27,022 nucleotides of DNA from a virus, in IMG/VR virus record IMGVR_UViG_3300044714_000006, positions 1 through 27,022 of that record. One strand, given 5' to 3'. Within the stretch, counting starts at the first letter, position 1. Each line of letters begins with the position of its first letter. The notes beneath the pieces were generated by a model, which was not told the DNA's origin, made no database searches, and was given only the letters and a program-made list of their open reading frames with translations. The position numbers and the translations under genes are program-made. Shown one piece after another: positions 1 to 27,022 of this stretch.

Positions 1-81
1 CTAAGCCTAAAGGCATGGGGGGGAGGGGGGGCTTGTGATTCCGGTTTCTGGTTTCTTTCAGGGTCAGTTCTAAGAGGCTTT

Positions 82-441
82 ATGTACCATGTGTATGTAG
101 TCAAGGATAAACGGCACGAATGCAAGGTCGGCATGACTAAGAATGTGCAGGCGCGCGTTAAACAGCTACAGACGGGCCACCCCATGAGCCTCAGTGTCGC
201 AAAGGTCTTTTCATTTGAGAGCAAGATGCAAGCTCTCCATATAGAGAAAAGTATCCACAAGATGTATCGGAATCATAAGATGAAAGGCGAGTGGTTCAAT
301 AAAAGCTGGTTCAAAGTATTTTGCGCGCAATTGGATAAATACGGCAGCATAGAAATTTTGACGCGGCAATATCATGTCCCTGGCATGAGTGAGCCCGGTA
401 AGAAATATGACCACGCGACCCGAAGAACTTACTTTGATTGA
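82..441 (+). CDS. GIY-YIG superfamily protein (T5orf172/MUG113 type)
   Basis: A 119-residue protein. Residues 3-34 hold a GIY-YIG-like core: a YVVK strand, the CKVGMTKN segment with the typical K-x-G-x-T, R25, then LQTGHP. A later helix has H53, E55 and H59, and residues 68-72 read KGEWF, as in T5orf172 proteins. Members of this family are small stand-alone phage nucleases or nuclease-like proteins that may cut host DNA or act in recombination; the substrate here is unknown. An AAGAGG ribosome site lies just upstream. It is the first gene of the rightward operon. The family call is good and the nuclease activity is inferred. Confidence 0.8.
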   Translation: MYHVYVVKDKRHECKVGMTKNVQARVKQLQTGHPMSLSVAKVFSFESKMQALHIEKSIHKMYRNHKMKGEWFNKSWFKVFCAQLDKYGSIEILTRQYHVPGMSEPGKKYDHATRRTYFD

Positions 442-482
442 TATGGATTCTGGATTGCCTCTTTCCTTGGAGACCTTCTTAA

Positions 483-926
483 GTGTTTAAACGATATTCA
501 GGCTTGCAAGTATTACAGCGTATTTCGCGGGAGCGATTTATCCACCCTCGAAATGTGCGCGAACTTGCGAAGGCGTGGAACATAGCCGAATTGCCGGAAG
601 GTGTTATAGAAGTTGGAATGTTGCATGGCAAAGCACCTATTTCCAAGGGAAGTGACCTATATACACAATTCGCTAAATACATGAGTTATAAATATGCGCC
701 CAATTTACTAGGAGGCGGATATAAGAGGCCGGTAAAGATAGCCACAAAAAGCTATTACAACGGTGGGCTCTGTATAGATTGCGGACGGCCAAGGTCTGTT
801 TCTGCTGGGAGGAAGTGTAAGGAATGTTCGCATAAGGATGCGATTGCAAGATATGAAGAGAAGTTTGTTGTGGATTCTGTTTTGATTCGTATTATTAACC
901 GAAGGAGTTTAAGCCATGAAGCATAA
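483..926 (+). CDS. Hypothetical protein with C-terminal zinc ribbon
   Basis: 147 residues, GTG start preceded by TTGGAG about 10 bases upstream. The N-terminal 85 residues are basic and mixed alpha/beta without a recognised domain. Residues 97-115 form a CxxC-x11-CxxC zinc knuckle (C97, C100, C112, C115), followed by a helical tail. Such zinc ribbons usually bind nucleic acid or hold a small fold together. The gene ends inside the next one (11-base overlap), so the two are probably cotranslated. Function not recognised. Confidence 0.7.
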   Translation: MFKRYSGLQVLQRISRERFIHPRNVRELAKAWNIAELPEGVIEVGMLHGKAPISKGSDLYTQFAKYMSYKYAPNLLGGGYKRPVKIATKSYYNGGLCIDCGRPRSVSAGRKCKECSHKDAIARYEEKFVVDSVLIRIINRRSLSHEA

Positions 927-1167
927 GATTTCTGATTTGCGCGACCATCTTTTCAATGCTCTTGAGAAGTTGGCTGATAAAGAAAACCCGATGGAAGTTG
1001 ACCGCGCCCAAGCGATTGCTCAGGTTGCATCCGTCATTGTGGATTCCGCTAAGGTGGAACTTACTTTGATGCGGACATTCAATCTGCGCGGAACTGGCTT
1101 TTTGCCAGAGGGTAAAAAGCGGAAGGCAATTCCTGTTTTGGGCGAAGAACACCGTTTTGATAATTGA
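916..1167 (+). CDS. Small helical phage protein (hypothetical)
   Basis: 83 residues, with a good AAGGAG-type site (GAAGGAG, 901-907) before the ATG. The N-terminus (ISDLRDHLFNALEKL) and the following segment with ENPMEVDRA and a VIVDSAKVE helix match a widespread small protein type seen in phages of Proteobacteria, recalled from memory, function unknown. It is predicted to be almost fully helical. The last 20 residues are basic and probably disordered. It precedes the structured gap at 1168-1323. Confidence 0.72.
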   Translation: MKHKISDLRDHLFNALEKLADKENPMEVDRAQAIAQVASVIVDSAKVELTLMRTFNLRGTGFLPEGKKRKAIPVLGEEHRFDN

Positions 1168-1168
1168 G

Positions 1169-1306
1169 GTTCGTAAGTGCTGTTGCTGGTCGAACGTCCT
1201 TAAAAAATGTTGCTCCGTACCGGCATTCTAGGAGTGGTAACGACCGCTAGAGACCTAGAGATAACCCGCCCTACTTAAAGGGGCGCTGGACCGCCGGTAA
1301 CCAGCA
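1169..1306 (+). ncRNA. Candidate structured RNA or 5' leader with pseudoknot potential
   Basis: This gap between two genes contains several perfect pairings that can coexist. Stem 1184-1190 with 1300-1306 has 7 bp. Stem 1218-1224 with 1293-1299 has 7 bp and is directly adjacent on the 3' side. A compound hairpin pairs 1227-1232 with 1254-1259 and 1233-1238 with 1243-1248 around an AACG loop, with one G-U pair. Another hairpin pairs 1267-1271 with 1281-1285. The 5' hairpin 1169-1173/1191-1195 would place 1184-1190 in its loop, so the outer stem would form a pseudoknot. The 3' edge lies 17 bases from the next start codon, so it may be a leader that controls the gene at 1324, or a separate small RNA. 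I do not recognise a known class. Confidence 0.5.
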
Positions 1307-1323
1307 CTAATTAAAGGTGAAAC

Positions 1324-1644
1324 ATGAAAGCTAATAAACAAGGATGCCCATCCTGCAAAGACGGTTGCGGCGGTATAGAAAACTACTATTACTGCCCTTG
1401 CTGCGTAGCGTTTGTTATGGATGGTGAGTATGTTTTAAATCCTATGGATGGCCGCACAAAGAAAGAAATAGAATTGCTTATTGAGCGGATAAAAAAACTA
1501 GAAGCAGAATATAAAGAAGCCCGCGAAATTATTAAGCCAGTTTTGCATGCAATCACTAATGAGCAACTTCACCGGGCGCAGGAGGATTTAATAGTATTTA
1601 TGGCGAACAAACCCATTAGCGCCATTGTGAGCGAACCAAAGTGA
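1324..1644 (+). CDS. Cys-rich zinc-binding-like coiled-coil protein
   Basis: 106 residues. The N-terminus has C8, C11, C15 and then C24, C26, C27, a likely zinc site. Residues 43-72 (KKEIELLIERIKKLEAEYKE region) form a strong coiled coil. An AAAGGTGA ribosome site precedes the ATG. The gene lies directly downstream of the proposed structured RNA and would be its regulatory target if that RNA is a leader. The end overlaps the next GTG start (GTGA). Function unknown. Confidence 0.7.
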   Translation: MKANKQGCPSCKDGCGGIENYYYCPCCVAFVMDGEYVLNPMDGRTKKEIELLIERIKKLEAEYKEAREIIKPVLHAITNEQLHRAQEDLIVFMANKPISAIVSEPK

Positions 1645-2009
1645 AACAAGACCTTCTCTACGAAGCCTGGGTAATGCTTGCCTATAACAACCCTAGGCCG
1701 GTCCTGACCTCTAGCGAGAGAGGCAGAATCAACCGTGGCCTTAAGGAGCTTCGTGAAATCGGAGCCACCCCGCAAGAGCTAAAGGCTAAATGGGGCGCGT
1801 ATAAAGCGAAGTGGGCCAAGCTAGGGAACCCGAGTATCACAGCCCTAACTGGGAACTGGAATACATTGGGAACGCGTATATCCACCCCGCAAGCCTCCAA
1901 GCGCCCAAGTTACCTTGATACCCCCTCCCCTACACCCGAAGGACTGAAACACGCTCAAGAGCTTTTACCACCCGCACTCAGGAAACGACTGGAAGCGAAG
2001 CACCAATGA
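1641..2009 (+). CDS. Hypothetical helical protein, possibly replication-related
   Basis: 122 residues, GTG start within GTGA overlapping the previous stop. Residues 25-70 contain a helical SERGRINRGLKELREIG segment followed by a WGAYKAKW motif and ITALTGNWN. This resembles the C-terminal helical domain found in phage replication initiator or helicase-loader-type proteins (a 'linear motif plus helical domain' ending in a W). The similarity is from memory and weak. The Pro/Ser-rich tail is likely flexible. There is no nucleotide-binding motif. Confidence 0.6.
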   Translation: MKQDLLYEAWVMLAYNNPRPVLTSSERGRINRGLKELREIGATPQELKAKWGAYKAKWAKLGNPSITALTGNWNTLGTRISTPQASKRPSYLDTPSPTPEGLKHAQELLPPALRKRLEAKHQ

Positions 2010-2046
2010 AACCTAACACCGCTCTTGAACGCAAGGACTTACGCTA

Positions 2047-2301
2047 ATGACCAAGATAAATGAAATGCTGGAAGCTGCTGGGAAGGTACCTGCTATTTCA
2101 AGTAATGCACGGCTTCATATGGAACTTGCTCATGCTGCCCATGAAGCAATCCCCGACATCAAGCGTATTGTGGAGTGGGTCAGAGAGGAAAAATGGATGC
2201 AGCATATTAACGGGTGCTATAAATATAACGAGGAAGGGGAAGGGAGACTTGAGGTTTGTACCTGTGGCTTATCCGAAATCCAATCTCTCATAAGGAGATA
2301 A
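2047..2301 (+). CDS. Hypothetical protein
   Basis: 84 residues; ATG within TAATG, where the TAA ends a 13-codon mini-frame (2006-2047) that links this gene to the previous one. The protein is helical with C57 and a CTCG motif near the C-terminus (LEVCTCGLSEIQ), perhaps a partial metal site with H54. A competing frame starting at 2060 has worse composition. The gene ends just before a TAAGGAG site for the next gene. No recognised family. Confidence 0.6.
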   Translation: MTKINEMLEAAGKVPAISSNARLHMELAHAAHEAIPDIKRIVEWVREEKWMQHINGCYKYNEEGEGRLEVCTCGLSEIQSLIRR

Positions 2302-2302
2302 C

Positions 2303-2467
2303 ATGAATTGGCGTGCTTTTCTATTTTATCAGGGTGGATTTCTTGTGGGAGAATGCATGGCTAGAACCAATAGCTTTTGGTGGCAGATGTTTTGGGCCGC
2401 CATTATTGGGTTCCCTTTATGGTGGTGGTCTGAACATGGAAAACCTAAAATCATGATAGGAGCCTAA
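2303..2467 (+). CDS. Small membrane protein (54 aa)
   Basis: 54 residues from an ATG preceded by a strong TAAGGAG site (2291-2297). The N-terminus is MNWRAFLFYQGGFLVGECMA. Residues 26-42 are very rich in Trp, Phe and Ile (FWWQMFWAAIIGFPLWWW) and would make one membrane segment; the tail is charged (SEHGKPK). It lies shortly upstream of a second small membrane protein and a lytic transglycosylase. A holin-like or spanin-like lysis role is possible but only inferred from size and position. Confidence 0.62.
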   Translation: MNWRAFLFYQGGFLVGECMARTNSFWWQMFWAAIIGFPLWWWSEHGKPKIMIGA

Positions 2468-2468
2468 G

Positions 2469-2813
2469 ATGCACCAGGAATCCTTCAACCTAGGGCCAAA
2501 GGCCAGTTTCGACATACGAACCCCTGCGAGCCATGCTAATGACCCCTCCACGTCCCATAGGGCAGAGGCCGATATGCGTTCTAGCGGTCTTATGGCTACC
2601 CATAACAAGACTATGGCGTGGTGGGTAAGCAGATTCCCAGGCCAGACCGCAAGCGAGTATTGGGCCATGATGGACGGTTTGAAGGGTTACGAGGAATGGG
2701 ATTTGCAGGAAGTCCGTCGCAGATTGACTACAATTAAAGATATTCACGCGGTACAGGGCGAAGCCAGGATGGGATTACGAAAGAAACCCGAAGTCACTTG
2801 GAGGCCGAAATGA
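2469..2813 (+). CDS. Winged-helix DNA-binding-like phage protein
   Basis: 114 residues. After a disordered start it has NDPSTSHRAEADMRSSG, a helix, then PGQTASEYW, an LQEVRRRLTTIKDI recognition-like helix and a basic wing ending GLRKKPEVTWRPK. This order (TSHxA motif, 'T..E' helix, R-R-L, basic wing, final W) is the usual pattern of short winged-helix proteins found in early phage operons. It probably binds DNA. Its stop overlaps the next start (ATGA). No ligand domain is present. Confidence 0.68.
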   Translation: MHQESFNLGPKASFDIRTPASHANDPSTSHRAEADMRSSGLMATHNKTMAWWVSRFPGQTASEYWAMMDGLKGYEEWDLQEVRRRLTTIKDIHAVQGEARMGLRKKPEVTWRPK

Positions 2814-2941
2814 ACACCTCGCATAACCTTGGATACGCTGAGATAGACCGCCGCGAAAAACTAGACTCTCTCAAAGAGCGCATCGGTAACGCTGCTTTGT
2901 GGCTGTTCCTGGGTATTTTAATCGGGCTGGCGTGTAGATGA
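2810..2941 (+). CDS. Small single-span membrane protein (43 aa)
   Basis: 43 residues. The N-terminal 25 residues are polar and charged (DRREKLDSLKERIGN). Residues 28-42 (AALWLFLGILIGLAC) form one clear transmembrane helix at the C-terminus. Both ends are coupled: the ATG overlaps the previous stop and the TGA overlaps the next ATG (ATGATA). Sitting directly upstream of a transglycosylase, it could be a pinholin-like or anchor protein; this is inferred from position. The tight overlap on both sides argues that it is a real gene. Confidence 0.6.
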   Translation: MNTSHNLGYAEIDRREKLDSLKERIGNAALWLFLGILIGLACR

Positions 2942-3369
2942 TAACCGCGCTGCTATTTTCAGCCGCGCTATCCACCACTCAAGTCTATTGGGCCGAAGAG
3001 GCTTTTAAGGTAGGTAATCCATATGGGCTCGGTCTTACCCTTTCGGCAATCATCGGCCAGGAATCTTCGTATTGTCAGAATAAAATCAACGGATGGAGTA
3101 GGGGGTGCAGTCAGATTAAGAGAGCCACGGCGAGAATATTTGACCCAGGTGTTACGCGCGAGGAACTCACACGAGATAATCAGCGAAACATTAAGGATGG
3201 GTTGGCGTTCCTATTGTACTGCCGAACCAATACAACCTCATGGCGGCGTTCGGTTGCTTGCTTCCATTGGGGACTTCCTCACGAAAGCCAAATGTCGGAT
3301 ACAGAAATCAACTCTGATGCGTATGTTTCTGCCGTGATAGCGCGACTACCGAAGGAAAGCCATGATTGA
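2938..3369 (+). CDS. Exported lytic transglycosylase-like endolysin
   Basis: 143 residues with a short hydrophobic N-terminus (MITALLFSAALSTT), a likely signal peptide or signal anchor. Residues 36-45 read SAIIGQESSY, where E42 matches the catalytic Glu of SLT-type transglycosylases. GCSQIKRATAR (56-66) matches the conserved 'G..QI...TA' motif, and a DNQRNIKDGLAFL helix and the W-x-x-x-x-A-C-F-x-W-G region follow as in that fold. It would cut the glycan strands of peptidoglycan in the periplasm. Position among early genes and next to small membrane proteins suggests a lysis role rather than a virion role. Confidence 0.78.
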   Translation: MITALLFSAALSTTQVYWAEEAFKVGNPYGLGLTLSAIIGQESSYCQNKINGWSRGCSQIKRATARIFDPGVTREELTRDNQRNIKDGLAFLLYCRTNTTSWRRSVACFHWGLPHESQMSDTEINSDAYVSAVIARLPKESHD

Positions 3370-3790
3370 GCATCCGATATTTGCGCGCATTTGCCGCAGT
3401 GGCGACCAAATTAGTAAGGCTTGGGAGTCTCTCGGGAATTTGCATTTAGACGGTGACGATTTGCCTGTAGAGATTATAGTACAACGATGGAAACCTAAGC
3501 GTACCGACCAGCAAAACAGATACCTTTGGGGTGTCGTTTATGCTATGATTGCACAGGAAACTGGGAACGATGTTAACGAGCTTCACGACTATTTTTTAGG
3601 CGAGTTTTTCGGGTGGGAGGAACGGGAAGTTTTGGGGCGAAAGAAACTCAGGCCCCGCGAACGCTCAAGCAAACAGGTTAAGGCGCGATTCTCAGAGTTT
3701 CTGGAATCAGTGATAAGCAAAGCCGCAACGCTAGGAATTGTGATTCCCCCGCCGAACCATGATTTACCTGATTCTCTCAAGGGCGAGTAA
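3362..3790 (+). CDS. NinB-like recombination protein
   Basis: 142 residues; ATG overlaps the previous gene by 8 bases after a GGAAAG site. The core KPKRTDQQNRYLWGVVYAMI is the hallmark 'Q-Q-N-R-x-x-W' helix of NinB/Orf-type and related phage recombination proteins; a later FSEFLESVISKAATLGI helix also fits. Lambda NinB (Orf) binds single-stranded DNA and helps RecA- or Red-dependent recombination. The nearby DUF1364 and RusA genes make a recombination and resolution cassette, as in lambdoid nin regions. The exact subfamily is uncertain. Confidence 0.68.
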   Translation: MIEHPIFARICRSGDQISKAWESLGNLHLDGDDLPVEIIVQRWKPKRTDQQNRYLWGVVYAMIAQETGNDVNELHDYFLGEFFGWEEREVLGRKKLRPRERSSKQVKARFSEFLESVISKAATLGIVIPPPNHDLPDSLKGE

Positions 3791-3804
3791 CCGGAGGCAG
3801 TAAT

Positions 3805-4197
3805 ATGAGTGGCGAACCTCCCAAATATTTCAATGACCATTATGGCCCAATGTGGTTTGTGCCGCTGGGTCCAGGTCCAAAGTCATGGGCGCAAATGGAA
3901 GAAGATGGCAGAAAGGCCGCAGCTAAAATGCTAGATAGAGTTTTAGAATATCGTAAACAACAGGAGAAAGTTATGGTCCGTGCAAAATTCAAGTTCACCG
4001 GCATTCAGACTGGTTATAGCGAACAGTCCCGCGAACTTACGTTTACTGCCCAGTATGACGAAACAATCCCCGAGGATAAGCGTTTTGCGAAAGCTACACC
4101 GAGCGGCACGTTCAAGATGACTTGCGACAATCCGGCGGCCAATGCTCAGTTTGAACTTGGCAAGCAATATTATTTCGACATTTCACCAGCTGACTAA
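3805..4197 (+). CDS. Two-part phage protein with internal start
   Basis: 130 residues read from an ATG with a GGAGG site upstream. The last 74 residues (from M57) are a compact beta-rich domain: RAKFKFTGI, then DKRFAKATPSGTFKM and a final DNPAANAQFELGKQYYFD. This is a common stand-alone phage protein whose function is unknown to me. An AGGAG site (3962-3966) lies at ideal spacing before the M57 codon at 3973, so a short 74-residue form is probably made as well or instead. The first 56 residues are Pro/Trp-rich followed by a helix and look like a separate unit fused in frame. Confidence 0.7.
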   Translation: MSGEPPKYFNDHYGPMWFVPLGPGPKSWAQMEEDGRKAAAKMLDRVLEYRKQQEKVMVRAKFKFTGIQTGYSEQSRELTFTAQYDETIPEDKRFAKATPSGTFKMTCDNPAANAQFELGKQYYFDISPAD

Positions 4198-4200
4198 GCG

Positions 4201-4575
4201 GTGAAAAAACAAACCACCCGGCAGGTAGAAGAATATCGCCCGATTATCCAAAAGTATTTCTATATCCGCAGTAAGAAGCTAATGGATAGCTCACGCGGCC
4301 AAGTGTGTACCTTAAACTTTCATGGGTGTAGCTATGGCACTGAAACTACAGTTTGTTGTCACGGGAACTACGACTTTATCGGTAAAGGTGCAGGCATTAA
4401 GGCAAGCGATATATATTCCGTTGATGGGTGTAGTTCGTGTCACTCCATTTTGGATGGACGTACTCCCAGCGAGTATACGGACGAAGACAAGCAATACTTC
4501 TTCTGGCGTGCTTTCGTGAAGACCACTAACCGCAGACTGGCCGATGGGATTATCAAGGTGGAGGGCGATAAATGA
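4201..4575 (+). CDS. DUF1364/YbcO-like putative nuclease
   Basis: 124 residues from a GTG start three bases after the previous stop. The order DSSRGQVCTLNFHGC, TETTVCCHGN, GAGIKASD, then DGCSSCHSILDGR matches the DUF1364 family of phage HNH-like nucleases (E. coli YbcO). Likely zinc or active-site residues are C36, C43, H54, C77, C80, H81 and D85. These proteins occur in phage recombination regions beside RusA, as here. The nuclease function is proposed for the family from structure, so activity remains inferred. The ribosome site is weak; coupling to the upstream gene is likely. Confidence 0.75.
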   Translation: MKKQTTRQVEEYRPIIQKYFYIRSKKLMDSSRGQVCTLNFHGCSYGTETTVCCHGNYDFIGKGAGIKASDIYSVDGCSSCHSILDGRTPSEYTDEDKQYFFWRAFVKTTNRRLADGIIKVEGDK

Positions 4576-4787
4576 AAATGGCTGAATACAAAGAACCCGA
4601 AGTAGACCCTGAAGTGTGTGAGCATTCATGGGTAGCCAATAGCGGGACCGGCGGCGAACCAAACTTTAAAATGAATAGGAATATGCATCCGTTTGAACCA
4701 TTGATGCATGTCCGTTGTCCAAAGTGCCACTCGCGGACTTGGTTTACTCCTACTCAGTGGAACGAAATGCCGGTAGGGAACGAATGA
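4572..4787 (+). CDS. Small Cys/His protein
   Basis: 71 residues, ATG in an ATGA overlap with the previous stop and a GGTGGAGGG site upstream. C16 and H18 near the N-terminus and C49, C52, H53 (VRCPKCHSRTW) could form one zinc site. It sits between the DUF1364 nuclease and the RusA resolvase and overlaps the latter by four bases. No family recognised. A start two codons later (second ATG) is possible. Confidence 0.62.
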   Translation: MKMAEYKEPEVDPEVCEHSWVANSGTGGEPNFKMNRNMHPFEPLMHVRCPKCHSRTWFTPTQWNEMPVGNE

Positions 4788-5113
4788 TATTTGTAACTCT
4801 CCCACTCAAGATTGAATCAGTAGCAAACAAACGTGAGCATTGGGCCGTTAGAGCCAAGCGAAGTAAAGCGCATCGCAAAGCTGCTATAATCATCCCTAAG
4901 TTCCCGTTGCCGTGTCAGGTTGTTTTGGTACGGATTGCCCCGCGCGAACTGGACACAGACAACCTACAAAGCGGATTCAAGGCTCTACGTGATGGCATCG
5001 CAGACCGTCTTGGGGTTAAAGACAATGACCCGCGCGTGGAATGGATATATGAACAGAAACGCGGCGCACCGCGCGAATACAAAGTAGATGTTTCTCTCTG
5101 GCCCATGCCGTAA
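4784..5113 (+). CDS. rusA: RusA-family Holliday junction resolvase
   Basis: 109 residues, ATG in ATGATA overlapping the previous stop, after a GTAGGGA site. The frame is open further upstream to 4715 but the protein begins naturally at MIFVTLPLKI. It has ELDTDNLQSGFKALRDGI (55-72), the D-x-D-N...K..D motif of RusA with D57 and D59, followed by GVKDNDPRVEW with a third acidic position (D80/D82). A basic N-terminal patch (NKREHWAVRAKRSK) fits DNA binding. RusA dimers cut four-way junctions; in phages this clears recombination and replication branches before packaging. Confidence 0.85.
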   Translation: MIFVTLPLKIESVANKREHWAVRAKRSKAHRKAAIIIPKFPLPCQVVLVRIAPRELDTDNLQSGFKALRDGIADRLGVKDNDPRVEWIYEQKRGAPREYKVDVSLWPMP

Positions 5114-5118
5114 GCCTA

Positions 5119-5295
5119 ATGGTTTGGACTCCCCGTAACGGTATTTACTACTCAGGACGCTACAGGATTATCTGTGAGGGTCCTATGAGATTCAGGTTAG
5201 ACCAATCCATAGGGGATGAGACGTGGGATACGATAAGGGTTTTACCTACTCAGGAGCTATGCCGCGAGGTGGCTAATAGGAGGGAGGCGCGTTAA
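5119..5295 (+). CDS. Small hypothetical protein (58 aa)
   Basis: 58 residues, beginning MVWTPRNGIYYSGRYRI and ending in a basic helix (CREVANRREAR). It starts five bases after the rusA stop and has no clear ribosome site, so coupling is needed. Sense composition looks protein-like: a short beta region followed by a helix. It is the last rightward gene of this block, and its 3' end overlaps by four bases the convergent 47-residue frame on the other strand. No family recognised. Confidence 0.52.
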   Translation: MVWTPRNGIYYSGRYRIICEGPMRFRLDQSIGDETWDTIRVLPTQELCREVANRREAR

Positions 5296-5435
5296 TCATT
5301 GAAATGAGCAAACGCATATCTCACGCTGTGAAATAACGTTTTGAGCTTATCCCATAGTGAACGCCTTAGCGGGCACCGCCTGAAATCAGGAGCCCAATCG
5401 CAATAGCAATCATGGCCGGTCTTGGTACATTTCAC
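5292..5435 (-). CDS. Small Cys-rich protein, last gene of leftward operon
   Basis: 47 residues from a GTG start with an AGAGGAG site about 8 bases upstream. The N-terminus carries four Cys and one His (C3, H8, C10, C12, C21), which could bind a metal; the rest is a basic amphipathic helix (SLWDKLKTLFHSVRYAF). It is convergent with the gene ending at 5295. An ATG four codons' length upstream in another frame stops after two codons. Support is the good ribosome site and composition only. Confidence 0.42.
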   Translation of the reverse strand: MKCTKTGHDCYCDWAPDFRRCPLRRSLWDKLKTLFHSVRYAFAHFND

Positions 5436-5573
5436 AACATGCGCTCCTCTAAACGAACTGGTTATAACTTACTACTGCCGCTCTAGCTCTCTTATAAGCA
5501 TGATTCCCTCTCTACTTCCCTTCTTCCCCTCGGGCTTTGGCAATAGCTCTTAGGGGTTATCTCCTAAGGGGGA
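5436..5573. other. Intergenic stretch in leftward block
   Basis: This 138-base stretch has no convincing gene. It contains a perfect 6-bp dyad CTTAGG/CCTAAG (5549-5554 with 5563-5568, 8-base loop) without a T-run on either side, so it is not a standard terminator. On the minus strand only frames of 9 to 23 codons are found. Confidence 0.5.
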
Positions 5574-5777
5574 TTAGGGGCGAGAGCCAGTAGCAGCTTC
5601 TATCCGGTCATCAATCAGCTTTTCTAATTGAACACCGAGTTTAATGCGGGCTGTTTCTTCTCGTTCTGCTTCTCTCCGGGAAAAATAATCCGGGGAACTA
5701 TCGCATGAGGAATAGGCGCGGGTAAGTGCGTGCTTGGCATCGTACCATTCGGTAAAGGCTTGCAAAAAATCTTCCAT
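5574..5777 (-). CDS. Hypothetical helical protein
   Basis: 67 residues; ATG preceded by GAGGAGT at good spacing on the minus strand. It is acidic and helical throughout (MEDFLQAFTEWYDAKHAL, then a charged RREAEREETARIKL helix). Part of the leftward run of small genes. A frame overlapping it at 5624-5830 on the same strand lacks a ribosome site. No family recognised; size and setting fit an early phage protein that acts on the host. Confidence 0.65.
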   Translation of the reverse strand: MEDFLQAFTEWYDAKHALTRAYSSCDSSPDYFSRREAEREETARIKLGVQLEKLIDDRIEAATGSRP

Positions 5778-5891
5778 CTCAAATACTCCTCAGTAACTTG
5801 TAACATGCCGCTTCTTCTCTCACTAAGCACTCACTCTGATAGCCCAACTCTCTTATCTCTCTTTCTTGGGATTATGGGGCGCTATAAGGGA

Positions 5892-6044
5892 TTAGGCGGA
5901 AAATGTGACAACTTCATCCGGGTCTAATCCGAGTTGAATAGCACGCTCAAAAGCGGCTTCGGTGGCTTCGATAAGCTCATTTACAGTAATGCAGTGAGCA
6001 AAGAAGTTGCCATTTACGAAAATGCGCTGGTTGATGAAGTTCAT
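5892..6044 (-). CDS. Small acidic protein (50 aa)
   Basis: 50 residues starting MNFINQRIFVNGNFFAHCI, with a strong AAGGAG site on the minus strand. A beta-like N-terminus is followed by an acidic amphipathic helix (ELIEATEAAFERAIQL) and a short strand. Its TAA lies in a motif that also marks the 3' ends of the two neighbouring leftward genes. It is the second-last larger member of the leftward operon. Function unknown. Confidence 0.65.
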   Translation of the reverse strand: MNFINQRIFVNGNFFAHCITVNELIEATEAAFERAIQLGLDPDEVVTFSA

Positions 6045-6085
6045 ATTCTGCTCCTTAGTATCTCTATGAATCTCTATAGGGGGAG

Positions 6086-6316
6086 TTAGGCGTCTATTTC
6101 CTGAATATCCTGGTCGCGGAAAGCATGGGGCATATGGCCCTTATCCATGCAGTCATTCAGGGCCTGCTGGGCGCTCTCGGCATTCGTATACATTGCCGAA
6201 TCCTCCTGCTCGGGGAACCAGCGGATTCCCCGGCGACCTTTGCCGCTCAGGTCATAGCCGAAGCCCATATAGAGAACGCCTGAATCGGTGTGGGCGCGGA
6301 CGATATAGCTTTTCAT
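6086..6316 (-). CDS. Hypothetical protein
   Basis: 76 residues, ATG preceded by GGAG seven bases upstream on the minus strand. The protein starts MKSYIVRAHTDSGVLYMGFG, continues with a strand-rich basic part (GKGRRGIRWFPEQ) and ends in a helix with ESAQQALNDCM. It looks like a small alpha/beta protein of the kind that folds a beta sheet first and a helix after. No family recognised. Confidence 0.68.
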   Translation of the reverse strand: MKSYIVRAHTDSGVLYMGFGYDLSGKGRRGIRWFPEQEDSAMYTNAESAQQALNDCMDKGHMPHAFRDQDIQEIDA

Positions 6317-6411
6317 GTGCTTTCTCCGGTTTAGGTTTATGGGCCTTTGCCCCTGCTCTGTGTACTATCCCTCACCAAAGCCCCCTGTTGCCAAGGGACG
6401 ATGGTCAAGGC

Positions 6412-6648
6412 TTAGATAAGTTCAGCGATGCTCTTAAGGTGAGCGGCAAAGGCTAGGGCTTCGGCCTTGTCCATATAGAAGGTCTCGCCGCCACGGTTAT
6501 CGTTAGAGCTATCCGAGAGCGTCACACAGACGATCCCAGTAGTCTGGTAGGCGGCCAGCGTGTCGAACTTGACGCCAGGAATGGCATCCGAAAGCACCGC
6601 GCCAGCATAGGGGGTGAGCTTGTTGAATCCTTTGTTCATTCCCTTCAT
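6412..6648 (-). CDS. Hypothetical protein, first gene of leftward operon
   Basis: 78 residues, starting MKGMNKGFNKL after GGAGAAGGAAA on the minus strand. It contains a strand-rich centre (YQTTGIVCVTLSDSS) and ends with a helix (KAEALAFAAHLKSIAELI). It is the first gene behind the promoter at 6707-6735 and therefore the most strongly placed member of the leftward operon. No homologous family recognised. The 95 bases between it and the next leftward gene hold only a weak GGGC/GCCC hairpin (6341-6352). Confidence 0.68.
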   Translation of the reverse strand: MKGMNKGFNKLTPYAGAVLSDAIPGVKFDTLAAYQTTGIVCVTLSDSSNDNRGGETFYMDKAEALAFAAHLKSIAELI

Positions 6649-6706
6649 TTTCCTTCTCCGCCCCTGACTGGCCGAGGCGCGCCGTGAATCGCTCTATCTG
6701 GGATTA

Positions 6707-6735
6707 AGCATAGCAAATACTATTTCACTATGCAA
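6707..6735 (-). promoter_or_regulatory. Leftward sigma70-like promoter
   Basis: On the minus strand TTGCAT (6730-6735) and TATGCT (6707-6712) are separated by exactly 17 bases. The first leftward gene starts about 55 bases downstream with a good ribosome site. Matches are 4/6 and 4/6 to consensus. Confidence 0.6.
6708..6733. promoter_or_regulatory. Dyad operator candidate over the leftward promoter
   Basis: GCATAG (6708-6713) and CTATGC (6728-6733) form a perfect inverted repeat with a 14-base spacer, and AAATA-C-TATTT (6715-6725) adds an inner dyad around nearly the same centre. The two arms lie on the -10 and -35 boxes, so a bound dimer would block leftward transcription. The binding protein is unknown; the Fis-like product of the gene at 6793 is a candidate. 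Confidence 0.5.
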
Positions 6736-6757
6736 GCCCCATAGGAGAAATATTTTC

Positions 6758-6786
6758 TTGACTTCCCCGGAACCCTGATATAGACT
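6758..6786 (+). promoter_or_regulatory. Rightward promoter giving a leaderless mRNA
   Basis: TTGACT (6758-6763) and TAGACT (6781-6786) are spaced by 17 bases. Expected transcription start is about 6793, the A of the ATG of the next gene. No Shine-Dalgarno sequence precedes that ATG, so the transcript would be leaderless. Confidence 0.6.
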
Positions 6787-6792
6787 CGTTTA

Positions 6793-6978
6793 ATGGCTCG
6801 AAGCAAACAGGTAGAAATGACCGGCCCTTTCTGGACCGCCGTACAGAGGCTAGAGAAACGCCTCATACAGGCCGCTATAGACCGCTCAGGGGGCTATAAG
6901 GGCGAAGCCGCTACTCGGCTAGGGGTCAGTTTGCCCTTCCTGAGAGCCCGTATACGTCGTTATAACCTAGGAGAGTAG
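6793..6978 (+). CDS. Fis-type helix-turn-helix regulator (leaderless)
   Basis: 61 residues. From residue 18 the sequence follows the HTH_8 (Fis) pattern: LEKRLIQAAIDRSGGYKGEAA, then ATRLGVSLPFLRARIRRYNL, i.e. a long helix, 'GG.k..AA..LGvs...l..+i++y.L'. This fold binds DNA as a dimer. The N-terminal 17 residues are a short basic arm. It lies at the divergent control region, starts at the predicted transcription start and is the first gene of the rightward operon. A role in switching between leftward and rightward transcription is inferred. Confidence 0.75.
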   Translation: MARSKQVEMTGPFWTAVQRLEKRLIQAAIDRSGGYKGEAATRLGVSLPFLRARIRRYNLGE

Positions 6979-6981
6979 CCG

Positions 6982-7176
6982 ATGAATATTCACGACTTTG
7001 CGAATATGAGCCGCTCCGAAAAAGACTTTGTATGGGCCGTGCGTGGAATGGGTCTAACCCGCGTTCATGCAATCCTCCACGCGATGCAAAAGGAAGCGGA
7101 TGAAACCGACCGCCGAAACCGTGAAAGGAATCGGCAATACCAGTCCCCGCAAGCCTTCCCCGAGAGCCCCCAATGA
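6982..7176 (+). CDS. Hypothetical protein
   Basis: 64 residues, three bases after the Fis-like gene, with an AGGAGAG site that overlaps the end of that gene. N-terminal 40 residues form two helices (MNIHDFANMSRSEKDFVWAVR and a VHAILHAMQKEADE helix), and the tail is basic then Pro/Ser-rich. The stop overlaps an ATG of a 13-codon mini-frame (7173-7214). No recognised family. Confidence 0.62.
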   Translation: MNIHDFANMSRSEKDFVWAVRGMGLTRVHAILHAMQKEADETDRRNRERNRQYQSPQAFPESPQ

Positions 7177-7218
7177 CCACCCTTAGGATATTGAAGCTGA
7201 CAAACAGGGAGTAATTAA

Positions 7219-7926
7219 ATGACTGAATATCAGATACAGCAATCCCGCCTAGAGCGTCTTATGGGCGCTAACTTCCATCTTAGGGAAGGTAAGGGTAAGG
7301 GAATTAACGGCGGTGTAGATGCTTGCCTCCTCCAATCCGTGCATTGGTTAACCGGGGGAGACGGTTCAAGCGACCACCCGGCATGCACTTCCCCGCTCTT
7401 GGCTGGATACTGCATCCGGCTGAATGATTCCAAGCTCTTTAGAGAGCATCGGGATATGCTTAAGCCTTTCGCGCCTAAGCTTGTGGGAACTGTTGCCTCT
7501 ATTGAAGTAGAGAAACAGCGCTCCTATATCGCGGCGGATTATGCCGTGCGAGTGTTTGCTCCTAAGTGGATGCGGATTCTTGGCAATGTGGAATGGGCTG
7601 AAAAGCTCGAAGCTTGCTCTCCCATAGTGGATAGGGAGATAGCAAGTGCGGCGCAAAAGGTAGCGGCGGAAGTTAGAAAAGCCGCCGCCGCCAACGCCGC
7701 CTCCGCCGCCGACGCCGCCAACGCCGCCTACGCCCACGCCTCCGCCGACGCCGCCGCCGCCGCCGACGCCGCCGCCTACGCCGCCGCCGCCGCCAACGCC
7801 GCCTCCGCCTCCGCCGCCTCCGCCGCCGACGCCTACGCCGACGCCTACAAGAAAGCTCTCCCCGAAGACCTCCAATATCTCAGAGAGAAAGCTCTAGAGT
7901 GTTTGGACAAGATGATTAGTGTTTAG
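7219..7926 (+). CDS. Protein with C-terminal Ala-rich repeat tract
   Basis: 235 residues, CAGGGAG site upstream. Residues 1-150 are an ordinary mixed alpha/beta domain (LMGANFHLREGKGKGINGG, then CLLQSVHWLTGG) without a family I know. Residues 155-210 consist almost only of Ala with Asp, Asn, Ser, Tyr and His in an A-A-x-A rhythm, which would form a long helix or coiled-coil rod. A short helical cap (EDLQYLREKALECLDKM) follows. Ala/Tyr/Asp-rich rods of this kind occur in other phage proteins of unknown role. The tract is built only of NNC codons, unlike the rest of the gene. Confidence 0.66.
   Translation: MTEYQIQQSRLERLMGANFHLREGKGKGINGGVDACLLQSVHWLTGGDGSSDHPACTSPLLAGYCIRLNDSKLFREHRDMLKPFAPKLVGTVASIEVEKQRSYIAADYAVRVFAPKWMRILGNVEWAEKLEACSPIVDREIASAAQKVAAEVRKAAAANAASAADAANAAYAHASADAAAAADAAAYAAAAANAASASAASAADAYADAYKKALPEDLQYLREKALECLDKMISV
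7681..7848 (+). repeat. NNC triplet tract coding Ala-rich rod
   Basis: 168 bases in which nearly every codon is GCC, TCC, GAC, AAC, TAC or CAC. It is a degenerate trinucleotide repeat prone to slippage, so the protein length may vary between relatives in steps of three bases. Confidence 0.75.
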
Positions 7927-7941
7927 CTCGGAAGCCTCTTA

Positions 7942-8112
7942 ATGACCTCCCGAGAGCGGAAAATATTGAAACTCGCAAAGAGCCTGCTTAGGACGCCATA
8001 TAGGTCTAGACCCGCAGGCGATTCTCAGCGTGGATATGGCGAGGCTGACGGTAAACGCGAGGCTGGTAAGAGAATCTTAAAACTCTTCCCCCGGCCCTCC
8101 CGAGAGATATAG
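7942..8112 (+). CDS. Small basic protein (56 aa)
   Basis: 56 residues starting MTSRERKILKLAKSLLRTPY after a CGGAAG site. It is strongly basic, with a middle segment GYGEADGKREAGKRI of a type often seen in small phage proteins. It might bind nucleic acid. It is followed after nine bases by the next small gene with an AGGAG site overlapping its stop region. No family recognised. Confidence 0.55.
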   Translation: MTSRERKILKLAKSLLRTPYRSRPAGDSQRGYGEADGKREAGKRILKLFPRPSREI

Positions 8113-8121
8113 GAGATAGAT

Positions 8122-8262
8122 ATGGCGCATATAGAAGTTGACCCGTGCCAGTTATGTGAGGCTATCTTTGATGCTTTACGCAGAGAATGCATCTTACAAT
8201 TGCAATGCATCTTATTGGAGCTAGTGTCTGTTTGCTACTTTCCATGTTTTCATGGTGGGTAA
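8122..8262 (+). CDS. Small Cys-rich protein (46 aa)
   Basis: 46 residues, ATG preceded by TAGGAGATAG. Six cysteines (C9, C12, C23, C29, C38, C42) and a hydrophobic second half (CILLELVSVCYFPCF). It overlaps, in another frame, a 27-residue membrane-peptide frame (8187-8270). Because this one has the strong ribosome site and the other has the better membrane segment and coupling, both may be made. Confidence 0.45.
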   Translation: MAHIEVDPCQLCEAIFDALRRECILQLQCILLELVSVCYFPCFHGG

Positions 8263-8270
8263 ATGAATGA
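8187..8270 (+). CDS. Possible 27-aa membrane peptide in overlapping frame
   Basis: 27 residues: a start MHLTIAMHL and one hydrophobic stretch (IGASVCLLLSMFSWW) long enough to span a membrane. The stop TGA overlaps the ATG of the next gene (8267), as in most gene pairs of this phage. There is no good ribosome site. Listed as possible only. Confidence 0.3.
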   Translation: MHLTIAMHLIGASVCLLLSMFSWWVNE

Positions 8271-8560
8271 AATACCCAAGTCCCGAATATGATGCCTTCG
8301 TGGCAAAACTCACCGCTGAGAGAGAGGCCAAGATGCACAAAACAACCGTGATGACCGAAAGCGAGACCCAGGTCGAGATTGAAAAGGTAATGGATGGAGC
8401 TAAATCAGTATTTGCCATTCCTGATTCTAAAGTCACTAGTGAGCCATCCAAAGACATAAGTAACCTATCGCCCGTTGAAAGCGTAGAGATTGTATTAAAG
8501 CGCAAGCGCGGCAGACCCTTTGGAAGCCGTAACAAACCCAAACCGCCCAAAGGAAGCTAA
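8267..8560 (+). CDS. AT-hook-like small protein
   Basis: 97 residues, mostly charged and probably disordered. The C-terminus reads KRKRGRPFGSRNKPKPPK: the KRGRP core is the classic AT-hook that sits in the minor groove of A/T-rich DNA. A short helix (EYDAFVAKLTAEREAKM) forms the N-terminus. It starts in an ATGA overlap with the membrane-peptide frame and runs directly into the next gene with no gap. DNA binding is inferred from the motif. Confidence 0.62.
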   Translation: MKYPSPEYDAFVAKLTAEREAKMHKTTVMTESETQVEIEKVMDGAKSVFAIPDSKVTSEPSKDISNLSPVESVEIVLKRKRGRPFGSRNKPKPPKGS

Positions 8561-8893
8561 ATGATTAACCAAGAAGCCCGCACCCTCCAATTCTTCCTCG
8601 ATAGCCGAAACTCCGAGCAAACTGGCGAAGCGTTGCTTTGCCTCGGTAACGAACCCGGTGGGGAAGTGGTAGCGAGATTACCCTATAAGACTGAACTGGA
8701 CCGCATCCGGGCGAGATTGTTCTATTTACTGCCGCAGGCTTACGACCAAATCAGCGAATTTGAACAACTTTGGTTCTATCATGGCGGATTGGAATTTGAA
8801 TGCCCTACCTGCAAAACCAAATCCAAGATTCCCGGGGCTGATGATGCTCAAGTGGGAAGAATCACAAGACTGAAACTCAAGATATTCGCATAA
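8561..8893 (+). CDS. Hypothetical protein with CxxC
   Basis: 110 residues, starting right after the previous stop with an AGGA site. Helical first two thirds (ELDRIRARLFYLLPQAYDQI) and a CPTC pair (C81, C84) near the end, which may be half a zinc knuckle. It lies just upstream of the LemA-like gene and 17 bases separate them. No recognised family. Confidence 0.62.
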   Translation: MINQEARTLQFFLDSRNSEQTGEALLCLGNEPGGEVVARLPYKTELDRIRARLFYLLPQAYDQISEFEQLWFYHGGLEFECPTCKTKSKIPGADDAQVGRITRLKLKIFA

Positions 8894-8910
8894 CCCAAGG
8901 AGATTTTAAC

Positions 8911-9492
8911 ATGATAGCTCTCGCCGTATTAGGCGGTATTGTTTTAGTGTTGGGATGGATTGTGTTTCATTTCGCTATATATGGGGTAAGAATTTATAAT
9001 AACTTCGTTTCTCTCTCGAACAATATCAAGAAAAATGGCGCTGATATTCAGCTCTTGATGAAGCAGCGGCATGATGAACTACCTAAGCTCGTCTCTTGCT
9101 GCGAGCGATATATGGGGCATGAAAATGGAACCCTGAAAGATGTAATGGCTGCCCGGGCTGGAATTCAAAAAGCCTCTAATCCTTCTCAGGTTGCTTCCGC
9201 AGAAAGCACTCTCCATGCAGCTATCGGTGCTGTTTTTGCCACGGTAGAAAACTATCCGAATCTAAAAGCAGATGAGCAGGTAAATGAATTGATGGAGCGC
9301 GTGACTTCACTCGAAGACCAGATTGCATCTTCTAGGGATAGTTACAATGCTTCCGCGAATATCTATAATATCCGCGTGGGGCAGTTCCCTGATAAGATTA
9401 TTGCTGGACGTTATGGCTTTAAGCCTGCCGATATGCTTTCGTTTACCGAAGGTGAGACTTCCGATGTAAAGCTATTTGATAAGGCTTCCTAA
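8911..9492 (+). CDS. lemA: LemA-family membrane protein
   Basis: 193 residues, CAAGGAG site upstream. Residues 1-25 are a hydrophobic N-terminal membrane anchor. The rest follows the LemA pattern closely: VRIYNNFVSLSNNIKKNGAD, the QRHDELPKLV segment, a YMGHENGTL helix, AARAGIQKA, VENYPNLKADEQ (113-123), SRDSYNASANIYN (141-153) and FPDKIIAGRYGF (159-170). LemA proteins are inner-membrane-anchored, four-helix extracytoplasmic proteins of unclear role in bacteria. A copy in a phage is unusual. The usual bacterial neighbours (TPM-domain or HtpX genes) are absent here. Confidence 0.88.
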   Translation: MIALAVLGGIVLVLGWIVFHFAIYGVRIYNNFVSLSNNIKKNGADIQLLMKQRHDELPKLVSCCERYMGHENGTLKDVMAARAGIQKASNPSQVASAESTLHAAIGAVFATVENYPNLKADEQVNELMERVTSLEDQIASSRDSYNASANIYNIRVGQFPDKIIAGRYGFKPADMLSFTEGETSDVKLFDKAS

Positions 9493-9809
9493 TGAGTGGC
9501 GGTCCATGCTCTAAGGGCATGTATGGTCTAAGTGGTGACTTAGACGGCCCCAATGCCTTAGGAGGCAGGGGTCATGCTCAGTTAGGAATGATGCAGCAGG
9601 CGCAGGGAATGCAAAATCCCTATAATCAAATGGGCTATTTCACAACTCATTCAATGGTGCCGATTGTGAGTACAATATGCAGTAGTTATGCCATGGCAGA
9701 AATGCCATATCCCTTAAAGAGAAATAAATATCGCTCCAAAGTAATTAAACCTCTTTCAGTAAGTCCTTATCTCTGTTGGCTGGATAAGCTCTTCCATTCG
9801 CCCCCTTGA
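9492..9809 (+). CDS. Gly/Met/Gln-rich hypothetical protein
   Basis: 105 residues, ATG in a TAATG overlap with the LemA stop. The N-terminal 50 residues are Gly, Met and Gln-rich and likely disordered; the second half is mixed and contains a short hydrophobic stretch. The stop codon lies in the loop of the downstream terminator hairpin. Coupling to the LemA-like gene suggests a shared role, but the sequence gives no function. Confidence 0.5.
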   Translation: MSGGPCSKGMYGLSGDLDGPNALGGRGHAQLGMMQQAQGMQNPYNQMGYFTTHSMVPIVSTICSSYAMAEMPYPLKRNKYRSKVIKPLSVSPYLCWLDKLFHSPP

Positions 9810-9824
9810 TTGGGGGCTTTGCTT
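9800..9824 (+). terminator. Rho-independent terminator
   Basis: GCCCCC (9800-9805), 6-base loop TTGATT, GGGGGC (9812-9817), followed by TTTGCTT. A perfect 6-bp GC stem with a T-rich tail. It ends the transcript that carries the LemA-like gene and separates it from the TPR gene. Confidence 0.75.
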
Positions 9825-9841
9825 ATGGCTAAATATGGTCA

Positions 9842-11353
9842 ATGAAGTTTAAGCCAGACTGGAATTTCATAACTCAGCTTATTTCCGCCCGCACCGTCAA
9901 TGCGAATGCTATTCTGTCTCTGGCGCATAAACATAGAGAAGCTAGGGAATATCCTGCCGCTAGAGACCTCTACCAGGAAGCATTAAAACTCGTTCCAAAC
10001 GATAAGATGATATGGGTCTATCTTGGTGAGACCTTTATTTCTCTTGGTAGAGCGGACAGAGCTTTCCCTTGTTATAAACAGGCGATGGCTTTAGATAATA
10101 CGTTTTATCCCGCTTGGATTTCAATGGCGGATTGCTCGACATTTAGAAAACGGCCCCGAGAAGCTCTCCGATACCTTTCCCGCGCTGAAGCCTTAATAGA
10201 CGATTCCCCTCATGCTCAAGCGGCCTTTTATGTCTCTAGAGGGAATGCTTACTATGCTCTAAATGAATTCCATAAATCCGAAAAGGATTTTCTGGAAGCA
10301 GCAGAAAAGAGACCAGACTATGCCGCTCCTCATGGGAATCTGGGTAATATCTATTTCGCTTGGGGGGAATTCGATAAATCAGAAAAGCAATATCTGAAAG
10401 CCTATGAAATGTCCAAAGACCCTCAAATGGCTTTGAATCTTGGAATCCTCTATTTCATTAAGGGAGATTATACAAAGGGCTGGGAATGGTATGAGAAAAG
10501 ATGGCAGGATACCAAACACATAGAATTCAATCGCTTCATTGAAAGGCCAATTTGGAAAGGCGAAGAAACTGATACGCTCTATATCTGTGGCGAACAGGGG
10601 ATGGGGGATATTATCCATTTCGGTCGATATTTCAAAGAAGCAAAGAAGCATTGTAAAAAGCTGATTGTCGAGACTCAAAAGAGCTGGATACAGCTAATCC
10701 AGGAACTTGAAGGACCTGATGAAGTAGTGCCTTGGATTGATGAGCGGATTTTGACCCGAGATTTCACAGCTTGGCTGCCCCTAATGTCTCTGCCGGTTGT
10801 TTTGGGAATGCCCTGTCCTAAAGACGCTCCTAAAGAACCCTATCTTGAGCTTTCGACCATCGAACCCAAGAAAAGACCTGCAATAGCCCTATTCTGGCAA
10901 GGAAACCCAGAACACAATAACGACAAACAGCGGTCAATACCCTTGGAAGCCTTCCGGCCTCTGATTGAGTCTTTCCCTGAGGTTTATTGGTTTACCTGCC
11001 ACCCAGAAAAACAAATACCCTTACAAATCGAGCAATCTAAATTGCCTATTGAACAGGTAAAAGGCGATATTCTCCAGTCCGCAAAACTCTTAGGGGAAGC
11101 GGATTTGGTCATAGGCTGTGATACGGGACCTATGCATATTTCCGCTGCTCAGGGAATCCCGACCTGGATACTTCTACCTCCAAATCCTGACTGGCGGTGG
11201 GGGCTTGAAAGCGACATAACAGATTGGTATCCTTGTGCTAGACTATATCGGAGCACGGTCCGTCGAGAATGGACCGATGTGATAACTAAGGTCAAAGAAG
11301 ACCTTAAAGGATTTCTTGATGAGCTTCGCAAAGAACATCAAACGCTTGCCTAG
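9842..11353 (+). CDS. TPR plus GT9-like glycosyltransferase protein
   Basis: 503 residues. Residues 20-225 hold about five tetratricopeptide repeats (e.g. YPAARDLYQEALKLVPND, EFHKSEKDFLEAAEKRPDY, GNLGNIYFAWGEFDKSEKQY). Residues 240-500 form a GT9 or O-GlcNAc-transferase-like fold with GEQGMGDIIHFGRY (250-263), ALFWQGNPEHNND, and DLVIGCDTGPMHISAAQGIP (421-440), which binds the nucleotide sugar in related enzymes. It could glycosylate a virion or host-surface target. The gene follows the terminator directly, has no Shine-Dalgarno site, and may use its own weak promoter. Confidence 0.8.
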   Translation: MKFKPDWNFITQLISARTVNANAILSLAHKHREAREYPAARDLYQEALKLVPNDKMIWVYLGETFISLGRADRAFPCYKQAMALDNTFYPAWISMADCSTFRKRPREALRYLSRAEALIDDSPHAQAAFYVSRGNAYYALNEFHKSEKDFLEAAEKRPDYAAPHGNLGNIYFAWGEFDKSEKQYLKAYEMSKDPQMALNLGILYFIKGDYTKGWEWYEKRWQDTKHIEFNRFIERPIWKGEETDTLYICGEQGMGDIIHFGRYFKEAKKHCKKLIVETQKSWIQLIQELEGPDEVVPWIDERILTRDFTAWLPLMSLPVVLGMPCPKDAPKEPYLELSTIEPKKRPAIALFWQGNPEHNNDKQRSIPLEAFRPLIESFPEVYWFTCHPEKQIPLQIEQSKLPIEQVKGDILQSAKLLGEADLVIGCDTGPMHISAAQGIPTWILLPPNPDWRWGLESDITDWYPCARLYRSTVRREWTDVITKVKEDLKGFLDELRKEHQTLA

Positions 11354-11354
11354 A

Positions 11355-11456
11355 ATGGCGCGAAAACTATCACAGCAGTTTTCCGGCGACCAGATTCCCG
11401 CTTCGTCTCATAAATCCACCCCGCTCAATCCCCGTAAGACCAGGAGTAAACCATGA
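11355..11456 (+). CDS. Small basic peptide gene (33 aa)
   Basis: 33 residues, MARKLSQQFSGDQIPASSH and a basic end (PLNPRKTRSKP). Starts one base after the previous stop; its TGA overlaps the ATG of the next gene. Disordered and very basic. The overlap is the main support. Confidence 0.4.
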   Translation: MARKLSQQFSGDQIPASSHKSTPLNPRKTRSKP

Positions 11457-11770
11457 AGGCCCAGAGTATTTCCCCCGCCCCCGGTGGCGGTAAAGTCCGT
11501 TCAGCGCGTTCCGGCAGCGAACCCCGTATCGGTGCGACTGTAGAAAAACCAGTCCAGCGTACCGTGCATCCGTTTAATCCTAATCCATTCAAAGCCTCCG
11601 GTTCGCAGGAATCTGCGGATGTAGGTGCCACGAATACCGGCGATACCGGCCCGTCAATCAAGACAGGCAAAGTAAACCGCACTTACAAAGACGTGCAGGG
11701 TGCCGATGGTGAACTCGGACGTAAATTCGGTGATGCAGGTAAAGGCTCTAACGTCAATCCCAAGCGTTGA
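11453..11770 (+). CDS. Disordered basic Gly/Pro-rich protein
   Basis: 105 residues, ATG after CCAGGAGT. It is low in hydrophobics and rich in Gly, Pro, Ser, Asn and charged residues (RSARSGSEPRIG, then GATNTGDTGPSI), so it is probably disordered. It sits at the start of the assembly module. Many phages carry a protein like this near portal and scaffold genes; no function can be read. The end overlaps a TTG start (TTGA). Confidence 0.6.
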   Translation: MKAQSISPAPGGGKVRSARSGSEPRIGATVEKPVQRTVHPFNPNPFKASGSQESADVGATNTGDTGPSIKTGKVNRTYKDVQGADGELGRKFGDAGKGSNVNPKR

Positions 11771-11982
11771 GCGGTATCTGTAGATTCTCCCGTAAGACCC
11801 AATTAAGGGTTTTACGAGAAGGGCATGAGAGCTATCGGTTCAATGGACCGAATATCCCATGTCCCTATGGCGGGGATGAACGGAATGGAATATGGGCGCA
11901 AGGCAGGAAACTAGCCAAGGATCATATTAGTTTAAACAGAGCTAAAGCAATCTTTGAACGTCAGGAGGATAGATTCTCTTGA
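11767..11982 (+). CDS. Rmf/CrpP-like small protein
   Basis: 71 residues from a TTG start overlapping the previous stop. The middle region reads LREGHESYRFNG, then PCPYGGDERNGIWAQGRKLA, which matches the 'G..Ay..G....CPY.....R..W..G' signature of the Rmf/CrpP superfamily (ribosome modulation factor and relatives) that are common in phages. Known members bind ribosomes or modify drugs; the phage members' role is unknown. Confidence in the family is moderate because the sequence is short. Confidence 0.6.
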   Translation: MSGICRFSRKTQLRVLREGHESYRFNGPNIPCPYGGDERNGIWAQGRKLAKDHISLNRAKAIFERQEDRFS

Positions 11983-12299
11983 AATTTGACCATCGAGCGA
12001 CCGGCGATAGAATCATATTGAATGCCACCCCTGAAAACATTACCGAGGGGGGTATCTTCATCCCCAGATGGGATAACAAGGAAAGCGATAGAGGAACTGT
12101 CGTTGCAGTGGGTCCGAATGTGGTTGATTCAAGAATCATTCCAGGAGTAGAGCTTATCTTCGGGCGTTTCGCCGCTACGCATTTCAAGGGTGATTCATTC
12201 GGATTCACCAAAGAATATGAATTCGTCGTCATCCGCGAAGAAGATGTGATGATGATTCTACAGCCTAAACTAGAGCTTAAATCAGTCGGTAATCATTAG
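11979..12299 (+). CDS. GroES-like co-chaperonin
   Basis: 106 residues from a TTG start with a strong AGGAGG site (11963-11968) and TTGA overlap. Beginning GDRIILNATPENITEGGIFI, then ESDRGTVVAVGP (Cpn10 beta-barrel core), PGVELIFGRFAATHF and a final EYEFVVIREEDVMMIL strand: the order of a Cpn10 fold. Phage GroES homologues (T4 gp31, RB49 CocO) replace host GroES so GroEL can fold the capsid protein. Placed just upstream of terminase and capsid genes, this suggests the same use here. No GroEL gene is visible. Confidence 0.85.
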   Translation: MKFDHRATGDRIILNATPENITEGGIFIPRWDNKESDRGTVVAVGPNVVDSRIIPGVELIFGRFAATHFKGDSFGFTKEYEFVVIREEDVMMILQPKLELKSVGNH

Positions 12300-12307
12300 G
12301 AGAAATC

Positions 12308-12874
12308 ATGTCCACACCTGAAGAACATATCGCAACATCTAAGCCAAAGCGCAAATATACGAAGCGCACAAAGGTTGACATGCCTTCTGCTACTTCTCCT
12401 ATTGTTCAGGCCGGTTCAGCCAATGCCCTTAAAGATGCCCTAAATGTTCCACGTGAAACATTTGAGCATAACTGCACCGTCCCTATCCGCAGTTTCATCA
12501 AAGAAGCCTTGAATGGTGACAAAATCAAGGATTACGAATACTGCCAGAATGAAGCTGCATGGGTTCCGACAATCCATCTTTATGGGTTACGTGATGACCC
12601 GGACCCCATCAATCCCAAACACTTGATTAAGACTCAGACGCATGTAAAGACCAAATTCCGTGCTTGTTGTGAGGAACATAAGGCCAAGATTGATGCCAAT
12701 GTGACTGTATTGGTTTCAGGACAGGAATTGGATAACCTTTCCGGTGAATATGCCCGACAGGGTTTCGGACGCGCAGATAAATCCAAGACCAAGATTACGT
12801 GGGAGAAATTCACCCCTCCCGATATTGCTTCAGATTCTGAACATTTGGAGGCTCTAAATGCCCAGCAAGTCTAA
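12308..12874 (+). CDS. Hypothetical protein with basic Lys/Arg-rich start
   Basis: 188 residues, TAGGAGAA site. The N-terminus is basic (SKPKRKYTKRTKVD), then a globular domain with Cys residues C56, C79, C118, C119 and H122 that might hold a metal (EHNCTVPI, YEYCQNEAAW, RACCEEHKA). The C-terminal part contains an acidic tail (PDIASDSEHLEAL). The gene overlaps the next start by 17 bases. No known family recognised. Confidence 0.62.
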   Translation: MSTPEEHIATSKPKRKYTKRTKVDMPSATSPIVQAGSANALKDALNVPRETFEHNCTVPIRSFIKEALNGDKIKDYEYCQNEAAWVPTIHLYGLRDDPDPINPKHLIKTQTHVKTKFRACCEEHKAKIDANVTVLVSGQELDNLSGEYARQGFGRADKSKTKITWEKFTPPDIASDSEHLEALNAQQV

Positions 12875-13082
12875 AGCGCAACATAACCTGATGGCTATGG
12901 TAGCGACCAACCCGCCAGCTTCTAAGCGCCTTGGAATCTCTCAGTCCGTAGGTAGAGAGTTCATGGAAGCCGATAAGGGCAAGCATTTCAGCAAGACCGT
13001 ATCCAAGCGCAAAGCTAACGATAAACTAGGCTATCAGGCGGATAAAGTCGCCGGGACTCCAGGTAGGCAGCCGGATTATTGA
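12858..13082 (+). CDS. DUF3008-like small phage protein
   Basis: 74 residues, beginning MPSKSKAQHNLMAMVATNPP, a start strongly reminiscent of the small phage proteins that begin 'MPxKSKAQ...' (DUF3008-like), followed by a basic body (SKTVSKRKANDK) and a polar tail. Ribosome site GGAGG lies about 10 bases upstream. Often found beside head genes. Family call from memory. Confidence 0.6.
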   Translation: MPSKSKAQHNLMAMVATNPPASKRLGISQSVGREFMEADKGKHFSKTVSKRKANDKLGYQADKVAGTPGRQPDY

Positions 13083-13357
13083 TGGATAAGCTTAGAATTG
13101 CTTTAGATTATGACGGTACATTTTTGGCAGACCCTGAGTTATGGGTCATCTTTACGCATATAGCTAGGAGCCGAGGCCATAATGTATTTATCCTTACTCG
13201 GAGACACAAATCCAATCGCCCGGTAGCCGAGGAAGGATTCTACGAAGTGATTTATTGTGAGGATAAAGACAAGATTCCAACTATGCAGCAGAAAGGCCAT
13301 GCTCCTGCGCATATTTATATCGATGATAGTCCTTGGGAATTAGCGAGGCCCATTTAA
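13082..13357 (+). CDS. Small HAD-like phosphatase protein
   Basis: 91 residues from the ATG (a TTG one codon earlier is possible). Residues 6-14 read ALDYDGTFL, with motif I DxDGT; T-R-R near HNVFILTRRH fits motif II; a conserved AHIYIDDSPW (motif IV, DD) is near the end. HAD enzymes use the first Asp as nucleophile to remove phosphate. At 91 residues the protein has a minimal core and lacks a cap domain, so substrate is unknown. Similar small proteins occur in phage DNA regions. Confidence 0.68.
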   Translation: MDKLRIALDYDGTFLADPELWVIFTHIARSRGHNVFILTRRHKSNRPVAEEGFYEVIYCEDKDKIPTMQQKGHAPAHIYIDDSPWELARPI

Positions 13358-13594
13358 ATGGCAGCCCGTATTACAACTAGACAAGCCGATAAAGTTAAAT
13401 CTGCAATCCAGACAGGATTGATAGTAAAACGCTTGCAGGAACATATGCTTGGGGATTTGCAACTGACTCGCAGTCAGATAGATGCAGCTAAGATTCTATT
13501 AGGTAAGACCATGCCTGATTTAGCCAAGACCACATTGACCGGCGAGGAGGGTGGGCCTATTCAGATAGAGCGCACCATTAAGCTCGTTGGATGA
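13358..13594 (+). CDS. Putative terminase small subunit
   Basis: 78 residues: MAARITTRQADKVKSAIQTG, then LIVKRLQEHMLGDLQLTRSQ, then AAKILLGKTMPDL. This is the short 'small terminase' type seen just upstream of large terminase genes in many podoviruses: a helix-turn-helix-like helical domain followed by an acidic tail (GEEGGPIQIERTI). It would recognise the packaging site. It lacks a gap to the next gene (the TerL start overlaps its end by 8 bases). Confidence 0.65.
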   Translation: MAARITTRQADKVKSAIQTGLIVKRLQEHMLGDLQLTRSQIDAAKILLGKTMPDLAKTTLTGEEGGPIQIERTIKLVG

Positions 13595-14927
13595 GATAAA
13601 CACAGAGATACCTCGTATATTTGGCGACTTGCTTAAGCCTGCTCGTTACAAAATCTATTATGGCGGTAGGGGTGGGGCCAAGTCTTGGAACTTCGCCCGT
13701 GTATTGCTTGAAATGGCATGGCAGAAACCTTTACAGGTCTTATGCGCTCGTGAAGTACAGAAATCCATTAAGGAATCCGTCTATAACCTGCTCAAAACAC
13801 AGATTGAGCAACTTGGGCTTGGTTATCACTACGAAGTCCTGACCAATGAGATACGCGGTAAGAACGGTTCCCGCTTCATATTTGAAGGGCTCAAGGATAA
13901 TACGGTAGAGAATATCAAGTCCTTCGAGAATACGGATATATGCTGGATTGAGGAGGCTAACGCTGTTTCTGATAGCTCATGGGAAATCCTTATACCGACT
14001 ATCCGTAAGAAGGGCTCTGAGATATGGATTACCTTCAATCCACGCCTAGAATTTGATGCTACTTATCAACGTTTCATAAAAGACCCTCCGCCAAATGCGA
14101 TAGTCAAGAAAGTATCTTGGCGTGATAACCCATTCTTTACCGATGAGATGCGGTTTGAGATGGAGCGGCTTAAGGCAACTAACCTTGAGTCATATCTCCA
14201 TGTATGGGAGGGGGAGCTTAAGACCATCGCTGAAGGCGCTATCTATGCCAAGCAGATTAATGATGCTAGGCATGCGGGCCGTATCTGCGCTATCCCGGTA
14301 GAAAACTCAGTCTTGGTAAATACCTTCTGGGACTTGGGCAAGAATGACGCTACCGCTATTTGGTGGCATCAAGGCATAGGCCCGCAGAACCGCTTTATTG
14401 ATTACTACGAGAATCGCGGTTTAGAACTTGAAGACTATATCCGAGTAGTAAAGGGGATGGTCCCTGAGAGCGATATGCAGCGTCTCAAAGTCACCAAAGA
14501 AGACAATAAGCGCCGCGAACGCTATATGTATCAGAGGCATTATCTCCCGCACGATGTGGAGGCTCAGATACTTGGAATGCCTAAAACACGTTACCGCCAA
14601 CTTCTAGATGCTGATATTAAACCCATCAAAGTTGTGGAACGTGTAAGAGTGTTAGAAGAAGGCATTGAATCCATGCGCCGGGCATTCCCGACCTGTTGGT
14701 TTGATGAGCAGCGATGCAAGGATGGTATAGCCGCGCTATCAAACTATGCTTGGGAATACGATGAGGAAAAGAATGTCTATAGCCGCCTGCCTATCCACAA
14801 TTGGGCTTCACATGGTAGCGATGCTTTACGACAGTTTGCCCAAGCTTATACAATGACAAAACCAGCTAATGATGATGGTTACAGAGCAAGACGCACCCGA
14901 ACCAATAAGAGCTTCATGTCAGCATGA
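13587..14927 (+). CDS. terL: Terminase large subunit
   Basis: 446 residues. TTG start overlapping the previous gene is chosen since the next in-frame Met is after the Walker A motif. Walker A GGRGGAKS (26-33), Walker B DICWIEE (117-123), coupling motif WITFNPR (147-153). The nuclease part has D249 in [10 protein letters not shown]323 in PHDVEA and D412 in HGSDALRQ as likely metal ligands. It is the PBSX/Sf6-type terminase (Terminase_3) that cuts concatemers and pumps DNA into the capsid through the portal. No motif is missing. The end overlaps the portal start. Confidence 0.95.
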
Positions 14928-17128
14928 GTGAAATGACGATAACCAAAGCGCTGAATTGCCTCTCGCAAGCCGTATCCTCACGTAAGGATTGGCGTAAAGA
15001 GGCTAGGGAGAGCTTTGAGTTTGTCGCCGGTCATCAGTGGTCTCCAGAAGACAAATCTGTCATGGAGAACTCTACTCGTCCCTACGTGACGTTTAACGAG
15101 ATTGGGCCTATTGCCGATGCTATCGCAGGGCATGAAGTAGCTAACCGCCAGGAAGTAAGTTATCTGCCCAGGCATGTAGGCTCTGCGGGTGTAAACGAAG
15201 TCCTTACGGGTGCTGCGGAATGGATACGTGAGGAATGCGATGCAGAGCATGAGGAATCGGCTGCGTTCTACGATGCTACTGTTTGTGGTGAAGGATGGAC
15301 AGATACCGAAATTGACTACGACCAGGATTTAGACGGTCGTATAGAAATATGCAAGGTCAATCCCTTGGAAATGGATGTAGACCCTCTAGCTCATAAGAAG
15401 AATTATGCCGATGCGAAGTGGATATGTCGTACCAAGATTTACGATAGGGAAGATGCTAAAGAACTGTGGCCCGATAGGCAGTTTAAATCTGCTGGGCAAT
15501 CCAGGGATAGCAATGCGCCGGTAGACGTTATCGCTGCTGCATTCTATATCTCAGACTCTGGCGCTGACGGGCGAAACGACCATGAATACCTCGATAAGGT
15601 CTTGATACATGACTTCCAATGGTGGGAACACAAACCGGTCTATCGTATCCCCGCGAAACTCATCCCGCCTCAGCTTGGATATTTGATTATCCATGGCTAT
15701 AGCATGGAACAAGCTGCAACAGCTAATGCTCCCCTTGAAGACGAGCCTTTGCTTGAGCCGAAAGACCTCACACCTGATTCCAATGGCCTGATTACCCTTG
15801 ATTCAGACCAATGGAATAAGGTTAAAGACATTCTCAGGCACATTAAGCCTTTGAAACAGAAGCGCCGTTGTTACTATCGGATGTACTTTTCCGGCGAAGA
15901 AGAACTTGAGACCAAGGAAACGCCTACAGGTTATTCCTTTACCTACGAAGCCATTACGGCGAAATATGACCGCAAAGAGCATTGCTGGTATGGAATAGTC
16001 AGGGGAATGAAAGACCCCCAGAAATGGGAAAATAAGTTTTTCAGTTCGTCCCTAGAGACTCTTGCGACTAGCGGTAAGGGCGGTCTGTTAGTTGAACCTG
16101 ATGCTTTTGTAGACCAACGACAGGCCGAAGAGGATTGGGCCGACCCTTCAAAGAATGTGTTTGTTACTGAAGGCGCTATAGTCGGGCAGAAAATACTCCC
16201 ACGCCCATCTAGCTCTCCTCCGGCTCAAATCTTCACTCTCATGCAGATGGCTAGAGAAGGCATTAAGAATACTGGCGGCGTAAACCCCGAAGTAATGGGT
16301 CTATCACAAGCTTTAGACCCCTCTGGAGTCATGGAGGAAGGCCGTAAACAGGCTGGGCTCAATATGCTCAGCTATCTGTTCGATGCTCTCAGACTCTATC
16401 GTAAGCGGTCTGGACGTACTCTCTTGATGATGATTAAGAAATTCATCCCCGAAGGCCGTTTAGTAAGAGTTGCAGGACCGGAAGGCGCTCAATATGTGCC
16501 TTTGGCCTATAGCGATATGACAAGTGAATACGATGTGATTGTGGATGAAGCTCCTACTGCTCCAGACGTAAAACAACGTGTATGGGATAACTTCATAAAA
16601 GTGACTGAGACTCTTCCTCCTGGGTCTATGCCTCCGCAAGCCATGATGCTATTCATGGACTATGCACCTTTCCCTGCTGCTTTGGTCCAGAAACTCAAGC
16701 AAATGAGTCAACAGATGGCTTCCCAGCCCCCGCCACCTAATCCGATGTTACAAGCCAAGGTTCAGGAAACGCAGGCCAATGCTCAGTTGAAAGGTGCCCA
16801 GGCGCAGAATCTACAGGTTCAGGGACAACAGGATATGGTCATTGCTCAGACTGAACAGCAGACGGAGAAGATTAGAGCTGCGGCTGAATTGGCGACTGCT
16901 CAGGCTAAGATTGAACAGGTCAGAGCCGAACAACCCGCCCATCAAGCCAAGGCTATAGCGGGGGTTGCTGGGGCTGTAGCCGATATTCATTCGGCTCATG
17001 CACAAACAGTCCAAGCTCATACCCAAGCTGCTCTAGCACCACACCAATTGGCTCAGGCAGAGCAAAAGACTCAACAGGGCCATATAGCTTTACAGACAGC
17101 GATGCAACCCAAACCGGAGAAACCGTAA
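14924..17128 (+). CDS. Portal protein, P22-like
   Basis: 734 residues. Start ATG overlaps the TerL stop. The first 60 residues ([18 protein letters not shown], then [16 protein letters not shown] with [16 protein letters not shown]) are the P22-type portal signature. The middle portion contains crown and stem regions, GVNPEVMGL and IEESMEEGRKQ-like helices (310-480). From about 590 to 734 the chain is Gln/Ala-rich coiled coil and extends well past the usual core, a barrel-like tail. The portal dodecamer is the DNA channel, nucleates the capsid and docks the terminase. Confidence 0.92.
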
Positions 17129-18148
17129 ATGCCCACTCCCCAGCTTAGTAAGGCCGAATCCGAGTTCTTTAGTTCCGGCGGTACCGTTGTGGCCGAAAGC
17201 CTTAAGGAAGGACTGCCTGCTGCTCCGGAACAGCCTGTAAAGGGCAATAACGAGGTTCCACATGAAACCTCAGTTGAGAAACAGCCTGAAAAACAAGCTG
17301 TAACCAACGAATCTGAAACGAAAACTCCGGAAGAGATAGCCAAGGCAAATGCCGATGCTACTAAGGCGCGGCAGAAACTCCTCGCAGACCTTGGCGCGGT
17401 TCCCTTGGAAGCCCTTCAAGAAGCACGTAATGAAGGCAAACTTACAAAACAGGAACTTGCAAGCCTAAAGCAGCGTCTAGAGCAGGTCGAACCTCTTTTA
17501 CAGCAGTTGAAGCCCCAACAGGCTCCTGCTGAACAGAATCCCTATGACCAAAATACCCAGCCTGCCGAATATAAGCAGTATCAGGAATGGATTGAAACAA
17601 AGCAGGCGGCTAAAGAGTTCAAGGAATATAAGCAGAAAAATGAACAATTAGCCCAAGCCAATGCTCAGACCCAGCAAATCCTGTCTTGGAATTCTACCCA
17701 AGAGGCTGAGTTCAAGAAAACCAATCCTGACTTTGATGAAGCCCTTAAATTCGCTTCTGCCGCTAGGGATGCTGAATTGCAGGCTACCCTTCCTTGGCTA
17801 ACTGAGGCTGAAAGACAGCAGGCAGTCTTATCTGATAGAGCCCAGATTATCCAAGCCGCTGCTCTAAGAACTATGCAGGGTATCCCTACGAACCCGGCTG
17901 AATTGGTCTTTAGCTATGCCAAGGCCAGGGGATATAAGACGGCTGCTCCCGCTCCAGCGGTGGATAAAACGACTGCTGCTCTTGAGAAAATAGCCGCCGG
18001 GCAGGCTGCCTCTGGTGGTTTAAATGGTGGTGCCGCTCCAAAGGGCGAAATCACCCCCCAAGATTTGGCTACCCGCAAAGTGAATCCTTTGGACCCTGAG
18101 AGTGTAAAAGCCTGGGAACGGGATTGGAAAAAGGCCATGCGGGGTTGA
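17129..18148 (+). CDS. Capsid scaffolding-like protein
   Basis: 339 residues, starting right after the portal stop. Glu/Gln/Lys/Ala-rich with long helices (KQELASLKQRLEQVEPLLQQ, QAAKEFKEYKQKNEQLAQ), few hydrophobics, and a short basic C-terminus (RDWKKAMRG) that in other scaffolds docks the capsid protein. Position between portal and major capsid, composition and length are those of a scaffolding protein. It would guide procapsid assembly and leave before packaging. The -35 of the next gene's promoter overlaps its last codons. Confidence 0.75.
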   Translation: MPTPQLSKAESEFFSSGGTVVAESLKEGLPAAPEQPVKGNNEVPHETSVEKQPEKQAVTNESETKTPEEIAKANADATKARQKLLADLGAVPLEALQEARNEGKLTKQELASLKQRLEQVEPLLQQLKPQQAPAEQNPYDQNTQPAEYKQYQEWIETKQAAKEFKEYKQKNEQLAQANAQTQQILSWNSTQEAEFKKTNPDFDEALKFASAARDAELQATLPWLTEAERQQAVLSDRAQIIQAAALRTMQGIPTNPAELVFSYAKARGYKTAAPAPAVDKTTAALEKIAAGQAASGGLNGGAAPKGEITPQDLATRKVNPLDPESVKAWERDWKKAMRG

Positions 18149-18173
18149 ACCCCATTTAGATTTAGTCTATATT
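18145..18173 (+). promoter_or_regulatory. Candidate promoter for the capsid gene
   Basis: TTGAAC (18145-18150) and TATATT (18168-18173) with a 17-base spacer. Predicted start near 18180, leaving a leader of about 115 bases before the capsid ATG. A GGGGT/ACCCC hairpin (18141-18153, loop TGA, the scaffold stop) lies on the -35. Confidence 0.5.
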
Positions 18174-18179
18174 TGGCAT

Positions 18180-18296
18180 AACCCAGCTATGGGGCAAATA
18201 GCACCTCGGTCTCCCTTCCGTTAAAGGGCTGTTCGGCTTCTCGTCGTTAATGAGTAACCGCCTTCGGGCATTTATTTATTAACAGGAGACGCCACA
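18180..18296 (+). promoter_or_regulatory. Capsid mRNA leader with small hairpins
   Basis: No gene. Contains hairpins CCCA/TGGG (18182-18185/18190-18193), CCCTT/AAGGG (18213-18217/18224-18228) and GCC-TTCG-GGC (18260-18269, a stable UUCG loop) followed by an A/T-rich stretch. The AGGAG site is 18284-18288, spaced well before the ATG at 18297. Together they may stabilise the capsid message. Confidence 0.4.
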
Positions 18297-19361
18297 ATGG
18301 CTCAGACTAACTTTACAGTGAACGACCCGCTGTGCGTAAAGCTGTATGCAAAGCAGCTTGCCGTGCAGGCCATCCAGCAGACTTGGTTCGGGAAGTTCAT
18401 TGACGAAGAAGGCAACTCGGTCCTTCAGATGCTGGACAATACCGAGAAATCCGCCGGTGATACCATCAATGTCGGCCTCCGTACCCAGCTTTCAGGCACG
18501 GGTGTGCAGGGTGATGGTACCTTGCAGGGGCAGGAAGAGGCCCTGACGATTTACAGCGACAAGTTGCTGATTGACCAGCTCCGTAACGCTGTGAACGTAG
18601 GTGGTCGCATGACCCAGCAGAGAGTTCCTTTTGAGCTTCGTGAAGAGGCACGGCTGGGACTACAGGACTGGTATGCAGCCCGCTTTGATACGGCATTCTT
18701 CAACCAGCTCTGCGGTAATACGGTCCAGACTGACACGCGATATACCGGCAACAATGCCACTATCGCGCCGACCTCTGGCTATATCACTCTGCCTTCTGGT
18801 GTTGCGGCTGAAACCAACCTCGGTTCCACCAATACCTTTACCGTGACCTTGATTGATACCGCTGTAGAACGGGCAATCCTGGGTATTTCAAGCAATCCAA
18901 TCATGCGGCCCATCAAAGTGGATGGAACCGATATGTTTGTGTGTTTGATGCACCCTTCACAGGTCACTGATATGAGACAGTCCACCACGACCGGCGGTTT
19001 CTTGGACATTCAGAAACAGGCTGCGACGGGTGGTGAGGTCTCGAACAACCCTATCTTCACGGGTGCTTTGGGTGTCTATAACCAGACCGTGATTCACAGG
19101 GCTGCGCGTTGCACCCAGACCATTACGTCAGGTGCATTCAATGCTTCCACTCGCAGAGCCGTATTCGCTGGCGCTCAGGCCGGGGTAATCGGTTTCGGTC
19201 GAGGAGATGGTGCAGAACAATTCACCTGGGTTGAGGAGCTTTTCGATTACGGCAACATCCTTGGGGTGTCTGCGGGGTCCATCTTCGGTATCAAGAAGCT
19301 GGTGTTCAACAGTGCTGACTTCGCTACGCAGATTATCTCTTCGTATGCGGCAGCTCACTAA
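18297..19361 (+). CDS. Major capsid protein, N4gp56 type
   Basis: 354 residues, strong AGGAG site. The segment GDTINVGLRTQLSGTGVQGD, then a conserved IDQLRNAVNVGGRMTQQRVP, matches the N4gp56 family of major capsid proteins (HK97 fold, no propeptide). Later parts carry long beta hairpins (IMRPIKVDGTDMFVCLMHP) and a C-terminal segment with GNILGVSAGSIFGIKKLVF. It forms the icosahedral shell. Its own promoter and leader upstream fit high expression. It is the most highly expressed gene by expectation, with typical GC-rich third positions in this region. Confidence 0.92.
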   Translation: MAQTNFTVNDPLCVKLYAKQLAVQAIQQTWFGKFIDEEGNSVLQMLDNTEKSAGDTINVGLRTQLSGTGVQGDGTLQGQEEALTIYSDKLLIDQLRNAVNVGGRMTQQRVPFELREEARLGLQDWYAARFDTAFFNQLCGNTVQTDTRYTGNNATIAPTSGYITLPSGVAAETNLGSTNTFTVTLIDTAVERAILGISSNPIMRPIKVDGTDMFVCLMHPSQVTDMRQSTTTGGFLDIQKQAATGGEVSNNPIFTGALGVYNQTVIHRAARCTQTITSGAFNASTRRAVFAGAQAGVIGFGRGDGAEQFTWVEELFDYGNILGVSAGSIFGIKKLVFNSADFATQIISSYAAAH

Positions 19362-19372
19362 GGAGAAGTGTC

Positions 19373-19834
19373 ATGGTTGCAACTTACACTAGCTCTCAGG
19401 CTTCCCTGGCAAGCCAGAATACGGGTAATTCCGTCGGTGCTTCCTTCTATTGCACCGGCTCGATTTCCCTTACCACTGCCTTGACAGCGAATGACCTCGT
19501 ACTCCTGACCAATATCCCTAACGGATATATGGTCATGGATGTGGTAATCGATACGGATGCTTTGGACTCAGGTGCCTCAGCAGGTCTTCGACTTGCAGTA
19601 GGCGAAGCGGCTACGCCGACTCGATTCATAACCAGTGCAAATACTGGTGCTGGCGGTAACCAGCATATGAACGTGCCGGCGGGCCTGTTGTATTCCTATA
19701 CAGTCCAGACCTCAGCAGGTAACCCCGGCTTCACTACGATTCTAGCTAAATGCACCACTGCCGCTTCCACTTGGGTGAACGGCACGATGCGTCTGGCTAT
19801 CGAATTGCAGACGGGCGAGACTAACTTCACTTGA
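19373..19834 (+). CDS. Capsid-associated small structural protein
   Basis: 153 residues, AAGGAG site upstream. Thr, Ala and Ser-rich beta protein (SISLTTALTANDLVLLTNIP, GLRLAVGEAATPTRFITSA, TMRLAIELQTGETNF) directly behind the major capsid gene. The position and composition fit a head decoration or capsid-associated protein; no enzymatic motif is seen. It is followed by a 45-base gap with a TAGGAGA site. Confidence 0.65.
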   Translation: MVATYTSSQASLASQNTGNSVGASFYCTGSISLTTALTANDLVLLTNIPNGYMVMDVVIDTDALDSGASAGLRLAVGEAATPTRFITSANTGAGGNQHMNVPAGLLYSYTVQTSAGNPGFTTILAKCTTAASTWVNGTMRLAIELQTGETNFT

Positions 19835-19879
19835 TTAAGATGGGCGGGGGGTGACTAACCGCTCTTTTAGGAGACATTC

Positions 19880-20548
19880 ATGAGTTCTAATGCTGATGCA
19901 AACCAAAATATGAGTGTCGGCGTCGGGGCTGCGCTTGTCACCTACGATGCTATCGCTAAACAGTGGGTAGGGAATGTAGCAGCGCCGGGTAATCAGACTG
20001 GCATTTTAAACGCCCAACTGGTCAGTACCGATGGTTTTAAACCTACTTATGGCTTTGCTATCTCGGCTTTCGCTCCAGTAGCAACTCCTACCTGTTTCGT
20101 GCTTATTCAGGGTTCTGCAAGCAAGACAGGCCGTATTAAACATCTAAAGATTCAAGGTGCGGCTACGGCTAATGGAGCAATGGTTTATCAGATTTCCAGA
20201 TGGTCTACGGCAGGAACTAAAGGTTCTGCTGTACTTGCTGGCGTTACTGCCGTTCCTTTCGATGTTACGAACGATACCGGCGCGACCTGTGTAGTTTCTA
20301 CCGTAGGAACGAATAACTATACGACCCAGGGAACTGGTAATGGGACACTCTTAGCTGCTGGGCGCATACCGATGCCGGCTATTACTACTGGTGGCTCTGA
20401 TACTTATGTTTCCTACGATTTCCCCACTACGAAAGCATGGCTTTTGAGAGGAACTAGCGATTTCATAGCTATCTCAGGAGGCGGCTCTGCCGTTCCTGCT
20501 GGTGGTGTTATAGACCTGGAAGTCTTCATCGAAGAAGATAACAGCTAA
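19880..20548 (+). CDS. Beta-rich structural protein
   Basis: 222 residues, TAGGAGACATTC before the ATG. Almost entirely beta (FVLIQGSASKTGRIKHLKIQ, TYVSYDFPTTKAWLLR) and low in Cys. Overlaps the next ATG by one base. It lies between head proteins and the head-tail adaptor, so it is probably a head completion or virion surface protein. No family I recognise. Confidence 0.62.
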   Translation: MSSNADANQNMSVGVGAALVTYDAIAKQWVGNVAAPGNQTGILNAQLVSTDGFKPTYGFAISAFAPVATPTCFVLIQGSASKTGRIKHLKIQGAATANGAMVYQISRWSTAGTKGSAVLAGVTAVPFDVTNDTGATCVVSTVGTNNYTTQGTGNGTLLAAGRIPMPAITTGGSDTYVSYDFPTTKAWLLRGTSDFIAISGGGSAVPAGGVIDLEVFIEEDNS

Positions 20549-21525
20549 TGGCTCTCAGCGATATGCAGACTGCTATCGCGGACGAATTGAGCAGGACCGA
20601 CCTGAGCACCCAGATTACTCGTGAGATAAACAATGCCATAACGTTCTATCAGAATAAACGGTTCTGGTTCAACGAAGATACGATGGTCACTCTCACAACC
20701 ATAGCAGGACAGAGGGATTATAAACTCCCTCCCAACTTCGCTGCCGTGACTGATGTTAGAAGCAAGCTCGGGAATATAGAATACTTCGTAAACCCTTCGA
20801 CTATCCAATATCTCGATAAGATTAACTGGACAAGCACATTTCAATCGAGTTATATCGAGCTTTATGCGTTTTGGAACAGCATGATTAGACTCTATCCTGC
20901 TCCCACCGCAGGACTGCCCCTCTATATCCGTGGAAACGTCTTACTTCCTACTTTGACGACGACCGCAGCGACTAAAAGCTATGCCTTCGCAACCTCATTC
21001 AGCGTGAACGATACCATCCAAGACCCCAATGGGAATATACAGACTTGTGTGACTGGTGGAACCACGCAGACCGCTCCTACAAAGACTTATACTGCAAACA
21101 CGGCTTATAGCGTCAATGACACGGTTCAGGATGGGAACGGGAATATCCAGACGTGTTCGACCGCCGGAACTACAGGCTATCTTCTGGTAGCGGATAAAAC
21201 TCAGTGGGGGCGAATCGTAGGAAGTCTTACTACTGATGGAACTGCCGTCTGGAATCTCAGCACGCTTATGTGGTCAACCGATTTTGATTCCTACACGGTT
21301 GATGGTTCAGTTGTTTGGCATTTAACCAGTAATTTGACTAATGCCTGGATGAGTTCAGCAGAAGAACTTATCCGTACTCGCGCTACGAGGATGATTTACC
21401 AGCGTTACATAAAAGACATACAACAGGCTCAATCTTATCAGGCTATGGAGAGAGATTGTGTCTTGAATCTCTATGAAAAGAACATTGGCCAGACTGGCAT
21501 GGGCACTTTGACGGGGCATCTATAA
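20548..21525 (+). CDS. Head-tail adaptor with inserted repeat module
   Basis: 325 residues. The N-terminal part (IADELSRTDLSTQITREINNA with FYQNKRFWFNE, then LPPNFAAVTDVRSK) and the C-terminal helix (SSAEELIRTRATRMIYQRYI) match P22 gp4-type/phage adaptor proteins that extend the portal. Between them, residues 144-172 and 180-208 are two tandem repeats sharing SVNDT-QD-NGNIQTC and a further TTDGTAVWNL pair, a small beta module seen in phage tail fibres. Its likely place is the portal vertex or neck surface. The gene is joined to its neighbours by one-base overlaps (TAATG). Confidence 0.75.
   Translation: MALSDMQTAIADELSRTDLSTQITREINNAITFYQNKRFWFNEDTMVTLTTIAGQRDYKLPPNFAAVTDVRSKLGNIEYFVNPSTIQYLDKINWTSTFQSSYIELYAFWNSMIRLYPAPTAGLPLYIRGNVLLPTLTTTAATKSYAFATSFSVNDTIQDPNGNIQTCVTGGTTQTAPTKTYTANTAYSVNDTVQDGNGNIQTCSTAGTTGYLLVADKTQWGRIVGSLTTDGTAVWNLSTLMWSTDFDSYTVDGSVVWHLTSNLTNAWMSSAEELIRTRATRMIYQRYIKDIQQAQSYQAMERDCVLNLYEKNIGQTGMGTLTGHL
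20977..21171 (+). repeat. Tandem repeat in adaptor gene, 108-base period
   Basis: Two copies of a 29-residue unit (about 20977-21063 and 21085-21171), spaced 36 codons apart. The copies are diverged at DNA level but share SVNDT-Q-D-NGNIQTC, so they are old duplications. Confidence 0.7.
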
Positions 21526-23804
21526 TGCAGCCCGCAACTAAATATCCATTAGGCGATTGGTCCCCTGATTCTCCTAACTATTGGAGCGAAGGGGCTATTA
21601 CGATTCAGAACGCTTTGCCCACGAAAGCCAGTCCTAACTATGAGAGCCAGCCTTCGATTTCTCTCTCTGCGATTGGGCAGCCTAATGTCGGGACTTATAC
21701 GGCTAATGCAGTGAAATTTGACGGTTCTACCACTTATCTTAGTGAAGCGGCTAATCTTACCGGTATAGCTAATGGTAAAACAGGAAGTGCATCATTCTGG
21801 ATTAGATTAGATAGTAGTGGCGCAGGACCGATTGTAGCCATTTTAAATTCTGGAGGTATAGCGCATTTAAATATTTCATTTGGCAATGCTGCTACGAATA
21901 AATTCGGTGTAATCGGCAGGAATTCAAGTGGAACTACAATTCTCGCATTGACTACAGTTCTAACCTATTCCCCAGGAATCACTTGGTATAATATTCTCAT
22001 TTCTTGGAATCTTGGTACCGGCGCAACAAATCTCTATGTAAATAATGTCTCTGATGCAAATGCAGTGACTGTGATAAATGACACTATAGATTATGCAACT
22101 ACTGGAAATGTTTGTGATGTAGGAGGGAATCCAGGAATAGGAATAATCAATGGAGCATTAAGCGAAGTATGGTTCGATACCAGCTTTATAGATTTCAGCG
22201 TTTCAGGAAACCGCGCCAAGTTTATCTCTGGCGGCCTCCCTGTAAATCTAGGCTCTACCGGACAAACTCCTACAGGCTCAAGCCCGCTTCTTTATCTAAA
22301 GAATCCAGCATCCACTTTCTATACCAATAGCGGCACGGGAGGTAATTTCGTCACTAATGGAACTCTTGCCATCGCAAGCTCAAGCCCTTCCGGTGCTACG
22401 CCTTCACAGTTCCTGGGTGCTGGTTCCTTCATTGATTCAAATGGCTTGCCCCATACTTATACAGGAACCTCAAGTCAGCTTGTAGAGATAACCGCGACTT
22501 CCGCAAACAACGTTTCAAAGGCAGCGGGATATTCCTGTGCTACCTATTGGAAGTTCGCCGCTCTGAATAACACAGTTTACGCAGTAGACCTTGCAGACAA
22601 TCCCCAGAGCATGACTATAGGTGGTACGGCATTTGCAGACCTCGCCGGAACTCCTCCTAAAGCTCAGTGTATTGCTCAGTGGGGGCAGCAGATTGTCCTG
22701 GGGCATACCAATGGAGGGACTTATGGAGGCGGTACAGCCGGTTTAATACCTTACCGTATCTGGGGCTGCGCGATAGGAAATCCAGCTTCCTGGCCTGACC
22801 CTCTGACGAACGCGGGACAGGCCGCACAAGCCTTTGTACAGGACTTGAATGCCAACTATGGCGACCTCCTGCATATGACTAACGGCGTCTTTATGGCTTT
22901 GGCTTTCCAACAGACCGGGATAACCAGAGCAATCTACCAAGGCGCTCCCACGGTCTGGTCATTCGATGACTACGAAAAGAAGATAGGGCTCTATTGCCCT
23001 AATTCGGTTGTTCAAATCGAGGAAAACCGCTGGGCATTTATATCGAGTGCCGGTTTCTACATGACCGATGGCTATACGGTTCAGCCTATCGGCCATGACC
23101 TTGTAGATTCTACGTTCCTCGCAGACCTAAATACCTCTTACCTATCTCATGTAAGAGGCAGTTTCGACCCCGTGACAAAACTCATAAAATGGATATATCC
23201 CTCAGTCTCAATGACTCTCCAAGGCGGATTTGTAGTCTGTGACAAGATGATTGTCTACAACTATATAAATAAGCGCTGGGGAATGGGGATGGTTGGACAG
23301 AACATAGACATTATCTTCCCCGCTCTTACCCTAGCTTATACGATGGAACAACTGGATTCTGTCAATTCAAACCTTGACCTGATAACCCCTTCCCTGGATG
23401 ACCCCTACTGGAATGGCGGTGTTCCCACCGTTGGAGTCTTTGGCATCCAGCAGATAGGCTCCTCAGGTTCTTTTGCAAGCTATTCCGGTAATTTCTCCGG
23501 AACTCCATTGACTGCGACACTAGATACCAAGGTCATCAATGCGAATCCCGGCGGACGGTCTTTCAGTTCAGAATATAAGCCTATCGTCATGGGGACTGCT
23601 CCAACTATTCAAGGCTATGTCGGCACGCAGAACCTGCTGACTGATTCAGTGACCTATATAGGTCCTGGAACGCCTGAAACGAGAACGGGTAAGATTTCTC
23701 AGCGTTCCGACGCTGTTTATAAGCGCTACCGCCTTGTCATTGCAAACGGGTTTACGAACGCTTTAGGTGTAGAGACCGAGGAACAACCGAGCGGTTACGC
23801 ATGA
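21525..23804 (+). CDS. Tail hub protein, P22 gp10-like, with LamG-like insert
   Basis: 759 residues. Residues 1-55 and about 295-759 make the beta-propeller type tail stabilization fold (YWKFAALNNTVYAVDLADNP, RIWGCAIGNPASWPDP, GITRAIYQGAPTVWSFDDYE, FYMTDGYTVQPIGHDLVD, KWIYPS) known from P22 gp10 relatives. Residues about 60-290 are a separate jelly-roll domain: AVKFDGSTTYLSEA, GSASFWIRLDSS, WYNILISWNLGTGATNLYVN and a final ALSEVWFDTSFIDFS. This is the LamG/concanavalin pattern. The inserted stretch looks more A/T-rich than its surroundings, so it may have been acquired. Confidence 0.8.
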   Translation: MQPATKYPLGDWSPDSPNYWSEGAITIQNALPTKASPNYESQPSISLSAIGQPNVGTYTANAVKFDGSTTYLSEAANLTGIANGKTGSASFWIRLDSSGAGPIVAILNSGGIAHLNISFGNAATNKFGVIGRNSSGTTILALTTVLTYSPGITWYNILISWNLGTGATNLYVNNVSDANAVTVINDTIDYATTGNVCDVGGNPGIGIINGALSEVWFDTSFIDFSVSGNRAKFISGGLPVNLGSTGQTPTGSSPLLYLKNPASTFYTNSGTGGNFVTNGTLAIASSSPSGATPSQFLGAGSFIDSNGLPHTYTGTSSQLVEITATSANNVSKAAGYSCATYWKFAALNNTVYAVDLADNPQSMTIGGTAFADLAGTPPKAQCIAQWGQQIVLGHTNGGTYGGGTAGLIPYRIWGCAIGNPASWPDPLTNAGQAAQAFVQDLNANYGDLLHMTNGVFMALAFQQTGITRAIYQGAPTVWSFDDYEKKIGLYCPNSVVQIEENRWAFISSAGFYMTDGYTVQPIGHDLVDSTFLADLNTSYLSHVRGSFDPVTKLIKWIYPSVSMTLQGGFVVCDKMIVYNYINKRWGMGMVGQNIDIIFPALTLAYTMEQLDSVNSNLDLITPSLDDPYWNGGVPTVGVFGIQQIGSSGSFASYSGNFSGTPLTATLDTKVINANPGGRSFSSEYKPIVMGTAPTIQGYVGTQNLLTDSVTYIGPGTPETRTGKISQRSDAVYKRYRLVIANGFTNALGVETEEQPSGYA

Positions 23805-24133
23805 AACTCAACTTCCTCAGCCAGAATCCTCCCGCTCCTATTGCATTCATCATCAATGCAATAAATGCCATTATGAACGGAGCTAGTAATTCTATTGGGA
23901 CCGTGACGCTCACGAATAATGGGACTACTACGACCTTACAAAACAACCTGATTACAAGTCAATCAGTGATATTTCTTGCCCCGCAGACCGCCCATGCTTC
24001 GACTGTTACGGGAATTTGGTGTGACCCGACAAGCGTGCCGGTTTCAGGTTCAATCCTTGGCGGGCAGATAACGATAAACCATAGTGCTGTCGCACAGGCA
24101 GACCTTACCTTTGGATATGAGATACGCAATTGA
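23801..24133 (+). CDS. Small conserved structural protein
   Basis: 110 residues starting in an ATGA overlap with the previous stop. A start helix (FIINAINAIMNGA) followed by beta strands: SIGTVTLTNNGTTTTLQNNLI, then VIFLAPQTAHASTVTGIW, then a last GQITINHSAVAQADLTFGYE. This pattern is a common small protein of podovirus tail regions, of unknown exact role. Likely part of the tail or a fibre base. Confidence 0.68.
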   Translation: MKLNFLSQNPPAPIAFIINAINAIMNGASNSIGTVTLTNNGTTTTLQNNLITSQSVIFLAPQTAHASTVTGIWCDPTSVPVSGSILGGQITINHSAVAQADLTFGYEIRN

Positions 24134-24591
24134 ACGATAACGCACAAAATCCCTATTCGTCTGTTGTGGCATTGAAAGCGCCGCAGATTTTCCAAGTTCC
24201 TTATTGGGACGTGGAAAGCCTTTGGCCTAAATGCGCTCCCTTGCTTAAAAAGGCCATTGATACGCAGAATTATTGGAGTGTTGAAGGGGTATATAAAGCC
24301 CTATTAAATTCCCCTACGCAGTCAATGACTAACCAAATGCAGCTTTGGTACTGTCCAAACAAGTTCGCATTGGTGACACAGATTCAGATAAACGCAGACG
24401 GGACTACGGTTTGTCTTTTGTTTCTTTGCGGTGGACAGGATATCGAAGCCATCAAATCAGCCTTTGAACCTGTGAAAGCATGGTCTAAAAAGCATTTCAA
24501 CTGCAAGCATATGCGAATCGTAGGACGTAAGGGTTGGGTTAAGCTGTTAGGTTTTGAGGAAAAAGAAACGATTATGGAGTGTGAAATCTAA
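24130..24591 (+). CDS. T7 gp13-like internal virion/GNAT-like protein
   Basis: 153 residues from a TTG start in TTGA overlap with the previous stop; no other start precedes the conserved part. It begins PYWDVESLWPKCAPLL, then LWYCPNKFALVTQIQINADG, a C-terminal GRKGWVKLLGF and ends with a charged tail. The order (W..v...P.l, qlW, vt.i, GR.GW) matches the GNAT-like family that includes the T7 internal protein gp13. It probably helps virion assembly or DNA ejection. Confidence 0.7.
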   Translation: MNDNAQNPYSSVVALKAPQIFQVPYWDVESLWPKCAPLLKKAIDTQNYWSVEGVYKALLNSPTQSMTNQMQLWYCPNKFALVTQIQINADGTTVCLLFLCGGQDIEAIKSAFEPVKAWSKKHFNCKHMRIVGRKGWVKLLGFEEKETIMECEI

Positions 24592-25106
24592 TGGCAAGTA
24601 TGATACCAGCAGTAGGTAGTGCAGCATTAAGCGGCGCTCAGACTCGAAATCAAGGCGGCCAATCCGGTCTACTTGGTGGGTCTGGCGCTATTGATGGCTC
24701 TAGTCAATCGCTTTGGAATGCTTTAGACCCAGCGAATATAAGCGGTAAGGCAAGCTCAGGACATATCCTTTCAAACATCTTAGACCCCGGTAACGTGCTT
24801 GGGCAGAATCAGGCAGCGAATCCCCTGGGACAAAATGGCTCAAATTCTGCTGGTGGTGTGCCTAATGTTCTTCCGAACCTAGGCGCTGCTTCCATGATTC
24901 CGCAGATGCCTCAAGGTTCTTTCCAGAATTTCAGCGGAGGGCCTGGAATCTACAATCAGATGGCTGCTCAATCTATGGGTGGGCAGATGTTCAATCCTGG
25001 TGCGCAATCTCCTCAAACCACTCCCAAGGGCGCGCAGCAAAGTCAGCCTAATCTACAGCAGCTTATTCAACAAATGAATGCTCCACGCGGCTTTCAGGTG
25101 AGATAG
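24591..25106 (+). CDS. Gly/Ser/Gln-rich virion protein
   Basis: 171 residues, starting in a TAATG overlap with the previous stop. A short N-terminal helix (SMIPAVGSAALSGAQ), then low-complexity Gly, Asn, Gln, Pro-rich sequence (GLLGGSGAIDGSSQSLWNAL, PQMPQGSFQNFSGGPG) and a final helix (LQQLIQQMNAP). Such proteins in this position are internal virion or tail-tube-like components that form the ejection channel. No precise family is recognised. Confidence 0.6.
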   Translation: MASMIPAVGSAALSGAQTRNQGGQSGLLGGSGAIDGSSQSLWNALDPANISGKASSGHILSNILDPGNVLGQNQAANPLGQNGSNSAGGVPNVLPNLGAASMIPQMPQGSFQNFSGGPGIYNQMAAQSMGGQMFNPGAQSPQTTPKGAQQSQPNLQQLIQQMNAPRGFQVR

Positions 25107-25109
25107 CAA

Positions 25110-25823
25110 ATGAGTAAAGGTTCAACACAAGCCGGAACCACGACGCAGACCCAAACAACTGCTCCCTATATGTACCCCTATATGGGTACAGCCTTGGGAC
25201 AGGCTGGGAACCTTTTGCAGTCTGGTGGACCTCAAGTCTATTCAGGGCAGAGAGTAGCCGACTTTAACCCGGTGCAGAACCAGGCGTTTTCAAACACGAA
25301 TAACCTTGATAACACCCTGACTCAAGGTAATGGGAATCCTTACGAAAACTCCATGTTCAATCAGGCTGCGCTTGCGACACAGGGTCAGTTGGGAAGTGAA
25401 TTTGCTGGGTCTGGGCGTAACCTAGATGCTTCTATGCCTCTACGTTCGGACCAATTGAACAATCTGGCTACGAACTTCTATGGAAACAACTATCAGAACA
25501 CTGTACAGAACGCTATGGGCGCTGCTAACCAACAGCAGCAGCTAGGCGGCACAATTCAGAATCAGGCTCAGAACCAGATTAACGCCTCTATGGGTGCTTT
25601 CAATCAAGCCCAACAGAGACCTTATGCGAACCTGTCTCAGTTTGAGCAATATCTACAGGGTGTCCAACCAGGAGCGCAGACGCAGAGTCCCTATTACCAG
25701 AATAAGGGCGCTAACACGCTTGGAACCGCTGTTGCAGGACAGCAGCTTTATAACGGTTATAACAATAAAGGTAGTAGTGGTGGCTCTACTGGAGACGCTT
25801 ATTCAGGAGGGTTCACTTCATGA
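25110..25823 (+). CDS. Internal virion/tail protein of podoviruses
   Basis: 237 residues, three bases after the previous gene. N-terminus SKGSTQAGTTTQTQTTAPYM is followed by VYSGQRVADFNPVQNQAFSN, ENSMFNQAALATQGQ, LGSEFAGSGRNLDASM and ATNFYGNNYQNTVQNA. This is a recognisable conserved order (ADF.p.q, NPY.., FAG.GR, L..NFYG.NY) of a podovirus structural protein whose role is not established. Residues 130-190 form Gln/Asn-rich helices. Likely an ejection protein. Confidence 0.68.
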   Translation: MSKGSTQAGTTTQTQTTAPYMYPYMGTALGQAGNLLQSGGPQVYSGQRVADFNPVQNQAFSNTNNLDNTLTQGNGNPYENSMFNQAALATQGQLGSEFAGSGRNLDASMPLRSDQLNNLATNFYGNNYQNTVQNAMGAANQQQQLGGTIQNQAQNQINASMGAFNQAQQRPYANLSQFEQYLQGVQPGAQTQSPYYQNKGANTLGTAVAGQQLYNGYNNKGSSGGSTGDAYSGGFTS

Positions 25824-27022
25824 GTGCATCACCTGACTTCATGACCTCACTTCTCCAGGGCTCCAATGGAATGAACGGGAGCCTTTACAGCCCTACTATG
25901 GGGTTGGCTTTAGGTCTTCTACAAGCGGGTGGACCGTCACGGATGCCTGTTTCACTAGGACAGGCTTTGGGTCAGGGCATGCAGACCGGCCAGCAGTTCC
26001 AGCAAGCGGGATTACAGAATGCCATGCAGCAGTTGATGTTGGGTAAAACTGGAATGCAACTTGGGATGCTACAGAATGCTTTGGGGAATAGCCCTCAAGC
26101 ATCTACACAGGCTCCTCCTCAGGCTCCTGCGGTTCCGCAAGCTTCACCATCACAGACTGATATTGCTACCCAGAATATCCCTAATGGGATTGGCGGGGCT
26201 TTGCTTGGTGCAACCGTCCAGCCATCTTCATCGCCCCAAATAGCGCCACAGCAAACTCCTGCTGCTACGCCACAGGCTTCTCCTCCTGCATTGCCAAGAA
26301 TTGACCCCTATCAAGACCCTGTTTATGTGCGTAATCAGAAAATGGCTCAGGTGATGGATATGATGCAGCCTGGGTCTGGAGCTGGATATGCTGCTGCCGC
26401 ACAACAGCGTTTGCAGGATTTGAATAATCAGCAGCTTACTTTTAGTGGGGACCAAACTAAACAGTTCATTCCTGGTGGTGCTTTGCCTGGACAGTCAATC
26501 CAATATCATCCTGCTACGGGTGAATGGGCTGTTAAGGGAGACCCACAGTGGAAAGATATTACCTATACCGATTCGGTTGATGGTCAGACAAAACATGTTC
26601 TTTGGAATCAGGCCACGAATCAATTTAAAGCAATTCCTGGGGCTACAGGTTCAATGCCGACTACTTCTCCGACTGGCGGACCGCCGACGCCTGCTCACAT
26701 TCCTCCGCAGGTCATTAAAGCCTATCCAGGCATTGCTGATACTCCTGGGATTGAAAAGATACCAGCTCAATATCTTCCTATGGTTGCGAAGATTGCTGCT
26801 GGTGAATCTGATATGCCTACTTCGGCTAAACGTAATCCTACATTTGAAGCCAATCTTACAGGATGGGTTACTACTCTAAATCCTGAGTGGAAACAGCAGA
26901 ATTATGGTATTTATACTAAGCAGATGGAGTCTCTCAGCTCTGGTGCGGATGCCAAGAAACTTGACCCGCTCAATACGATTGAAGGTCACTTAGATACTTA
27001 TCAACAGGCTATGGATGCTCTA
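25820..27022 (+). CDS. Large internal virion protein, partial at right edge
   Basis: ATG in an ATGA overlap with the previous stop and a strong AGGAGG site (25805-25810). The reading frame stays open for all 401 codons to the window edge. N-terminus (MSASPDFMTSLLQGSNGMNG) is followed by Gln/Met-rich helices, a Pro/Ala/Gln linker (residues 95-155), then ordered sequence ending with GWVTTLNPEWKQQNYGIYTK and LDPLNTIEGHLDTYQQAMDA. The last motif (N-T-x-x-x-H-L) is a hallmark of large podovirus ejection proteins that often carry a transglycosylase further on. The C-terminus lies outside the window. Confidence 0.72.
   Translation, partial: MSASPDFMTSLLQGSNGMNGSLYSPTMGLALGLLQAGGPSRMPVSLGQALGQGMQTGQQFQQAGLQNAMQQLMLGKTGMQLGMLQNALGNSPQASTQAPPQAPAVPQASPSQTDIATQNIPNGIGGALLGATVQPSSSPQIAPQQTPAATPQASPPALPRIDPYQDPVYVRNQKMAQVMDMMQPGSGAGYAAAAQQRLQDLNNQQLTFSGDQTKQFIPGGALPGQSIQYHPATGEWAVKGDPQWKDITYTDSVDGQTKHVLWNQATNQFKAIPGATGSMPTTSPTGGPPTPAHIPPQVIKAYPGIADTPGIEKIPAQYLPMVAKIAAGESDMPTSAKRNPTFEANLTGWVTTLNPEWKQQNYGIYTKQMESLSSGADAKKLDPLNTIEGHLDTYQQAMDAL

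Follow-up and report, generated by a model that had tools for sequence, protein, structure and literature searches.

The window analyzed here, positions 1-27,022 of IMGVR_UViG_3300044714_000006, is an entire viral contig of 27,022 bases. Its predicted terminase, portal, major head protein, NinB/Orf-like and RusA-like genes are those of a tailed phage whose head module is podovirus-like. In the portal, identity to Rhizobium, Paracoccus and Microcystis phages is about 35%, and the best IMG/VR relative of the terminase stands at 53% identity; with terminase relatives at only ~53%, no close relative was found. Near the left end, 82-441 encodes a small T5orf172/MUG113-domain protein (GIY-YIG superfamily nuclease-like). 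The gene at 1641-2009 carries an exact 12-base direct repeat, CCACCCCGCAAG, at 1765-1776 and 1882-1893, and the protein encoded at 7219-7926 is low in complexity and rich in Ala over a long stretch (ADAAAAADAAAYAAAAANAA...). The subject of this report is the gap between two small genes of the left operon, which has the following features:

916 to 1167, + strand: upstream small gene of 83 aa, phrog_2044 family
1168 to 1323, + strand: intergenic gap of 156 nt with excess RNA folding in shuffle tests
1313 to 1320, + strand: AAAGGTGA, ribosome-binding site (Shine-Dalgarno) serving the gene at 1324; largely unpaired by prediction
1324 to 1644, + strand: downstream Cys-rich small gene of 106 aa

The genes flanking the gap are all on the + strand with otherwise little spacing between them, and the gap is the largest of the left operon. 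The first-pass annotation had described intergenic space as nearly absent, which is true of the left operon (1-5100) but not of the whole window, where the ORF list leaves comparably large gaps at 6649-6792, 8113-8266 and 18149-18296. Short ORFs of 23-28 aa inside the gap are without support. For the downstream gene, a single-sequence search of IMG/VR and phages returned no relatives, and no known family passes its cut-off.

As + strand RNA, the whole gap has an MFE of -52.6 kcal/mol. This fold energy, which the first-pass annotation had left to be compared with shuffled controls, does differ from them: three tests, which took essentially one identical stretch, gave whole-gap z-scores of -2.28 (4/200 shuffles), -2.66 (6/400) and -3.32 (1/150). 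When the stretch was trimmed to 1176-1308, tight ends that were picked using the fold itself, the + strand z was -3.68 (about -3.7; 0/200 shuffles) and that of the - strand about -0.7. As a correction for the fold-chosen ends, the best 133-nt sub-window inside the gap was taken, and its energy was matched by 1/400 shuffled gaps. Perfect Watson-Crick stems of at least 7 bp were also in excess, with 3 observed versus 0.47 expected (4/400 shuffles). The minus strand was ordinary (z -0.66 to -1.0; whole gap about -1), indicating that the signal belongs to + strand RNA. We conclude that the + strand folding excess is real but modest. It is strand-specific and lies between co-directional genes, as is looked for in a structured intercistronic mRNA element. 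A DNA element is less likely, since the RNA-fold excess is confined to the + strand; the DNA fold itself gave a z of -2.66.

Among seven larger gaps compared, the only + strand outliers were 1168-1323 and the capsid leader at 18149-18296. The latter, 148 nt long and preceding the major capsid gene, has a z of -4.0 to -4.5, which beats the gap studied here, and forms a long hairpin immediately ahead of the start codon. In a genome-wide z-scan of one strand at a 150-nt step, some other stretches of the window matched or surpassed the gap in folding, and one of these lies in predicted coding sequence. A strong local fold (z -4.96) was seen at 11720-11870, close to where two small ORFs overlap, and includes a perfect 10-bp hairpin, CGTAAGACCC-AATTAA-GGGTTTTACG. 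The gap at 6317-6411, between minus-strand ORFs, gave a z of -2.79 on the minus strand, which is the coding strand of its neighbors (2/150 shuffles).

Relatives of the gap were sought in several ways. Distant blastn against phages and plasmids found no relative, with one run yielding only ~22-26-base matches at E about 7, and an exact 21-mer from the gap was not found in IMG/VR. Gapped stem patterns matched in viral and genome collections at a level that we read as chance, the best having an E of 0.26 under a covariance model. That model was built on one sequence (1207-1311) and would miss diverged relatives; as a positive control, it recovered the window. A covariance-model search, suggested in the first-pass annotation as a source of compensatory base changes, found no supported relative among 49 related records. 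It likewise gave no supported match in about 750 genomes of two bacterial classes, and in its run over 81 sources around the upstream gene, covering eighty loci where that gene has relatives, the sole match of the 1207-1311 model was the window itself. When the junctions at these loci were read off with a simple next-ORF rule, most were short or overlapping, and the longer gaps among those listed hold unrelated AT-rich or coding-looking sequence. One covariance-model match (28 bits, E 5.7e-5, in 1/369 genomes) was rejected as chance, lying inside a 785-aa coding sequence that, judging from its sequence, we take to be FeoB-like.

The main rival to a functional element is that a GC-richer gap folds well by chance and its structure was not selected. 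The whole-gap z of just -2.3 to -3.3, equaled by ~2% of shuffles in one test, would fit such an origin, as would the fact that the gap was singled out from a whole window in which other stretches fold as well or better, and that a homologue was not found in the collections searched. Chance does not readily account for the strand asymmetry of the excess, for a best sub-window and a perfect 7-bp stem excess reached by so few shuffles (1/400 and 4/400), or for the retention of 156 non-coding bases despite a compact operon. We consider chance folding somewhat unlikely.

The architecture of the gap was examined through its individual stems, which are as follows:

1176 to 1182, + strand: 5′ arm of the closing stem, AGUGCUG, pairing with 1302-1308 and continuing as 1183-1189 with 1294-1300 (MFE fold)
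1302 to 1308, + strand: 3′ arm of the closing stem, CAGCACU, sharing bases with the stretch to which the competing 7-mer 1184-1190 would pair
1184 to 1190, + strand: 5′ arm of the outer stem, UGCUGGU, partner 1300-1306; true complementarity, probability about 0
1218 to 1224, + strand: 5′ arm of the inner (abutting) stem, UACCGGC, partner 1293-1299; minority state, about 20%
1169 to 1195, + strand: alternative 5′ hairpin GUUCG/CGAAC, 0.19 of the ensemble; pseudoknot possible with either outer 7-mer
1227 to 1259, + strand: 12-bp hairpin capped by an AACG loop and interrupted by a 5-nt bulge; nearly certain to form in the predicted ensemble
1267 to 1285, + strand: GC-rich hairpin of 5-6 bp, seen in the alternative folds examined

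Every stem of the first-pass annotation is present where it was placed and with the letters claimed: GTTCG (1169-1173) with CGAAC (1191-1195), TGCTGGT (1184-1190) with ACCAGCA (1300-1306), TACCGGC (1218-1224) with GCCGGTA (1293-1299), CGCCC with GGGCG in 1267-1285, and the hairpin at 1227-1259, whose 12 bp are split 6+6 by the 5-base bulge. Their combination into one structure is not supported, with two 7-mers competing for one 3′ strand. AGUGCUG (1176-1182) and UGCUGGU (1184-1190) are perfect complements to overlapping parts of ACCAGCACU (1300-1308), and the outer stem has near-zero probability because its neighbor at 1176-1182 competes for its 3′ strand. In the MFE fold, the closing helix joins 1176-1189 to 1294-1308; since this fold uses 1176-1182 and the extension 1183-1189/1294-1300, both the outer and the inner stems are excluded from it. 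Combining the 5′ hairpin with the inner stem gives -50.8 (1.8 kcal/mol above the MFE), and the nested outer and inner stems first proposed reach -45.3, which is 7.3 above it. Among the alternatives examined, only the hairpins at 1227-1259 and 1267-1285 persist. A pseudoknot with the 5′ hairpin is possible, as had been proposed, but is not energetically preferred, on folding tools that give pseudoknots no score. We conclude that the architecture initially proposed is not the thermodynamically preferred one under the folding model. As a caution, compatible perfect stems listed by eye can describe a structure with a thermodynamic probability near zero.

The gap lies immediately upstream of the Cys-rich gene at 1324 and might be its regulatory leader, a riboswitch or protein-binding RNA that would toggle between competing folds. 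The two mutually exclusive 7-bp stems on one 3′ strand and the alternative folds no more than 2 kcal/mol apart would fit such a leader. However, the ribosome-binding site was paired in none of the folds examined: the unpaired probability of 1313-1320 was 0.8-0.9 locally and 0.57-0.97 in a 320 nt context, and the structure ended at or before 1308. Neither a sequestered ribosome-binding site nor a terminator, either of which could serve as a riboswitch expression platform, was present in local or extended folds, and no promoter-like or terminator-like site was found within the gap. An open ribosome-binding site speaks against a riboswitch-type switch, as does the lack of a terminator or promoter. 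Moreover, cmscan found no Rfam family at thresholds or at E ≤ 10 and no known aptamer family at E ≤ 10, and for the gene to be regulated no known family scores above cut-off. The first-pass suggestion of a riboswitch-like leader is thus not supported, and we regard a regulatory leader of any kind as distinctly unlikely.

An independent small RNA encoded by the gap could explain a compact closed fold with defined ends, but with no promoter-like or terminator-like site there is no sign of a separate transcript, and we judge it very unlikely. Comparably improbable, if anything a shade more so, is a lineage-specific regulatory or catalytic phage RNA of an undescribed class, in which the competing 7-bp stems and the 5′-hairpin pseudoknot would act as a switch or catalytic scaffold. 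A self-cleaving ribozyme of unknown class, also raised at first, is the most improbable of all and has no positive evidence beyond a multi-branched fold and a possible pseudoknot: Rfam is empty at E ≤ 10, the twister, twister-sister, hatchet and pistol covariance models gave no match, the hammerhead core CUGANGA is absent between 1050 and 1420, an HDV-like descriptor gave four weak + strand matches, none with all stems inside the gap and no commoner than in shuffles (0-18), and no relatives were found that would define a conserved core. The gap resembles the HDV-like theta ribozymes of phages in being a phage-encoded compact RNA with a possible pseudoknot (PMC10879173). Unlike those ribozymes, it has no tRNA in its window (ARAGORN, no tRNA or tmRNA match) and no nested double pseudoknot above chance level, and none with an active-site C in J4/2 was found.

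We suggest that the gap is probably a genuine yet ordinary structured intercistronic RNA. More specifically, the reading that we tentatively favor is that the gap acts in cis, as a structured spacer of a polycistronic mRNA of the phage. Several observations favor this reading: the folding excess is restricted to the + strand, the closing stem survives the addition of 60-100 nt of flanking mRNA while the ribosome-binding site stays mostly unpaired, and the gap holds no promoter or terminator and sits among + strand neighbors with scant other spacing. Because the capsid gene leader is likewise over-folded, structured leaders are not unique to 1168-1323. On the other side, no homologue was found, the z is moderate once windows are compared fairly, a classic RNase III site would be expected to have longer and more regular helices, and other stretches of the window equal or exceed its folding, including one within predicted coding sequence.

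Phage mRNAs carry structured intercistronic processing and stability elements, among them the RNase III sites found in T7-like phages, and processing, decay protection and insulation are general roles of such structures. In the spacer proposed here, the + strand gap is calculated to fold into a compact branched structure from ~1176 to 1308, just ahead of an open ribosome-binding site, and this fold would shield or mark the message between two cistrons. It may thereby serve as an RNase-processing element, block decay, or insulate the downstream start site so that this stays accessible. By analogy, it would resemble the T7-like RNase III sites in being a folded stretch that separates two cistrons of an operon on one strand and is placed just before an open ribosome-binding site. 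Those sites form one long duplex, whereas the predicted gap fold is branched with short, irregular helices.

Published surveys accept candidate structured RNAs on covariation across homologues (PMC8040213). Like those candidates, some of which lie near phage genes, the gap is intergenic and structured; unlike them, it is one for which no homologue was found, and without homologues its fold settles no open question. If functional, it would be one more orphan structured intergenic RNA, from a little-sampled podovirus group.
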